Assembly (NCBI GenBank): GCA_030684555.1
Contig: JAUXVN010000074.1
Location: 1 to 64,000 of the forward strand
From: Ignavibacteria bacterium
GTDB lineage: Bacteria; Bacteroidota; Ignavibacteria; Ignavibacteriales; Ignavibacteriaceae
DNA: 64,000 bases
Direction of reading: 5' to 3'
In this document: in pieces, positions 1 to 64,000 of the stretch
How the letters are laid out: each line of letters opens with the position of its first letter
Numbering within the stretch: position 1 is the first letter of the stretch
Notes under the pieces: model-generated
Told to the model about the DNA's origin: nothing
The model's input: only the letters and a program-made list of their open reading frames with translations
Database searches by the model: none
Translations under genes and position numbers: made by a program

Positions 1-45
1 GAGTCATTCAGAAGACAGCATAATCTTAAAAAACAAAATCGGTAA
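1..45 (+). CDS. C-terminal tail of a probable IstB helper ATPase (partial, cut by window edge)
   Basis: Only the last 14 codons before a TAA stop at 43-45 are visible, reading ESFRRQHNLKKQNR. The short basic tail after an E/D-S-x-R-R motif resembles the C-termini of IS21-family IstB proteins. It sits about 95 bp inside what looks like an IS21 right end, where istB normally finishes. The assignment rests on position and a very short peptide, so it is tentative; it could be a chance open frame. Confidence 0.3.
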   Translation, partial: ESFRRQHNLKKQNR

Positions 46-141
46 GGAGCCATTTTTTATGAAAAATTAGAATCGCTATATTTGCAATCAAGGTGGGGAA
101 TCTTGTGAACCTACAGCTGGGGAATTATGTGGTTGTTGACA
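1..141 (+). mobile_element. Right end of a probable IS21-family insertion sequence (partial)
   Basis: Read on the minus strand, the element would start at 141 with TGTCAACAACCACATAATTC, a TG-initiated end. Two direct copies of the block TGGGGAATnnTGTG lie at 94-107 and 118-131, 24 bp apart. IS21-family elements carry such short repeated transposase-binding sites at each end. Base 142 onward continues in frame as a btpA-like gene, so 141/142 is the probable insertion junction. The rest of the element, including istA and most of istB, is off the left edge, so the family call cannot be confirmed here. Confidence 0.5.
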
Positions 142-357
142 TGAAGTAATTTCAGGACCAACATTTCTATTCAGATAAGGAACATCATGCATATTTTCAA
201 TCATCACTGTCTCAATTCCATTCTTGACGTAGAGTGATGCTTCTAATATCGCTTGATCAATAATTGATTTAACGTTCCCCGAGTATTTGGGTGTTCCAGG
301 AAGTGCGTCAACATGAATCATTCCGATAATTGATTTATTTAATTTGAAATTACTCAT
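142..357 (-). pseudogene. btpA: BtpA/SgcQ family protein, 5' fragment interrupted by an insertion element
   Basis: The first about 72 residues match the N-terminus of the BtpA family, TIM-barrel proteins named for a photosystem I biogenesis factor and also found in non-photosynthetic bacteria. Recognisable blocks are IGMIHVDALPGTP at residues 11-23 and MIENMHDVPYLNRNVGPEI at about 52-70. A full BtpA protein is about 260 residues. Here the homology stops after GPEITS at base 142, and the frame then runs about 18 codons through the repeat-containing IS end before stopping at 88. The 3' part would be on the far side of the element, outside the window. The product is presumably non-functional. 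In this lineage the family's role is unknown. Confidence 0.75.
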
Positions 358-503
358 AATAATCTGTTTTATTATATTGAATTTATTTGTAAAGTGAAAT
401 TAAGGAATTATGAATCGTTTTGCTTGAAAGATTTTCGCTGGATTTAGTCAGTTAAAATCGAGAGGCTGTAATTACTCAAAATTACATTAAGTTCTGACAG
501 CGT

Positions 504-542
504 GGCGGCTAACCCACCGCCCTGAACTTGATTCGGGGGCGG
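504..542. repeat. GC-rich hairpin, REP-like intergenic repeat
   Basis: A short GC-rich island stands out from very AT-rich flanks. CCGCCC (517-522) pairs with GGGCGG (537-542) and is extended inward by GAA/TTC. An alternative stem pairs GGCGG (504-508) with CCGCC (517-521). The two stems are mutually exclusive. It lies just beyond the 3' end of the T9SS gene that ends at 576 and could act as its terminator, although there is no T-tract. The rest of 358-575 shows no gene. Confidence 0.4.
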
Positions 543-575
543 ATGATGTTGAGCAACAGGTTCTATGGCGTGCAC

Positions 576-2675
576 TCATCTTAACAATATCATCTTTTTG
601 GCTTCTGAATAATTTCCACTTACCATTCTGTAAAAATATATCCCACTCGGTAGATTACTTGCATTAAATTCTACTTCATAACGTCCGGTTGTTTTATACT
701 CATTTAATAATGTTTGTATTTCTTTTCCGAGTATATCATAAACTTTTATTTTCACAACATCTGATTTGGGGATTGAGAATTTAATGTTTGTTACAGGATT
801 AAATGGGTTAGGATAGTTTTGGTTTAGTTTATAATTATTTACTATTGAAGAGGTTTCTTGCACACTTGCAAGTATATCCACCTCGAACAAACCTTCATTA
901 TATGTCCCAAAAAATATTTTGCCATTTCTATCTTCTTCAATTTCATTAACATAGTTGTTTGGTTTTAAAGGTGATTCAATAATGTGCATAGTATTACCGA
1001 AATTACTTGAATAGTATAGACTATCTATACCAGCAGCTAATAATTTGTTATTTTTACTTACAAAAATAGTCCTCATATTTTTATTATTTATTATTTTAGA
1101 CCACGTTAATCCAAAATCAAATGACTTATATATTCCACCAGATGACATACCATCTGCTAAAAAAATATAATTATTATGTACCCAGATACCATTTAAACCT
1201 ACCATTGAAAAACCGGATAACAAAGAATCAAAAGTTGTAAAATTAGAAAAAGATCTTCTTAATGAATGATTTAAAGAAGAAAATATTGATGTAAAATAAA
1301 GAGTATCTTCGTTGAGAAACATTCCGCTTGTTCTCCACCAAGATCTAAAAGGAAAAATTTCCCAAGTTGTTCCAAGATCAGAGGATATTCTAAAATTTCT
1401 TTCTGTTTGAGCAAAAATATAAGTATTCGTTGATGCAACATTCCAAATAGTCAATAAAGAATCAGGTGTTAAAGATGTTTGAACCCAATTTTCACCTAAA
1501 TTGGTGGTGTATAGTAAACCTTCATCAAAAGTACCAACAAAAAGATAGTTATTTTCGTTTTTAGCAACAGAATAAATTTTCTGTAAACCTTTATTTTCCC
1601 ATTTATTATTAATTCGATTATATTTTTGAATGCCAGAAGGAGTTGCACAAAATATTAAACTATCATCAATAATGACAATATTTTCGATACTTGAAATTGG
1701 TAAACCAATATGCTCAAATGATTCTCCATTATTTGTTGACCGGAATACTCCTTCGTTTTCCGAACCAATAAAAATATCATTTTGTTTATTAAGCTTAAGT
1801 CTAAAAACTTCTTTTCTATAAAGTCCTTTGTTGTATTGTTCCCAAGTTTGTCCTAAGTCTGTTGTTTTGTATAAACCATCTTCTTTAGTCCCCGCATAAA
1901 GATTTCCTTGTGAATCAAATGCTAAGGATAAAACAATCTTTCCAGCTAGCCCTAATTGAGCCCAGGTTTGCCCTCCATCATTTGAATAAAATACCCCATT
2001 ACCATTATTATAATATCCAGTTCCGCAATAAATATTATTATTTGAATCAATAAGTATTGAAGATACCGGAATATTTGAAAGAAAATTATTTTGTGCCCAG
2101 GTTAGACCATTATCAGTTGTTGCAAATAAACCATCGTGGGTTCCGGCATAAACAATATTATTTGAATCGGTGGCAAAAACTAATGGACGAAGATTTGCAG
2201 AAAACTCCCAATTTTCTCCATAGTCCGTTGAACGATATAATTGAATATACTGTCCATCACCAGCAAACATTACACCTTCCTTACTTTGACCAAATGCCCA
2301 ACACTCACCAGTATTATAACCATTTCTCTTATTTTCCCACGTTACTCCGTTATCAGTTGAGCGATAAATTCTTCCTTGAAAATTTGTTCCTATCCAGATA
2401 TGATCTTCCTTAGTTATATAAATAGCATACACTTCAAAGTCTTCAAATTGTGTTTCAACTTTAAACCAGTCATCTCCATTATCAGTTGATTTATATAAGC
2501 CGGAGTATTCAATATCAAAAGGATATACTCCGGCATAAATTTCACCTAAAGAATTAATAGCTATATCACCGACAATCCCACCCATAGGTCCACCGGTATG
2601 TTTCCAAATTAATTGTTGCGCACTAATATAATTCGTAAATAAACAAATCATTAAGACCAAAATTATTAGTTTCAC
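576..2675 (-). CDS. Secreted beta-propeller (BNR/sortilin-like repeat) protein with T9SS sorting domain
   Basis: A 699-residue exported protein. Residues 1-19 form a signal peptide (MKLIILVLMICLFTNYISA). Residues 20 to about 605 carry many copies of a propeller-blade repeat of the type STDNGxxW, spaced roughly 45-50 residues apart, as in BNR/sortilin-type seven- to ten-bladed propellers. The last about 80 residues are a type A T9SS C-terminal sorting domain: LNQNYPNPFNP, then KIKVYDILGKEI, then LPSGIYFYRM and a terminal KKMILLR. The expected location is the cell surface or medium after sortase-like processing. Substrate and function are unknown; such proteins are often adhesins or surface glycan-binding proteins. 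It is monocistronic. Confidence 0.85.
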   Translation of the reverse strand: MKLIILVLMICLFTNYISAQQLIWKHTGGPMGGIVGDIAINSLGEIYAGVYPFDIEYSGLYKSTDNGDDWFKVETQFEDFEVYAIYITKEDHIWIGTNFQGRIYRSTDNGVTWENKRNGYNTGECWAFGQSKEGVMFAGDGQYIQLYRSTDYGENWEFSANLRPLVFATDSNNIVYAGTHDGLFATTDNGLTWAQNNFLSNIPVSSILIDSNNNIYCGTGYYNNGNGVFYSNDGGQTWAQLGLAGKIVLSLAFDSQGNLYAGTKEDGLYKTTDLGQTWEQYNKGLYRKEVFRLKLNKQNDIFIGSENEGVFRSTNNGESFEHIGLPISSIENIVIIDDSLIFCATPSGIQKYNRINNKWENKGLQKIYSVAKNENNYLFVGTFDEGLLYTTNLGENWVQTSLTPDSLLTIWNVASTNTYIFAQTERNFRISSDLGTTWEIFPFRSWWRTSGMFLNEDTLYFTSIFSSLNHSLRRSFSNFTTFDSLLSGFSMVGLNGIWVHNNYIFLADGMSSGGIYKSFDFGLTWSKIINNKNMRTIFVSKNNKLLAAGIDSLYYSSNFGNTMHIIESPLKPNNYVNEIEEDRNGKIFFGTYNEGLFEVDILASVQETSSIVNNYKLNQNYPNPFNPVTNIKFSIPKSDVVKIKVYDILGKEIQTLLNEYKTTGRYEVEFNASNLPSGIYFYRMVSGNYSEAKKMILLR

Positions 2676-2719
2676 TTTAAAACTCTTTATTTGTCGGTGA
2701 TATGCTTTATAATTCTATA

Positions 2720-2971
2720 TTAAACTTTCTGATGATAAGAATCAATTGCGTTTTTCTGTAATTCTTCTTTCATCTCTTTAGGAAGAATTACTGAGTCATA
2801 ATATTTACCATCTTTACCTTTTTCGCTTGGTCCGGCAATAAAAAGACCATTAGTACCATTCACTATTTTGAAACCTTTGATTACAATTCCATCATTAGTT
2901 TCAAAATCAAAAAAAGCGACGAGCTTCCCGTCCTGTGAATTTTGCAGCGGGTTGATTCTTAGAATTTTCAT
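2720..2971 (-). CDS. spoVG: SpoVG family protein
   Basis: An 83-residue protein that aligns end to end with SpoVG: an N-terminal KILRINP strand, a central VIKGFKIVNGTNGLFIAGPS block (residues about 30-49; SpoVG has the equivalent IRVIDGNNGLFVAMPS), then a D-x-x-LP helix and a C-terminal YHQ. In Firmicutes SpoVG is a small nucleic-acid-binding regulator of sporulation and virulence genes. In non-sporulating bacteria its role is poorly defined. It is a lone gene with a 65-nt leader if the promoter proposed at 3045-3088 is right. Confidence 0.8.
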   Translation of the reverse strand: MKILRINPLQNSQDGKLVAFFDFETNDGIVIKGFKIVNGTNGLFIAGPSEKGKDGKYYDSVILPKEMKEELQKNAIDSYHQKV

Positions 2972-3044
2972 AAGATACCTTTCAGATAATAAATGAATTT
3001 ACAAATAACTTAATCTGTTGAAGAAAATTAAGTTTTCAATTACA

Positions 3045-3088
3045 AATAATGGTATCTAACAACAAAAGTCAAGTGCTGTGGATCACAC
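3045..3088 (-). promoter_or_regulatory. Candidate spoVG promoter with a CRP/FNR-like upstream box
   Basis: On the minus strand, GTGTGATnnnCAGCACTTGAC runs from 3088 to 3068. TTGACT (3072-3067) would be the -35, with a weak -10 such as ATTATT at 3050-3045 (spacer 16). The block upstream of and overlapping the -35, TGTGATCCACAGCAC, resembles a CRP/FNR-family site. The same 21-bp arrangement recurs in front of the decayed receiver gene at 54987-55007, which is the main reason to believe it. The binding protein is unknown. Confidence 0.4.
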
Positions 3089-3124
3089 CGTTATTTTTTT
3101 TTATTTGTGGGAAGTATTAGTCCT

Positions 3125-3156
3125 GGACATCAATAAAATCAAATTCATTGATGTCC
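3125..3156 (-). terminator. Hairpin downstream of the M64 peptidase gene
   Basis: A perfect 10-bp stem, GGACATCAAT (3125-3134) with ATTGATGTCC (3147-3156) and a 12-nt loop, begins 10 bp beyond the stop codon of the peptidase gene. It probably ends the clpC-to-M64 gene cluster. No long T-run follows on the minus strand, so efficiency as an intrinsic terminator is uncertain. Confidence 0.5.
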
Positions 3157-3165
3157 TAAGCAAGT

Positions 3166-4458
3166 TTATTCAGCGTAAAAATCTATCATTGATTGAATTG
3201 CGTTTTTACATACGATGCAGAAATTATCAACTGAAATGCTCTTCATTGTGCAATCATGTTGAGGTCGATAAATTCCTTTTGCAACATAACCGCCCCCTTC
3301 AAAAGCACCAACTTTTCCATGATATTCAGATTCATTCGGCGTTGGGATTGGAGTAGATTCATCAACAAGGTGTTTCCACTTTGAACCAAAATCTTTTAAT
3401 GAAGTAAGGTTTGGATCAATCGGTTCACGGTCTTGAGGATAAAAATCTTGATAGGCTGTTTCACTTTCATAATACTCATCTGCAAGCGAAGCAAAGGAAT
3501 GACCAAATTCATGAACAAAAACATATTCTTCATGTTGATTAGTATTTACGCACACAGCGTAATGATTAAAAATTGCGCCGCCGCCATATTTCGGTGAATT
3601 AACAATCACATAAATGTGATCATACGAAGCATTAGCAGCAACATCGCGTACTTTTTTGTAATCAGAAACCATCAAATATCTTTCGACATCAAAAGTATAA
3701 AATTTTGAGTCAAGAATGGTTTCTTTATAAACAGATTTACCCGGGATATCAGTTCCGGATTCTTTAGAAGGAGCCATAACAGCGGTTACATTAAACTTCG
3801 ATTCATTCTCTTTGAATGGTGAAGCATTAAATAAATAACCTGTGAACTTCTTACAATCGCTTTCAAATTTTTCCAATTCATCTATGGTATAACCTTCAGG
3901 AATCATAACAATATCAACTTTATTTTGGGAGTCTCCATTTTTCAAAATTTCCTTAACCGGAAAAACATGTCGTCTATCTTTTTTAATAAAATAATTTTTA
4001 GGATCTATTTGTAAAGAATATTTTTTAAGAAATGAATCATCCTTTTGTCGTGTGAAAAAATCGACTTCAACTTTATTCTTTGGAAAAGGAATTACAACAG
4101 ATTCATTAAAAGAACGAGCAACTGTTTTAGCTTCTTCGATCGTTTGCCATTCACTAAAAAGTGTTGAAAAATTATATGAATAAATCAATTCTCCAGATGC
4201 TATATCCTTAACTTCAATTCGATATTTACCGTAATTAAATGGTGTAAGTAAATGTTTTTGTGAACCTCCCCAATAAGGTTCTTCAATTAATTCATCCAGA
4301 AAATAGTAATCATTTTCTTTATCTCCGGCGTGGACATAGTCAATACGCAAAGTTTTATTTTCAAAATATTTTTCGAACAGCGGCTGCGAGAATGCGATTA
4401 CACTTGATAAAATAAATAATAAAACAAATGAAACGATTGAAAATTTAATTTTTAACAT
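3166..4458 (-). CDS. Secreted M64-family metallopeptidase (IgA peptidase M64 type)
   Basis: A 430-residue exported zinc peptidase. I place the start at 4458: it gives a clean signal peptide (MLKIKFSIVSFVLLFILSSVIAF) preceded by an AGAGGG ribosome site. The open frame extends further upstream, but only through the overlapping mscS gene. Residues about 30-160 form the beta-rich M64 N-terminal domain. The catalytic domain has VDIVMIPEGYT near residue 185 and the zinc motif HEFGHSFASLADEY at about 312-325 (HExxH plus the downstream D/E ligand region). Four Cys-containing segments near the C-terminus may form disulfides. M64 peptidases cleave IgA in gut Clostridium and are broad secreted proteases elsewhere. 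The 14-bp overlap with mscS shows translational coupling. Confidence 0.85.
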   Translation of the reverse strand: MLKIKFSIVSFVLLFILSSVIAFSQPLFEKYFENKTLRIDYVHAGDKENDYYFLDELIEEPYWGGSQKHLLTPFNYGKYRIEVKDIASGELIYSYNFSTLFSEWQTIEEAKTVARSFNESVVIPFPKNKVEVDFFTRQKDDSFLKKYSLQIDPKNYFIKKDRRHVFPVKEILKNGDSQNKVDIVMIPEGYTIDELEKFESDCKKFTGYLFNASPFKENESKFNVTAVMAPSKESGTDIPGKSVYKETILDSKFYTFDVERYLMVSDYKKVRDVAANASYDHIYVIVNSPKYGGGAIFNHYAVCVNTNQHEEYVFVHEFGHSFASLADEYYESETAYQDFYPQDREPIDPNLTSLKDFGSKWKHLVDESTPIPTPNESEYHGKVGAFEGGGYVAKGIYRPQHDCTMKSISVDNFCIVCKNAIQSMIDFYAE

Positions 4459-5566
4459 GAACAACCCTCTGTGGAAATGGTATTTCGATTTTATTTTCAC
4501 TGAATTTTTTATAAATAATTTCACGTAAATCAGAACCAAGCATAAAAGCATCACTATATAGATCGGTTTTTACATCTAATCTTAAATCAATTGATGAATC
4601 ACCAAATCTCATAAATACAACTACGGGTTCAATTTCAGAGCTTGATTTGGGATGTGATTTAGCGGCTTCAATTAAAACTGATTTAACTTGATTAATATCA
4701 GAACCATAAGCAACACCTACTTCAATTAATACTCTTGTTGCATTTGTTGGATAAGATAAATTCACAATTCTTGATTTAACAATATCATTGTTCGGTACGC
4801 TAACAATATTTTTATCAAAGTCCATAATTTTTGTGCTTCTAATTCCAATTCCAACTACATCCCCGACTAATTCATTTCCTATCCGAATTCTATCACCAAT
4901 TCTAAAAGGTCTGTCAATCATTACAATGAAGCCTGAAATCATATTAGAAATAGTCTCTTGAGCCGCAAGTGCAATAGCTAAAGAACCAACTCCAAGCGAT
5001 ACAATGAAGCCGCTAATATCAATTTGAAAATGTGAAAGTAGAATTACAATAGCTAAACCGGTTAACAGAATCTTAGAAATCTTATTAAGAAGTGGGAACA
5101 AACTACCGCTAAGATCTTTGTTATCATGGGCATTAATTTTTTCGGCATACCAGTCAAATATTATCGTAACTATTCTAAATGACAATATTAAAAGAATAAA
5201 AATGAAGAAGATATAAATCACGTATTCTAATCCGACTAAAATATCCTCCAGAAAAGGATAATCTTCTATCTGCGTTTTACTGGAACTCAGTTTGTAAAGT
5301 TTTAACTTTCCACGAAATATTTTCGTGACTGCATAAAACCCACCAAGAATAAAGAGTCGATAAATTGTCGAGGCGCTAATTTCGAGTATTTGGTCATCTA
5401 ATTGTGAGATAGTTTTTCGAGTTATCGGTAATATTATTTTTTTTGAAATAAGCCTCGATAATTTTGCTAATAGATATGCAAAACCAAATACCAACGCTGA
5501 TAAGAAAATTGTATAGACAAGATCATCTTGAAAAATATTTTTTAAATAATCAATTACAGCGGTCAT
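4445..5566 (-). CDS. mscS: Small-conductance mechanosensitive channel, MscS family
   Basis: A 373-residue inner-membrane protein. Four hydrophobic segments lie in the first about 190 residues. The pore-lining helix region and cytoplasmic beta domain are typical of MscS: SLGVGSLAIALAAQETISN then GFIVMIDRPFRIGDRIRIG, about residues 190-230. It ends with the C-terminal alpha/beta domain (IPFPQRVVH). The predicted role is to release solutes on hypo-osmotic shock. It overlaps pyrE by 4 bp (ATGA) and the M64 gene by 14 bp, so it is part of a translationally coupled operon. Confidence 0.9.
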   Translation of the reverse strand: MTAVIDYLKNIFQDDLVYTIFLSALVFGFAYLLAKLSRLISKKIILPITRKTISQLDDQILEISASTIYRLFILGGFYAVTKIFRGKLKLYKLSSSKTQIEDYPFLEDILVGLEYVIYIFFIFILLILSFRIVTIIFDWYAEKINAHDNKDLSGSLFPLLNKISKILLTGLAIVILLSHFQIDISGFIVSLGVGSLAIALAAQETISNMISGFIVMIDRPFRIGDRIRIGNELVGDVVGIGIRSTKIMDFDKNIVSVPNNDIVKSRIVNLSYPTNATRVLIEVGVAYGSDINQVKSVLIEAAKSHPKSSSEIEPVVVFMRFGDSSIDLRLDVKTDLYSDAFMLGSDLREIIYKKFSENKIEIPFPQRVVHVKN

Positions 5567-6150
5567 GCAGATAAAACCTTTCGTGAACCCGGTTTAACAA
5601 GTGGAATCGCTTCATTACACAGTTTGCAGTCATCGGCGGGAAATGATACTGCATCCAACGCTAATACACTCTTTTGCTCGTAACCAAAATTTACTTTACC
5701 ATTACTTCTGTCAACAATATATGCAACCCCAACTATCTCCGCTTCAAATTTTTTCACAATATCGATTACTTCGAAAACCGAACCTCCTGTAGTTACTACA
5801 TCTTCACAAATTAAAACTCGTTCATTTTTTTGAAGAGAAAACCCACGTCTTAGCTGCATTATTTTATCTTCCCTTTCAGTGAAAATAAATCGTGCATTTA
5901 GTTGACGTGCAATTTCATAACCGACTATAAGTCCTCCCATTGCCGGAGCAATAACCGTTTCTATGCTCATATCTTTAAAATGTTCAACAAGATTGGAACA
6001 AATTAACTTAGTGTATTTGGGGTGTTGTAATACTTTTGCACATTGAAAATAGACATTACTATGCCTTCCCGAAGTCAACAAAAAATGTCCATTTAAAAGT
6101 GCTTCTGTTTCAGAAAATATTTTAAGAACTTCTTCATTAGTCAAGGTCAT
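5563..6150 (-). CDS. pyrE: Orotate phosphoribosyltransferase
   Basis: A 195-residue cytoplasmic enzyme that makes OMP from orotate and PRPP in de novo pyrimidine synthesis. Visible family features are the N-terminal substrate loop LLTSGRHSNVYFQC (residues about 24-37), APAMGGLIVGYEIA near residue 70, and the PRPP-binding motif VLICEDVVTTGGS at about 109-121. The catalytic-loop region is FTEREDKIMQLRRGF. The C-terminal CKLCNEAIPLVKPGSRK extension fits the shorter subgroup common in Bacteroidota and thermophiles. It overlaps its neighbours on both sides (14 bp with the TPR gene, 4 bp with mscS). Confidence 0.93.
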   Translation of the reverse strand: MTLTNEEVLKIFSETEALLNGHFLLTSGRHSNVYFQCAKVLQHPKYTKLICSNLVEHFKDMSIETVIAPAMGGLIVGYEIARQLNARFIFTEREDKIMQLRRGFSLQKNERVLICEDVVTTGGSVFEVIDIVKKFEAEIVGVAYIVDRSNGKVNFGYEQKSVLALDAVSFPADDCKLCNEAIPLVKPGSRKVLSA

Positions 6151-6448
6151 TTAGAAACTCCTCAAGTTCTTTTTGTGTGTGCAAGTCTTTTTGTTCTTTT
6201 GCTTTAATAATTCCATCGTTGAATAATTTTTTTGCTCCTTCAATATTATTTAACGATTGCATAAGTAATCCATATTGCATATATGAAGGTAAGTATTCTG
6301 GGAAATTGGAAATAATGAAATCAAAATATTCAATTGCTTTTGGTAAGTCTTGAGTTGATTGATACTCAAGTGCTATAGCATAGTGTATAAATGGATCCGA
6401 CTTATCCTTTTCTAACAAATTAAAAAGTTTTCCTAAACGGTCATTCAT
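6137..6448 (-). CDS. Small tetratricopeptide-repeat protein
   Basis: A 103-residue cytoplasmic protein built of about two and a half TPR units: DPFIHYAIALEYQSTQDLPKAIEYFD, then LPSYMQYGLLMQSLNNIEGAKKLFNDGI, with the canonical A/G/Y/A positions. There is no signal peptide. TPRs mediate protein-protein contacts; the partner is unknown. It overlaps the pterin dehydratase gene by 8 bp and pyrE by 14 bp, so it is expressed with them. Confidence 0.75.
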   Translation of the reverse strand: MNDRLGKLFNLLEKDKSDPFIHYAIALEYQSTQDLPKAIEYFDFIISNFPEYLPSYMQYGLLMQSLNNIEGAKKLFNDGIIKAKEQKDLHTQKELEEFLNDLD

Positions 6449-6725
6449 TCAACAATCGGTCAATTTTTTTTGCTAAATCGAAATCCTTTTGCGTAACTCC
6501 CCCCTCAGAATGAGTAGAGATTGAAATTTTTAATTTATTCCAGTCGTGAATAAACAAATCAGGATGATGATCTGCTTTTTCGGAGACCAAAGCAATTTGA
6601 TTGACCAACCCAATAATTTGAATAAAGTCACGTCCTGAAAAATTAATTACTAAAGAATTATTCTCAAAACTCCAATTACTAAGAGTATTAAAGTGAGAAT
6701 TTATTTCTTCTGCTGTTAAAATCAT
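6441..6725 (-). CDS. phhB: Pterin-4a-carbinolamine dehydratase
   Basis: A 94-residue protein covering the whole PCD/DCoH family: W-x-F near residue 20, and the active-site block EKADHHPDLFIHDWNKLKIS at about 49-68 with the His-His-Pro triad. It ends with ISTHSEGGVTQKDFDLA. The classic reaction regenerates tetrahydrobiopterin after aromatic amino acid hydroxylation. No phenylalanine hydroxylase lies in this window, so a pterin-recycling or molybdopterin-related role is also possible. A GAGG ribosome site precedes the ATG. It is the first gene of the compact group running to the M64 gene. Confidence 0.88.
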   Translation of the reverse strand: MILTAEEINSHFNTLSNWSFENNSLVINFSGRDFIQIIGLVNQIALVSEKADHHPDLFIHDWNKLKISISTHSEGGVTQKDFDLAKKIDRLLNE

Positions 6726-6807
6726 AACAAACCTCTACAACTATTGAGACAAATAAGTTCGTACATGGTCATTAATTCGAATAATTCAAAACAATTGAAA
6801 TTGAGTT

Positions 6808-9309
6808 TTAATTCTCCGTCGTTTCTTCAGCTTTATCAGAAACATTCTTATCTGATTCTTCCTCAATAAAAACAAGATGATCTGTTGATTCAAAATGTTT
6901 GGCTAAAATTTGTGCTCCTTCTTTGAATGTCCCTCTTAAAATTTCTTCAGCGAGCGGATCTTCAATAAATTGCTGGATTGCTCTTCTTAGCGGGCGTGCT
7001 CCAAATTTATGATCGAAACCTTTATCTGCTACAAAGTTTTTAGCGGAATCATCCAAAACTAAAGTCATTTTATTTTCTTTGATGTTTTTCATCAGATCTT
7101 TAATCTCAATATCGATAATTTTGAGAATGTCTTCTTTTTCAAGGCTCCTGAAAACAATTGCTTCATCAACTCGATTAAGGAACTCCGGACTGAATAGTTT
7201 TTTCAGAGCATCTTCAACTGTATTTTTCATCGTTGAGTATTGATCCTTTTTCTCATTCCCAGCAAATCCGAATGAAGAAATATCCTTTATATCCCGTGCT
7301 CCCACATTGGAAGTCATAATAATAATTGTGTTTTTGAAATCAACTTTTCGACCAAGGCTATCAGTTAAGATGCCCTCGTCAAGTACTTGTAATAAAAGAC
7401 TATAGATATCGGGATGTGCTTTTTCAATTTCATCAAAAAGTACAACTGAATATGGTTTTCTTCGTACCTTCTCAGTTAATTGTCCTCCTTCTTCGTAACC
7501 AACATATCCGGGAGGTGCTCCCACTAATCTTGATACTGCAAATTTTTCCATATATTCACTCATATCAATTTTAATAAGTGCATTTTCTGAATCAAAAAGA
7601 TAACGAGCAAGCACTTTACATAACTCGGTTTTACCAACTCCGGTAGGTCCCAAAAAGATAAAACTTCCTATTGGTCTATTCGGATTTTTCAATCCTGCTC
7701 TGGTTCGTCTTATAGCTTTAGTTAATTTTAGAACTGCTTCATCTTGACCAACAATTTGACCTTTAAGTGAATCTTCCATTTTCAACAGTTTTTCCGATTC
7801 TGTTTGCGCAACACGATTTACAGGAATCCCAGTCATCATTGCCACAACAGTTGCTATATCCTCTTCATTAACATCGTAGACAATATCCTTGGTTCTCACT
7901 TCCCAATCACGTTTTGCATCTTCAAGATCAGCTTGAAGATTGCGTTCTTTATCGCGAAGTCGAGCAGCTTCCTCATAATCCTGCTTTTTAACAACTTGTG
8001 CTTTTTCAAGACGTATTTTTTCGATCTCGTCTTCAAGAGTCAGTATTTCTTGAGGTACCTCAAAGTTCCCCATATGTACACGCGAGCCGGCTTCATCTAA
8101 AACATCAATTGCTTTATCAGGGAGATGTCGGTCAGTTATATAACGATTACTGAATTTAACGGCAGATTCAATCGCCTGCTCCGAGTATTTCACATGATGA
8201 TGTTCTTCATATTTTACTTTGATGTAATTAAGTATCTGAAGAGTTTCTTCATAACTTGGTGGTTCTACCATCACCTTTTGGAATCGTCTGTCTAATGCTC
8301 CATCCGTTTCAATATATTTTCTGTATTCATCAAGAGTAGTAGCACCGATACATTGAATATCACCGCGAGATAAAGCGGGTTTGAACATATTTGAGGCATC
8401 AAGTGAACCGGATGCTCCGCCAGCCCCCACAATCGTGTGTAGTTCATCAATGAATAGAATAACATCTTTTGCTTTTTCCAATTCATTCATTAACGCTTTC
8501 ATTCTCTCTTCAAACTGTCCACGGTATTTTGTACCTGCAACAAGTCCGGCAAGGTCAAGAGTAACAACTCTTTGATCTTGCAATATTCTTGGAACTTTCT
8601 TTTGAACAATTCGAAGTGCTAAACCTTCAGCTATTGCCGTTTTACCGACACCGGGTTCACCGATTAAGACGGGATTATTTTTCTTACGTCTACTTAAAAT
8701 TTGAGCAACCCGCTCGATTTCTTTTTCTCTTCCTACAACAGGGTCTAATTTATCATCAATCGCAAGTTTAGTTAAATCTCTTCCAAAGTTATCCAGAACA
8801 GGAGTTTTACTTCTTTCAGTTTTTTTATCTGCTGGAGGAGGAACTGATGGTCTGTTCGGTTCTTTCGAATCTTTATTAGAAAGCATTGCATTCAATTCTG
8901 CTCGAGCCGTATCATAATTTATATGAAATTGATGCATTATTTGAGTTGCAACATTATCTTCATCACGAAGTAATGAAAGTAAAAGATGTTCCGTTCCTAT
9001 AACATCAGCTTTGTAAATTTTAGCTTCTATTTGTGAAATCTTTAGAACTTTTTCAGCTTGTTTTGTTAATGGAAGATTTCCGATAGTTAAAGTACCACCG
9101 GTGCTTCTAACAGTTTCTTCAACTGCTTTTTTTAACTTTGCTAAATCAGCTTCAAGATTTTTTAATAACCTGACAGCCACACCCTGCCCTTCTCTAATAA
9201 TTCCGAGCAATAAGTGTTCTGTTCCAATATAATCATTGCCGAGTCTGAGAGCTTCTTCCCGGCTTAAACGTATCACATCCTGTAATCTATCAGAAAAATT
9301 GCTTTCCAT
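6808..9309 (-). CDS. clpC: ATP-dependent Clp protease ATPase subunit ClpC
   Basis: An 833-residue AAA+ unfoldase. The frame could also open with TTG at 9318, but the ATG at 9309 gives [13 protein letters not shown], the conserved ClpC N-terminus. AGAAAGG lies 12 nt ahead of the ATG and only 3 nt ahead of the TTG. Domains in order: two Clp N repeats (about 1-145); AAA1 with Walker A GEPGVGKT (about 215) and Walker B LFIDELHT; a middle domain with a UVR motif ([14 protein letters not shown], about 430); AAA2 with GPTGVGKT (about 555) and [13 protein letters not shown]; and the D2-small domain. It feeds substrates to ClpP, which is not encoded here. Its terminal stop is 82 bp from the next operon. 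Confidence 0.95.
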
Positions 9310-9395
9310 ACGTTTCAAGTACCTTTCTATAATATATAAAGTAGAAACAATATAAAGATAGAAATTGTTTCATATCAAAAAAATTCAAATATAAA

Positions 9396-9758
9396 TCACA
9401 TATCTTCAGCTTTTAGTGCTAACCAATTCCCTGCAATTGAATATAATTTAGATTTACCCCAAATTTTTATTTTGAGGAGGAATCCTTCGTTGGTTATTAA
9501 TGAAGATTCAATTCTATAACGCAAATTATCTTCATTTGAAGCATCCACTGAACTAACTGCAAAAATTATTTCCGGAACAACTTCTAATTTTTTCTTAAAC
9601 TTTACATCGTAAGTAAAAATTCGTTCACCGGAAAATTTATCAAGATTATAACCTGAAAGTGTGTAATCAAAAGAGAACTTTCCTGTTTCCAATAACTGTG
9701 AATACCCATTCGAAATAAACAACAAAAATAAAAGCGGAAGCAAAAACATTTTTTTCAT
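9396..9758 (-). CDS. Small secreted H-type lectin domain protein
   Basis: A 120-residue protein with a 20-residue signal peptide (MKKMFLLPLLFLLFISNGYS) followed by one domain. That domain matches the H-type lectin fold (Helix pomatia agglutinin/discoidin C-terminal type): VVPEIIFAVSSVDASNEDN at about 60-78, the LRYRIESSLITNEGFLLKI strand pair, then W-x-x-KLYSIAGNWLA at the end. In known H-type lectins these regions give a trimeric GalNAc-binding beta-sandwich. There is no T9SS sorting domain and no lipobox, so the product is probably periplasmic or released. It faces floA across a 190-bp divergent gap. The fold call is by eye. Confidence 0.65.
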   Translation of the reverse strand: MKKMFLLPLLFLLFISNGYSQLLETGKFSFDYTLSGYNLDKFSGERIFTYDVKFKKKLEVVPEIIFAVSSVDASNEDNLRYRIESSLITNEGFLLKIKIWGKSKLYSIAGNWLALKAEDM

Positions 9759-9924
9759 AAAATTCCATAAAATTGATTTTTGACACCTGCAAATATAAAG
9801 TTTTTAGAGGTAATTTTTATGATTTTCTCGAATTCGGATGGATTCAAGTCTTCTTTTCCCTTTTATACTGATTATCTCGCAAAAAAATGATATTTTGCAT
9901 TTTCAATAAAGTAATTTAGAAATG

Positions 9925-9930
9925 TATAAT
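9925..9930 (+). promoter_or_regulatory. Candidate -10 box for floA
   Basis: A perfect TATAAT lies 18 bp upstream of the floA ATG. The best -35 match, TTTCAA at 9901-9906, has an 18-bp spacer but is poor. The leader would be only about 12 nt and contains AAGGAT as ribosome site. Confidence 0.35.
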
Positions 9931-9948
9931 TAATCAAAAGGATAAAAA

Positions 9949-10935
9949 ATGGAAGCAATTACAGGATTTTCACTTGTTCTAATTGTTGTGGTATTTTTTC
10001 TAGTATTAATGCTGTTTTATTTCGTACCGATAGGACTATTTATAACAGCATACGCCTCTGGAGTTCAAGTAAAAATATTCAGAGATTTAATTGGAATGCG
10101 TTTACGAAAAGTACCACCGCACATTATCGTCAGAAGTATGATTACCGCAACTAAGGCGGGAATTAAACTTGATATCGGCAAACTCGAAGCACATTATCTT
10201 GCCGGAGGGAATGTTATGAAAGTAATCAATGCATTAGTATCTGCCGATAAAGCTAACATTGGTCTTACTTTTGAAAGAGCAACTGCAATTGATCTTGCAG
10301 GGCGTGATGTTCTTGAAGCTGTAAAAATGTCGGTCTTACCAAAAGTAATTGAAACTCCTCTTGTCGCTGCTATGGCAAAAGATGGAATTCAACTTAAAGC
10401 GGTTGCAAGAATTACAGTTCGCGCAAACATTGAAAGATTGGTCGGTGGTGCCGGAGAGACAACTATCTTAGCAAGAGTTGGAGAAGGAATTGTTTCTACT
10501 ATTGGTTCAAGCATAAGCCACAAACATGTATTAGAAAATCCTGACAGTATTTCTAAAGTTGTATTGGCCAAAGGATTGGATGCCGGGACTGCATTCGAAA
10601 TTCTTTCAATTGATATTGCAGATGTTGATGTTGGAGAAAATATTGGTGCTAAACTTCAAACAGATCAAGCACAAGCCGATTTACAAATTGCACGTGCAAG
10701 AGCAGAAGAGAGAAGAGCAGCTGCAGTTGCACTAGAACAAGAAATGATTGCAGAAGTTGCCCGCCAACGTTCAAGAGTAATTGAAGCTGAAGCAGAAATA
10801 CCGAAAGCTATGGCTGAAGCGTTCCGCTCAGGAAACTTAGGAATAATGGATTATTATAATATGAAAAATATCATGGCTGATACTCAAATGAGAGAATCGA
10901 TTTCTAAACCAGAAGATAAGAAAGATAATATCTAA
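9949..10935 (+). CDS. floA: Flotillin-like protein FloA
   Basis: A 328-residue membrane scaffold protein of the UPF0365/FloA family. An N-terminal hairpin of hydrophobic residues (about 6-35) is followed by the conserved block [20 protein letters not shown] (about 38-57), a PHB-like core (KIIDxx-type [34 protein letters not shown]), and a charged Ala/Glu-rich coiled coil (about 240-300). FloA organises lipid-raft-like membrane domains. The usual nfeD partner is absent from this neighbourhood. The next gene starts 1 bp after the stop codon. Confidence 0.92.
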
Positions 10936-10936
10936 A

Positions 10937-11515
10937 ATGGATAATCTGTTTGATATTATTATCGGACTTGTAATTCTTTACGGTTTGTTAAGTCCTTTCC
11001 TTAAGAAGAAAAAACAACAACAGGAGCTTCCACCATACGAAGCTCCTCCTGATTCGATGGATGATTCAGGAAATGTTTCTTACAAAACAAAAACTGAAAA
11101 AGGTTCTGGAGAATATGATATTCTTAAAGAAATTGAGGGACTTTTTAATCAAACTAAAGTTGCGCAAAAACGGAAACAGGAAGAAGATTCCTGGATTCCA
11201 ACAGCTGCTCGACCCCAAAAATACGAAGGCGAACATGCTCAACCGGTAGAACCTGAGAATTTCCGGATGGAAGATTTCAAATATGCTCCGGTAAAAAAGA
11301 CCTATTCAGAAGAAATGGGTTATAAATATAAATCACCGGTAAAATTAAAAACAAAAGCACATAAGTTTGAACCAGTAGCAGTCGTATTAAAATCGAAATT
11401 TGAGAGTGAAAAATTAAAAAGCTTGAGAGCGACTTTAAAAAACTCAAATACTTTTAGAGATGCTTTTTTAATCTCAGAAATATTAAATAAACCAAAGGCA
11501 TTGCGTAGAAAGTAA
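10937..11515 (+). CDS. Membrane-anchored protein of unknown function downstream of floA
   Basis: A 192-residue protein with one N-terminal membrane segment (residues about 3-22, NLFDIIIGLVILYGLLSPFL) followed by a Lys-rich stop-transfer and a long hydrophilic, probably disordered cytoplasmic region rich in Lys, Glu and Pro. The C-terminus FRDAFLISEILNKPKALRRK resembles a short conserved tail I associate with uncharacterised FloA/membrane-linked proteins of Bacteroidota (roughly ILSEIL-x-P-xAL). I cannot name a function. It is coupled to floA (1-bp gap) and overlaps the helicase start (TAATG), so all three are co-transcribed. Confidence 0.7.
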   Translation: MDNLFDIIIGLVILYGLLSPFLKKKKQQQELPPYEAPPDSMDDSGNVSYKTKTEKGSGEYDILKEIEGLFNQTKVAQKRKQEEDSWIPTAARPQKYEGEHAQPVEPENFRMEDFKYAPVKKTYSEEMGYKYKSPVKLKTKAHKFEPVAVVLKSKFESEKLKSLRATLKNSNTFRDAFLISEILNKPKALRRK

Positions 11516-13509
11516 TGCAGAATAAGTTTAAGCTGGTTCGGTTAAATCAGGCTGTTCAAACTCAACTGATAGTTGATGAATCAAAGTTTTTTATTAACTA
11601 TAAAAATCAGCTTAATGAAGCCCAGTACGAAGCGGCTTCAGCCGGTGAAGGTCCTTATTTAATTATTGCAGGAGCCGGCACCGGTAAAACAAGAACACTC
11701 GTTTATCGTGTAGCACGATTGATAGAAATGGGTTATAATCCGGAATCAATTTTACTACTCACCTTTACACGTAAAGCAGCAAATGAAATGATGAATAGAG
11801 CATCTCTTCTTCTTGATAGGAGATGCTCTAAAATTATTGGCGGCACATTTCATTCTTATGCAAATTCCATTCTTCGAAAATATGCAAAAGCAATCGGGAT
11901 TACATCGTCTTTTACAATATTGGATCAAGGGGATAGTGAGGATGTAATAAATTTGATTCGATCTCAAGCGGAATTAGTTTCGAAAGAAAAACGATTTCCG
12001 AAAAAGCAAACATTAAATAAAATCTATAGTCTTTCTGCAAATACTTATCGAACGGTTGAAGATATTGTCGCTGATGAGTATCCTCACTTTTATAAAGATT
12101 TAGATAAGATTGAAGAAATTAGAAAAGTGTTCCTTGAGTATAAAAAGAAAAATAATTTACTCGATTTTGATGACCTCCTAATCTACCTTAAAGATTTTCT
12201 CTTCTCTCTCTCCCCTTCAGCTACAGCAATTTTGCAATCAATAAATTTTGTTATGGTTGATGAATATCAGGATACAAATAAACTTCAGGCTGAGTTGGTA
12301 AGAGCTTTAACTCAATTGAAAAAAAATATAATGGTTGTAGGTGATGATGCTCAATCGATATATTCTTTCAGAGGAGCTAATTTCAAAAACATTATGGAGT
12401 TCCCTTCTCTTTTTGAAGGAACAAAAATAATTAAACTTGAAGAGAATTATAGAAGCAGTCCGGAGATTTTGTCTTTTGCAAATAAAATTACTGAAGCTGC
12501 AATTGAAAAGTATGATAAAAAACTTTATACAAAATTGAAACCCGGAGTATTACCGATAATAATTGCAGCAGCTACTGAAAATCTTCAAAGTCGTTTTATC
12601 GTAGAAAAAATTCTTGAAATCCATGAAGAAGGAATCCCGCTAAAAGAAATTGCAGTTTTATTCCGTTCATCTTTTTTTTCTTTCGATTTGGAAATCGAAT
12701 TGAATAAAGCAAATATTCCATTCGTTAAATTTGGAGGAATGAAATTCGTTGAGACTGCACATATAAAGGACATTCTCGCTATACTCCGCATAACTCTAAA
12801 TCCCCGCGATTTTGTTAGTTGGTATAGAATTTTATTACTCCACGAAGGAATTGGTCCGAAATCTGCACAAAAGATTATGGATGATTTAGCTAATGCAAAT
12901 ATTTCAATCCAAAATAATCCGGAAAGTCTAACCAAGAATAAATTACTTGAGAAAGTTTATCCGCTTTTCGAATTACTCTACAAACTTCATAATTCAAAAG
13001 GACTTCCTTCAGAAAAAGCTCAAATCGCATTGGAGTTCTATTATCCCCTTTTCAAATCTAAGTATGATGACTTTAACAAACGGAAAAAGGATTTAGATAT
13101 TTTCATAAATATTTCGGAAAATTATAAATCGCTTGAAAATTTGTTAGCAGATATGGCTATAGAACCACCAATTGACAGCGTTGTTAATATTGAAGGGGAA
13201 TCGAAAGAAGATGATTATGTTACACTTTCAACAATCCATTCAGCAAAAGGATTGGAGTGGAATAGTGTATTTATCATTCATGCAGTTGATGGATTTTTTC
13301 CGATGAGCAGATTAGCCGATAAGGTTGAAAACATTGAAGAAGAGCGTCGTTTAATGTATGTTGCCGCAACAAGAGCAAAGCAAAATTTAATAATCACTTA
13401 CCCGATGAATATTTTTGACAGAGAAGCCGGAACAACTTTATCTAAACCATCCCGATTTATTGCTGACATCAGCGAAGACTATTTTGAGAATTGGTTATTA
13501 GAAGAATAA
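11515..13509 (+). CDS. UvrD/PcrA/Rep-type superfamily 1 DNA helicase
   Basis: A 664-residue 3'-5' helicase. Motif Q/I is LNEAQYEAASAGEGPYLIIAG followed by GTGKTRTLVYR (Walker A, about residues 54-64). Motif Ia is ILLLTFTRKAANEM and motif II VMVDEYQDTN (about 242). Motif III is VVGDDAQSIYSFRGA, motif IV LEENYRSS, motif V LSTIHSAKGLEW and motif VI EERRLMYVAATRAK. All are intact. It is slightly shorter than UvrD (about 720) and lacks the extended C-terminal tail. Probable roles are repair or replication restart. The start overlaps the upstream stop as TAATG, implying coupled translation. Confidence 0.92.
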   Translation: MQNKFKLVRLNQAVQTQLIVDESKFFINYKNQLNEAQYEAASAGEGPYLIIAGAGTGKTRTLVYRVARLIEMGYNPESILLLTFTRKAANEMMNRASLLLDRRCSKIIGGTFHSYANSILRKYAKAIGITSSFTILDQGDSEDVINLIRSQAELVSKEKRFPKKQTLNKIYSLSANTYRTVEDIVADEYPHFYKDLDKIEEIRKVFLEYKKKNNLLDFDDLLIYLKDFLFSLSPSATAILQSINFVMVDEYQDTNKLQAELVRALTQLKKNIMVVGDDAQSIYSFRGANFKNIMEFPSLFEGTKIIKLEENYRSSPEILSFANKITEAAIEKYDKKLYTKLKPGVLPIIIAAATENLQSRFIVEKILEIHEEGIPLKEIAVLFRSSFFSFDLEIELNKANIPFVKFGGMKFVETAHIKDILAILRITLNPRDFVSWYRILLLHEGIGPKSAQKIMDDLANANISIQNNPESLTKNKLLEKVYPLFELLYKLHNSKGLPSEKAQIALEFYYPLFKSKYDDFNKRKKDLDIFINISENYKSLENLLADMAIEPPIDSVVNIEGESKEDDYVTLSTIHSAKGLEWNSVFIIHAVDGFFPMSRLADKVENIEEERRLMYVAATRAKQNLIITYPMNIFDREAGTTLSKPSRFIADISEDYFENWLLEE

Positions 13510-13632
13510 CTCTTCTTTTTTAGTAATACAAAACTCAATTAGATTTAAAATTCCTATCAGATTCAATCCTTAATTTACTTTCAGTGTTTTTGATTACTTC
13601 ATATCCACATACTCTTGTATTGTTTTAAAATA

Positions 13633-13660
13633 AAAAGGGTGATCCGAAGATCACCCTTTT
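13633..13660. terminator. Bidirectional intrinsic terminator
   Basis: A perfect 12-bp stem, AAAAGGGTGATC (13633-13644) and GATCACCCTTTT (13649-13660), with a CGAA tetraloop. It lies between the convergent helicase and giant T9SS genes. A-rich and T-rich flanks on both sides let it work in both directions. The rest of 13510-13683 holds no gene I can support. Confidence 0.9.
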
Positions 13661-13683
13661 GAATTATAGAAAATAATCTATAC

Positions 13684-16600
13684 TTACTTTAACATCATCA
13701 TTTTCTTTGTATTTACAAAGTTCTTTCCGCTTGTTTTTTCAACTGCGATCATTCTGTAAATATAAACACCTGATGCTAATCCATAACTACCAACTGATAA
13801 ATCAAATGAGTAGTATCCGGCTGTCATTTCAGTGTTAACCAATGATGCAACTCTCTGACCGGTTATATCATAAAGCTCTAAGGTTACTCTGGCATCTGCA
13901 GGAACTTGATATTCAATTCTTGTAGTCGGGTTAAATGGATTCGGATAGTTTTGACTCATTCCGAATGTGGTCGGTAAACCAACTTCTACTTCTACTACAC
14001 TGCTATATGAATAGCTACCGTCTAAATCAACTTGTTTCAAACGATATTGATATGTAGCTGAATTTAATCCCTTATCAAGATATGAATAAGATTTGGTTTC
14101 AGTTGTTGTACCGAATGCTTTTACTGAACCAACTGCTGACCAGCTATTTGTTCCGTTGATTGTACGTTCAACTTCAAATGAAGCACTGTTTGTTTCAGTA
14201 CTTGTTCTCCATTGTAACATTACATTTCTATCTTGTGCTTCAGCACTAAATGCAGCAAATTCAACTGGAATAACCTGTGTTGATTTGTAAGCACCTAATC
14301 CGTTGTTAGTTCCAAGGACAAAGATAGTTTTGCTGCCGTCAAAATTGTGTTTAACTGCAACATCACCTAATCCGTTAGCATTTGCATTAGTTCCAAGAGG
14401 AGTTGTTACTCCATAGGTAACTGCAGTTGTAGGATCACCATTTGGAACTTCAACTACACGTGCATTCTGATTGCCTGCACCGTATTGGAATGTAGCGAAA
14501 TATTCAGAGGTTCCCTGAGTTCCAATAAATTTAATAGCAGCGCTTCCGGTAGCAACTACTCCACCAGGAACAACACCTACCAAGGTACCATTTGCCTGAT
14601 ATTTTCGTGCGCTTTGTCCATTTGCATTCCAATAGAAATCACCATTTGGCAATGGACCAACTGAAGCTGCTGCGATTCCGCCTGCAACCGCATCACTTAA
14701 AGTGATAATTGTAGGAACTTGGTTCAATGAATCACTACCTAGAATTTGAGTCCATTTATAGACTTTTGCTTGTCCGGTAGTAGCACTTGCTGCCCAGATT
14801 GCATAACCTTCTGTTGTTGCATCATAAGCAACTGTAAAAACATCACCTAAACGAACTGCATCACCAAGATATGAAAGAACTAATTTAGGTACACTTCCTG
14901 TATTGTCCCATCTATAAACTTTGAATGGTTGTGTTGAAGCTGGCGAAGCCATGTTAGCTACATATATTCTTCCGAGGTGATCTACATCAGCATCATTCAC
15001 TACAAAAGTTCCCAGGGATATACCGGTTACATCTAATTCACCTGCATCAGCACCGGTTGAATCGTTAAGTAATTTAACAAACGTTCCACCGGTTCTTGTT
15101 GGTACAACTACTCTACCTGCCATACTTTCTGGAGAAGCTAGATTAACCATACCCCAACCTAATCCTCTTTCATTATTAGCTGTAGAGAACCATTCCGGTA
15201 AGTTTGAACCTGCAGCAGATCTCTGCCAATCTAATACTAATGGAGCTTGAACAGTTAGAACACCTGAAATATTAGTTGTTCCGTTCCATTCTCCGCCACT
15301 GAAACCACCATAGTAATATGCACCGTCATAGACTTGATACCTGGTCGCATAATAATAAGTACCGGCAGCTAAATTAGAACCGATGTTTGCCTGGTATTCA
15401 TCATTGTTTCCGGCATCAACATTAAATGTAGATGCAACCCAATTTGTCCATGTGTTTGGATTTGTATTTTCTGTACTATAACCAACCCAGGCATGGACAC
15501 CAGCACCGGCACCTGTTTGATTTGTTATACCATCAACCCAAATTTGTCCATAAACAGTAACACTTCCACCAAGATTAATGGTTGCAGTTCCCGGCCATTG
15601 TAAGTTAGCCCAACCAATATTAACAACAGGATATTCATAAGCACCCATTGAAGGTGTATTTGTTCTTGTAGAACCAAGATAATCAGTTGTAACGCCTGCA
15701 ACTGGGGTTCCAGCGAATATTACAGGGGATCCCATTAATGGACGCAAGTTAAGCGTGTCTGTGAACTGAGGATTAACAGCTTTAGAATTAGCATCACCTA
15801 AAGTTAATGCTTGCCATGCTGCTAAATCGAGAACAGGAACTCCACCAGAGAAACCAAGGTTTGGACCTGTTGTATAATAATCGTTATAGTTAATTGATGA
15901 GAAAATAGTCGCGGCTGCGGCACAAATCATTGCATATCTATTATCGCCAACAGTTTGACTATTGTTGAATATGTTATTTCTTAAATCAACTGCGTTTGCT
16001 GCGGTTACTGTCGATAAAACGTTCAGTGCAGCTGGTCTTCCACCGACGGCAGTTTGATTTGTATTGAGATTTACAGAATTATAATAAACCTTATAACCGG
16101 CGCCGGCACTAATCGCAATACCATAACCGTTGTCTACGGTACCCACAGCAGCATAACCAAGACCGGTCACATTGGTAATAAGATTATTATATGCACTAAC
16201 ATTGGCTGTTAGAGAAGTTGAGGCTAACCATAACCCAACTGCTCCGTAACCTGTGGTATTTGTATTAAATATATTGTTAATTGAGTTTTTTTCAACAACT
16301 ACCCCTTCTGTCGTACTAAATACATAGATACCTGTGGTAGTGCCTGTTCCCGGAGTTGTTAAACCGCTTACAGTATTACCTGTAACATTGATATTTGCAT
16401 TAACCGCACCACTTGAAACTGCAATACCTATTGCAGTTGCAGCGCCGGTGTTGTTTGCGAAGAAGTTCGATACTGTGTTTCCACTCACTATAGCATTCAC
16501 AGTTCCGGTTGCAAGCCAAATTCCTCTTTCAACTTCAGCTGCAGTAGTTGATAAATTAGAAACATCATTATTGCTGATAGTTACTCCATCTAATCCTTGA

Positions 16601-19600
16601 GCGTAAATACCAACTAATCTTGAAGCATTAGCTCCAGTAGCATTGATTTCATTACCTGTAACTAAAGTCCCGCTACCGTTTCCGGGAGCAACTACAGTTA
16701 ACAAATAAGTGGCAATATATGCTTTTTGAATATTGTTATTTTGAATCTTAAGATTATTAAAATAACCTGCTGTTCCATCTATAGCATTTGCAACTAAAGC
16801 TGAACTTGTACTTGCACCGTTTATCAAGATACTGTTCTGTACTGTTACATTTGTTATAGGAGTAGTTCCGGTAGAAGCAATATTAACAACTTGAGGTGAG
16901 GTAGTACTTGTATTTTCAATTGTTAAACTTCTATCAGTTCCACCTGCATTTGAACCGTCAATTGTAACATAACTGTTACGAATTCTGAACACCGGTCCGC
17001 TTGCAGAAGCACCGCTTACTGAGGCAGTTACAGTTGCTGCAGGTTTAATAGTGACTGTATTAGTGGATGTCGTAACATTCTCATTTGTAATATTTACTGT
17101 TAGAGGATATGTTTCAGTTGGATATGTTGCATCTACCAAAGAGAAAGTAGTTGCACCTGAAACACCACGCAAATTTAAGTCAGTTAATGCATCTGTAATA
17201 GTTGCATAAACACCTTCAACACCTTCAGGGAATTGAAGATTCGGATAATCAGATTTTTTAATAAACAATGGACCATCGTAAACATTTCCATTTTCCATTG
17301 CAATCCATCTAGTTTCATCCACATCAATCAACTCAACTCTACCTGATACTGTAGAAGAAATTGATTCAGAATTATCAAATTGTGGATTTGCTTTATCTGA
17401 TGTCAAAGTTGAAGGGACTTCAATAATTACTTCTTTTTTTACCCTTTCAATTACAGGAGTAAAAGTGATATTTTTTCCTGCTACTGAATTGAACATTGTT
17501 AATCCAACTGTATAAGTACCTGTTAAGGAAGCAGGAGTAATTAAATATGAACTTGGAGTTGTAGGAGGAGTGCTTGCAGCAGGTGGATTTGAAGTAAAAC
17601 CTCCAGCACCAGCTGATGGGAAAGCTCCAGTATTATGCGAAGTTGCAGCATCTTGCGCTACCACATAATAAAATACTGTATCACCTGAAGTAGTTCCGGC
17701 ACCAAAATTAAATGTATAATCACTGCCTGAAACTGAGGAAGGAGTTACGCCTAAAAATGATCCATCTACACCCTTCTTCCAATATAAATATGGCCAGCCG
17801 GGAGCTGTAGTTGGAACTCCACTTGGATCGGTTACCGTAACAACTAATGAACGTGAAGTAGTCGTTGCTGTATTTAGCAGAGGAGTGTAAACTATTGTTG
17901 GCGGTGTTAAATCTAAAAGCACACCATTAAATTCATCAGCTCCAATATCAGGTGTTGTTGTATTTCTTGTATCGCCATCATAATCAGTAGCTACGGCAAT
18001 TGGAGCTGAAACCGGAGCAGCACCAGATTCCAATTGTGTTGCAACAGTTGTGTTAAGATGGAGATTATAAGGAGTACTTGCAATATTAATGAATGTAGGC
18101 ATTTCAGAAACTGAATTTGATTCACGTGGAGTTACTCTATTCTTGAATTCAGTTAGAGTCTGATCAGAATTAGTTGCATCATAAAAAATCAAATTAGTTG
18201 CACCTGGAACACCTGAATAGAAATCATTGTTATTCGAAAGAGTATTATAATTTAATAGACTTGTTGCAGCACTTCTTCTGAATGCAACTGTTAAGCCTGT
18301 ACCTGCTGCAGTTGATGTGTTCACAACAATATTGTTGCGCATATCAAGGGCAGCTGACGTAGCTGTTGCAGAATATGTATGGTAAATTCCGGAAGTACCG
18401 AAGTCTGCACCTGTAGATGAAGCATTTAAATAAATTGTATTGTAATACAAACCTAAATTGGTTGTGGCTGTTGTAGCTATACTATTTATACCTCTGATAA
18501 CATCAGTACCGCTTGCGGCAGGAGCTTTTAGATCAGAGATAAAGTTGTTATAGACATAGTCATTTGTTAAAGCACTAAAATAAATTCCCGAAACTAATCC
18601 GGCAGTAGCACCGGTTGAGTTAGATGTCAGGTTATAAACATTATTCTTGTAGATATGAACATTACCTGAACCATTACTCAGACCCCACATATTTCCACCA
18701 CCGGTCAGATTTTTTACGGTATTCCCATACACGGAACCTGATGCTAATGTACGATGGATACCATAAACGGTTCCAGTACCGATTACCGAAATCTCAGTGA
18801 TAGTATTGTTGTAGAAATTGTGAGTATGAGTTGAACCTGTAGTTGACAATAGACCATATACAGCACCGGTTGTAGCTGTTACATTAATACTATTAAATAC
18901 ATTATTGAAAACATTTTCGGTTCCGGTTGGGCTTCCATTATTATAATAACAATATGTAGCGCCGGTGGTCGCAGTTCTGTTAAAAACTCCTTCTATAAAG
19001 TTTCCGGCAACATTAGTAACACCCGGGGTTAGTTGTGAGGAGTTGTTATAAATCAAATATAAAGCACTCGTAGAATTTAATAAATCTGAGCCTACAAATT
19101 TATTATTGCTTATCGATACTGTAGTCGAAGCAGCGGCTGAAGAATTATATATATATCCATGTAAACCCGATGTTGTGCCGGTGTTATTTAGTTTAACTGT
19201 ATTATTTTCAATCGTCAAGTTACCGGTTGAGGCATTGTTGATACCATAAATTGCCTGTGTAGTACCTGAAGTAGTTAAATTTAAATCATTATAGTTAGCA
19301 GTAAAACTAGATAAAGTTCCGACTGAATGAAACATACCATAAAGAATTGCTGTGGCACCTGAACCACCGGCTGCTGTATTATTAAGAGTATTGTAAGATA
19401 CAGAAGCATTGTTATGATATATCAAATATATACCGTAAGCTGTAGAAGCTGCATTCCCGGCAAAGTTTTGAATTGTATTACCGGATCCCATTGCACCAAT
19501 TACATAGTTTTGATCGTAAAAATCATAAGGTGCAGAAGTATGACCGTAGCCTCTTAATAAGATACCGGTAAAAACATTTTCAATTCTGTTTCCGGTAAGA

Positions 19601-20214
19601 GTTACATTTTCATTTCTACCATCTACAGATGTTACTGCAATACCGGTAGCGGAAGAAACTAAGGAAGCTGCATCATTGTTTGATGAATAGATACCGGCTA
19701 CTAATGCACTGGTTCCTTTTGTCATCACAATTATTGAATTTTTTATCGTCACAAATTTGCAGCCATCAGTAACACTTGCTTTTCTGAGATAATAACCATA
19801 TTCAATACCCTGGTCATTTGCACCAATATCAAATCCATCAAAAGTTACATAATCAGAACCTTCGATGATGACTACAGCATCCCCTTGTCCTCCTAAAGTA
19901 GTGGTAGTAAGTGTTCCTGCATCAGTTCTAATTAATACAGGGTTTGCACCTACACCACTTTTCTGGAAAACAATCGGATTACCCGAAGTTCCAGTGGCTG
20001 TAAGAAGAATGGGTTCAGTAATCATTTCAGTGTGTGCTGAAGCGACGTTAAATGTAACGCCTCCTGCACCAACACCAGATGTATTCAGGGCTGTGACTGC
20101 TGCAGCTATTGTAGCATAGTCGCCCGGGATAGTTTTTGTTCCTGTTAATTGCGCATAATTTAATTGTGTTAGCAGCGCAACAATCAGAAAGAGGAGCATT
20201 GTAGTTTTTCTCAT
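13684..20214 (-). CDS. Giant secreted right-handed beta-helix protein with T9SS sorting domain
   Basis: A 2176-residue surface or secreted protein. Signal peptide at 1-21 (MRKTTMLLFLIVALLTQLNYA). Residues about 22-760 and about 1050-1560 are two long stretches of Asn/Thr/Ser/Gly-rich parallel beta-helix repeats (recurring V-x-N-N-x-I/V steps such as ITLTGNRIENVFTG-type turns). They are separated at about 770-1040 by Ig/FN3-like beta domains. Residues about 1560-1950 look like further beta-sandwich and propeller-like modules. A fibronectin-like VxLQWRTSTETNSASFEVER domain (about 1995-2085) precedes the type A T9SS sorting domain (QNYPNPFNPTT ... KKMMMLK). AGGAGA precedes the ATG. The function may be adhesion or polysaccharide binding or degradation; no catalytic motif is evident. 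Confidence 0.85.
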   Translation of the reverse strand: MRKTTMLLFLIVALLTQLNYAQLTGTKTIPGDYATIAAAVTALNTSGVGAGGVTFNVASAHTEMITEPILLTATGTSGNPIVFQKSGVGANPVLIRTDAGTLTTTTLGGQGDAVVIIEGSDYVTFDGFDIGANDQGIEYGYYLRKASVTDGCKFVTIKNSIIVMTKGTSALVAGIYSSNNDAASLVSSATGIAVTSVDGRNENVTLTGNRIENVFTGILLRGYGHTSAPYDFYDQNYVIGAMGSGNTIQNFAGNAASTAYGIYLIYHNNASVSYNTLNNTAAGGSGATAILYGMFHSVGTLSSFTANYNDLNLTTSGTTQAIYGINNASTGNLTIENNTVKLNNTGTTSGLHGYIYNSSAAASTTVSISNNKFVGSDLLNSTSALYLIYNNSSQLTPGVTNVAGNFIEGVFNRTATTGATYCYYNNGSPTGTENVFNNVFNSINVTATTGAVYGLLSTTGSTHTHNFYNNTITEISVIGTGTVYGIHRTLASGSVYGNTVKNLTGGGNMWGLSNGSGNVHIYKNNVYNLTSNSTGATAGLVSGIYFSALTNDYVYNNFISDLKAPAASGTDVIRGINSIATTATTNLGLYYNTIYLNASSTGADFGTSGIYHTYSATATSAALDMRNNIVVNTSTAAGTGLTVAFRRSAATSLLNYNTLSNNNDFYSGVPGATNLIFYDATNSDQTLTEFKNRVTPRESNSVSEMPTFINIASTPYNLHLNTTVATQLESGAAPVSAPIAVATDYDGDTRNTTTPDIGADEFNGVLLDLTPPTIVYTPLLNTATTTSRSLVVTVTDPSGVPTTAPGWPYLYWKKGVDGSFLGVTPSSVSGSDYTFNFGAGTTSGDTVFYYVVAQDAATSHNTGAFPSAGAGGFTSNPPAASTPPTTPSSYLITPASLTGTYTVGLTMFNSVAGKNITFTPVIERVKKEVIIEVPSTLTSDKANPQFDNSESISSTVSGRVELIDVDETRWIAMENGNVYDGPLFIKKSDYPNLQFPEGVEGVYATITDALTDLNLRGVSGATTFSLVDATYPTETYPLTVNITNENVTTSTNTVTIKPAATVTASVSGASASGPVFRIRNSYVTIDGSNAGGTDRSLTIENTSTTSPQVVNIASTGTTPITNVTVQNSILINGASTSSALVANAIDGTAGYFNNLKIQNNNIQKAYIATYLLTVVAPGNGSGTLVTGNEINATGANASRLVGIYAQGLDGVTISNNDVSNLSTTAAEVERGIWLATGTVNAIVSGNTVSNFFANNTGAATAIGIAVSSGAVNANINVTGNTVSGLTTPGTGTTTGIYVFSTTEGVVVEKNSINNIFNTNTTGYGAVGLWLASTSLTANVSAYNNLITNVTGLGYAAVGTVDNGYGIAISAGAGYKVYYNSVNLNTNQTAVGGRPAALNVLSTVTAANAVDLRNNIFNNSQTVGDNRYAMICAAAATIFSSINYNDYYTTGPNLGFSGGVPVLDLAAWQALTLGDANSKAVNPQFTDTLNLRPLMGSPVIFAGTPVAGVTTDYLGSTRTNTPSMGAYEYPVVNIGWANLQWPGTATINLGGSVTVYGQIWVDGITNQTGAGAGVHAWVGYSTENTNPNTWTNWVASTFNVDAGNNDEYQANIGSNLAAGTYYYATRYQVYDGAYYYGGFSGGEWNGTTNISGVLTVQAPLVLDWQRSAAGSNLPEWFSTANNERGLGWGMVNLASPESMAGRVVVPTRTGGTFVKLLNDSTGADAGELDVTGISLGTFVVNDADVDHLGRIYVANMASPASTQPFKVYRWDNTGSVPKLVLSYLGDAVRLGDVFTVAYDATTEGYAIWAASATTGQAKVYKWTQILGSDSLNQVPTIITLSDAVAGGIAAASVGPLPNGDFYWNANGQSARKYQANGTLVGVVPGGVVATGSAAIKFIGTQGTSEYFATFQYGAGNQNARVVEVPNGDPTTAVTYGVTTPLGTNANANGLGDVAVKHNFDGSKTIFVLGTNNGLGAYKSTQVIPVEFAAFSAEAQDRNVMLQWRTSTETNSASFEVERTINGTNSWSAVGSVKAFGTTTETKSYSYLDKGLNSATYQYRLKQVDLDGSYSYSSVVEVEVGLPTTFGMSQNYPNPFNPTTRIEYQVPADARVTLELYDITGQRVASLVNTEMTAGYYSFDLSVGSYGLASGVYIYRMIAVEKTSGKNFVNTKKMMMLK

Positions 20215-20596
20215 AGATTTCTCCTATTGAGTGTTAGTTAGTTTGTTTTAGATTAGCCAATTTTAGACTATATAAGAAATGATTTAGCATTTTCATTTAC
20301 TATTGTTTTACCCTCTATTTATACTACTCAATTTAACCACCGGTGAGTTTGTCATCAAAACTTTAGGCAATACAAATTCTTGTTATCTTTTTTTAATGAC
20401 ACAGCAATTATTGATGAGTAAACTATCTCTTTTTTTTTTTAGAAGCAAGAACTTTGAATCAAGAAAAAATGAATTCTGAGGTTCTAAAAGTTGGCACATT
20501 TTTTGGCTATTTTTGCATCGAAGCTATGCTTCAAACATTCGTGATCAATTTAAGATTGTTGAAACTATTGAGGAGATTTTGAGGCACTTCTATTTT
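20215..20596. other. Intergenic stretch without a supported gene
   Basis: About 380 bp of AT-rich sequence. It contains an 11-nt T-run (20430-20440), a small inverted repeat GAAGC-TAT-GCTTC near 20520-20533, and a sigma-54-like motif on the plus strand at 20491-20507 that does not face a gene. It presumably carries the promoter of the giant beta-helix gene, but I cannot point to convincing -35/-10 boxes. Confidence 0.5.
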
Positions 20597-21418
20597 CTAT
20601 CTTCCATTCAATAAAAATTTGAATTCCAGTGCATTCACAACTGCATTTCCTTGAGGATGGTTGTTGGTTATAATAAATATTTCCTCAACTTGTTCGAGTG
20701 ATTCTTTTATTTTCGATTCAATTTCTAGTAATTCACTTAGACTATATAAATAATTGTATCTCGAATTTTGTTGCTCATAAGTCTGTTTTTGTCCGAATGA
20801 TTTTATTGAATTTTGCCATCCCTCTTTATTACGTCCGTGTAATCTCAGGTAAAATGTTTTGTTAGTAATGATAGGATTGATATTAATAACATTATTCATT
20901 TCCGGTTGATCAATCAGGCAGAGAGATAAATTATTTTCTGTAAAAAAATGGATTGCATCTTTATGTAACCATGAAGCATGTCGTACTTCAATATTCCTTT
21001 TATATCCGCTAAAAACTTCAGCAAGCTTCGATAGATATGCCAAATTGTTCGAGTTGAAATAAAATGAGTAAGGGAATTGCAAAAGTATTCCACCTAAGCG
21101 TTCATTGTTTTTGAGTAGATTGAAAATTGCTTCCGATTGATTTACTTTTTCGGAGTTGTAATTCCGAACGTGAGTAAAATCTTGATGTAGCTTTATTGTA
21201 AAGAGAAAATCATCTACATGCTCAATTTTTCTTATCCATTGCTCCGCAGTTGATTTAGCTATGTAAGTATAATAAGAAGAATTTACTTCAACGCAGTTAA
21301 AATAATTTGCATAATATTGAAGCCAATCAAATTGCTTTGATTGGGACTTTGGATAAAATACCGGATACCAATCTTTATAAGACCATCCGGCAGTTCCGAT
21401 GTACAATTTCTTTTTCAA
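20597..21418 (-). CDS. DUF72 domain protein (YecE family)
   Basis: A 273-residue cytoplasmic protein that matches the TIM-barrel-like DUF72/YecE family across its whole length. The N-terminus is LYIGTAGWSYKDWYPVFYP, then FNCVEVNSSYY near residue 42, FTIKLHQDFTH near residue 95, LLQFPYSF near residue 137, and YLRLHGRN near 205. The biochemical role of the family is not established. The start codon appears to be TTG at 21418, preceded by AGAGAAG; no in-frame ATG fits the conserved N-terminus. It is separated from the upstream kinase operon by a strong terminator. Confidence 0.85.
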   Translation of the reverse strand: MKKKLYIGTAGWSYKDWYPVFYPKSQSKQFDWLQYYANYFNCVEVNSSYYTYIAKSTAEQWIRKIEHVDDFLFTIKLHQDFTHVRNYNSEKVNQSEAIFNLLKNNERLGGILLQFPYSFYFNSNNLAYLSKLAEVFSGYKRNIEVRHASWLHKDAIHFFTENNLSLCLIDQPEMNNVININPIITNKTFYLRLHGRNKEGWQNSIKSFGQKQTYEQQNSRYNYLYSLSELLEIESKIKESLEQVEEIFIITNNHPQGNAVVNALEFKFLLNGR

Positions 21419-21440
21419 TTCACTTCTCTAAAAAATGGAA

Positions 21441-21472
21441 AAGCCATCTTTAACATTAGCTAAAGATGGCTT
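21441..21472 (-). terminator. Intrinsic terminator of the exopolysaccharide operon
   Basis: A perfect 12-bp stem, AAGCCATCTTTA (21441-21452) and TAAAGATGGCTT (21461-21472), with an 8-nt loop. On the minus strand it is followed by TTCCATTTTTT. It lies 19 bp beyond the stop codon of the hybrid kinase and so marks the 3' end of the operon that starts near 34561. Confidence 0.88.
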
Positions 21473-21491
21473 AAATAAATAAAACTATTTT

Positions 21492-24400
21492 CTAAACTAA
21501 AACTTTATTCAAAATTTCAATCATTTTTTCTCTGAATATCGGTTTTGAAATGAAGTCGTTGAAACCGGCAGCAATAAATTTCTCTCTGTCTCCCGGTAGT
21601 ACGTAAGCAGTTACAGCTACAATCGGCATCTTTTCAAATCCCGTCATTTGGTGAATCATTTTCAATGCATCCAATCCATTATATTCACCTTGAAGATTTA
21701 TATCCATGATGATGAAATCAAATTTATTATTTAGTAATAATGGAAGAGCTTCTTCAAAACTCACAGCAAATTTTATACTATTTAATTCTTTCATTTGTAC
21801 TTTGAAAAGAATTTGTGAATCAACTTGATCTTCAATATATAAACAGTTCATTTTCGATAAATCAACATGCTGATGTTCATCTATATCAGAAATACCGGTA
21901 GATGATTTTTGAGTTTTTCTTTCAACAACATAATTGTCTTCACGTGTTAGCCCAACCATATTTTCAACGGTTTGCTCTCTTGATCTTTTCACAAAGACAA
22001 GTGGTTCTTCTTCTTTGGGTAAAACTTTTTGAGGTTCGATCTTTTGGTCCTCAATCATTGCCGGTTTTATTTCTTCCACAACCGGAACAACGTTTTCTTC
22101 TTTTCTTAATTCCGGAGATTCTTCAACTAACATTTTTTCTTCTTTTGGGGGAGTTTCAACTGGAGCTGCATCGTTGAAATAACCGGAAGAATGACCTGTT
22201 CTATCAAACTCCTGAACCTCCTGGTGAATTATTGGAAAGACGAAACCTATTTCAAAAGGTTTACCCATTTTATTAAGAGCTTCAAATTTTCCGTTAAGTG
22301 ATTGTATTAATTCTTTCAAGGCTAATATTGTAAAACGTGAAATACCGTGGTCTCGCCCAATTGTCAAATCCGTTGATTCATTTAATTTCTCAAATAGCTG
22401 TACAACTTTATCAGAAATCCGGATATGATCATCGCGCATCGAAATTACAAAATTATCCTCATCATGCTGATAGCAAGAAATAATATATTGATTTGATTCA
22501 GAAACTTTGGAAAAAATTCTTATTATTAGTGCGAATAATGCTTTCAATTTATTATGATCTGATTCAAAGAAAAGTGATGATGTAACTTTTGATCTTACAA
22601 GTTCTTTCCCTTTTATGTCGTCATTATTTTTTAACTCAAGTGTTAAAAGGTCTAAGAAATCTCCAGTATTTACTTGAATTACTTCACTTTTATTAAGGCT
22701 GCTATCAATTAAAGCATATTCTGCGATACTATTCATTGTTTCGAGCAGCTTAACACGATTTTGCGAAATAATTTCCATTACTTCAATTTGGTCAGCATTC
22801 GGTTCTGAAACATTATCCCTAATCTCTTGAACGAAACCTAAAATTACATTAATAGGAGTAAGAATTTCGTGAAAAATTGTAGAAAGTGTATTCGGGTTAA
22901 TATCACCTTTTGCAATTGAGGAATCACTTTGAATCAATGTTTCTGATGAAGTGCCTTCTTTAAATACTTCAACTTCCTTGATAACTTCTACTTCTTTTAT
23001 TACCTCGACTTCTTTGATAACTTCAATTCTCTCTGGCTCGCGTTTTGCGATAATTGAATATGATTCTATTTCACCTAAAAAATTTCTTACCGGAGATGCT
23101 GATAAATCAACATTTAATAGATTTCCTGAATTGGTTTTAAATTGAACTTTTAGATTTGTTACTGCCTCAATTTTTGCATGGTAAATAGTTGAATTTATTT
23201 TTCCTCTATCATCACCATTTGCAAGAGCTACTAATGAACTTCCAACTAAATCTTTACCCGGAATGCCGAGCGCAGAAACGGCAAAAGGGTTTGCATAAGT
23301 TATAAAGCCGGTGTTGTCAGTAATAAATATAATCGAGTCAGTAGTTTCAAATGCGGATTTATATAATTGGAATTGTTTTTCGTTTTCTAATCTATCAGAA
23401 ATATTTCTTACAATATTATAATGAGCTTCTTTACCGTCGAAGAGGAATTTGGTTTTGCTTATTTCTACAAATACAACATCCCCATCTTTTTTCTTTTGTT
23501 TGAATGGACCTTCAAAAGCTCCTTCATCTTTTCCGCTTGTACTGCTGTCTAACAGAGTCTGAATGTCATCCGGAGTGTAGAGATCGGTTAAATCCATTTG
23601 AAGAAATTCTTCTCTTTTATAACCATACATTTTAAGTGCAGAATCATTCACTTCAAGGAAACGAAGATTTTCGGCATCGTAAATAAATATTGGTTCAGGG
23701 TTACTTTTAATAAGAATGTCAAACATTTTTCCTCTTTTCTTTAATAGCTCTTCTAAACTATTAATTCCTCTGTTATGTTCTACCGAAATAAAAAATTGAT
23801 CTGAATTATCAATTTTATTAAAAACTTTATTAATACTCAATATAAGAGATTGATTCTCTTTAGATTTATTTATTATCTCAAATGGAATTGAACCTTCAGA
23901 ATCCTGCTGAAAAGTCTGTTGAATTATTAATTTTACGTTCTCAGGGAAAATAGAATTTATGTGAGAATCTTTTTCTTCATCTATTGTTAAATCAAATAAA
24001 CTCCTAAATGATGGAGTAGATTGAATTAAAAATCCCTCTTTACTGAAAACAGCAAAAGGTTTTGGTAGCGATTCAAAAAGTTGTTCAGCATTTAAAAGTG
24101 CATTACCTGAAAGTAATGAACTATCTTTATTATCGATTAAAGCAACTCCGACAATCGCAAGTACATTATTTTCAGAATCACTAAGCGGGAATTCAATTGT
24201 CCTGTAACGCTCCAAACGTCCTAATCCCTTTATTGGAATTCCGTCAATTACCAAAGTAGTAAGAGTTTCTTTGATGTAACTTTCCATACTTTTATAAAAA
24301 TCGACTAAATAAAGAGGTAGGAAATGGGATTCTGACTTCCCTTCCAATTGCGCAGGTTTAAGACCAAGGATGGATGCGAATTTCTTATTTACTAAAACAT

Positions 24401-24983
24401 ATATATCATTAGCGTCTTTTATCCAAAAGAGTTGATCAAGCTTGTTTATTTGATTTTGAATCTTACCTTTCCCAAGGAAAGTAAATGGGAAAGAAGCCTT
24501 GATTTCTTCAATAATATTCAAAATTTCTTTTTGTGGAATTAACTCAGAAATATCTTTCTCTGAAATCGATAAATTTAATTGTTTATCATCAACTTCGGGT
24601 ATATAAATTAGATTGAACGAAATAAAAAATAATTGATCAGTAAATTCATTAATGTATGGATTAATACTTATTTCAAATTTATTAACTCTTCCTGATTTCA
24701 AATTGATATTTGCAATTTCCCTAACAAGCTGATTAGATCGAGTTGCATGATCAAAAATTTCTTTCATCCTAAAATTTCCCGGATTGGGGAAGATTTCAAA
24801 TATTGATTCATTCTCATTTGTTAATGAAAATAGTTCACCGGCTCTTTGATTAAAAGAAACAATTGTTCCATGCAAATCAGTAATAAGAGAAGGTGTATTT
24901 ATCCCTTCGGTTAGAACTCTAAAAATCTCGATATTTTGATTAAATTCAGTTTGCATTATTAAACTATCATTCTCTTTTAACAT
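21492..24983 (-). CDS. Five-PAS hybrid sensor kinase with degenerate ATPase domain and C-terminal receiver
   Basis: A 1163-residue cytoplasmic protein with no membrane segment. Five PAS-like domains span about 15-110, 185-290, 300-400, 425-540 and 545-655. A charged linker with a repeated EVIKEV hexapeptide (about 655-680) follows. The phosphotransfer helix is FHEILTPINVILGF with His near residue 703. The next about 150 residues occupy the HATPase position, but the N-box Asn is missing, the G1 D-x-G-x-G reads MRDDHIRIS, and the G2 glycines are absent. A Pro/Glu-rich linker leads to an intact receiver (about 1045-1163): ED pair, phospho-acceptor Asp near 1092 (IIMDINL), Thr in VAVTAY, Lys in SKPI. 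It may receive phosphate from another kinase or act as a scaffold. It lies 5 bp after the lipoprotein gene in the exopolysaccharide operon. Confidence 0.85.
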   Translation of the reverse strand: MLKENDSLIMQTEFNQNIEIFRVLTEGINTPSLITDLHGTIVSFNQRAGELFSLTNENESIFEIFPNPGNFRMKEIFDHATRSNQLVREIANINLKSGRVNKFEISINPYINEFTDQLFFISFNLIYIPEVDDKQLNLSISEKDISELIPQKEILNIIEEIKASFPFTFLGKGKIQNQINKLDQLFWIKDANDIYVLVNKKFASILGLKPAQLEGKSESHFLPLYLVDFYKSMESYIKETLTTLVIDGIPIKGLGRLERYRTIEFPLSDSENNVLAIVGVALIDNKDSSLLSGNALLNAEQLFESLPKPFAVFSKEGFLIQSTPSFRSLFDLTIDEEKDSHINSIFPENVKLIIQQTFQQDSEGSIPFEIINKSKENQSLILSINKVFNKIDNSDQFFISVEHNRGINSLEELLKKRGKMFDILIKSNPEPIFIYDAENLRFLEVNDSALKMYGYKREEFLQMDLTDLYTPDDIQTLLDSSTSGKDEGAFEGPFKQKKKDGDVVFVEISKTKFLFDGKEAHYNIVRNISDRLENEKQFQLYKSAFETTDSIIFITDNTGFITYANPFAVSALGIPGKDLVGSSLVALANGDDRGKINSTIYHAKIEAVTNLKVQFKTNSGNLLNVDLSASPVRNFLGEIESYSIIAKREPERIEVIKEVEVIKEVEVIKEVEVFKEGTSSETLIQSDSSIAKGDINPNTLSTIFHEILTPINVILGFVQEIRDNVSEPNADQIEVMEIISQNRVKLLETMNSIAEYALIDSSLNKSEVIQVNTGDFLDLLTLELKNNDDIKGKELVRSKVTSSLFFESDHNKLKALFALIIRIFSKVSESNQYIISCYQHDEDNFVISMRDDHIRISDKVVQLFEKLNESTDLTIGRDHGISRFTILALKELIQSLNGKFEALNKMGKPFEIGFVFPIIHQEVQEFDRTGHSSGYFNDAAPVETPPKEEKMLVEESPELRKEENVVPVVEEIKPAMIEDQKIEPQKVLPKEEEPLVFVKRSREQTVENMVGLTREDNYVVERKTQKSSTGISDIDEHQHVDLSKMNCLYIEDQVDSQILFKVQMKELNSIKFAVSFEEALPLLLNNKFDFIIMDINLQGEYNGLDALKMIHQMTGFEKMPIVAVTAYVLPGDREKFIAAGFNDFISKPIFREKMIEILNKVLV

Positions 24984-24988
24984 AGTAT

Positions 24989-26242
24989 TTATGGTGTTAT
25001 AGCTGCTTCATTTGAATATTCTGAATAAACGATTTCACTAACTCCTTTTACACGGTATACATTTAACAAACCGGGAGTGTAGGATTTGTCATCGTAAGTG
25101 ATAGAATTACCAGGAATAATTGAGATTGTTTGGAAATTTCCGTTTAGTCCAATTTTTCTTTCAATATGATAGTATTCTTCTTTAAGACTATTATCAACCC
25201 ACGTCAATAATACTACATTTGTAGAATCAGATTTAACTGCTCTTAGGTTTGTAGGTTTAGTAATTTCAAAAGCCCAGGTTTTCACTGATATTTCACCTGA
25301 CCAGGAAGAGTCCGAATCAGAAATTGCTTTTACACGATAAAAGTATTCTGAGTTCATCTGTAATCCGGTACCGCTGTCTCTATAATAATTTTGATCTACT
25401 GAAACAAATCCGACTGATTGGAATGAAGTTACTGCTGTTCTTCTTTCAATTTTAAAGTAATTTTCATTTTCACTATTATCCTGCCATGTAAGCAATATTT
25501 TTGTTGTTCCGAGAGGAGTTCCAGTCAAATTTGACGGGGGTATTACTGAACCCGAACCACCGATTCCGGTAGAATTTACTTCATTACTGTAGGGAGAAAA
25601 TCCTAAATCATTGAATGAGCGTATTTTATAAAAGTAAGTAATTGAAGGATCTAAACTTTGGTCATTTGTATTAAAACTTGAAGAAGTCAAATTTTTAAGT
25701 TTTTCATAATTTCCGGTGAAACCTACTTTTCTCCAAACTTCATAACCTGTTATAACCTTTGCGGTATCTTTCCATGAAAGATTTATTGTTGATGTATTTA
25801 TTTTCGTTACTTTTAATTCATAAGGTGCCGGAGGAGGTGTAACGATGAGTATGACGTGAATATTTGTCATCTTATTGCTTGCAGTTGCATTCCCTTTTAA
25901 ATCATATACAACTATATGATAATTGTAACTTTTATTAACCATTGAAGAATCAACATTCCAATAGACAGCAGGTTTAGTACCGTTGCTATTCATTGCGAAA
26001 CTGTTTTTAAATATATCGTTAACGTAAAGTTCTATGTTGCGTAATCCTTGATCGTCATTCGCATCATAAATTATTTCATGAGTTCCTACATCTATTGTAT
26101 CATTAGAAACCGGTCTGTATACATTTACTGTTGGGTAAATATTATCGGTTCCGGTTAAATTGTCCATACATCCGGTTATTAAGAATGATAAGAACAATCC
26201 GGTAATAATTAAAACTCTGATATATTTTTTATTTGAATTCAT
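24989..26242 (-). CDS. Fibronectin type III lipoprotein of the exopolysaccharide operon
   Basis: A 417-residue lipoprotein. The N-terminus MNSNKKYIRVLIITGLFLSF is followed by the lipobox LITGC, so it is acylated at the Cys. After an Ig-like segment (about 35-130) come three FN3 domains (about 135-225, 235-325, 330-417), each with the W-x-D/D-N-S and Y-x-V/I-x-R signature and ending in YSNEA-type strands. A GTG at 26254 overlaps the upstream stop, but the ATG at 26242 gives the better lipoprotein signal. FN3 lipoproteins often bind carbohydrate or bridge envelope components. A role in guiding or anchoring the polymer is inferred from its place between the deacetylase-like and kinase genes. Confidence 0.75.
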   Translation of the reverse strand: MNSNKKYIRVLIITGLFLSFLITGCMDNLTGTDNIYPTVNVYRPVSNDTIDVGTHEIIYDANDDQGLRNIELYVNDIFKNSFAMNSNGTKPAVYWNVDSSMVNKSYNYHIVVYDLKGNATASNKMTNIHVILIVTPPPAPYELKVTKINTSTINLSWKDTAKVITGYEVWRKVGFTGNYEKLKNLTSSSFNTNDQSLDPSITYFYKIRSFNDLGFSPYSNEVNSTGIGGSGSVIPPSNLTGTPLGTTKILLTWQDNSENENYFKIERRTAVTSFQSVGFVSVDQNYYRDSGTGLQMNSEYFYRVKAISDSDSSWSGEISVKTWAFEITKPTNLRAVKSDSTNVVLLTWVDNSLKEEYYHIERKIGLNGNFQTISIIPGNSITYDDKSYTPGLLNVYRVKGVSEIVYSEYSNEAAITP

Positions 26243-26250
26243 AATATTTC

Positions 26251-28149
26251 TCACACATTAGGTAGATCAAAATCGATATAATAAATTCGAGATTGTTTTG
26301 GACGTAATTTTTCAATCTTCAATGATAAAATTTTTGTAACTTGATCAAATTTAAATTCCGGAATTACCGTCCCAATCATTTCAGAAGTAATTGTTATATT
26401 TTTAACACTCATCTGCATATCTATAGTTATTTGAAAATCATCCATCTCTTCAAAACCAGGGTTACTTATTGTTGCCACTATTCGTGATTCACCGCGCGGT
26501 TCAATTCGAAGTTCAATTTTGTTTTTTTTAACCCACCAATTATAAATTTCACTTGATGACGCTATCCAAATATTTTGTTCTTTCATATATTTAATTATGT
26601 TTCTCAACACACCTGCATTCTCGGGCTTACCTTGAAACTCAGTGTGCATTTTAAAAACATAAAGTCCACCTTCAAAACGAACCCGGTCAACATCCTCCAG
26701 ATAAGTATAAAGCTGAAAATCTTGTTGAGTCAAACCATAATCTCTAATTACTTCATAATCGTCGCGGGCAGTTTTTGTAATTGAAATAATAGCATTTTCA
26801 CCTTTAATTATTGTTCTCGGGACAGATCGATCTGTTAAAGAATCGGTTATAATAAACTTCAAATTATTTTTTGCAAGAGCTAATAAACTATTATCATCGA
26901 ATAAACCATATAAAGGCATAACACCAGTAACCGATTTACCGGAAAATGATTTTAACTTGAAACCAGCAGATTTAAAAGTTTCATTCTGTGTGACAAAATC
27001 ATTTAATTTATTAATTGTATCATTAATTGATGAGAGATATCCAACATCTATTAATGCACCTATTTCACAAACATTTGCAGTATTTTTTAATAATTCGTGA
27101 TGAGTTTCTGCAGTTGTTGGGTCAAAAAATACTGTAGCTTTAACCCCTTCAGACTTTAATATTGGTAATAGATTATTAAGGTTTGAAATTTGTTCATTAG
27201 CAGCGATTGTAAAAAGTGCAGCTGATTCATACTTCCCCGGCCAATCTTTCACAAACGCTATCGGACGATAAACCAACCAGTTGATTGAATTCCCAAACAA
27301 TTTATCAAAATAAATAAAATCCTCTTGAACCCCAATTACTGAATTAATTTCAAATCCCATCCAAACAAAACGTCCTTTACCATAATTGCCATAAGCTATT
27401 CCGGCAGTTTTCTTAACTTGTTCCCTCACTAAACCCATTTCGAGGCGGTAATTGTACCAAAAACTAGCTTGAGTTGAACGTGGTTCAAGAACTTCAACTG
27501 CGATTGGTCTATCCCACGTTGCAATTTTCAAAGGAAACCCGGTCGGTATGTTTGCAGTTAAAGGTAAATTTCCTCTAAGGGTATGAATTTTTGTTGTTTC
27601 ATCTCTCTCAATTTCACGAACAAATTTTAATCCGTATACTTCAGAGAAAAACTCCCACCCTCTCCATTTACCGTCGTTTGAAAAAGAGGCTGTTCCGCTT
27701 GTTGCGAACAATGAACCACCTGCATCAATAAATTTCTTCAGTGAAATAACTTCCTGATCACTCATAGACTTGGAACCGGGTAAAATAATCAAACTATATT
27801 TTTTATGCCGACCCTGTTCTATATCTACGTCACCTATTATATCATAATTAACTTTATATTGTTTTAAAGAATTTGTCCATGTATTTATATTGTCAACTAA
27901 CCATGTACTTCCTTCAGGTAAAAGATTTTCAGTATAATTTGAATAAAGAATTGCGACTTTAGTCGTGGTTGGATCAAAAATATCAAATACTTTTGTAGGT
28001 TTTGAAAGTTGGGAAGTTATATCAAACCGTCCCATTACACCTTTCAACACAAAGAGATAAACTAAAATAGAAGCCAAAACCATCACACCCCCAACACCAA
28101 AGATGATGAAGCTGTTAACAGTCATGCCTTTATTTTTAATCATCTCCAC
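26251..28149 (-). CDS. Membrane-anchored polysaccharide deacetylase-like protein lacking the metal triad
   Basis: A 632-residue protein with one N-terminal membrane helix (about 13-33). Residues about 60-280 form a class I glutamine-amidotransferase-like/trimerisation-type fold (LIILPGSKSMSDQEV; FVWMGFEINS). Residues about 290-520 have a NodB-like layout (SEGVKATVFFDP; TDSLTDRSVP), and a beta-sandwich ends the protein. The NodB catalytic residues are absent: the T-F-D-D position reads FTIAANEQ and the H-x3-H position reads EIGALIDVG. It is probably a polysaccharide-binding pseudo-deacetylase (PgaB/PelA analogue) in the periplasm. The GTG start at 28149 is favoured because GGAGG lies 6 nt upstream; the ATG at 28143 would have a 12-nt spacing. 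It overlaps the previous gene. Confidence 0.75.
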   Translation of the reverse strand: MEMIKNKGMTVNSFIIFGVGGVMVLASILVYLFVLKGVMGRFDITSQLSKPTKVFDIFDPTTTKVAILYSNYTENLLPEGSTWLVDNINTWTNSLKQYKVNYDIIGDVDIEQGRHKKYSLIILPGSKSMSDQEVISLKKFIDAGGSLFATSGTASFSNDGKWRGWEFFSEVYGLKFVREIERDETTKIHTLRGNLPLTANIPTGFPLKIATWDRPIAVEVLEPRSTQASFWYNYRLEMGLVREQVKKTAGIAYGNYGKGRFVWMGFEINSVIGVQEDFIYFDKLFGNSINWLVYRPIAFVKDWPGKYESAALFTIAANEQISNLNNLLPILKSEGVKATVFFDPTTAETHHELLKNTANVCEIGALIDVGYLSSINDTINKLNDFVTQNETFKSAGFKLKSFSGKSVTGVMPLYGLFDDNSLLALAKNNLKFIITDSLTDRSVPRTIIKGENAIISITKTARDDYEVIRDYGLTQQDFQLYTYLEDVDRVRFEGGLYVFKMHTEFQGKPENAGVLRNIIKYMKEQNIWIASSSEIYNWWVKKNKIELRIEPRGESRIVATISNPGFEEMDDFQITIDMQMSVKNITITSEMIGTVIPEFKFDQVTKILSLKIEKLRPKQSRIYYIDFDLPNV

Positions 28150-28634
28150 TTCAAACCTCCACCACTTTTAGCACCTTCTTTAGCAGGAACATAACCTTCG
28201 GAAGTATACTTCATAAATTTTTGTTCTGATGTAGCAGCATGAGGTGGTCCTGCTTGAACTTGACGCGGTTGTTCTTGTCTTTGTGGAACAAACTGCTGAG
28301 GGGCAGGAGTATATTTTGCCTGTGCCGGTTGAGGTGCTGGTTGTTGTCTTGCTGTTTGCACAAAAATAGGTTCTACAGAAGGTCGATATGATGGAACACG
28401 TGATGGTTCAAAAGTAGGTTTAGAAGGTGCTCTGGTAACTTCTTTTGTCTGACTCTGTTCGTAAATAACCTCAGGTGTTAGGACTTCTGCTTGAATAGTA
28501 GAAGGAGCCTGTATTTCAACTTGCTCTCCTCTTCTTTCACGAATCTTGTATAGAGCATAAGCACCTATAGCGAGAAAAAAAGTGCTTATTGTTGCAACAA
28601 GAATAATAGTTGCTAAAATTGGTATGAGTTCCAT
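28140..28634 (-). CDS. Small anchored Pro/Gln-rich protein of the exopolysaccharide operon
   Basis: A 164-residue protein with one N-terminal membrane helix (about 4-28, PILATIILVATISTFFLAIGAYALY), a KIRERR positive cluster, then a low-complexity Pro/Gln/Ala-rich tail of about 120 residues (repeats such as QPAPQPAQAKYTPAPQQFVP). I recognise no domain. Its place between the GT2 polymerase (25 bp upstream) and the deacetylase-like gene (10-bp overlap) suggests an accessory subunit of the synthase, in the way PgaD or BcsF/G-type small membrane proteins accompany theirs. That comparison is by position only. Confidence 0.65.
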   Translation of the reverse strand: MELIPILATIILVATISTFFLAIGAYALYKIRERRGEQVEIQAPSTIQAEVLTPEVIYEQSQTKEVTRAPSKPTFEPSRVPSYRPSVEPIFVQTARQQPAPQPAQAKYTPAPQQFVPQRQEQPRQVQAGPPHAATSEQKFMKYTSEGYVPAKEGAKSGGGLKWR

Positions 28635-28659
28635 AGTTTCACCTAATTATTTAATAAAA

Positions 28660-30072
28660 TTATACTGATGCTTCTTGAGCACCACCGATTCTTTCTAATT
28701 TACCCCAGGTCATTTCAAATCCTAAGAATTCTTCAACAGTTGACATCGCTTTACAAATATCGATGGTAAGTACAAAAAACATTCTGTAGATTAATGCATA
28801 AGGGACTAATCTGAATTCTTCTTTTTCAACTGCTATGCAATAAAGTGCTGTAACCATGTCAAGCAGCGCCAGTGCAGCCCACCAGAAGAATAAGAGACTC
28901 GATAATCCATAAAACAATGCTGCAAATATAAAGAACAAGTTAGAGAAAATATTCATTGCCGGCCATAATAATGCTTCATAAAACATTGTCCAAAGAATAA
29001 ATGTATCACCAAAATTGATAGTCGGATTGATTAATATTTTTTTATGTTTTCTGATAGCTTGTAATATTCCGCGTGTCCAGCGATATCTTTGCTTTAGTAA
29101 TTGCTGTAATTTTTCAGGAGCTTCTGTATAAGATATTGCTCTTGGTTCGTAATAAATTTTCCAATTGTGTGCTAAAATCTTAAGAGTTAAATCTGCGTCT
29201 TCTGCAAAGGTATCACTTGAATAATAACCGGCATCTTCAATTGCTCTTTTTCTGAATAAACCAATTGGTCCCGGAATTATATTTACTAATTTAAGATAAC
29301 TTTGAGCAGCTCTTGCCATATTCAATCCTTCAATATATTCGAGAGCTTGAAGGTCAGTAAATAATTTTTTTCTATTCATCACTTTTACATTACCGGCAAC
29401 TGCACCAATTTCAGGATCACTGAAATGACGAACCGCCATTCTGATTGAATCTTCTGATAATTGTGAATCGCCATCCATACACAAAACTATTTCAGCTTTT
29501 GAGAAGTGAATACCTGCATTAAGGGCTTTTGCTTTTCCACCATTAGGTTTATTTATCAAAGAAATTTTCACATCACCATAACGTCCCGGTTGCAAACCGA
29601 CCAATGTTTTTGCAACTTCAAGAGTATTGTCTTTTGAACCGTCATTAACAATAATTATTTCATAGTTTGAATAATCTAAGTTTAGAAGTGATTTGACAGA
29701 ATCTTTTATTACTTTTTCTTCATTATAAACAGGAACTATAATTGAAACGAATGGGAAGAATCCGGTTTTGGGATTAAAGGTATACTGGGTGATATATAAA
29801 TATGCCATAATAAGTATACCAAAATACCTGAACAATAATACAATAAGAAAAATGAATAAAGAAACGAGTGTCGAATACTCAACGAGTGAGCCGTATGATA
29901 AGATTGTATAAGGAAGTGATATTACAATTATCACAATCATAAGTAGTGACATTAATCCAGATCGCATTAATCTCTTCACGATTTTTTTCTTCTTATCAGC
30001 AGCAGTTGACTTAGTTGTCTGTGTATTCTGTAGTGTAAGTGAAGTTTGCTTTATTTTTTGTTTTGCATTCAT
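28660..30072 (-). CDS. Processive GT2 glycosyltransferase (PgaC/cellulose-synthase-like polymerase)
   Basis: A 470-residue inner-membrane polysaccharide synthase. Two N-terminal membrane helices (about 35-55 and 60-95) precede the GT-A domain. That domain has IIVPVYNEE, the UDP-binding Asp in IIIVNDGSKDN, the DXD in VLCMDGDSQ near residue 199, the general-base region FAEDADLTLKI, and the processive signature QRYRW near residue 329. Three or more C-terminal helices complete the translocation channel. All catalytic motifs are intact. There is no PilZ domain, so regulation by c-di-GMP would need a partner, as in PgaCD. The product polymer cannot be read from sequence; beta-linked glucan or poly-N-acetylglucosamine are the obvious candidates. 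Confidence 0.85.
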   Translation of the reverse strand: MNAKQKIKQTSLTLQNTQTTKSTAADKKKKIVKRLMRSGLMSLLMIVIIVISLPYTILSYGSLVEYSTLVSLFIFLIVLLFRYFGILIMAYLYITQYTFNPKTGFFPFVSIIVPVYNEEKVIKDSVKSLLNLDYSNYEIIIVNDGSKDNTLEVAKTLVGLQPGRYGDVKISLINKPNGGKAKALNAGIHFSKAEIVLCMDGDSQLSEDSIRMAVRHFSDPEIGAVAGNVKVMNRKKLFTDLQALEYIEGLNMARAAQSYLKLVNIIPGPIGLFRKRAIEDAGYYSSDTFAEDADLTLKILAHNWKIYYEPRAISYTEAPEKLQQLLKQRYRWTRGILQAIRKHKKILINPTINFGDTFILWTMFYEALLWPAMNIFSNLFFIFAALFYGLSSLLFFWWAALALLDMVTALYCIAVEKEEFRLVPYALIYRMFFVLTIDICKAMSTVEEFLGFEMTWGKLERIGGAQEASV

Positions 30073-30282
30073 AGTTTCTATTAAAAATTGTATAACTATT
30101 AATCAACAATAATGCCAAAGGAAGAAGGTCAAAAAGTGATAAAATATTAGGAAAATATCTTATGATTGTATCATTATAGGATTTTTTAACTGAGGTGCTC
30201 CGTTTTGATACATAGCGACTTACTTCTTTTATATCAATAAGTTACAAATTTTATATAAAGAAAAGTAAGAGTATTAGAACGG

Positions 30283-30399
30283 TTACCTATTTGAAACATA
30301 CTTTTTAGGTATAGGGATGGGAATTAATTCCGGAGGGAAAACTAAAAACGGTAATTTATCAATAATATTTTTGATTATATTTTTAATTTTATTTTTCAT
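30283..30399 (-). CDS. Small ORF (38 aa) between the beta-barrel and GT2 genes
   Basis: A short reading frame starts at ATG 30399 inside the 3' end of the TPR/beta-barrel gene region and runs to TAA at 30283. It encodes a basic N-terminal half rich in Lys/Ile/Asn and a Pro-rich C-terminal half (FPPELIPIPIPKKY). AGAAG lies 4 nt ahead of the ATG. The coupled position and proline-rich composition hint at a real peptide, but there is no homology I recognise and chance is possible. The remaining 210 bp up to the GT2 start (30073-30282) show nothing clear. Confidence 0.3.
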   Translation of the reverse strand: MKNKIKNIIKNIIDKLPFLVFPPELIPIPIPKKYVSNR

Positions 30400-30406
30400 A
30401 ATACTT

Positions 30407-33280
30407 CTATAAGAACCAGGTTAAACCGAGAGTTAATGATCTTGAACTATATCCGATAATTTCCCTAACAGTATCACCATAGGATGCAGTTGCATTAAAT
30501 GAAAGTGTCGGAAGTATTTTATACAGAAATTGTCCATATAAAGTTTTAAACAAAAAATTGTTTGATGGAATTATTCCAAATCTTCCACCAAATAATACTG
30601 TCATATCTACAGTCTTGTGTGCAGTCCATTCCCCCCATACAGCATGTGTTTCAGATGCTCCCGGAGAATAATATAAATTAGAAGGACGTGCATAAAGAGT
30701 TGATGTATACTCATATCCCGCTAAAACATCTTCATAGAAATATTTTCCAAGTCGGATATCATAGGTTTGTCCGGCATTGCCATCAGAGATTTGAATGAGT
30801 GCATAGTTACCGCTGATTCGGAGACCTGATTTGAAGCGATAGAAACCACTTAGTCTATATATATTTGATTTAATTCCTTTACCAATTAAATTGAGCGATG
30901 TTAAAGCTTGAGCAGCATCATTAAGTGTATTGGAAAAATATACTGAATACGTTGTATCTTTTGTGACTCTTAAAAAGTATTCCGAAACAGGGGCAGTTAT
31001 TCCTGTTTGATAATAGTTTCTACCAAAACTTCCACCGACAGAAACCATGTTACTCAAGCGAACAATCGCTCCAACAGAAAGAGTATTATGATCTGAACGC
31101 AAAGTCGTAGATTGCAATGCACCTCTAATTGCCGAGAATGTCACCGACAAGAAACTTAAAACACCTACTTCACCTCTGAGACCATAAGTAAGAAATTTAA
31201 AACCAATATTATCAGCGTAATAGTAAAATGTTGGATAGAGAATCATATAACTTGGGAAAGTAGTTAAGAAGCCTCTCCAACCAGTTACCGGCAGCCAACC
31301 TAATCTTTGTTTTACATAGCTAATCTCCAAGCTGTCATTGGTATTATCAAGCAGACTATCATAAATTGCCCGAGCCTCCCCAAACATTCTCATTTTTGTA
31401 TAAGCATCGCCTAATATTAAACGATTTTCGAAACTGTTGTTTCCATTAGTATATACCAATCGCTGAAATTCACTTAGAGCTGTAGTAGAATCACCGCTCC
31501 AATAATAAATTTTCGCACGGGCTAAATCAAGTGTTGAATCGTATTGTTCATCTAAAAGTTGATTAAGAATTGATAATGCCTGATCATACCTTTTTGCACA
31601 GGCTAAAACATCTGAATATTCTTTTAACACTAATGAATTTCTATCTGTATTAGCAATGAACTCTTCATACTTCGATAATGCAGCTTCGCAACCGTATTTA
31701 CTTATGTCCTGACGACCTTCATCCAATAACCTGAATAAGCGGTCTTGCTCCGATCTTAACCGTCTTACTTCAATATCAGAATCAAGTTGAATTAAACTTT
31801 CATCATCAGGATTAGTTTGTTTTGCTAAATCGGAATATTCCTGAGCTTTTTCAAATTCTCCTTGTTGAAGAAATATGTAACCCAATGAAATAATTGCAGG
31901 TAAATTAGTCGGTCTGGCAGACACAACATTCTCAAGATAAGCTTTACCCGACTCAAGTTCCAATCCCGTCCAAGCTGATAATTGCCCTCGTAAAAGCTGG
32001 TAGTCAAGATTATTGGGTGCTTCCTTTAGTAACAAATCCATTTGTTCAATTGCACGTGGATAATCTCTATTCCATGCAGTTGCCTGTGAATAAGCGTATC
32101 GAATTTTTGGATCAATGGGACCGGTAGTCATTTCAAAATATTTATCAAATGCTTCAATAGCCTCATCGTACCGTTGCAGTGCGCCACACATTTCTGCAAA
32201 CTTTAATAATGCATTTTTATTCAGCGGATCTTTATCAAGTTCAGCTTTTGCCAGTTCGATAGATTCATTATAAATACTATCACGAACAACATAAAATCTT
32301 GCAGATAATTCATCATAACGTGGTTTACCGGCTTCTTTGCTGTATAGAAAATCTATTTGTTCGGAAACCTCCTGCAATCTATTGGCTTTCCAAAGTTCAT
32401 TAATTAATAAATATCTTGTTTCAATGTCATTCGAATTGATTTTTATTACTCGATAATATTTATCAATAGCATATTCTTGTTGCTGCTGAAGCTTCCCTTC
32501 CTTGTTCCTTCTGTAATATGCTGTATCATAATAAGTATAAGTATATCCTTTGCCTCGAGCCAGATCTAAACCATCAATGGCTTCTTTGAAAAAAGGACGT
32601 TTTGCGAGTGCATTTTCAAATGCTTCAATTGCAATTTTATTTTTCCCTAACCACATGGTAAAATAACCATACCTGCTCCAGAGACGATGATCATTAGGAA
32701 ATCTTTCAACATATTTTTTTAGGATTCTCTCCCCTTTTTCGATATGTTCATTTTTTTGAAGTATTTCTGTAAATCTGATTACTTCATCCGGGGATGGATC
32801 TTCACGTTTAATATATTGGTCATACCATTCTTCGGCAATTAACCACTCGCCTAAATGTTTATGACATTTACCAATTTCCAGATAATTTATGGGGATATTC
32901 GGATCAATAGCTATTTCTCTACGGTGTCCTTGAATCTTTTGATTTAATTGAGCATACCAATTTTTCGTCATACGTGCAAGGTCTTCAGCAACTTGTTTAT
33001 TTGTAGGAACTAATTTACGTGCAGCTCTAAGGTCAAAAACAGCCATTTCAAGTTGATCTCGTTTTTCATAAGAAAGTCCACGCAAATGAAATCCTTCAAA
33101 CTTCTTTGGTTCGGCGGAAATGTACTTATTCAACAAATCAATTGCTTCACCATAGCGGCCATTTTTCATCTGCATAATTGCTTGATTCTTGAAGTTTTCA
33201 ACTGCAGTTTGAGGATTTTGTCCAAACAACAAATTGGTAAGAATCAAAAGAAACAAAAAATGGTATTTAATTTTAAACAT
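30407..33280 (-). CDS. TPR-repeat outer-membrane beta-barrel protein, exopolysaccharide exporter (PgaA/PelB-like)
   Basis: A 957-residue envelope protein. A signal peptide (MFKIKYHFLFLLILTNLLFG) is followed by about 620 residues of TPR repeats (for example GEAIDLLNKYISAEPKKFEGFHLRG, YDEAIEAFDKYFEM, YDQALSILNQLLDEQ). A C-terminal beta-barrel of about 280 residues (YaiO/PgaA-style alternating strands) ends in SLTLGLTWFL with an aromatic near-terminal residue. Periplasmic TPR superhelix plus outer-membrane barrel is the architecture of exporters PgaA, PelB and BcsC. It lies 18 bp downstream of the KaiC-like gene and shares the operon with the GT2 polymerase, which supports a polymer export role. 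Confidence 0.8.
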   Translation of the reverse strand: MFKIKYHFLFLLILTNLLFGQNPQTAVENFKNQAIMQMKNGRYGEAIDLLNKYISAEPKKFEGFHLRGLSYEKRDQLEMAVFDLRAARKLVPTNKQVAEDLARMTKNWYAQLNQKIQGHRREIAIDPNIPINYLEIGKCHKHLGEWLIAEEWYDQYIKREDPSPDEVIRFTEILQKNEHIEKGERILKKYVERFPNDHRLWSRYGYFTMWLGKNKIAIEAFENALAKRPFFKEAIDGLDLARGKGYTYTYYDTAYYRRNKEGKLQQQQEYAIDKYYRVIKINSNDIETRYLLINELWKANRLQEVSEQIDFLYSKEAGKPRYDELSARFYVVRDSIYNESIELAKAELDKDPLNKNALLKFAEMCGALQRYDEAIEAFDKYFEMTTGPIDPKIRYAYSQATAWNRDYPRAIEQMDLLLKEAPNNLDYQLLRGQLSAWTGLELESGKAYLENVVSARPTNLPAIISLGYIFLQQGEFEKAQEYSDLAKQTNPDDESLIQLDSDIEVRRLRSEQDRLFRLLDEGRQDISKYGCEAALSKYEEFIANTDRNSLVLKEYSDVLACAKRYDQALSILNQLLDEQYDSTLDLARAKIYYWSGDSTTALSEFQRLVYTNGNNSFENRLILGDAYTKMRMFGEARAIYDSLLDNTNDSLEISYVKQRLGWLPVTGWRGFLTTFPSYMILYPTFYYYADNIGFKFLTYGLRGEVGVLSFLSVTFSAIRGALQSTTLRSDHNTLSVGAIVRLSNMVSVGGSFGRNYYQTGITAPVSEYFLRVTKDTTYSVYFSNTLNDAAQALTSLNLIGKGIKSNIYRLSGFYRFKSGLRISGNYALIQISDGNAGQTYDIRLGKYFYEDVLAGYEYTSTLYARPSNLYYSPGASETHAVWGEWTAHKTVDMTVLFGGRFGIIPSNNFLFKTLYGQFLYKILPTLSFNATASYGDTVREIIGYSSRSLTLGLTWFL

Positions 33281-33298
33281 GATGGTGTGTATTAGCTT

Positions 33299-34561
33299 TT
33301 ATTCTAAAATCTCATTCAGTAATGTATCTGCATTTTGAACTTTATCATTTACTACATAAGGAAATCCGAACAGATATTGCATAACTAAATCTTGATAGCT
33401 TTTATCAGTGTTAGGTAAATTACTCTTCATTTTACTTACTAATTGACTGTAAACTTTATCATCTGCACTGCTTATAAGAACAAGAACATTATTGTTAACA
33501 ACACATATTTTATCTTTCTTATCTGTAGATAATCTGAGTGCATTTTGGAGCTGCATCATCGATAAAATATTTTGTTGCTGTGCTAACGGATCTAACTTAA
33601 ATGAAATTAATGTGAAAGGTTGTCCCGTGCTTTTATATAAAGCAATTTGATTATTCAAAATAAGTGCGAATTCACTCAAATCATAAAAATTGGAAAATGA
33701 GAATTTTTCTTGAACAACATCTACGTTTGTTAGTGGTTTATATTTAGAGTTAGTAGAAGTTTTGGGAGCCGGAGCAGGTTGAACAATATTTTGACTTCCC
33801 TGCATATGCCCATGTTCAGGAACAACTTGCAATCCCGCATTTTTTTGTGGAACTTCGAAACTAAATGTTATACCTCTATATGGTTCGATAAAATAATCGG
33901 ATGTAAATTGACCTTCAGTATGACCAATATTTGGGGTTATTGTTGCTCTTCCACCTTGCCCGATTCTTCCTTCTTCAGAGTTTTTTTGAAGATAAATTAT
34001 TGCTGTTGAATATTGAGCAATTGTATCAACGATCATTTGTGAAAATGGTGTTGCCGGTTCAGCCACAATAAATAGACTTGTAATATTTTTCTCTTCGATT
34101 GATTCAATAGTATTTAAAAATGTTTGTTGAAGTAATCCTATATTTTCAAATCCCACAAATGGTGTAAGTTCATCAAAAACCAATCTGCTCGGATTATATT
34201 GTCCGACCACAGAAGCAATGTCATTTAAATATTCAACTAAATAATTGTCCGGATTAGCGCTTTCATAAATATCTGCCGGAGGAGCAACCCGAACAACAAT
34301 AATTAAATTTTGATTCATGTAAGTATTTAAATCAAAATCAATTGAAGCTGCATGAATCATTAAATCCTTGGGTCGCATACTGGTGAAAAAGAGGGTTACT
34401 TCTTTATTCTTTGCTGCTTCCATAGCAAATTGAAGTGCTAAGAGCGTTCTCCCGGATTTTCTTGGACCTAAAAGTAGATATGATCCACCACGATAAAATC
34501 CTCCCCACGCTTCATCTACAAGTGAAATTCCGGTTGTTGCTAAATTGAGTTTCTTTTTCAT
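33299..34561 (-). CDS. KaiC/RAD55-like RecA-fold protein fused to a degenerate GGDEF-like domain
   Basis: A 420-residue cytoplasmic protein. Residues 1 to about 225 are a KaiC/RAD55 core: TTGISLVDEAWGGFYRGGSY, then a Walker A of GPRKSGRT (about 33-40) in which the usual Lys is Arg, then the Walker B strand RLVFDELTPF (about 130). After a Pro/Asn-rich linker, residues about 290-405 have a GGDEF-type layout (FTLISFKLD for the lDiD strand; VVNNNVLVLISSAD where GGDEF should be) without the catalytic loop or an RxxD I-site. The combination recalls BcsE, which joins an inactive RecA-like NTPase to degenerate REC and GGDEF domains in cellulose secretion. It is the first gene of the operon. The function is inferred. 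Confidence 0.7.
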   Translation of the reverse strand: MKKKLNLATTGISLVDEAWGGFYRGGSYLLLGPRKSGRTLLALQFAMEAAKNKEVTLFFTSMRPKDLMIHAASIDFDLNTYMNQNLIIVVRVAPPADIYESANPDNYLVEYLNDIASVVGQYNPSRLVFDELTPFVGFENIGLLQQTFLNTIESIEEKNITSLFIVAEPATPFSQMIVDTIAQYSTAIIYLQKNSEEGRIGQGGRATITPNIGHTEGQFTSDYFIEPYRGITFSFEVPQKNAGLQVVPEHGHMQGSQNIVQPAPAPKTSTNSKYKPLTNVDVVQEKFSFSNFYDLSEFALILNNQIALYKSTGQPFTLISFKLDPLAQQQNILSMMQLQNALRLSTDKKDKICVVNNNVLVLISSADDKVYSQLVSKMKSNLPNTDKSYQDLVMQYLFGFPYVVNDKVQNADTLLNEILE

Positions 34562-34662
34562 TTAATCTTCTCTAAAGTTTTGATTCTATATTAATCAATT
34601 ATCATGCCTAATAAGTTTACCTTAAATAAGGGTATAAAATGGGAAAGTTTCGCTTAGAGTGT

Positions 34663-34708
34663 CTCAATACGAGAATATCTTATATGAACGCCTCATTATG
34701 AGAACATC
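34663..34708. repeat. Two imperfect 17-bp palindromic repeats, 29 bp apart
   Basis: CTCAATACGAGAATATC (34663-34679) and CTCATTATGAGAACATC (34692-34708) share 13 of 17 bases. Each carries a CTC...GAG inverted repeat. They sit between the GH9 stop codon and the start of the exopolysaccharide operon, so they could be binding sites for a regulator of that operon. The pattern is short and may be chance. Confidence 0.3.
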
Positions 34709-36362
34709 ACTTTACTGATTGAAAAAAACTAAAGACAAAAATTGCAGTCGCATTACTACCGATAGTTGGCTCATTAGTCACATAATCAGATACATCGTCA
34801 TAAAATTTAACACTATCAGAATTAAATTTATTGAAACGAGTATCTTTCCTTTGAATGTTATAATTCTTTAATATTTCTTCGGGAGTAGGACCCGCAGAGA
34901 CTGCTCCCGGTAAATATCCCCCATTTAAGTATGAAATTTGCGAATGAAAATTTTTAGGATAAACTGATCCGATATTTGAGATAAATGTAGTTCCCCATGG
35001 ATTTTTTCCAAGTATGTAATCCCGCTGAAAAATTAATAACGAATCATACTCCGAAGTTTTAAATAATTTCTTATAAAGAATAGTTTGAAGTGCCACACCT
35101 AAGAGTGTATTGGTTGTTCCCCAGGTAAATACAGCCCCTTCTCCAAATATTGAATTTGCTTTTACATTATTGAATGAAACAAGGTTATTGAGAATATAAT
35201 TTCTGAAGCGTGGATAAACTTTCGCAAGCTTATAGTGAGCTAATGAATTAATATCTCCCCAACTCCACCAGTAATCCGATCTGGCACTATCTGCATATGT
35301 TACTGCGTCAGTTAGGTAACTGCGATTTTTTGTTACATTGTATAATTCAATTGCGCCTAATGCTAACTTTCCCCAAAATCTTGAATCTTGATACATCCCT
35401 GATGGAACACTATCAACATTCGGTACATCATTTCTATATTTGTAAATATTTTCTGCCGCTGTCAGACATTTAATATAATAATAGTCATCACTGAATCTCT
35501 CTTTCCAAATTTTTGCAGCTAAAGACATTACGGCGGCAAACATTCCAATTTGATTTTTACCGATACCTGAAAAAGCCGGTCTATCAAATTTGAGAGGATC
35601 GTTTTCTGGCATTCGAAATCCTTGTTCATGATCCCTCATATCTTGAACCTGGTTGATAAATTTACCCTCAGCATAATTTGCTCTTAATAACCAATCTATA
35701 CCAACCCGTGCTTCTTCTAAAATATCGGGGGCGCCGCTTTTGTCATTATCGGTTTGAAATTTTACCGGATCAAATTCGTAACTGAACAGCAGCAGATATG
35801 TTGTGTAAGCAGTAGTAGAAAAAAACTTAATATAATCACCGGCATCGTGCCAACCGCCGGTTACATCAACTACACCTGCATCTTTATCATTTTCAACTCT
35901 TGGAGAATCATATAAATGACATACCTCGTGGAGGTATGGTACGGTTGGACCACAGCGCTGAACTTTCAAATATAAAAGCAATGAATCAACAATTCCATTG
36001 TAAACATCTTTTGAAATAGTAAATGGAAATGATTTTACTCCGTCAACTTCAATCTGATATTCACCCGTCGTAATAAACTCTGAAAAATCTATTGCGAAAT
36101 GGTTTTTGAAGTTTCCCCAAACTCCTTTGTAATCTTTAATTTCTCCTTTAAATATTTCTTTCTTTGTTTTAACATTTATCAGATTAAAATTATTCTGTTT
36201 AAGTTCACTATTTGTGAAAATTATCGCTGTTTTTATATCTGTTAGAAGAAATCCAACTTGATTAACTCTAATGTAAAGACTTTCATTTTGACTTGATGAA
36301 CACCCGCCAAATACTGTCATTACATTAATGATAAAGATTAAAAACAAACTTTTTATTTTCAC
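34707..36362 (-). CDS. Glycoside hydrolase family 9 lipoprotein (endoglucanase-like)
   Basis: A 551-residue protein. A lipoprotein signal (lipobox VFGGC, Cys at 20) is followed by the GH9 Ig-like N-terminal domain (YIRVNQVGFLL, about 28-115) and a catalytic (alpha/alpha)6 barrel. Active-site landmarks are present: GGWHDAGDYIKF near residue 167 with the nucleophilic-water Asp pair, the GKNPWGTTFISNIGSVYPKNFH loop near 450, and the C-terminal acid in VTNEPTIGSNATA near 533. GH9 enzymes mostly cut beta-1,4-glucans. It lies 145 bp upstream of the exopolysaccharide operon on the same strand. A role in trimming the secreted polymer, like GH8 BcsZ in cellulose operons, is inferred; plain polysaccharide catabolism is the alternative. 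Confidence 0.85.
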   Translation of the reverse strand: MKIKSLFLIFIINVMTVFGGCSSSQNESLYIRVNQVGFLLTDIKTAIIFTNSELKQNNFNLINVKTKKEIFKGEIKDYKGVWGNFKNHFAIDFSEFITTGEYQIEVDGVKSFPFTISKDVYNGIVDSLLLYLKVQRCGPTVPYLHEVCHLYDSPRVENDKDAGVVDVTGGWHDAGDYIKFFSTTAYTTYLLLFSYEFDPVKFQTDNDKSGAPDILEEARVGIDWLLRANYAEGKFINQVQDMRDHEQGFRMPENDPLKFDRPAFSGIGKNQIGMFAAVMSLAAKIWKERFSDDYYYIKCLTAAENIYKYRNDVPNVDSVPSGMYQDSRFWGKLALGAIELYNVTKNRSYLTDAVTYADSARSDYWWSWGDINSLAHYKLAKVYPRFRNYILNNLVSFNNVKANSIFGEGAVFTWGTTNTLLGVALQTILYKKLFKTSEYDSLLIFQRDYILGKNPWGTTFISNIGSVYPKNFHSQISYLNGGYLPGAVSAGPTPEEILKNYNIQRKDTRFNKFNSDSVKFYDDVSDYVTNEPTIGSNATAIFVFSFFQSVK

Positions 36363-36469
36363 ATAGTCTCCAAATAGATGATTGATAAAGCTAACAATAA
36401 AAAGGGAACAACATTAAAATAGCTATTCCCCAACGTACTTTGTTGAACAATGAATATAGAACAGATTCA

Positions 36470-37972
36470 CTAATTAAATAATTCCTCAACCTTCATAATT
36501 TTAATTTTTTCTGCTGATGTAGAAACCGGAAAAATCATAATATCTTTATCTTCTTGATAAATAGTTTCCGGTTTTGATGTGGGATAAGTAATCGGACTTG
36601 GATTATCCTCAAGAATATCATTTCTCAATTTTTCAGTTCCATCAGTTATAAAAACGATCTCCATATTTTTGTACTGAAGATGTTTTTTTATAGCATTATT
36701 AACTTCATCTAATGTTATTTCATCCATCATTTTTCTGAAAGCAATTAAGTGGCTATTCTTCAGTCTATAAAACTTATCGTCAAGGACGTAACCTAATTTT
36801 TCGGCACTATTTTTAGCATAGTGAAGGACATATTTTTTTAAGAATTTTTTGGTTAGCTCGAATTCATCTTTCGATAAACCGTTATCGACAAGTTTTTTCA
36901 ATTCTCTAAATGCAGCTCTGAATGAGAATAATCTTGTTTCATTTGGGACCGGTCTAATCCATACTTCAAAAATCTGACTTTTGCGTGCAACATTCTGAGG
37001 AGGCATAGAGTATCTTCCGCCGTTTGGAAAATTTTCGATGTAACTATAATCGCCGTAATTTAAACCGCGTGCTTCTCTAATAACCTGATACAAGTGAGAA
37101 CTGCTGTTTCTATGCTCACCTAACCAGGAATTTGCGATTGCAAGTGCATACCATTCTCTTGAACCACGTAAAAAATCAATCGGGAAACCAAATGATATTG
37201 CAGAAGCATTTGCTTTCTTTTCAACTAACGTGTAATTCAGACCTTCAATTTTTTTAGTCACCGGTTTTTCGGTTTTATTCCATTCACCTTCGGGAAGTTT
37301 GCTTAAATCATTCCAAAGTTTGTTAACTAATTCATCGGAATAATTTCCACTCAAACCCAGTACGAAATTATTCTTATTAAAATATTTTTTGTAAAAATTC
37401 CGAACATCTTCTAAAGTGATATTTTTAAGCCCTGAGATTGTACCTTCAGTGATATGTCCGTATCCTGTTCCATTAAATATTTTATTATAAAGAACAGCCT
37501 TACCGAGTTCTTCATCACTTGAATAACGGAGTGTTGTTTCAAGATAAGTTATTTGATTTTGTTTAAGCCGATTGAAATCTTCTTCACGAAAAGCCGGATT
37601 TAAGATTTGATCAACAAATAATTTATAATATGTTGAAATGTTATCGGTATGAGTTCTACCGGAAAAGATGGTCATTTCAACTGATGAACTTGCGGAATAG
37701 CCAGTTGCGAGTGGATAAAGTTCTTCGAGAATTTGCGAATATGTTTTCTCTATGGTTCCACCTTCCGATAATAATGCGCTTGTAAGATTTGCAAGTCCTT
37801 CTTTACCTACATGATCGTTTTGTGAACCAACATTAAACCAAATTTTAACAACTATTGATGGATCGGATTTTACTTGAATACCAACGAATCTTTCTTTATC
37901 AATCGCTTGAGAAATATTACTCAAAAGTAAAAGAGCGAAAAACAGAACCAGTGAAAAATATCTTTTCATCAT
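36470..37972 (-). CDS. M16 family peptidase-like protein, non-catalytic subunit
   Basis: A 500-residue exported protein (signal peptide MMKRYFSLVLFFALLLLSNISQA) with two M16 half-domains (peptidase_M16 about 40-190 and M16_C about 190-370). The zinc motif HxxEH is missing: the corresponding helix reads EGLANLTSALLSEGG. An R/Y pair typical of M16 C-terminal subunits is suggested by YSYIENFPNGGRYS near residue 320. It overlaps the active M16 gene by 4 bp, so the two form the usual active/inactive heterodimer of the periplasm or outer face. Confidence 0.85.
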   Translation of the reverse strand: MMKRYFSLVLFFALLLLSNISQAIDKERFVGIQVKSDPSIVVKIWFNVGSQNDHVGKEGLANLTSALLSEGGTIEKTYSQILEELYPLATGYSASSSVEMTIFSGRTHTDNISTYYKLFVDQILNPAFREEDFNRLKQNQITYLETTLRYSSDEELGKAVLYNKIFNGTGYGHITEGTISGLKNITLEDVRNFYKKYFNKNNFVLGLSGNYSDELVNKLWNDLSKLPEGEWNKTEKPVTKKIEGLNYTLVEKKANASAISFGFPIDFLRGSREWYALAIANSWLGEHRNSSSHLYQVIREARGLNYGDYSYIENFPNGGRYSMPPQNVARKSQIFEVWIRPVPNETRLFSFRAAFRELKKLVDNGLSKDEFELTKKFLKKYVLHYAKNSAEKLGYVLDDKFYRLKNSHLIAFRKMMDEITLDEVNNAIKKHLQYKNMEIVFITDGTEKLRNDILEDNPSPITYPTSKPETIYQEDKDIMIFPVSTSAEKIKIMKVEELFN

Positions 37973-39297
37973 TTTGCTCCTTTCAAAATTATTTGATTCA
38001 TTTTTTCAGGAGTGAAATAATAATTAACTGCATTATTTATATCATCCACAGTAAGCTTCTCCATTTTTGAAAAGTATTCATCAATCACATTAATTCCTCC
38101 ACTAATTGTTATGTATTGAGGAAGAATTCCGGCTACATTTGCGGGGTTATCCAGAGACATTAAAAATGAATATTTTTCGCGCATCAGTAATTTGTTAAAT
38201 AATTCCTCTGAAACTTTATTTTTCTTATAATACTCTATGGTCTTATTAATTTCTTCACTTACATAATTAATATCATTTTCATCCTTAACCATTGACATTA
38301 TTTGAAACAAATAAGGATCACGGGTAGATGTCATATTCGCCATTAAATATTGCACTTTTTGTTCCTTGAGAACTAACTTTTTATAAAGTTCACTCGTCTC
38401 TCCAAATGCGATGTTGGCAAATGCACGCGCAGCGAGATAGTTTTTATTATTTACATCGAACTTTTCACCTTTATAACCGATGTAAAGAAGCGGTAACGTT
38501 CTTCCCTCATAACCAACTTCCTCTTTGCGTGAAGATGTTTGTACTGGTTCTGAATCAATTTTTGGTGAAACATATCCCGATTTCCATTCTGAGTAATATT
38601 TTTCTGCTAGTCTAAAAGTTTTTTCATTATCGATGGCACCGACAACTAGTAATACACAATTTTCCGGTCGATAATAGCGTTTATAAAAACTTAAACTATA
38701 GTCATAAAGATTAGGCATATCTTTAATATCTTTTTCAAATCCGATGGTCGTGTGTTTATATGTATGTTTATCAAACGCCATATTCTGCATGCTCTCAAAA
38801 GCAACAGACCATGGACTTGTTCTTCCTTTACGATATTCACCATAGATTGCACCAGATTCTGTTTGGAACTCTTCCTTTGAATACTTCAGATTTCTGAATC
38901 TATCTGATTCAATATCCATTACTGTTTCTAAATCTTCACTTGCAAATTTCATGTGATAGACTGTAAGGTCGAGGCTGGTATAAGCATTTGCATCGGCACC
39001 AAGACTTGTAACAATGCTGTCGTAAACATTACCGGGGAATCTTTCAGTTCCTCTGAACATCATGTGTTCGAAGAAGTGAGCAAAACCCGACTTCCCTTCT
39101 TCCCATTCATCACGACTGCCTGTCCTTACTACTGTAAAGTAAGCAACAATGTCAGTATTTTCCATGGGGATTAAGATGACTTTTAAACCATTACTCAGAA
39201 CTTTCTCTGAGTAATTATAAGGGAATACCTTATTAGTATTTTGAGAGAAAGTTATACCTGTACTTAATAATATTAATGTTAACAATATTTTTTTCAT
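37969..39297 (-). CDS. M16 family zinc metallopeptidase, catalytic subunit
   Basis: A 442-residue exported peptidase. Signal peptide MKKILLTLILLSTGITFSQ. The inverted zinc motif HFFEH (about 79-83, in GFAHFFEHMMFRGTERFPG) and the downstream Glu in ESGAIYGEYRKG (about 150-160) are intact. An M16_C domain follows (YYRPENCVLLVVGAIDN). It pairs with the HxxEH-less partner encoded downstream (ATGA overlap). Family members degrade peptides in the periplasm; the natural substrate is unknown. It lies 22 bp after the dipeptide epimerase gene, so it belongs to the peptide-processing operon starting at 41666. Confidence 0.9.
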   Translation of the reverse strand: MKKILLTLILLSTGITFSQNTNKVFPYNYSEKVLSNGLKVILIPMENTDIVAYFTVVRTGSRDEWEEGKSGFAHFFEHMMFRGTERFPGNVYDSIVTSLGADANAYTSLDLTVYHMKFASEDLETVMDIESDRFRNLKYSKEEFQTESGAIYGEYRKGRTSPWSVAFESMQNMAFDKHTYKHTTIGFEKDIKDMPNLYDYSLSFYKRYYRPENCVLLVVGAIDNEKTFRLAEKYYSEWKSGYVSPKIDSEPVQTSSRKEEVGYEGRTLPLLYIGYKGEKFDVNNKNYLAARAFANIAFGETSELYKKLVLKEQKVQYLMANMTSTRDPYLFQIMSMVKDENDINYVSEEINKTIEYYKKNKVSEELFNKLLMREKYSFLMSLDNPANVAGILPQYITISGGINVIDEYFSKMEKLTVDDINNAVNYYFTPEKMNQIILKGAK

Positions 39298-39319
39298 TAA
39301 TTATCCTTTTATATTTTTT

Positions 39320-40456
39320 CTAAATCTTTTTTATTCCAATACCGGGAAGGTCTGTGAGGACTACTCTTCCATCAATAATTTTTGTTCCGTCGAAAATATC
39401 ATTACTGATTAACAATGCACCGTCCAGATCAGCCCAATCAACCATTGGCGATAGTTGTGCGGCGGCTGAAATTGCACATGAAGTCTCAGTCATACAGCCT
39501 ATCATAACTTTCATATTTAAACTTCTTGCAAGAGTAAGCATTTTGTGTGCTTCTCTAAGTCCGGTACTTTTCATTAATTTGATGTTGATTCCTGAATATA
39601 CACCATGAGCTTTGATAACATCGGGTAATCGTTGCACTGCTTCATCTCCTATTGTTGGGAGTGGACTATTTTGTGTAAGCCACGCATTCCCGTCAATATC
39701 TTCCTTAGGCATTGGTTGTTCAACAAACTCAGTATTCATCTCCTTTAACCAATGAATCATATCTAATGCAAAATGTTTATCTGTCCAGCCTTGATTAACA
39801 TCAACACATAACGGTTTGTCTGTCACTGATCGAATTGTTTCAACCATTTCACGGTCGGTATCTCTACCGAGTTTTACTTTTAAGATTTTATATTCTTCGG
39901 CTTCTATGACTTTTTGTCTGACGACATCCGGTTTATCAATGCCTATTGTGAATGAAGTTACCGGAGTTTTTGTTTTGTCAAATCCCCAAATATTATAAAG
40001 AGGTTGATTCACAATTTTACCGATTAAATCATGAAGTGCAATATCGACAGAAGCTTTTGCGGCTTTATTTCCTTCTTCAATCGAATCTACATAAGCCAGA
40101 ATATTTTCTAACTCAAATGGATTATTGAAATTAGTTAAATCAACTTTTGCTAAAAATTTCAATACTGTATCATGCGACTCTCCTAAGTAAGGAGGCATCG
40201 AGGCTTCACCATATCCGGTTAAACCTTCATATTCAATTTCTGTTAGAACAACCGGAGTAGTTGTACGAGAACTCGTAGCTATTGTGAAAACATGTTTCAA
40301 CTCTAATGTATATGGTCTGAATGTGAGTTTCATTTTTGAACTTTTCGATTTGTTAGGAAAACTTTTTGCAAAAAAACTATTATCAAAACTTGATAACGCA
40401 ATTCCACCGGCTATAATTCCCGATGTTTTGAAGAAATCTCTTCTATTTTGTGACAT
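39320..40456 (-). CDS. Tat-exported L-Ala-D/L-Glu (dipeptide) epimerase
   Basis: A 378-residue enolase-superfamily protein (MR/MLE subgroup). The N-terminus SQNRRDFFKTSGIIAGGIAL is a twin-arginine signal, unusual because the Bacillus YkfB and E. coli YcjG epimerases are cytoplasmic. Catalytic features are visible: KxK in ILKVKLG (about 193-199), metal ligands in CVDVNQGW, EFVEQPMPKED and IGDEAVQ, and the second Lys in NIKLMKSTG near 300. DGALLISND near 355 is typical of dipeptide epimerases. It epimerises murein-derived L-Ala-D-Glu. It lies 10 bp after the NlpC/P60 gene, matching the ykfB-ykfC pairing of murein peptide recycling. Confidence 0.88.
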   Translation of the reverse strand: MSQNRRDFFKTSGIIAGGIALSSFDNSFFAKSFPNKSKSSKMKLTFRPYTLELKHVFTIATSSRTTTPVVLTEIEYEGLTGYGEASMPPYLGESHDTVLKFLAKVDLTNFNNPFELENILAYVDSIEEGNKAAKASVDIALHDLIGKIVNQPLYNIWGFDKTKTPVTSFTIGIDKPDVVRQKVIEAEEYKILKVKLGRDTDREMVETIRSVTDKPLCVDVNQGWTDKHFALDMIHWLKEMNTEFVEQPMPKEDIDGNAWLTQNSPLPTIGDEAVQRLPDVIKAHGVYSGINIKLMKSTGLREAHKMLTLARSLNMKVMIGCMTETSCAISAAAQLSPMVDWADLDGALLISNDIFDGTKIIDGRVVLTDLPGIGIKKI

Positions 40457-40466
40457 ATAAACCTAA

Positions 40467-41666
40467 TTATTTGTAAAGTTGAATATCTTTAACTAATTGA
40501 ACACCATTTTTACCAACGGAAGATAGAATTCTTTTTGCGCGCAAAAAAGTGTTTGTTCTATACTTACTGTAAATGTCTTTTTTTGGATCAAAACTATTTA
40601 TTTTAACCATACCTCCCTCATGAATAAAATCGAGATCAGAGATATAAATTCCGACATGAGTTACTTTTTCTTTTGTTGAATCAGTTGCTTTTGTACCGAA
40701 GAATAACAAATCGCCTGCTATTAAATTTTCAAAACCATTTTTAGTATCAATCTCATCTCCAACATTTACTTGTTGCGAGGCGTCTCTTGGAAGCACTATT
40801 CCATGTAAGAAATAAACTGTTTTTGTAAACCCACTGCAGTCAAAACCTTTAACTGAAGTTCCACCCCATAGATACGGAATTCCCATATATTTGTGTGCAA
40901 GATTTAATATTGATTCTCCGCTCAATTCAATTGAAGCGAGCCAATCATCTATCAACTTCGCATTATTCTTTTCGATAAAGGCTAAACGTTTATCGGGGAA
41001 TTGAACTTCAAAAAAATCCGCCTTTTCATTTATTACTTTTAGAATATTACCTTGAACTATATCCGAAACAATTTGTCCGTGCGAATTATCTGAATTATAA
41101 CAGTGATCGTAAATTTTTGTAACAATAATTTTCTTTTCAGCCAGCCAGGTATCCAAATTGTTTTTTGACATTAGAAAAATCGCATCATCATCCACCCAAC
41201 CAAGATAATTATCAGGTGTCTGAATAAAATACCAGCCATCTTTTGCTTTCTTTAAAACATTAAGCGGAGTTCCAAGTAAAGATTGTGTCACCATTTCAGC
41301 AGAATGTTTCGGTTCTTTTCTAAGATTAACAACAGAAAGATTTACAACAGCGAACACTCTATCGCCGAGTAAAGATTGCGGTAGAATTTCAATATTATCC
41401 ACGATGCTTGTATTACCTATTTTTATTTTTGAAATAAGTTCATCTTTTGCTAAAGGAAGATTTGTTTCTCCAGATAAGATCAATGTTCCGTTATCCATTT
41501 TCGCATCTATTGAGAATACAGTTGTTCTCGCATCCGGAGCATATTTAGTTTTCGTCACATTAATTAAATTATTAATTTCGGCAGGAACTGCCATTTGTTG
41601 GGCATTCATGTTTGATAATCCGATTAATAGAAATAGTAATAATGATTTGATCAGTTTTATACTCAT
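40467..41666 (-). CDS. Secreted NlpC/P60 peptidase with SH3 domains (YkfC-like)
   Basis: A 399-residue exported protein (signal peptide MSIKLIKSLLLFLLIGLSNMNA). Two bacterial SH3-like segments (about 115-165 with VSVVNLRKEPKHSAEMVTQ-type start, and about 195-240) lead to the NlpC/P60 domain at about 245-380. Catalytic Cys is in GFDCSGF, the His in VTHVGIYI, and the preceding YLWGG block is present. YkfC-type enzymes cut gamma-D-Glu-diamino acid bonds of murein peptides after removal of D-Ala. Its neighbour is a dipeptide epimerase, so the two act in sequence on the same peptides. Confidence 0.88.
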   Translation of the reverse strand: MSIKLIKSLLLFLLIGLSNMNAQQMAVPAEINNLINVTKTKYAPDARTTVFSIDAKMDNGTLILSGETNLPLAKDELISKIKIGNTSIVDNIEILPQSLLGDRVFAVVNLSVVNLRKEPKHSAEMVTQSLLGTPLNVLKKAKDGWYFIQTPDNYLGWVDDDAIFLMSKNNLDTWLAEKKIIVTKIYDHCYNSDNSHGQIVSDIVQGNILKVINEKADFFEVQFPDKRLAFIEKNNAKLIDDWLASIELSGESILNLAHKYMGIPYLWGGTSVKGFDCSGFTKTVYFLHGIVLPRDASQQVNVGDEIDTKNGFENLIAGDLLFFGTKATDSTKEKVTHVGIYISDLDFIHEGGMVKINSFDPKKDIYSKYRTNTFLRAKRILSSVGKNGVQLVKDIQLYK

Positions 41667-41759
41667 TGTGATTAAGTTTTTGTGAGAAATAATTCAATTC
41701 AAATTTAAACAATTTTCTACTAAGTATTTAATGATTTAACTCAGCTACTTCCCGCAACC

Positions 41760-42551
41760 TTATTTTGAAATTTGCAGTATTCTTTTTGCCCCGATTATAA
41801 CAATCACAAAAACTATTGAACCGATTATTAGATCCGGTTTATTTGATTCCAAAAAGTAAACAGCAACTGCCGCAATAATTACTCCAATATTAATGATTAC
41901 ATCGTTCGAAGTACATATCTTAATTGCTTGAATATGTGCTTCATCATTTTTTGATTTTTGAAGTAATATTAATGAGACTGAATTTCCAATCAATGCAAAA
42001 AATGAAACTATAATCATTGTTCTAAATTCAGGAGCAATATCTATTCCCAAAAACCTTCGAATTACTTCACTGAATCCAATTAAGGCAAGCATAATCTGAA
42101 AATAACCACTTAACTTTGCTATACGCTTCTTTAGAAGAATTGTTCCTCCGACTGCAAAGAGCCCTAAACCATAAATTAAAGCATCCGCAAGCATATCAAG
42201 ACTATCAGCGATTAATCCCATCGATTCAGCCAAAATTCCGGTTCCCATTTCAACGATAAAGAAACCGAAATTAATTATAAGTACAGTCCATAAAAGCTTG
42301 CTATCATTGGTTTCCGCAGCTTTCTCGAAACCATTTACTTCCTCAATTGAAACCAATTTTGAGCCAAGATTTAATTCTGCAATTGATATTTCTATTTCCG
42401 ATATATTCCCTTTATGATAAATAATCAATGTACGTTCAGGAATATCAAAACTGAGATTTTCGATGTTCGAATTCCCATCGAGTTTTAATCTGATTAATCT
42501 CTCTTCAGAGGGACAATCCATTTTAGAAATGATGAATGTAGATTTATTCAA
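41760..42551 (-). CDS. CDF-type cation transporter with N-terminal HMA-like domain
   Basis: A 263-residue membrane protein. The first about 75 residues resemble a heavy-metal-associated fold but have MDCPSEE with only one Cys. The rest contains about five to six membrane helices, including the cation-diffusion-facilitator signature ESMGLIADSLDMLADALIYG (about 106-125) with Asp residues that bind Zn2+ or related ions. The C-terminal cytoplasmic CDF domain is missing, as in the short HMA-CDF subgroup. It is probably a metal efflux protein. It lies 12 bp before the stop codon of the T9SS gene upstream, so they may share a transcript. Confidence 0.78.
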   Translation of the reverse strand: MNKSTFIISKMDCPSEERLIRLKLDGNSNIENLSFDIPERTLIIYHKGNISEIEISIAELNLGSKLVSIEEVNGFEKAAETNDSKLLWTVLIINFGFFIVEMGTGILAESMGLIADSLDMLADALIYGLGLFAVGGTILLKKRIAKLSGYFQIMLALIGFSEVIRRFLGIDIAPEFRTMIIVSFFALIGNSVSLILLQKSKNDEAHIQAIKICTSNDVIINIGVIIAAVAVYFLESNKPDLIIGSIVFVIVIIGAKRILQISK

Positions 42552-42563
42552 ATTATTTTTTAC

Positions 42564-44069
42564 CTACTTAAGATAAATCAATTTTTTCGTATTGATTAAA
42601 GTATTTTGATTATTTAAATCGGTGAAAACGATACGATAAAAATAAACACCACTTTCTAAACTAGATTTTTCAGCATTGAAGTTAAAACTGTACTCACCAG
42701 CTTTTTGAATTTTATTGATCAACTGACCTCTTGAACTTCCAAGTACATCATAAATAGTTATATTAACATTTCCCTCCATCGGGATAGAATAGTTTATTAT
42801 TGTGTTTGAGTTAAAAGGATTTGGGTAGTTTTGTTGAAGCTGCATGTCAGCAATAGTTATTTCTCGATCATTATCCACATTTAGAATTAATTCAGAATCC
42901 CAAAAAACTTTTTTACCATCTTCAGTATCCCCTACCCAAACATATCCAAATGTACTGTCAAATGGGAGTGGAACAATTATAGGTTTGTAGTTATAATTTG
43001 ATTTTGCCGCAATAATATCGTTAATCTGAGTAAAGCCATTGAAGGTGCTTCCATTGTAATTAACATCCGCTGATATGATATTACCATTTACAGAAAAGTT
43101 GCTGCTCTCAGAAAAATATATTAGATGAAAACCTTCATTTGCAAATTTTGGTTTTATATTAAACCATTTTTGATTATTATTTTCTGCCGGTGCTATAACC
43201 ATTCTTTCACTATAGTTAACACCATTATTTACAGAACGCTTTCCATATAAAATTTCACTGCTATCCTCTTCAAGTGTATATAGAAACCAAACTACACCTT
43301 TTGAGACTACACTCATAAATTCTCTTTTAGGTAACTGTTCAAGAGCCATATCTTTGAAACCCGAATAAAATACACTACCCGGCGAGGTTTCATAATATCT
43401 TACGGATCGAATAATGGATTGTGAAGTATCTAATAAAACCGGACCATAATAATTTACGAACATTGTATCGCTTGAAGTTGATTTTACTACTTTGACATTA
43501 GCCGACCTTTCTGAGACGAGACGCCTGGTTCCCCAGTTTGTACCGCCGTCTAACGAAGAATAAATCATTAAATGATCTGTTGTGAGTGAATCTACAAATA
43601 AATAAATAGTGTTGCTGCTTGTTATTTCAGCATCGAAGGTAAAATAACCATGTGTTCTAAATGTATTTATTATATCGGTCTGAATATTCCATGAATAAAC
43701 TCCTGACCCAATTTGAAAAATACAATAAATTGAATCCTCTGAATTTCGAAGTAATTTAATATTACCATAAACATCACGATAACTTATTCCGTTTTGAGTT
43801 GACCAGGTTTTCCCTCTATCGGTAGATTTTCTAATTACTAATCCCAAATTTTGTGTAGAATGAGTATCATTGATTGCAACAAATATTTCTCCGGCGGTAT
43901 TTTGAATTCCATGCATTACACCAACAGGTTCATAATTTAATAGAATAACATCTGTACCAAAATTAGAAGTATTTTCAGTTTTTAATATTGGTTGGTTTAC
44001 AAATATTTGAGGGAAAAGATTTTCGTAACAGATAAAGAATAGAAGTATTAATAAAATTTTATTAGTCAT
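42564..44069 (-). CDS. Secreted BNR/sialidase-like propeller protein with T9SS sorting domain
   Basis: A 501-residue exported protein. The frame is open from 44129, but the ATG at 44069 gives a standard signal peptide (MTNKILLILLFFICYENLFP), so I use it; no Shine-Dalgarno is visible. Residues about 22-410 form propeller blades with Asp-box-like turns (STDRGKTW near residue 88, SSLDGGTNWG near 190). The last about 85 residues are a type A T9SS sorting domain (LQQNYPNPFNSNT, NITIYDVLGS, LESGVYFYR). No sialidase catalytic arginine triad is apparent. Function unknown. Confidence 0.78.
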   Translation of the reverse strand: MTNKILLILLFFICYENLFPQIFVNQPILKTENTSNFGTDVILLNYEPVGVMHGIQNTAGEIFVAINDTHSTQNLGLVIRKSTDRGKTWSTQNGISYRDVYGNIKLLRNSEDSIYCIFQIGSGVYSWNIQTDIINTFRTHGYFTFDAEITSSNTIYLFVDSLTTDHLMIYSSLDGGTNWGTRRLVSERSANVKVVKSTSSDTMFVNYYGPVLLDTSQSIIRSVRYYETSPGSVFYSGFKDMALEQLPKREFMSVVSKGVVWFLYTLEEDSSEILYGKRSVNNGVNYSERMVIAPAENNNQKWFNIKPKFANEGFHLIYFSESSNFSVNGNIISADVNYNGSTFNGFTQINDIIAAKSNYNYKPIIVPLPFDSTFGYVWVGDTEDGKKVFWDSELILNVDNDREITIADMQLQQNYPNPFNSNTIINYSIPMEGNVNITIYDVLGSSRGQLINKIQKAGEYSFNFNAEKSSLESGVYFYRIVFTDLNNQNTLINTKKLIYLK

Positions 44070-44211
44070 AGAAGGATTGTGAATATTCTTAAAATGAATA
44101 ATTGATTTGTTCCGGTAATGAATATGCATATTTGGATTTTATAAATTCTATCACAAATTAAATTTTAGGTCTATCAGAAAAAGAATACTTTTAAACTCAA
44201 TTTACACTTCA

Positions 44212-44451
44212 TTATACTTTGAAGAATTCATTCAAAAAATTGCTCATTTTCTCAGATACATTTGTAGTACTTGTTTGAACAGTATTTACATCCGATTTAT
44301 ATGATGAAAATTGTTCGATTGATTGTTCAACAATTTTTCTTAATTCTCCCTGATCAAGCCAAATGCCGCCGCACTCAGGGCAATAATCAATTTCGACACT
44401 GTTTTTGTATGAAATTAATAAACCGACATTTTCACATCTTGGACAAATCAT
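44212..44451 (-). CDS. TFIIB-type zinc-ribbon protein
   Basis: A 79-residue cytoplasmic protein with a zf-TFIIB domain: MICPRCENVGLL, then DYCPECGGIWLDQGELRKI (residues about 26-44), which gives the CPxC-x19-CPxC metal site and the conserved GGIWLD-x-GE motif. An acidic/Ser-rich tail follows. The family is widespread and its role unclear. It lies 50 bp downstream of the anti-sigma gene on the same strand. Confidence 0.85.
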   Translation of the reverse strand: MICPRCENVGLLISYKNSVEIDYCPECGGIWLDQGELRKIVEQSIEQFSSYKSDVNTVQTSTTNVSEKMSNFLNEFFKV

Positions 44452-44501
44452 TTTTCACCTCATTAAATTTGAATAATAAGTAGGGACAACACAAGTTGAT
44501 T

Positions 44502-45740
44502 CTATATCTGCCATTCAATTTCTTCCCACCAAAAATTGTAATCACTTGAATTTCGTTGCTTCAACCCATCTTTACTGACTGTAGGCGGCGGCGGGAAGAA
44601 TTCGACAAGTTTATGATATATCTCTTCAAAAAATATTCTCTCTTCACGCAAAACTTCTAATAATGTCAGAGCATCCTCATCAATAGCCAGCGAGGTTATT
44701 GTTTGAATAATTGCAAGTTCAGTGTTTCCCTGCTCATACAAAGAGACTGCTTTTTTAAAATCTTGATTTGCTTTTGCACGAATAGGAATACCGAATTTAT
44801 TATGTGGTGAGATAATACATGTATATTGATTTGCAATTCTCAAATTTTCCCGGATAGATTCTAACCAAACATCTCCGGTATTAACTGATAAAACTATCTC
44901 ATTCGATTCCGAGAAAATTTCCACCTTAAATGAACTTTGATACTGAGTTAAATTTATAGAACGAAATTCAACATTTACAAATGCATCCGGATTCCATGAT
45001 ACTACTTTTAACGAACCATTATGAAGCAACACTTTATTTTCATCGTTAAATGCTTTTTTTACTGTCATACTTGAGTTCTTCCCGAGTTCATACATTGCAA
45101 CATCAGGAACAATAACTCTTAATTCAGATTGTTCGTCTGTACTTATTGTTTCACCGGAATTTAATTTAAAACTACTATCAAAACTTCCATTTATTTTATA
45201 AGTACCTGATTTTATTTCAACAGCCCAGGGATCCGAGGAATCTTTTAACAAAATATAAACCATATAGATAATCAGAGAAACGAAAACTACATAACTCGCA
45301 TTATATACATAATTTCTCATTTGAGAATTCTTACCAAAAGAGAAATTCTCAAATCTATCGTGAAGTTTTAGTTTCTTCTTCCCCCTTACAGATGATTTTT
45401 TTGCATATTGTGCCATCTTCTGCTTGACGAGAGGGGGTTCTACGATTTTTGTCTGAGTTTTGAGTTTCTTTATGACTGTTCCCTTAACAGCAGTTTTCTC
45501 TTTTGAATTAGTTGGTTCTGAATCTTCCGGAGAGAGTGTTAACCTACGTGAAATGTTGTTTGTAGGATTTATATTTACCGGCAGAGCTTCAATAGTTTTG
45601 AAATAACTATTATACTTCTTTTCTAAATTTTTACAAGAACCACACTCTTTGATATGCGCTTCTATTTCTTTCTGCATAACTTCAGGTAAAAGATCATCGA
45701 AATAATCATTAATCAAATTTTTTACTTCATCACAACTCAA
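44502..45740 (-). CDS. Anti-sigma factor with zinc-finger and FecR-like periplasmic domain
   Basis: A 412-residue single-pass membrane protein. The N-terminal zf-HC2 anti-sigma domain is MSCDEVKNLINDYFDD ... IEAHIKECGSCKNLEKKY (H-x3-C-x2-C, residues about 29-38). A Lys-rich cytoplasmic linker leads to one membrane helix (about 148-165, YVVFVSLIIYMVYILL). The outer part has a FecR-like beta fold (ELGKNSSMTVKKAF, NGSLKVVSW) and a short helical C-terminus. It should bind and restrain the ECF sigma factor whose gene it overlaps by 4 bp. The stimulus is unknown. Confidence 0.83.
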   Translation of the reverse strand: MSCDEVKNLINDYFDDLLPEVMQKEIEAHIKECGSCKNLEKKYNSYFKTIEALPVNINPTNNISRRLTLSPEDSEPTNSKEKTAVKGTVIKKLKTQTKIVEPPLVKQKMAQYAKKSSVRGKKKLKLHDRFENFSFGKNSQMRNYVYNASYVVFVSLIIYMVYILLKDSSDPWAVEIKSGTYKINGSFDSSFKLNSGETISTDEQSELRVIVPDVAMYELGKNSSMTVKKAFNDENKVLLHNGSLKVVSWNPDAFVNVEFRSINLTQYQSSFKVEIFSESNEIVLSVNTGDVWLESIRENLRIANQYTCIISPHNKFGIPIRAKANQDFKKAVSLYEQGNTELAIIQTITSLAIDEDALTLLEVLREERIFFEEIYHKLVEFFPPPPTVSKDGLKQRNSSDYNFWWEEIEWQI

Positions 45741-46261
45741 AATTTTAATTCCTCTATAAAATGAGTTCTGATTGATCTAATTATATTTCTAATTTCATCT
45801 GCTCTATATTTTGAAAGTAAATCAGAAATTTCTGATGCGGAGTAACCAATTATTTCATGAAGGACGAACATAATCCTATCCTCTTGAGGTAAATCCAAAA
45901 TTAATTTCTCAAGACTTGAGAGTGCATTAATTGAAGCCGGATCCGGTTCGAGTGATTGAATTATTTTTTTTTCTAATAATTCATCGGAGCATTTTTTGGT
46001 TCGATGTTCTTCGAGTATAAAGTAAACGGTGATTCCATTTAACCAAAGTTGAAAACTACTATTGCCTCGAAGGTGATTCAAATTATGCCAGGCATGATTT
46101 AATACTTCAATAGTTAAATTTTCTGCTAACTGCGGTATTGTAAATGTACGAAGACAGATTGCATATACATTGCCTGAATAGACGTCCGCAAGTTGAAGGA
46201 AAGAATTGACATTTCCTTTTTGTGCAGACTCAATTAGGTTTGTAATATATTTATTATTCAT
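45737..46261 (-). CDS. ECF-type RNA polymerase sigma factor
   Basis: A 174-residue protein with sigma-70 region 2 (about 15-85, VYAICLRTF and LTIEVLNHAWHNLNHL) and region 4 (about 110-165, LPQEDRIMFVLHEIIGYSASEISDLLS). Region 2.3/2.4 is divergent from typical ECF factors, lacking the D-x-x-Q-E-x-F block, so promoter recognition may be unusual. It overlaps the anti-sigma gene (ATGA). It follows a small membrane protein gene by 13 bp. Which promoters it reads cannot be told here. Confidence 0.78.
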   Translation of the reverse strand: MNNKYITNLIESAQKGNVNSFLQLADVYSGNVYAICLRTFTIPQLAENLTIEVLNHAWHNLNHLRGNSSFQLWLNGITVYFILEEHRTKKCSDELLEKKIIQSLEPDPASINALSSLEKLILDLPQEDRIMFVLHEIIGYSASEISDLLSKYRADEIRNIIRSIRTHFIEELKF

Positions 46262-46274
46262 TTATACCTGAGTA

Positions 46275-46658
46275 TCAATTCCGAATTCTTAGTACTCTTT
46301 GATTTGGTGAAATTTGTAAACTAATGTCAACCGGTTGGTTAGCATTTTTACCCATTGCTGTCCCTTTAACTCTGACAGTGACCCTTGCTGCTGCAACAGA
46401 GATGGTGGTAGTTCCTTCATTTGGGGCGGCTGGAATTTTTGGGGCTTTAAACTTTGAGTATGAATTTCCTCCACCACCTAATTGCTTCGGTTTAAGGTAA
46501 TATGCGTCTGCAAAGTCAGCAATTACAGTTGCTTTAATAATTATTTGCGATCTCTCTGAATCAACTCTCCACGATTCATAATATTTGATTCCAAGTGTGA
46601 TAGCTAACCCGGTGACAATGAACGATAACATAATCAGAATGATCTGTTGATTTCCCAT
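46275..46658 (-). CDS. Small single-pass membrane protein upstream of the ECF sigma gene
   Basis: A 127-residue protein with one N-terminal membrane helix (about 5-25, QIILIMLSFIVTGLAITLGI) followed by YYESWRVDSERSQ and a Gly/Pro segment (QLGGGGNSYSKFKAPKIP). The length, helix position and following amphipathic helix are reminiscent of a pilin-like (pseudopilin) N-terminus, but there is no clear prepilin peptidase site. I do not recognise a family. It is probably co-transcribed with the sigma/anti-sigma pair (13-bp gap). Confidence 0.6.
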   Translation of the reverse strand: MGNQQIILIMLSFIVTGLAITLGIKYYESWRVDSERSQIIIKATVIADFADAYYLKPKQLGGGGNSYSKFKAPKIPAAPNEGTTTISVAAARVTVRVKGTAMGKNANQPVDISLQISPNQRVLRIRN

Positions 46659-46794
46659 CTTAGTACCGTCTTAAATTAATCATTTTTAATTTCGAAAAAT
46701 ATCATTACTTAACTATTGAATCGAAAGATAAATTAAAATTTAGAGAAAAGACACTCAATATCAATAATCTTTTTATTTAAGTTATTAAAATGTG

Positions 46795-48699
46795 CTACAG
46801 TCTTCCTATAATATTCCGATTTTGCGGATTGCAAATATTCCTTGCCTCTGCGGTGTAAAGGTAATCAATTCGTCTCCGGTAAAACTCGACTATTTTTCCG
46901 CGAACCATTTTTAAAGTAGAATTAAGAAACTTATTCTGTTCGGTAAATCCTTCTCCAAGCACGGCAATTGCAGAAGGGAGCCATCTTTCCGGAAACATAT
47001 TTGCATAATTTCCCCCGATCCTAAACTCATTAATTTCAGATTCAATCTTTTTCAAAATCGCATCTTGTCCGTTTTCAGTTTTAATATCAATATTATTACC
47101 CTTAGCAAAATTAAATATTGCATCTTTATTCGGAACAATTAATGCCGTTGTATAAGGAGATTGATTGTTGTATAACATAATCTGTTCTATAAAAAGTGAA
47201 TGTTCGGTAATCATCTCTTCAATACCTTCAGGGCTATATTTTTCACCATCGCTTCCGATCAATAAACTCTTACTTCTTCCGAGGACATAAAGAAATCCGT
47301 CTTCATCAATATAACCTAAATCACCTGTATATAACCAGCCATCTCGAACAGTTTCTTTTGTTGCTTTTTCATTCTTCCAATAACCGACCATTACATTCTC
47401 ACCTTTTACAACAATCTCACCACGCTCGCCGATTTTTAGGGAATTTCCTTTATCATCACAAATTTTAATTTCTAAATTTTCAACAATGAATCCGGATGAA
47501 CCAAGTTTATGCTTGGCAGGAACGTTTGCAGATATTATTGGAGCTGCCTCTGATAAACCGTAACCTTGAAACATCGGTATTCCAATCGCATAAAAGAATT
47601 TTTGCAATTCGAGATCGAGCAGCGCACCCCCGCCTATAAAGAATTCTAACTCCCCTCCGAAACCTTCACGGATTTTACTGAATATAATTTTATCGAATAA
47701 TTTGTAAAGAGGTTTTTTGAGAAATTTAATTCCTCTTCCTCGATTGTAACCATTGCCATTATAATCATAAGCAAGGTTGAGTGCTTTTAAGAATAATTTT
47801 TCAACCTTCTCTCCTTTTTCTCTAATCCCCTTCTCAATGTTTTTACGAAAGTTTTTCGCCAATGCCGGTACGCTCAAAAGAAAGGTTGGTTTAATTTCTT
47901 TAATGTTGATTGGAACATTTTTCAAAGTTTCGAGTGGCGTTTTACCAATCTGTATAGAAGCCATACTTGCACCGTTTTTCATGAGTGTATAGATTCCTGC
48001 TGTGTGTGCGAAAGAATGATCCCACGGTAAAATCAACAATGAACAATAGGTTTCAGGAATTGGTAGAAGAGAGGTTGCCTGTTCAACATTTGCTGTATAA
48101 TTGCGATGAGTTAAAATTATCCCTTTAGGATCTGCGGTTGTTCCTGAAGTATAACAAATATTTGCATAATCTGATTCCGCAATCGAATCTACAATTTTGT
48201 TAAAATCATTTTCTTTCTCTTTGAGGAAAGTATTACCACTTATAAAGATTTCATCTTTATAGATTTCATCTTTTTCATAACTCGATTGGGGATCGAGTAA
48301 AATTATTTTTTCTAATTCAGGCAGATCATTTTTTATCTTCTTGATTTTGTGGAAATGATTACCTGAAACAATAACAAACTTACAGCCGGAATGCGATATT
48401 CGAAATTTTAAGTCCGAGAGTTCATCAATCTTAACAGAAATCGGGACATTAATTGCCCCGATATAAAGTACTGCAAGTTCACTCATTACCCAGTCATTCC
48501 TGCCTTCAGAAATGAGAGCAGCGCGATCCCCTTTATTTAAGCCAAAACTAAGCAGTCCTGCAGCAAAACTCCGAACTAATTTATGCATCTCGTTGTATGA
48601 AGTACCTTCATATTTTTCGGTACGTTTTTCCCACATCAAAATATTATTTGAATATTTTGAAACACTATTTTCAAACATTTGAGGAATTGTTCGTTTCAT
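46795..48699 (-). CDS. AMP-forming long-chain acyl-CoA synthetase
   Basis: A 634-residue acyl-activating enzyme. The ATG at 48699 is preceded by AGGGA at 6 nt, so I use it instead of the upstream in-frame ATG at 48723. Adenylation motifs are intact: YTSGTTADPKGI (about 179-190), MFQGYGLSEAAPIIS near 383, DGWLYTGDLGYID near 460 and the Lys-containing hinge VLGRSKSLLIGSDGEK near 475. It activates fatty acids as acyl-CoA. It resembles the FadD15/eukaryotic-type long-chain synthetases. It is 47 bp downstream of the aldehyde dehydrogenase gene and probably cotranscribed. Confidence 0.88.
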   Translation of the reverse strand: MKRTIPQMFENSVSKYSNNILMWEKRTEKYEGTSYNEMHKLVRSFAAGLLSFGLNKGDRAALISEGRNDWVMSELAVLYIGAINVPISVKIDELSDLKFRISHSGCKFVIVSGNHFHKIKKIKNDLPELEKIILLDPQSSYEKDEIYKDEIFISGNTFLKEKENDFNKIVDSIAESDYANICYTSGTTADPKGIILTHRNYTANVEQATSLLPIPETYCSLLILPWDHSFAHTAGIYTLMKNGASMASIQIGKTPLETLKNVPINIKEIKPTFLLSVPALAKNFRKNIEKGIREKGEKVEKLFLKALNLAYDYNGNGYNRGRGIKFLKKPLYKLFDKIIFSKIREGFGGELEFFIGGGALLDLELQKFFYAIGIPMFQGYGLSEAAPIISANVPAKHKLGSSGFIVENLEIKICDDKGNSLKIGERGEIVVKGENVMVGYWKNEKATKETVRDGWLYTGDLGYIDEDGFLYVLGRSKSLLIGSDGEKYSPEGIEEMITEHSLFIEQIMLYNNQSPYTTALIVPNKDAIFNFAKGNNIDIKTENGQDAILKKIESEINEFRIGGNYANMFPERWLPSAIAVLGEGFTEQNKFLNSTLKMVRGKIVEFYRRRIDYLYTAEARNICNPQNRNIIGRL

Positions 48700-48746
48700 T
48701 ATTTTCCCTGAATAATAATTCAATGAATCATGCTTAACGACCTGAA

Positions 48747-50279
48747 CTATAGTTCGAATTTAATCCCTTGAGCTAACGGTAAAGTTTCCCCATAATTTAT
48801 AGTATTTGTTTGGCGTCTCATATATAACTTCCAAGCGTCTGAACCTGATTCGCGCCCGCCTCCTGTTTCTTTTTCACCACCGAATGCCCCGCCAATCTCG
48901 GCGCCGGATGTACCAATATTAACATTAGCAATTCCACAATCTGAACCCCAAGCAGATAAAAATTCTTCAGCTTCACGCAAGTTATTGGTAAAGATTGATG
49001 ATGATAGTCCTTGAACTACATCATTATTCAATTGAATTGCATTGTCAACGTCACCGGAATATTTTATTAAATAAAGAATAGGTGCGAATGTTTCTTCCTG
49101 AACTATGTGATAATGATTTTCGGCTTCAACAAGAGCTGGAACAATATAACAGCCTGATTCATAACCTTCCCCGGATAATGGCTCACCGCCAAATAATACT
49201 ATTCCACCTTGTGTTTTTGCTTGTTCAATTGCATTCATAAATACTGTTACTGCATTTTTATCAATCAAGGGACCGACATGATTGTTTTGATCAAGCGGGT
49301 CTCCGATTCTTAAACTTGAATAAGCTTTTATTAATGTTTCTTTTACTTTATCATAAATTGATTCATGTATTATCAATCTTCTTGTAGATGTACATCTTTG
49401 TCCGGCAGTTCCGACAGCACCGAATACAACAGCAGGAACAGCGATTTTCAAATCAGCATCGGGAGTCATGATTATAGCATTATTTCCACCAAGTTCGAGA
49501 ATTACACGACCAAATCTTCTTGCGATAACTTCAGCGGCATGTTTACCGACAGGTGTTGAACCGGTAACTGAGATAAGAGGAATATCTTTATCATTTAATA
49601 ATCTTTCACCGATTGTAGAACCCTTACCAACAATGAGTGAAAAAATTCCTTCCGGCAAATTATTATCAGCAAGAACTTGAGCAGTTAATTTTTGAACTGC
49701 AACAGCGGTCAAAGGGACTTTTGAGGATGGTTTCCAAAGATTAACATTTCCACAAACCGCTGCAATCATGGCATTCCACGACCATACAGCAACCGGAAAA
49801 TTAAACGCCGAGACAGTTGCAACAATTCCTAAAGGATGATACTGATCATACATCCGATGGCTTGGTCTTTCTGAGTGCATTGTAAAACCGTATAATTGAC
49901 GTGACAACCCTACTGCAAAGTCACAAATATCAATCATCTCTTGAACTTCACCTAATCCTTCTTGAAGAGATTTTCCCATTTCATATGAAACGAGAGCACC
50001 GAGTGATTCTTTATACTCACGCAACTTTAAACCAATCTGTCTTACTATTTCTCCCCTTTTAGGAGCAGGCATTTTACGCCATTCTTTGTAGGATTCTTTT
50101 GATTTATTGATGATATGTTCATAATCAGCTTGCGAACCTTGATAAACTGAGGCAATAAATTTTCCATCTACAGGCGAGCTAATTTTCAACTCACCTTCGG
50201 AAGTGGTTTTAAGCCACTCACGACCTGTTGATGCACCATAATTTTTTTCTTCAATTCCTAATGTTTTAAGAAATTCCAT
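48747..50279 (-). CDS. Aldehyde dehydrogenase, ALDH7/antiquitin type (alpha-aminoadipic semialdehyde dehydrogenase-like)
   Basis: A 510-residue NAD-dependent dehydrogenase. The family signature is strong: FNFPVAVWSWNAMIAAVCGN near 150, LELGGNNAIIM with the catalytic-base Glu near 261, and AGQRCTSTRRLII with the catalytic Cys near 295. EETFAPILYLIKY is near 395. The N-terminal SPVDGKFIASVYQ block and the IGGAFGGEKETGGGRESGSDAWK tail (the tail cut into parts here: GGAFGGEKETGGGRE) are typical of ALDH7. The natural aldehyde may come from lysine degradation. Upstream, 204 bp separate it from the divergent dehydrogenase gene. Confidence 0.9.
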   Translation of the reverse strand: MEFLKTLGIEEKNYGASTGREWLKTTSEGELKISSPVDGKFIASVYQGSQADYEHIINKSKESYKEWRKMPAPKRGEIVRQIGLKLREYKESLGALVSYEMGKSLQEGLGEVQEMIDICDFAVGLSRQLYGFTMHSERPSHRMYDQYHPLGIVATVSAFNFPVAVWSWNAMIAAVCGNVNLWKPSSKVPLTAVAVQKLTAQVLADNNLPEGIFSLIVGKGSTIGERLLNDKDIPLISVTGSTPVGKHAAEVIARRFGRVILELGGNNAIIMTPDADLKIAVPAVVFGAVGTAGQRCTSTRRLIIHESIYDKVKETLIKAYSSLRIGDPLDQNNHVGPLIDKNAVTVFMNAIEQAKTQGGIVLFGGEPLSGEGYESGCYIVPALVEAENHYHIVQEETFAPILYLIKYSGDVDNAIQLNNDVVQGLSSSIFTNNLREAEEFLSAWGSDCGIANVNIGTSGAEIGGAFGGEKETGGGRESGSDAWKLYMRRQTNTINYGETLPLAQGIKFEL

Positions 50280-50423
50280 TTTTACTCCGAATATAATTTT
50301 AAAATAGTATTACTAAATTATCATTATTCTGTCAAATGTTGAAATAAAATCAAGTGAAGACGATAATATTCCACTGCCAGTCTCGAAAAACTTCAGTTTA
50401 AATTATAAAACGCATGTCATGTT

Positions 50424-50452
50424 TTTTCACTTTTAATAAAATGTCATATATT
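50424..50452 (+). promoter_or_regulatory. Candidate promoter of the WbpB-like gene
   Basis: TTTTCA (50424-50429) and TATATT (50447-50452), spacer 17, match the sigma-70 consensus at 4/6 and 5/6. The TATATTTG extension also fits the Bacteroidota -7 box TAnnTTTG. The start codon is 30 bp downstream with AAGGA as ribosome site. Confidence 0.35.
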
Positions 50453-50482
50453 TGATCTAAGATTTAAAGCATAAAGGATGAG

Positions 50483-51388
50483 ATGAAAAATTTCGCGATA
50501 ACCGGAGTAGCAGGTTATATAGCTCCCAGACACTTACAAGCAATAAAAGATACCGGAAATAAATTAATTGCCGCGGTTGATCCGCACGATTCTGTTGGAA
50601 TACTTGATAGATATTTTCCGGAGACAAGTTTTTTTACTGAATTTGAAAGATTTGATCGTTTCCTTGATATGTTGAGGCGCGGAAAACCTGAAGAGCATCT
50701 TAACTATCTTACCATATGTGCACCAAACCATCTGCACGATGCTCATATAAGACTCGCACTCCGATTAGGCGCCGATGCTATTTGCGAAAAACCTTTGGTG
50801 TTAAATCCATGGAACCTTGACGCTTTAGAAGAACTTGAACGTGAATCAAATTCTCGAGTCTGGACGATACTTCAATTAAGAGTTCATCCGGCGTTGCAAG
50901 AACTAAAACAAAAACTGAGTAATACAAAAATCGAAAAGAAATATAAAGTAAAACTTAATTACATTACATCACGCGGGTTATGGTATCATTACTCATGGAA
51001 AGGCCTCATTGAAAAATCGGGAGGTATTTCAACTAATATCGGAATTCATTTTTTTGATATGCTTATTTGGCTTTTTGGAGATGTTGAGACATCAACGCTG
51101 CTTCAAAAAGAAAATGATAAAATGAGAGGCGAAATTATACTTAAAAACGCAGATGTAGAATGGTTTTTGTCTTTGGATAAAAATGATCTTCCGGAAGAAA
51201 CTAAAAATGCCGGCAAACCTACTTTCCGTTCAATAACAATGAACGATGAAGCAATTCAGTTTAGTGAAGGATTCACAGATTTACACACACGAGTTTATGA
51301 GGAAACACTCAAAGGAAATGGTTTTGGTATTCAAGATGCACGACCATCAATAGAATTGGTTCAGAAACTTAGGAATACAAAAGTCTGA
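50483..51388 (+). CDS. Gfo/Idh/MocA oxidoreductase, WbpB/WlbA-like (UDP-GlcNAcA 3-dehydrogenase type)
   Basis: A 301-residue enzyme with an N-terminal Rossmann fold (FAITGVAGYIAPRHLQAI at 3-20) and the conserved NAD/substrate motif GADAICEKPLVLNPWNLD (about 95-112). It continues with the WlbA/WbpB hallmark QLRVHPAL near residue 134 and GGISTNIGIHFFDML near 185. Relatives oxidise the 3-position of UDP-N-acetylglucosaminuronate in B-band or capsular sugar synthesis. It stands alone on the plus strand, without a sugar cluster beside it; a hairpin repeat follows its stop codon. Confidence 0.83.
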   Translation: MKNFAITGVAGYIAPRHLQAIKDTGNKLIAAVDPHDSVGILDRYFPETSFFTEFERFDRFLDMLRRGKPEEHLNYLTICAPNHLHDAHIRLALRLGADAICEKPLVLNPWNLDALEELERESNSRVWTILQLRVHPALQELKQKLSNTKIEKKYKVKLNYITSRGLWYHYSWKGLIEKSGGISTNIGIHFFDMLIWLFGDVETSTLLQKENDKMRGEIILKNADVEWFLSLDKNDLPEETKNAGKPTFRSITMNDEAIQFSEGFTDLHTRVYEETLKGNGFGIQDARPSIELVQKLRNTKV

Positions 51389-51409
51389 AAGACTGATTAG
51401 TAATAAATA

Positions 51410-51431
51410 ACTACGTCCTTCCGGACGTAGT
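51410..51431. repeat. Palindromic REP-like element (also likely terminator)
   Basis: A 9-bp perfect stem, ACTACGTCC (51410-51418) and GGACGTAGT (51423-51431), with a TTCC loop. The same stem with a TGAA loop occurs at 57454-57475, so this is a dispersed repeat. It lies 22 bp after the WbpB-like stop codon and could also end transcription. Confidence 0.7.
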
Positions 51432-51513
51432 CTAATTTCATTTCCTCCAGGACTTAACTGTATTTAAAAGTGAGTCGTTATCAAAAAGTAGATTTTTGAA
51501 GTTCTGGAATTTA

Positions 51514-52041
51514 TCAATTATCTATTAAACAATTTTCGCTATCAAATTCTTTTATCATTTTAGAAATTGATCTTTTGACTCCCGGCGATAATGATTCTAA
51601 AAAATGATCTTGTACAAGAAAAGGAACTTCCCTTTCCAATTCAGGGTACTTTTTGACAATCTTGATAATGAACTTTATTGCTGTCATTCGTACTGAAGGG
51701 CTTTTACTTATTTGCTCCCACACATTCAAACAAATATCAAATAAAACCCCTTCATGTTTTGGCGATAACTCCATCTGTGAAAGTATTTTAATAAGTTCTC
51801 GTTGATGCCCGTCATTTTTTGATTTGACAGAATTAACTATTCTTGATAGATGTTTTTTAATTCGTCGGTCATTGTGTTCCATGCAACTCCATAATAACCA
51901 TGCAGACCGCCATGCATAAGGTTGTTTGTCTGAGATTGCTAATTCAACAGCCTCATCAAAAGATTCGGGTTGATTTGTAAGAAAAGAAATCATCCCCTCT
52001 TTATAAAAACTCATCAAAGCTTTTTCTAATTCAGTTTCCAA
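51514..52041 (-). CDS. HEAT-repeat-like alpha-helical protein of unknown function
   Basis: A 175-residue cytoplasmic protein predicted to be all helical. Repeated helix pairs resemble HEAT repeats (AWRSAWLLWSCMEHNDRRIKKHLSRIV-type segment at about 41-68; VRMTAIKFIIKIVKKYPE near 120). There is no signal peptide, metal motif or enzyme signature. It is followed by a 62-bp gap before the alcohol dehydrogenase-like gene, transcribed towards it. A scaffold or adaptor role is possible; the function is not known. Confidence 0.7.
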   Translation of the reverse strand: METELEKALMSFYKEGMISFLTNQPESFDEAVELAISDKQPYAWRSAWLLWSCMEHNDRRIKKHLSRIVNSVKSKNDGHQRELIKILSQMELSPKHEGVLFDICLNVWEQISKSPSVRMTAIKFIIKIVKKYPELEREVPFLVQDHFLESLSPGVKRSISKMIKEFDSENCLIDN

Positions 52042-52103
52042 AACAGAATCATTCTTGATTTAATACTAAAACATCAATTCTATCACTTAGATTAAAACCA
52101 TAA

Positions 52104-53066
52104 TCATCCAACGGTTATTATTACGTTACCTATTTTTTGTCCGGTTTCTACATATTTATAAGCTTCAACAATTTCCGCCAAGCTGTAACTTCTGTCAATA
52201 ACAGGTTTGAAGCTCCCTTTCTCAACTAATTCTTTTAGAAAAAGAACATCATTTTTATTAATTGAAGGAAGTGGGAAAAGTACTTTTTTACCACCAAACA
52301 AAGGAGTGATAAGTGCCAATAAAGGATTTTGCGATAAGTAACCAAGTTCAGTTGACATATAAATGCCATTCTCTTTTAATATCTGTTTGCATTTCCCAAA
52401 TGAACTTTTTCCGACTGCATCAAATACTACATCAAATTTTTGATTGATTTTGGTGAAGTCTTCTTTTGTATAATCAATCACAAGATTAGCACCGAGAGAT
52501 TTTACCAGCTCCATATTTTTAGTATCGCAAACGGCTGTAACTTCTGCTCCGATATGTTTAACTATTTGAACCGCCGCTGATCCAATTGCACCGGTTGCAC
52601 CATTAATAAGAACACACTGTCCGGACTTAATTTTTGCAGCTCTAATATCACAAAGTGCATAATGCGCTCCTTCGGTAATCGGAGCAGCTTCCTTAAAAGA
52701 TAGATTCTTTGGCATTGTAACAACTGAGTCATTTTCATTTATTACAAGATATTCAGAATGTGCACCAAATTTTATGTCGTTGTATCCGAATACTTTATCA
52801 CCGACTTTAAATAAAGTCACATTTTTACCGATTGCTGTTACTTCACCTGCAAATTCGCTTCCCAATATTTGGTTTTTCGGTTTTAATAGTCCGGCGAAAA
52901 ATCTAACAATAAAATATTCGGCACTTCTAAAACCACAATCAGTTCGGTTTACAGTTGTAACATTAACTTTCACTAGTAATTCATCATCCTTTGGAATCGG
53001 TTTTTGAACTTCGGCAAGTCTTGCAACTTCCGGTGGACCATATTTTGTGTAAATAATAGCTTTCAT
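52104..53066 (-). CDS. Zinc-independent NAD(P)H quinone oxidoreductase/alcohol dehydrogenase-like protein (MDR family)
   Basis: A 320-residue medium-chain dehydrogenase/reductase. The N-terminal GroES-like domain has the family pattern MKAIIYTKYGPPEVA and LGSEFAGEVTAIGKNVTLFKVGDKVFG (in parts), but the usual catalytic zinc Cys is absent. The Rossmann domain has INGATGAIGSAAVQIVKHIGA (about 153-173). It resembles the quinone-oxidoreductase/reductase subgroup that acts on enones. It lies 17 bp downstream of an antitoxin-like gene and may be co-transcribed. Confidence 0.82.
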   Translation of the reverse strand: MKAIIYTKYGPPEVARLAEVQKPIPKDDELLVKVNVTTVNRTDCGFRSAEYFIVRFFAGLLKPKNQILGSEFAGEVTAIGKNVTLFKVGDKVFGYNDIKFGAHSEYLVINENDSVVTMPKNLSFKEAAPITEGAHYALCDIRAAKIKSGQCVLINGATGAIGSAAVQIVKHIGAEVTAVCDTKNMELVKSLGANLVIDYTKEDFTKINQKFDVVFDAVGKSSFGKCKQILKENGIYMSTELGYLSQNPLLALITPLFGGKKVLFPLPSINKNDVLFLKELVEKGSFKPVIDRSYSLAEIVEAYKYVETGQKIGNVIITVG

Positions 53067-53083
53067 GTTTTTTTCGTTTTCTT

Positions 53084-53314
53084 TTAAGAGTAATGATAAG
53101 TGTAATTATCCAATAGATTTCTAATTACCTTTTGATATTGGCTCCCGTGTTTTCGAGCTATACCTTTAAAGAAATCGATACTTGATTTGCTCAAATTAAG
53201 TGTGATTTTAACAGTCTCCTCTTTGAAGACCAACTCTTCCGGTTTAGGTAAGAAGTCTTTTATAACTTCTATCTCTCCGATTTTTTCATCGCTATATTTT
53301 ATTTTCTTTTTCAT
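53084..53314 (-). CDS. Orphan CopG/BrnA-like antitoxin protein
   Basis: A 76-residue protein. Its C-terminal half (VKITLNLSKSSIDFFKGIA then SQYQKVIRNLLDNY) fits the ribbon-helix-helix pattern of CopG/BrnA antitoxins (beta-strand, then two helices). The N-terminal half is a charged region that in such proteins often contacts the toxin. No toxin gene lies upstream: only 140 bp separate it from the next gene. It may instead regulate the adjacent dehydrogenase gene. A palindrome GTTGTA-AAA-TACAAC at 53343-53357, 29 bp upstream, could be its operator. Confidence 0.6.
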   Translation of the reverse strand: MKKKIKYSDEKIGEIEVIKDFLPKPEELVFKEETVKITLNLSKSSIDFFKGIARKHGSQYQKVIRNLLDNYTYHYS

Positions 53315-53342
53315 ATATCTGTTTTCCCGATAGTTGTGTCAA

Positions 53343-53357
53343 GTTGTAAAATACAAC
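53343..53357. promoter_or_regulatory. Palindrome upstream of the antitoxin-like gene
   Basis: A perfect 6-bp inverted repeat, GTTGTA and TACAAC, separated by AAA, 29 bp ahead of the start codon. It overlaps a TTGACA-like sequence. RHH antitoxins usually repress their own operon through such short palindromes. Binding here is an inference. Confidence 0.35.
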
Positions 53358-53454
53358 ACAACTGTTTCAATTATTTATTGATTCCATCCCCGTATTAATT
53401 GAATAAAACGAATTGTTAAATGTTAAAATTCCAGCAAGCGAATTTTTTATTTTA

Positions 53455-54144
53455 TTAAAATACTTTATAATATATACCAAGCAACAAACTTGTTGATGCT
53501 AATTTTACTTCTCCATCTCTGCGATTGAGAAAATTTAGGTCATTGTATCTACTCAATAATTCCAATTCAATATTGTTAAATATATTATAAGAAACACCAA
53601 GTCCAAGACTATAACCATATCTCATTCCATTTTCATAATCCGGATACCGGGAAATATGTCTATCTTGCGCCAACTCAACATAAACATCATCAAAGTAGTT
53701 AAATAATAGTGAGGCAGTTATAAACGGTTTTAATGAATAAAAATTGTATGTATAACTACTTCCAACCTGCAAAGACCAAATATCTAATTTTGTAGTAACA
53801 TCATATAGTAATTCTCTTTCCAGGAAGTTGTTATAAATATTCATTGATTCAGTTCCTCGCATTCGAAGGTATTGAACATTTAACAACAAATTAATTGGAA
53901 AATCTTCTAAAGAATATTTTGCACCAATTTGAAACTGAATTTCATTGTCTAAACTTAATCCTTCAAACGATGTATTAGTTCCATTTTTGTTTTCATAAAT
54001 TCCTATTCTTCCTAAATTTTCGGTAAAATAGTTACCTCCCTTAATGATATTTAATCCCGAACCTAATCCAATGGAGAGTGATTGAGAAAATATTTCAAAT
54101 GAAAAAACTAAACATATTAGAAAAACAACTTTTAATGATTTCAT
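53455..54144 (-). CDS. Outer-membrane beta-barrel protein
   Basis: A 229-residue protein. The ATG at 54144 is preceded by GAGG at 5 nt and begins a signal peptide (MKSLKVVFLICLVFSFEIFS). The mature part is a series of amphipathic beta strands with alternating aromatic residues (LLNVQYLRM, YSLGLGVSYNIFNNIELELLSRYNDL), ending in LLLGIYYKVF with a C-terminal aromatic, as expected for Bam-dependent barrels of 8-10 strands. It resembles the OmpW/PorT-style porin-like outer-membrane family. Role unknown. It is a single gene between gaps of about 140 bp. Confidence 0.75.
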   Translation of the reverse strand: MKSLKVVFLICLVFSFEIFSQSLSIGLGSGLNIIKGGNYFTENLGRIGIYENKNGTNTSFEGLSLDNEIQFQIGAKYSLEDFPINLLLNVQYLRMRGTESMNIYNNFLERELLYDVTTKLDIWSLQVGSSYTYNFYSLKPFITASLLFNYFDDVYVELAQDRHISRYPDYENGMRYGYSLGLGVSYNIFNNIELELLSRYNDLNFLNRRDGEVKLASTSLLLGIYYKVF

Positions 54145-54281
54145 TTTAACCTCATTATTTTTTTGATACAACTAACAATTTTGCTTTTTAGCCGTCTGCC
54201 AATGGGAAGAAAATATACGGTTTGTTTTTGTTTTTTGATACAGTACCATATGATTCCATTTCTATAGATACAGAGATAAAC

Positions 54282-54659
54282 CTAAACTTCCATCACCCAA
54301 TTAACGGCATCATCTAATTCCGCAAACGGACTGGATTCATAACCTTCATCAAGTTTTTTCACCATTAGCGGAAATACAAAATCCTTGTTAATATTTGTAA
54401 CAACTGCTATCCGGCAGCCGCCAAATACCTCAAGATTTTTTTTGAAATAATTTGCAATTTCCGGATACTCACTTATTCTGATATTAAAAGTAGCAAGTTT
54501 GTAATTAACGACAAACCTTCTCGTTCCTTTTGGAATTAGATTTTGTTCAATAGCATAATTCCATGAAGAAGAAATATCATCCAGGACTATCTCCCCGAAA
54601 TAATATTTATACATTATTCCGATTTCATCATCATATAAATATTCAAATTTCTTTAACAA
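54282..54659 (-). CDS. STAS/SpoIIAA-like protein
   Basis: A 125-residue cytoplasmic protein with the SpoIIAA-like STAS pattern often found in Bacteroidota: a beta-alpha-beta core (RFVVNYKLATFN, EIANYFKKNL, CRIAVVTNIN) and a C-terminal FAELDDAVNWVM helix. No phosphorylatable Ser is obvious. The start codon is TTG at 54659, supported by AGGAG exactly 6 nt upstream; the next ATG would remove the first conserved strand. A decayed receiver-domain gene ends only 22 bp upstream on the same strand, so the two once formed an operon. Confidence 0.55.
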   Translation of the reverse strand: MLKKFEYLYDDEIGIMYKYYFGEIVLDDISSSWNYAIEQNLIPKGTRRFVVNYKLATFNIRISEYPEIANYFKKNLEVFGGCRIAVVTNINKDFVFPLMVKKLDEGYESSPFAELDDAVNWVMEV

Positions 54660-54680
54660 AAATTTCTCCTTTACAATTGA

Positions 54681-54936
54681 TTATAATTTGTGCAGAAATA
54701 TTTTATCAACTAACTCTAACAATACTTTTTGCATAAACGGTTTTGAGATATAGTGACTCAAACCTTTTAATAAAAGGTCTTTTTTATCATCACTATCGGC
54801 AAAGGAAGTTACAGCAATTATCTGGACATTCTCGTAACCACTGATTTTCTTTTGTCTGTGACAACTCTACCCCGTCGATCCCTCTACTTTTTATTTCCCG
54901 AATTAATTTTAAAAAAATTGGTAAAAATTTCTAAAG
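54681..54936 (-). pseudogene. Decayed response-regulator receiver domain
   Basis: Read on the minus strand, the sequence encodes two out-of-frame pieces of one receiver domain. From about 54936 it reads IFLKLIREIKSRGIDGVELSQ. Near 54855 the frame shifts, and the next piece reads KKISGYENVQIIAVTSFAD and continues through SHYISKPFMQK to a stop at 54681. The VTSFAD and SKPF blocks are the conserved Thr and Lys regions. The phospho-acceptor strand is altered and the first about 50 residues are missing, with no start codon. This is a truncated and frameshifted gene just upstream of the STAS-like gene. Confidence 0.65.
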
Positions 54937-54963
54937 AAATTACACTTTAGTATTTTTGATACA

Positions 54964-55007
54964 ATTATAAGAAAATTATGATAACTGTCAAGTGCTGGCC
55001 ATCACAC
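54964..55007 (-). promoter_or_regulatory. Near-consensus promoter with CRP/FNR-like box, facing the receiver pseudogene
   Basis: On the minus strand, GTGTGATGGCCAGCACTTGAC runs 55007-54987. TTGACA (54991-54986) and TATAAT (54969-54964) are both perfect boxes with a 16-bp spacer. The upstream part is the same 21-bp arrangement seen before spoVG at 3068-3088, with only the three central bases different. The promoter now drives only the remnant receiver and possibly the STAS-like gene. Confidence 0.6.
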
Positions 55008-55588
55008 GGGTTTTCTTGATTATCGACTATACCAAACCCTCAACGTTTTAAACTTTGCAAGTTTTCTAATCTTCATTCAGTATTGGATTTTTAGTTGATT
55101 AGAATTAGTTTGACCTTAATCCAAAGGTGTCTACACTGTTTAGCCGCTTAAATACATAACGAGAATTGGTTATAGAAGAATGGGGAAATGAACTACTCAT
55201 CTGTTATAGAATCGTAATGATAAATCTATCTTTATAGATAAATCATTTCCTGAGGTGAGATGCAAGATTTTAGATCTGTTCCACATGGTAGAAAAACGGG
55301 AATTGGAAAAAGTTAAAGGAAAATTATTATAATAATAAGAAGTTATTGTAAGAGTTATTTATATTGTGAGCATAAATGAATTGGGATATTTAACGGTTCA
55401 GTTATAAAAAGAAAGATTATCAATACTACGCCATCACAAAAATTGTAATGATGGGGTGAAAAGCTATTTTCAAAAAATTAACATTTATGATCAAAAATTT
55501 CTTATTCAACATTTTCAAGACTCACAAAAAAGGTGATGCAATCTGCTTTATGATTAAGTATAAAAACAATAATTAATTAGGACTGATA
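55008..55588. other. Long AT-rich gap upstream of the Bro-N gene
   Basis: About 580 bp without a gene I can support. It contains the inverted repeats ATCTAT-CTTT-ATAGAT (55224-55239) and CATCACAA-AAA-TTGTAATG (55432-55450, one mismatch), which could be regulator sites, and an 18-codon frame from ATG 55260 too short to trust. Confidence 0.4.
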
Positions 55589-56443
55589 ATGAATAATGAA
55601 AAATCACTTGCGGTTTTTGAGACTTTTAAAATCCGCCGTCATTATGATGTAATAAAAGAAATATGGTATTTCTCTGTAATTGATATTGTTGCCGCTTTAA
55701 CTGATCAATCCGATTACCAAACTGCAAGGAAATATTGGAATCAACTTAAAGTTCGATTAAAAAGAGAAGGAAGTCAGTCGGTGACAAACTGTCACCAACT
55801 GAAAATGCTCTCTGCAGACGGTAAAAAATATGTCACTGATGTAGCCGATGTGGAAACTATCCTTCGACTTGTTCAATCTGTACCAAGCAAAAAAGCAGAA
55901 CCTATTAAACTTTGGCTCGCAAGAGTCGGATATCAGAGGATCGAGGAAATGAACGATCCCGAAAAAGCACTTAATCGTTCACGTGAATATTGGCAAAAAC
56001 AAGGAAGAAGTGAAAAATGGATTCAACAACGAATGCTCGGACAAGAAACCCGAAATAAATTAACAGACTATTGGAATAATCACGGTGTAATAAAAGATTC
56101 AGAATTCTCTATTCTCACTAATATCATCCATAAAGAATGGAGTGATTTTTCTGTTAAGGAACATAAAAACTTGAAAGGGCTTAAATCCCAAAATCTAAGA
56201 GACCACATGAGCGAAGCTGAATTAATTTTTACAGCTCTGGCAGAACTCTCCACACGCCAAATTGCTGAAACTTTTAACTCTGAAGGTCTCCAAGAAAATA
56301 AAATTCCGGCTAAAAAAGGGGGCAAAATTGCAAAGGATGCTCGTAAGGCTCTCGAACTCAAAACCGGCAAAAAAGTTGTTACCGGGGAAAATTTTCTGCC
56401 TCCGGCTAAAGAGCAAAATTTGATTAACAAAAAGAAGAAGTGA
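55589..56443 (+). CDS. Bro-N domain protein (phage antirepressor-like)
   Basis: A 284-residue protein. The N-terminal Bro-N domain (about 8-115) has the family layout FETFKIRRHYD, IWYFSVIDIVAALTDQSDYQTAR, then YWNQLKVRLKREGSQ and TDVADVETILRLVQSVPS. The C-terminal half (EYWQKQGRSEKWIQQRMLGQ; NKLTDYWNNHGV) resembles the extended region of Bro-N/DinD-like proteins. Bro-N proteins are common in prophages, phages and large DNA viruses, usually as antirepressors. No other phage gene lies nearby, so it is a lone accessory gene. It sits 580 bp from the nearest upstream feature and beside two tRNA genes. Confidence 0.8.
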   Translation: MNNEKSLAVFETFKIRRHYDVIKEIWYFSVIDIVAALTDQSDYQTARKYWNQLKVRLKREGSQSVTNCHQLKMLSADGKKYVTDVADVETILRLVQSVPSKKAEPIKLWLARVGYQRIEEMNDPEKALNRSREYWQKQGRSEKWIQQRMLGQETRNKLTDYWNNHGVIKDSEFSILTNIIHKEWSDFSVKEHKNLKGLKSQNLRDHMSEAELIFTALAELSTRQIAETFNSEGLQENKIPAKKGGKIAKDARKALELKTGKKVVTGENFLPPAKEQNLINKKKK

Positions 56444-56513
56444 TTTAGTTATCAATAAAACGAACCTTAACACAAAAGATTTTCACTTATACTTCGATTA
56501 GCTTTTTAAATTT

Positions 56514-56900
56514 CTACTCCGCTAATGCAACTATCAGACTTGTAACAAATAGCAGCACAGTTACCGGAACCCAGATTTTTCGCTCTATTTTACTCGGTGT
56601 AATGGTGTTCATCACAATACCCAACGCCAAGTATCCTACAACAAACCAAATACCGATTTCAGTGTATGACTTGAAATGATTCCAAAGTATATTAGCCTTA
56701 ACCAATACAATAATTGCAAATAAGAGTAAAATTAAGATTGAAATAAAACTCACTATTCTCATCTTAATCGGTAATTTGCCTTTATATTTTCCCCCCATGG
56801 TTGCTTCTCCCCAGGGCATTCCAAATAATAATAAAAGATGAAAAATTATTGTTACTCCGATTAATGTTGTAAAGACAAACGTTGATATTTCTATGTACAT
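56514..56900 (-). CDS. Small four-helix membrane protein of unknown function
   Basis: A 128-residue protein with four hydrophobic segments (about 5-27, 47-68, 79-97 and 106-126) and short loops. The first loop has the conserved-looking GMPWGEATMGGKYKGKLP, then PIKMRI. It belongs to a small family of uncharacterised inner-membrane proteins. No enzymatic signature. Convergent with the Bro-N gene across 70 bp; upstream is the tRNA-Val gene. Confidence 0.7.
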   Translation of the reverse strand: MYIEISTFVFTTLIGVTIIFHLLLLFGMPWGEATMGGKYKGKLPIKMRIVSFISILILLLFAIIVLVKANILWNHFKSYTEIGIWFVVGYLALGIVMNTITPSKIERKIWVPVTVLLFVTSLIVALAE

Positions 56901-57024
56901 AAACTTATTTTTATTCCTTTAATCATTTTAGACATTGTTATTTGTTTTTCATCGTCTGTTTCGAATATTATCAGCTTCTATTTAAAATGAAAAATGCGAA
57001 AACATTTTGTTTTCGCATTTCTTG

Positions 57025-57099
57025 TGGGAGCACATGGATTCGAACCAAGGACCCCCTGCTTGTAAGGCAGGTGCTCTGAACCAGCTGAGCTATGCTCCC
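57025..57099 (-). tRNA. tRNA-Val (anticodon UAC)
   Basis: A complete cloverleaf: acceptor GGGAGCA with TGCTCCC, D-arm AGCTCAGCTGGTTCAGAGC, anticodon arm CCTGC-CTTACAA-GCAGG giving anticodon TAC, and T-arm TTGGTTCGAATCCATG region. Discriminator A. The CCA end is not encoded. It reads valine GUA codons. It is 78 bp from the next tRNA on the same strand. Confidence 0.95.
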
Positions 57100-57177
57100 A
57101 ATTAAGGTCATTCATAATTTAGACTGTAAATATAATTATGTAATGTTCTATTACCAAATACTTTTTTCTGATTTTCG

Positions 57178-57250
57178 AGCGAGCGACGGGATTCGAACCC
57201 GCGACCCTTAGCTTGGGAAGCTAATGCTCTACCAACTGAGCTACGCTCGC
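57178..57250 (-). tRNA. tRNA-Gly (anticodon CCC)
   Basis: A complete cloverleaf: acceptor GCGAGCG with CGCTCGC, D-arm GCTCAGTTGGTAGAGC, anticodon arm TTAGC-TTCCCAA-GCTAA giving anticodon CCC, and T-arm GCGGGTTCGAATCCCGT region. Discriminator T, usual for glycine tRNA. CCA is not encoded. Confidence 0.95.
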
Positions 57251-57353
57251 ATTTTCGCTTACCAAAACTAATTCTTTTTTATTAATCTCTCAAGTCTATT
57301 TTGAAAAAGATTATTAAATAACTCACCTTAGGCAGAACTAATAATTGAATCGA

Positions 57354-57475
57354 CCCGACATTTATGTCGGGGATCAAATTAGCAAGAAGAACCGGGCTTA
57401 GCCCAATTTAAGCAGTTATTTTGGCTAAAGCCTGTATTTGTCAGGTTGTTTAGACTACGTCCTGAAGGACGTAGT
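57354..57475. repeat. Cluster of four palindromic REP-like elements
   Basis: Four separate hairpins lie within 122 bp of non-coding sequence: CCCGACAT-TT-ATGTCGGG (57354-57371), GGGCT-T-AGCCC (57394-57404), GGCT-AA-AGCC (57423-57432) and ACTACGTCC-TGAA-GGACGTAGT (57454-57475). The last shares its whole stem with the element at 51410-51431. Such clusters of extragenic palindromes (REP/REPIN) are spread by RAYT transposases, none of which is encoded here. The remainder of 57251-57620 has no gene and presumably carries the pdxH promoter. Confidence 0.65.
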
Positions 57476-57626
57476 TATTCAATCACAACTTTTTCGTAAG
57501 GTGAATTAATAATATTGCGCCGCTGATTCTCCGCAAAAAAGTTTTTTGTTAACTAATAGTTATTTACTTTAACGGAGCACTATTAGTACCACTCCGGAAA
57601 CTATTTTTATATTTTGAAGGATGAAA

Positions 57627-58283
57627 ATGTTGGATAACAGACACAAAATTATTGTTTCGAATTTAAGAAAAAATTATTCTTTATTTGAATTGAATGAAAA
57701 TGAACTTCCGAATAACCCAATTTCATTATTTGAGAAATGGTTTAATCAAGCAGTTGAGTCTGAAGTTGATGAACCCAACGCAATGACTCTTGCAACTTGC
57801 TCTAAAGACGGGAAACCTTCTGCAAGAATAGTTTTATTAAAGGAATTTAGTTCGGATGGATTTATTTTCTTTACAAATTATGAAAGTCGTAAAGGAATTG
57901 AAATTATTTCTAACCCTAATGTAGCCTTAGTTTTTCTCTGGAAAGAACTTGAAAGACAAATAAGGATTGTTGGATTTTCCGAAAAAACATCACGAGAGGA
58001 ATCAGAGAAATATTTTTACTCTCGCCCGATCGAAAGTCAAATTGGGGCATATATTTCAACTCAAAGTTCAGTTTTAACAAGCAAAGAAGAGCTATTTAAA
58101 AAATTTGAGGGAATAAAAAAACAATGTAAAAATAACAAAATCCCCTTTCCCGAAAATTGGGGTGGGTTTAGAGTTGTTCCGAATGAAATGGAATTTTGGC
58201 AGGGACAGCCAAATCGTCTGCATGATAGAATTGTCTATTCAAGAAACAAAAATGATTGGAGTACTAAACGACTTTATCCGTAA
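57627..58283 (+). CDS. pdxH: Pyridoxamine/pyridoxine 5'-phosphate oxidase
   Basis: A 218-residue FMN-dependent enzyme that makes pyridoxal 5'-phosphate. Family landmarks: MTLATCSKDGKPSARIVLLKEF (in parts; about 52-71), GFIFFTNYESRKGIE, RQIRIVGFSEK, and SRPIESQIGAYIS. The C-terminal signature is FWQGQPNRLHDRIVY near 193-207, with the PLP-site RLHDR. The start at 57627 has GAAGG 6 nt upstream; the ATG at 57621 has no spacing. It overlaps the convergent exporter gene by 20 bp at the 3' end. It lies downstream of the REP-like cluster. Confidence 0.93.
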   Translation: MLDNRHKIIVSNLRKNYSLFELNENELPNNPISLFEKWFNQAVESEVDEPNAMTLATCSKDGKPSARIVLLKEFSSDGFIFFTNYESRKGIEIISNPNVALVFLWKELERQIRIVGFSEKTSREESEKYFYSRPIESQIGAYISTQSSVLTSKEELFKKFEGIKKQCKNNKIPFPENWGGFRVVPNEMEFWQGQPNRLHDRIVYSRNKNDWSTKRLYP

Positions 58284-59136
58284 TTCTTTTGGAAATATAT
58301 TTTTCTAGAATCACCGTTCTGAAGGTAATTCCGAATAAAATAATAATACCTCCAAGAATTGCCCAATTGGAAGGTTGTTCTCCATAACCGATTAAAACCC
58401 AAACCGGATTTAATACCGGTTCAATCATTGAAATCATTGATGCTTCTATCGCATAAACTTTCTTTAAGCCCCACGAAAATATCGCATAAGCAATTCCAAT
58501 CTGGAAGATTCCAAGAAAAGAAACCATAATGAAATCACTTACCAAAAACTCTTTAATATCAAAAAAAGAGAACGAACAAATAATCGCGATTATTAAATTT
58601 CCGACAAAAATTGTTGGATATTGATATTCAGGTTTATTCTTCCTCATTCCGAGTAAGAAGGCTGCAAATGCAACTCCGGAGAGAAGTGCAACAATGTTTC
58701 CCTGTATATGTCCCGGGGATAACTCTCCCATAAAAAAAAGTACCATTCCCGCAAAACAAATTACTATGGTAATTAAATTAAATCTTTCGAAATAAGTTTT
58801 GAGTAAGATTGGCTCAAGAATTAATACGTAAATCGGTGCGGTATATTGAAGAAAGATGGCGTTTGCAGCAGTTGTTGTTTTGGTTGCAATTACAAATAAG
58901 ATGAGAATTCCCGCATAGAATAAACCGTTAATGAACGTGAAGCGATTGAACTTAAAAACTTTTTTTCTAAAAATAATTAAAAAAGTCAGTGCTGCAAATA
59001 AAGAACGAAGTCCGGCAAGTTGTAGTGAATTGAGTGAGATTAACTTAATGAATATACCTCCGGTACTCCACAAAATAGCAGCTATAAAGACTGCTATAAG
59101 TCCCTTTTGATGTTCATTAAATCTACTCATTGACAT
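58264..59136 (-). CDS. EamA/DMT family transporter
   Basis: A 290-residue inner-membrane protein with about ten helices arranged as two EamA repeats of five (about 12-140 and 148-285). Repeat hallmarks are AAILWSTGGIFIKL near the N-terminus, FLQYTAPIYVLILEPI ending the first repeat, and ASMISMIEPVLNPVWVLIGYGEQPS (in parts) in the second. DMT proteins export metabolites such as amino acids or drugs. The 3' end overlaps pdxH by 20 bp on the opposite strand. Confidence 0.85.
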   Translation of the reverse strand: MSMSRFNEHQKGLIAVFIAAILWSTGGIFIKLISLNSLQLAGLRSLFAALTFLIIFRKKVFKFNRFTFINGLFYAGILILFVIATKTTTAANAIFLQYTAPIYVLILEPILLKTYFERFNLITIVICFAGMVLFFMGELSPGHIQGNIVALLSGVAFAAFLLGMRKNKPEYQYPTIFVGNLIIAIICSFSFFDIKEFLVSDFIMVSFLGIFQIGIAYAIFSWGLKKVYAIEASMISMIEPVLNPVWVLIGYGEQPSNWAILGGIIILFGITFRTVILEKYISKRITDKVV

Positions 59137-59263
59137 TTTTATATTTTTATTAACAATGCAATTTAACGCACTGATTTCATTTGAAGAAGAAATAATTGAA
59201 TAAAAATAAATATATTTTTATTGAGGTAGGAACGGAGAAAATTGTGAAAGATTTTATTGGAAG

Positions 59264-59295
59264 AAAGTGGAGAACAGAAAGGTGTCCTCCACTTT
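59264..59295 (-). terminator. Hairpin after argF
   Basis: A perfect 9-bp stem, AAAGTGGAG (59264-59272) and CTCCACTTT (59287-59295), with a 14-nt loop, lies 6 bp beyond the argF stop. The T-tract is weak (TTTCTTCC). It probably ends the glmS-argF operon. Confidence 0.6.
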
Positions 59296-59301
59296 AAGAA
59301 T

Positions 59302-60237
59302 TTATTGCATTAAAAGAGTCATGATTGCTTTTTGAACGTGTAATCTATTTTCAGCTTCATCAAAAATGACAGAGTTAGCTGAATCAGCTACTTCATTAGT
59401 TACTTCATCTCCGCGATGAGCTGGTAAGCAGTGCATAAATAAGTAATCTGATTTTGCTTCAGCAACAAGTTTACTATTTACTTGAAAATCTTTGAATAAT
59501 AATTTTCTTTCTTCAGCTTCCTTTTCCTGCCCCATACTTGCCCAAACATCGGTATAAATAATGTCAGCATCTTTAACTGCTGTAAACGGATCTTCAATTA
59601 TTTCAATCTTACTTCCACTAATAGCAGCATTACGATTAGCATTATTAACAATCTCAGGTAATGGTTTAAATCCCGAAGGAGAAGCAATCGAAATATCCAT
59701 TCCTACTTTTGAACAGCCATGTAAAAGACTGTGCGCCATATTGTTTCCATCACCAAGATAAGCGAGTTTTAGCCCTTTAAGAGTTCGTTTCTTTTCGTAT
59801 ATAGTGAAAAGATCTGTAAGTACCTGGCAAGGGTGCAGAAGATCAGTCAATCCATTTATTACTGGAATTGAGCCATAAGTTGCAAGATCAACTACATCTT
59901 GATGTGCAAAAGTTCTTATCATAATTCCACTGTGATAACGGGATAGTACTTTTGCAGTATCAGAAATATTTTCACTCTTTTTCAATTGAAGATCATTCGG
60001 ACCATAATAGAATCCAATTCCGCCAAGTTGATAAATACCAACCTCAAACGAAACACGGGTTCGTGTAGAAGGTTTTGAGAAAATCATTCCGAGGGTTTTT
60101 CCTTTAAGGTAATGATGTTCTTCTCCCGCGTACAATTTTTGTTTTAAAGTTTTGCTTAGATCAAATATTTGCCAAATCTCTTCTTCCGACAAATCATTAA
60201 TAGAAAGAAGACTTTTTCCATTCATTCGTATTGCCAT
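59302..60237 (-). CDS. argF: Ornithine carbamoyltransferase
   Basis: A 311-residue transcarbamylase. Carbamoyl-phosphate motif SKPSTRTRVSFEVG (about 54-67), HPCQVLTDLFT near 132, the DVWASMGQE ornithine loop near 226 and the catalytic MHCLPAHRGDEV near 266 are all present. It makes citrulline from ornithine and carbamoyl phosphate, or the reverse. It is 8 bp downstream of carbamate kinase. No arginine deiminase gene is in the window, so the direction (biosynthetic or catabolic) cannot be told from the cluster. Confidence 0.92.
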   Translation of the reverse strand: MAIRMNGKSLLSINDLSEEEIWQIFDLSKTLKQKLYAGEEHHYLKGKTLGMIFSKPSTRTRVSFEVGIYQLGGIGFYYGPNDLQLKKSENISDTAKVLSRYHSGIMIRTFAHQDVVDLATYGSIPVINGLTDLLHPCQVLTDLFTIYEKKRTLKGLKLAYLGDGNNMAHSLLHGCSKVGMDISIASPSGFKPLPEIVNNANRNAAISGSKIEIIEDPFTAVKDADIIYTDVWASMGQEKEAEERKLLFKDFQVNSKLVAEAKSDYLFMHCLPAHRGDEVTNEVADSANSVIFDEAENRLHVQKAIMTLLMQ

Positions 60238-60245
60238 AATATTTC

Positions 60246-61190
60246 CTATGAATAAATAATTTTTGTTCCTGCATCAGGTTTTGATAGTTCTGATGCTTCT
60301 GTTATGATTGTTGTTCTTTTAGTTGCATTTGTAAATTGAATTCCGGCTTCTATTTTGGGACCCATACTTCCCGCTGCAAATTCACCGGTTTTAAGATATT
60401 TTCGGGCTTGCCGTACAGTAAGTTTATCTAAAGATTTTTGATTAGGTTTTTGGAAATTAATACATACTTTAGGAATATCGGTAAGTATATAAAATTCGTC
60501 AGCACCGATGTCAATTGCTAATCTGGCGGAGGCTAAATCTTTATCGATTACAGCATCAATCCCCTCAAGAAAATCAGGTTGTTTCCACATTACCGGAATT
60601 CCGCCGCCGCCGACTGCAACGATAATATTCCCTTTTGAAACTAATTGTTTAATAATTTCAGTATTCATTATCTGCATTGGTTTTGGTGAAGGAACTACTC
60701 TTCTCCATCCTCTTTTACGGGGGTCTTCACGAAACTCCCAATTATTTGCTCTTGATAATAATTCGGCTTCTTCTTTTAAAAAATATTTGCCGATAGGTTT
60801 AGTCGGGTTCTGAAATGCCGGATCGTTTTTATCAACAACTACTTCAGTAATTAATGTTAAAATATTTTTTTTAATGTGAAGTTTATTCAGAACATTTGTG
60901 AGTTGTTGTTGTATCATATACCCAATTCCGCCTTGTGAATCAGCAACACAAATATCAAGAGGCATCTTTGGGATTTTATAATTATCGTAACCGGCTTCAT
61001 TCCTTAAAAGAATGTTACCAACCTGTGGACCATTGCCGTGAGTAATTACAATGTTATATTTTTTTTTGATAAGTTCGACAAGGTATGAACAAGTTTCGTA
61101 GGTGTTCGATTCCTGTTCGCTGATTGTACCAGACTGATTGCCCCGGAGGAGAGCATTTCCTCCGAGGGCAATCACAGCCAATTTTTTCAT
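60246..61190 (-). CDS. arcC: Carbamate kinase
   Basis: A 314-residue amino-acid-kinase-fold enzyme that interconverts carbamoyl phosphate + ADP with carbamate + ATP. Landmarks: VIALGGNALL at 5-14, ITHGNGPQVGNILLRNEA near 49, NIIVAVGGGGIPV near 190, and AVIDKDLASARLAIDIGADEFYILTD near 220-245 (in parts). GSMGPKIEAGIQF is near 280. It overlaps the GTPase gene by 4 bp and is followed by argF after 8 bp. Together they give an ATP-linked carbamoyl-phosphate node. Confidence 0.93.
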   Translation of the reverse strand: MKKLAVIALGGNALLRGNQSGTISEQESNTYETCSYLVELIKKKYNIVITHGNGPQVGNILLRNEAGYDNYKIPKMPLDICVADSQGGIGYMIQQQLTNVLNKLHIKKNILTLITEVVVDKNDPAFQNPTKPIGKYFLKEEAELLSRANNWEFREDPRKRGWRRVVPSPKPMQIMNTEIIKQLVSKGNIIVAVGGGGIPVMWKQPDFLEGIDAVIDKDLASARLAIDIGADEFYILTDIPKVCINFQKPNQKSLDKLTVRQARKYLKTGEFAAGSMGPKIEAGIQFTNATKRTTIITEASELSKPDAGTKIIYS

Positions 61191-62506
61191 AAAAGACCTT
61201 TATCTCGCAATACTTTTTCTACGGTAAAGGCACCAATTTCTTGAAGGTCATAACCTACACGAGTGCAGGGTTTATTAATTTTTATTAATCTTGAAAGATC
61301 GATAGGTGTACCTATAATTACAGAATCACAATCGGTGTTATTGATTGTGTCTTCAAGATCTTTCATTTGTTGCTCACCATATCCCATAGCCGGCAATAAA
61401 GTCCCAATTTTGGGATATTTCTTAAATGTATCAGTAATAGTCCCTACAGTAAAAGGTCTTGGATCAATAATTTCTGCAGCACCATACATCCATGCGGCAA
61501 CCATTCCGGCACCGTATTCCATCTCTCCATGCGTTAGAGTAGGACCATCTTCAACAACCAAAACTCTTTTACCATCAATAACTTCAGGATTATCAACTTT
61601 TATTGGAGATGCAGCTTCGATAATTTTTGCTTTAGGATTTTCTTGTCGAATGCTCTTCCTAACTTTTGCAATATTTTCTGGAGTAGCTGAATCAATTTTA
61701 TTTATAACAGCAACATCAGCAAGTCTTAGCGAGGTATTTCCGGGATAGTATGTTAATTCATTACCGGCTCGAAGCGGATCAACCACTGTAAAAGTTAAAT
61801 CGGGCACATAAAATGGAAAGTCATTATTTCCACCGTCCCAAATAATAATATCAGCTTCCTGTTCAGCCTGTCTTAGGATCGCTTCATAATCAACTCCGGA
61901 GTAAATTACCCCGCCACTCACAATGTGCGGTTCATATTCTTCAATTTCTTCGATTGTACATTCGTGTAATTTTAAATCCTCAAGTGATCCAAATCGTTGT
62001 ACTTTTTGTTTTACTAAATCACCGTAAGGCATTGGATGTCTAATTGCAACAACTTTTTTACCGGCAGCTCTTAAAAGGTCAACAATTTTTCGTGAAGTTT
62101 GAGATTTCCCACTTCCGGTTCTAACTGCAATTACTGCAATTACAGGTTTACTGCTTTTGACTTGTGTTTCTGCGGCTCCAAGTAATCTGAAAGAAACTCC
62201 TGCAGCATTCACAATTGATGCTTTTGACATAACGTAGTTATAAGGAACATCGCTATAAGCAAAAATTACTTGATGAATTTCTAATTTCTTTATCAAGTCA
62301 GTTAATTCATCTTCGAGATAAATCGGAATGCCTTTAGGGTATAATTTGCCAGCTAATTCCGGTGGATACATCCTCCCATCTATATTCGGAATTTGAGTAG
62401 CAGTGAAAGCAAGAACATTATATTCTTCTTTGTCTCTGAAAAAAACATTAAAATTATGGAAGTCGCGTCCGGCAGCTCCCATGATGAGCGTATTAATTCG
62501 ACTCAT
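61187..62506 (-). CDS. Cyclic 2,3-diphosphoglycerate synthetase-like P-loop GTPase/ATPase
   Basis: A 439-residue protein of the family annotated from archaeal cyclic 2,3-DPG synthetase. An N-terminal Rossmann-like part (LIMGAAGRDFHNFN at 7-20; QVIFAYSDVPYNYVMSKA near 79) is followed by a P-loop domain with VRTGSGKSQTSR (about 133-144), AIRHPMPYGDL, a DGGNNDFPF loop near 220 and the NKID motif. The archaeal enzyme makes the thermoprotectant cDPG; the bacterial members in carbamoyl-phosphate clusters have no proven activity. It lies 23 bp after glmS and overlaps carbamate kinase by 4 bp. Confidence 0.8.
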   Translation of the reverse strand: MSRINTLIMGAAGRDFHNFNVFFRDKEEYNVLAFTATQIPNIDGRMYPPELAGKLYPKGIPIYLEDELTDLIKKLEIHQVIFAYSDVPYNYVMSKASIVNAAGVSFRLLGAAETQVKSSKPVIAVIAVRTGSGKSQTSRKIVDLLRAAGKKVVAIRHPMPYGDLVKQKVQRFGSLEDLKLHECTIEEIEEYEPHIVSGGVIYSGVDYEAILRQAEQEADIIIWDGGNNDFPFYVPDLTFTVVDPLRAGNELTYYPGNTSLRLADVAVINKIDSATPENIAKVRKSIRQENPKAKIIEAASPIKVDNPEVIDGKRVLVVEDGPTLTHGEMEYGAGMVAAWMYGAAEIIDPRPFTVGTITDTFKKYPKIGTLLPAMGYGEQQMKDLEDTINNTDCDSVIIGTPIDLSRLIKINKPCTRVGYDLQEIGAFTVEKVLRDKGLL

Positions 62507-62529
62507 AAAAGATCCCCATATTGTTATTG

Positions 62530-64000
62530 TTATTCGACTGTAACGCTTTTAGCCAAATTTCTTGGCTGATCTACATTCAGTCCTTTTTTCATAGCTATAT
62601 GATAAGCTAAAAGTTGTAATGGTACTACGGTAAGTATTGGCATAAGCATTCTTATGGTGTCCGGTATTTTTATTGTAAAATCAACAAGTTTGTCAATTTC
62701 TGTATCATGTTCACTTGCAATAGCGATAATTCGCCCCTTACGAGCTTTAATTTCTTCAATGTTACTTATTATTTTATCATAAGTAGAATCCTTAGGGGCT
62801 ATAAAAACTACCGGCATATTTTCGTCAACTAAAGCGATTGGACCATGTTTCATTTCTGCAGCCGGATAACCTTCAGCGTGAATATATGAAATTTCCTTTA
62901 GTTTTAATGCTCCCTCAAGAGCAACCGGAAAATTATATCCTCTTCCTAAATACAAAAAGTTTTTAGAGTCTTTAAACTCTTCTGCGATTGTTTCTATTTT
63001 TTCATTAAGTGATAATATTTTTTGAATTTTTTCTGGAATTTGGATGAATTCATTGTAAAGTGCCTTCCCATCCGCAAGGCTCATATCTTTTCTTCGGGCA
63101 AGAAGAATTGTGATTAAAGCTAATACTGTTAACTGTCCGGTAAATGCTTTGGTGGAAGCGACACCAATCTCAGGGCCAGCATGAATGTAAACTCCTCCAT
63201 CACTTTCTCTCGCAATCGAACTTCCTACAACGTTACAAATTGCCAAACAAAGCGCTCCTTTGCGTTTAGCTTCTTTCATTGCAGCTAATGTATCTGCTGT
63301 CTCACCACTTTGTGAAATGAAGAAAATTGTATCTCCTTCATTGATTATTGGATTTCTATATCGTAATTCGGAAGCATACTCAACCTCGGTTGGAATTCTA
63401 AGGAATTGCTCAAACATATATTCCCCGACCAAACCGGCATGCCATGATGTTCCGCATGCAGAAATTATAATTCGTTTTGAATGGCTCAATCGGTCTAATA
63501 CTGATTCCAAACCGCCAAGTTTTGCAGTACCTTCTTCAAAAATTAATCTTCCGCGCATTGAGTTTCGAACTGACTCAGGTTGTTCCATTATCTCTTTCAA
63601 CATGAAAGTTTGATAACCACCCCGATCAATTTCATCAAGACTCATAGTCAATTCGATAATCTCTTTTTGAATATCTTCGTCTTCAATAGTTTTTGCGCTG
63701 AACCGGTCTGCAAATATTTCAGCAATTTCACCATCTTCGAGATAAACTACCTGTTTTGTATGTGCTATTAAAGCGTTAACATCGGATGCGATATAATGAC
63801 CGTTTTCGCCGATTCCGATAACCAAAGGGGAACCTTTTTTTGCACAAACAATTTTATTGGGTTCCTTTGTATAAATTACAGCTATTCCGTATGTACCTTC
63901 AACTTCGTTAAGAGCAAATCTGACTGCCTCAAATAAATCATGTCCTTTTTTGAGAAAACTGTCAATTAAATGGGGAATGACTTCCGAATCGGTATCGCTT
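62530..64000 (-). CDS. glmS: Glutamine-fructose-6-phosphate aminotransferase (5' end outside window)
   Basis: The C-terminal about 490 residues of GlmS; the reading frame continues to the right edge, so the N-terminal catalytic Cys and about 120 residues are missing. Visible are the end of the glutaminase domain (SDTDSEVIPHL, GTYGIAVIY) and two SIS sugar-isomerase domains (ISACGTSWHAG, ISQSGETADT, ASTKAFTGQ, LGRGYNFPVALEGALKLKE in parts, HGPIAL). The tail is VDQPRNLAKSVTVE. It makes glucosamine-6-phosphate for UDP-GlcNAc, the precursor of peptidoglycan and possibly of the exopolysaccharide upstream. It is the first visible gene of the operon. Confidence 0.95.
   Translation of the reverse strand, partial: SDTDSEVIPHLIDSFLKKGHDLFEAVRFALNEVEGTYGIAVIYTKEPNKIVCAKKGSPLVIGIGENGHYIASDVNALIAHTKQVVYLEDGEIAEIFADRFSAKTIEDEDIQKEIIELTMSLDEIDRGGYQTFMLKEIMEQPESVRNSMRGRLIFEEGTAKLGGLESVLDRLSHSKRIIISACGTSWHAGLVGEYMFEQFLRIPTEVEYASELRYRNPIINEGDTIFFISQSGETADTLAAMKEAKRKGALCLAICNVVGSSIARESDGGVYIHAGPEIGVASTKAFTGQLTVLALITILLARRKDMSLADGKALYNEFIQIPEKIQKILSLNEKIETIAEEFKDSKNFLYLGRGYNFPVALEGALKLKEISYIHAEGYPAAEMKHGPIALVDENMPVVFIAPKDSTYDKIISNIEEIKARKGRIIAIASEHDTEIDKLVDFTIKIPDTIRMLMPILTVVPLQLLAYHIAMKKGLNVDQPRNLAKSVTVE

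Follow-up and report, generated by a model that had tools for sequence, protein, structure and literature searches.

A probable KaiC-like and GGDEF-like double pseudoenzyme heads a polysaccharide secretion operon in Ignavibacteria and relatives of the same phylum

Textbook accounts commonly place the synthase-dependent exopolysaccharides of Gram-negative bacteria under the control of c-di-GMP. The locus described here raises the question of what a protein that joins a KaiC-like domain to a GGDEF-like domain, with degenerate motifs in both, does at the head of an operon for such a polymer. It lies in a contig stretch of 64,000 nucleotides (the window) from a 4.34-Mb genome of Ignavibacteria type, whose nearest named relative is an Ignavibacteriaceae MAG with 80% identity. 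The original prediction, read from the DNA letters and translations, described an open reading frame at 33299-34561 and proposed that its product is a possible analogue of BcsE, the protein of enterobacterial cellulose systems. The coordinates proved correct; the frame runs from 34561 to 33299, being on the minus strand, and its product has 420 aa (Table 1). The family to which this product belongs is a well-conserved, probable double pseudoenzyme heading a polysaccharide secretion operon, and no description of it was found in the literature searched: on polysaccharide proteins that join KaiC to GGDEF, and on exopolysaccharides of Ignavibacteria in connection with KaiC or c-di-GMP, nothing pertinent came up apart from the BcsE paper.

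Table 1. Coordinates of the features at the locus, in positions of the window; residue numbers refer to the KaiC-like/GGDEF-like protein
Feature	Position	Strand	Basis
KaiC-like/GGDEF-like fusion protein, 420 aa (stop included)	33299..34561	-	ORF and translation; orthologues
KaiC/RecA-like pseudo-ATPase domain (predicted), residues 4-237	33851..34552	-	PF06745, E 9.5e-21; model versus 8wve
Degenerate Walker A GPRKSGRT, residues 32-39, Arg38 replacing Lys	34445..34468	-	Ortholog column counts
SM, residues 61-62, where KaiC has the catalytic Glu-Glu pair	34376..34381	-	No Glu/Asp in 52/52
Walker B LVFDEL, residues 127-132	34166..34183	-	D130 and E131 in 52/52 in the order
Hairpin ITPNIGHTEG, residues 208-217	33911..33940	-	Column counts; invariant P210, N211, G213, H214
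Linker without a REC domain, predicted to be disordered, residues 238-290	33692..33850	-	pLDDT <50 for 238-271 and 280-289
GGDEF-fold domain without active site (predicted), residues 291-420	33302..33691	-	Predicted fold; weak Pfam matches
DKKD, residues 347-350, at the RxxD I-site position	33512..33523	-	Column counts
NNN, residues 356-358, at the GGDEF motif position	33488..33496	-	Beta-hairpin turn in the model
TPR and beta-barrel exporter-like protein, PgaA/BcsC-like architecture, putative barrel	30407..33280	-	TPR families
GT2 polysaccharide synthase, PgaC/NodC-like	28660..30072	-	PgaC_IcaA, E 3.6e-63
Small one-helix membrane protein, candidate partner	28140..28634	-	Alignment
Membrane-anchored NodB/GATase-like protein without deacetylase motifs	26251..28149	-	Weak PF01522/PF08532
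fn3-domain lipoprotein-like gene	24989..26254	-	PF00041, E 1.1e-15
PAS/histidine-kinase/receiver hybrid that ends the gene run	21492..24983	-	Reading of the translation
GH9 endoglucanase-like lipoprotein gene, upstream	34707..36362	-	PF00759, E 1.2e-72

Almost every sampled genome of the order has a full-length orthologue (52 proteins); about 15 more were identified across the phylum, and none in the genomes sampled from elsewhere in the class. When 395 genomes of the phylum were searched with a profile, 54 carriers were retrieved at an E-value of 1e-30 or better; 16 of them fall outside the class of the window, and their proteins have the identical layout of KaiC domain, linker and C-terminal domain. 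In the tree, the family is separate from the canonical two-domain KaiC of its own genome. The full-length AlphaFold2 model, built with the 52 orthologues, has a mean pLDDT of 83.9 and consists of two folded domains and a linker, the inter-domain arrangement not being fixed by the model (pTM 0.57). Scans of the gene's surroundings for sigma-70 promoters and for terminators gave scores no better than those of shuffles.

The N-terminal domain is predicted to have the fold of KaiC. In Pfam, the KaiC family (PF06745) covers aa 9-198 at 74.7 bits (cut-off 26.6), and residues 4-237 of the model superpose on the CII domain of KaiC (8wve) with a VIA Z of 27.2 and an rmsd of 2.5 over 218 aligned residues, the KaiC matches reaching Z values of about 24-27. 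It had been noted from the sequence that Walker A carries Arg in place of Lys and that Walker B is kept; both readings hold, and the first is a family trait. Position 38 (codon AGA in the window) is Arg in 46 of the 52 orthologues of the order and Lys in the remaining 6, and 13/14 distant relatives also have Arg, a conservation by which chance or a sequencing error was ruled out as the source of Arg38. Lys35, present in 51/52 orthologues of the order, could stand in for Lys38. Within the order, Lys38 arose more than once, with at least three changes forced by well-supported branches, and thus position 38 tolerates Arg or Lys; given these returns, phosphate or nucleotide binding could still matter. 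At the position of the KaiC Glu-Glu pair, neither site is acidic in any of the 52 orthologues, position 62 being D or E in 10/14 distant relatives. The K-x-R-G strand, which in KaiC provides the K/R finger, is replaced by an invariant I-x-P-N-x-G-H (52/52). By comparison, both domains of the canonical KaiC encoded in this genome carry GKT, EE and K-x-R-G. The family thus shares with KaiC the fold and an above-threshold Pfam match, but is single-domain and has not kept the Walker A Lys, the catalytic Glu pair or the K-x-R finger. By analogy with KaiC biochemistry, the loss of these residues would abolish ATPase activity, and the sequence gives no sign of a competent ATPase site.

It might be argued that the KaiC-like domain still works as an ATP-binding switch, with no or very slow hydrolysis and with nucleotide-dependent rings like those of KaiC. 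The otherwise intact Walker A (G32, G37, T39), the Walker B D130-E131 pair, invariant in the order, and the repeated regain of Lys38 are what such a switch would retain, but the replacement of the Glu pair and of the finger is complete in the order and, in a sister lineage, most members have neither Thr39 nor the Walker B Asp and yet keep fold and operon. Among the distant relatives, T or S occupies the Thr39 position in 3/14, and D130 is D in 4/14 and mostly N. We therefore regard a switch of this kind as unlikely.

The C-terminal domain was modelled alone from 62 relatives, 13 of them distant, with a pLDDT of 93.5 and a pTM of 0.85. Its secondary-structure order (H-E-H-H-E-E-H-H-E-H) agrees with the GGDEF-like succession of strands and helices that had been proposed, and the predicted structure is GGDEF-like: all 50 rows listed by the VIA search are GGDEF-fold chains, with 6khu leading among the matches listed (Z 12.5, rmsd 2.9, 121 residues), the PelD structure 4dmz superposes with a Z of 11.8 and an rmsd of 2.7 over 119 residues, and Foldseek matches the GGDEF fold with an E-value of 2.3e-5. 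The top meaningful Pfam families among the members are GGDEF_2, PelD_GGDEF (weak matches in 4 members) and GGDEF, with weak E-values. Since the C-terminal profile, run against PDB sequences, retrieved neither GGDEF nor PelD and only unrelated matches (AP-2 adaptin, OT3), the GGDEF assignment rests on the fold together with these Pfam matches.

As in the original reading, NNN takes the place of the GGDEF motif, in the turn of a hairpin; the family consensus at this position is (D/E)NK, and GG(D/E)EF occurs in none of the 62 members scanned. The domain has its fold in common with diguanylate cyclases (PF00990) but not their active-site motif and, judging from these columns, should make no c-di-GMP. 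The missing I-site is likewise a property of the whole order, in which Arg at position 347, and with it RxxD, is found in 0/49 and D350 in 43/49, K351 being invariant and positions 348 and 349 basic in nearly all. Binding of c-di-GMP by the GGDEF-like domain is thus unlikely in this lineage. An RxxD is present in 8/13 distant relatives, where it lies five residues before the GGDEF motif position, a spacing that we take from PleD to be canonical. These relatives (L101-L116) keep it though nearly all their genomes are without GGDEF proteins, and it could be a relic or serve another ligand.

The carrier genomes were searched for GGDEF, EAL and PilZ proteins, with control genomes responding each time; strongly diverged GGDEF domains would escape these searches. 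PilZ was found in 0/26 genomes searched and EAL in 1/27, and GGDEF is absent in 15/16 distant carriers, the exception being in both cases G432. Its protein (G432:C2:334312-335553, a 1235 aa frame) is an apparently intact GGDEF-EAL protein, the only such among the distant carriers. Every sampled genome of the order has one GGDEF-family match, a GAF-GAF-GGDEF protein in which GRLDERLF or similar replaces GGDEF in all nine read; this protein, found for instance at G000:C9:169115-169579 (locus L118), is conserved yet degenerate. An additional GGDEF-EAL protein was found in G597, a genome flagged as 8% contaminated. Hosts of the family mostly seem to be without c-di-GMP, the signal such domains normally sense. 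An early census reported diguanylate cyclases to be absent from four Bacteroidetes genomes (PMC1183210).

These data bear directly on a true functional analogy with BcsE, in which the GGDEF-like domain would sense c-di-GMP and pass the signal to the synthase. The two outer domains and the operon type are as in BcsE (PMC7439463), and the canonically spaced RxxD of the distant relatives would fit, but the I-site is missing throughout the order, the only GGDEF protein of the order is itself degenerate, PilZ was found in none of the genomes searched, and EAL proteins and, in the distant carriers, GGDEF proteins are nearly absent, so that we consider this reading very improbable. The GGDEF-like domain could also be a receptor for another nucleotide, for example c-di-AMP, whose phosphates would be contacted by the Lys patch 348/349/351. 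The conservation of this patch in the order and the presence of a diadenylate cyclase in 16/16 carriers tested are in line with such a receptor; these cyclases are, however, widespread and their presence says little, the patch is not kept in the distant relatives, and we know of no GGDEF fold that binds c-di-AMP. A receptor of this type seems to us improbable, if somewhat less so than c-di-GMP sensing.

The genomic context was then considered. The gene had been placed at the head of an exopolysaccharide operon, and this position recurs throughout the order: the TPR-porin gene directly follows in 52/52 (gap of -13 to 32 bp), and the full downstream set of porin, GT2, small membrane protein and deacetylase-like protein is present in 47/52, several of the others being truncated where the contig or the retrieved region stops. 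The same gene order is found in distant carriers from other families of the phylum. The GT2 protein scores 213.9 bits against PgaC_IcaA, under the curated cut-off of 422. The GH9 gene lies immediately upstream in 46/52, which hints at a beta-1,4-linked polymer. Given that TFDDG and H[ST]xxH are absent from all NodB/deacetylase-like homologues scanned (including L035-L116), the NodB-like protein, itself a further apparent pseudoenzyme in the operon, probably does not deacetylate the polymer. Homologues of the PAS/histidine-kinase/receiver hybrid occupy the equivalent place at several loci. Four genomes of the order without the KaiC-like gene are also without the synthase, and three (G317, G429 and G550) have the KaiC-like gene and no synthase. 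No recognisable polysaccharide genes were seen near the orphan distant homologues L112, L114 and L116, which are without a synthase; Pfam matched none of the genes next to L112 and L114, and those next to L116 are unrelated (UvrA-like).

Within the operon, the small membrane protein is a candidate partner. In its alignment, an N-terminal helix that hardly varies is followed by a Pro/Gln-rich linker and by a C-terminal F..YT.EG[YF]VP...W tail that is kept between classes, and given the positively charged exit of the helix, the tail is probably cytosolic. In the 395-genome sample, the protein is present in 48/54 carriers versus 0/341 non-carriers (Fisher p 1e-55, a value that ignores shared ancestry and is partly explained by operon sharing). 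At the equivalent place of the operon, the f39 family encodes a 336-aa protein with the same plan. In E. coli, the tail of BcsF adds a strand to the sheet of the NTPase-like domain of BcsE and thereby recruits BcsE to the membrane (PMC11470070), a parallel that we treat as a lead and not as a test.

How far the resemblance to BcsE goes was assessed separately. The N-terminal domain of BcsE was itself modelled on KaiC, and the protein also carries a degenerate GGDEF domain (PMC7439463). Common to both are thus a RecA/KaiC-like N-terminal domain, whose inactivity is judged from the fold and the lost residues, a degenerate C-terminal GGDEF domain and a polysaccharide-secretion operon with a small one-helix membrane protein (compare BcsF). 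In contrast, the family has a disordered linker in place of the central degenerate REC domain, no I-site in the order, a PgaC-like synthase without BcsB (PF03170 in 0/16 genomes), and hosts that mostly have neither c-di-GMP enzymes nor PilZ. The BcsE HMM (PF10995) had no match at E 1 in the genome of the window, with a positive E. coli control, and hhalign of two family alignments (A1, A2) against E. coli BcsE gave a probability of 0.2%, a weak test with a single sequence as target. The BcsE structures 9fnn, 6tj0 and 6ybu are not among the fold-search matches listed, but as KaiC and GGDEF chains fill these lists, their absence carries no weight. Membership in BcsE, failing on both HMM and domain layout, was rejected. 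Neither of the outcomes that would have spoken against the original reading was seen: the C-terminal domain is predicted to be GGDEF-like, and nothing points to a competent ATPase site. Of the analogy first suggested, the architecture and the operon setting stand, while the implied role of c-di-GMP probably does not apply to this lineage. The way of working may be partly that of BcsE, and the protein would be at most a c-di-GMP-independent analogue.

Two other systems offer partial parallels. PelD (PF16963) likewise combines a GGDEF fold without the motif and a place in a polysaccharide operon; it binds c-di-GMP via its I-site, whereas the present protein has no RxxD, no GAF domain and no PelD membrane part. 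GdpS has a conserved GGDEF domain and no KaiC domain, acts on expression and lies outside the polysaccharide operon. Like the present family, it is a GGDEF-domain protein tied to polysaccharide, in this case to ica expression in staphylococci, and its effect is reported to be apparently independent of c-di-GMP (PMC9714401).

Taken together, we propose with reasonable confidence that the protein is a c-di-GMP-independent cytosolic pseudoenzyme that serves a synthase-dependent machine for exopolysaccharide secretion as an assembly scaffold or as a regulator, because the catalytic residues are consistently missing from the family, the gene is linked to the operon and co-inherited with it, and a c-di-GMP system seems to be missing. 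The KaiC-like domain would have kept its fold and lost the residues of ATPase chemistry, and the GGDEF-like domain would be a retained fold that makes no c-di-GMP and is unlikely to bind it in this lineage. The protein would probably sit beneath the GT2 synthase, recruited by the small membrane protein through its conserved tail in the way that BcsE is by BcsF, and may link synthase and TPR porin to a signal that is not c-di-GMP. The Lys38 returns, the near-invariant Lys35, the invariant Walker B D-E and the three carriers without a synthase are points against a scaffold. More tentatively, and as a possibility that we would not yet favour, this could be a phylum-level secretion system in which a double pseudoenzyme (dead KaiC and dead GGDEF) has replaced c-di-GMP control, with a BcsE-like architecture reached independently and sensing taken over by contacts between proteins or by another nucleotide.

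From this family, a possible organisation of such a machine can be drawn for lineages apparently devoid of c-di-GMP enzymes and PilZ, in which the GGDEF fold would persist as a structural or interaction part. It would also represent a second, apparently independent pairing of a KaiC-like pseudo-ATPase with a pseudo-GGDEF domain in polysaccharide secretion, by which a mechanical reason for the pairing becomes testable.

Some variants of the gene were also observed. The most divergent homologue of the order (L080, in G207) has GSKNSAKS as its Walker A, its neighbours have diverged and its genome has no close synthase. At three loci (L052, L046 and L067), one or two tandem paralogues consisting of the KaiC domain only are found directly upstream of the full-length gene, some of them with Lys in Walker A.
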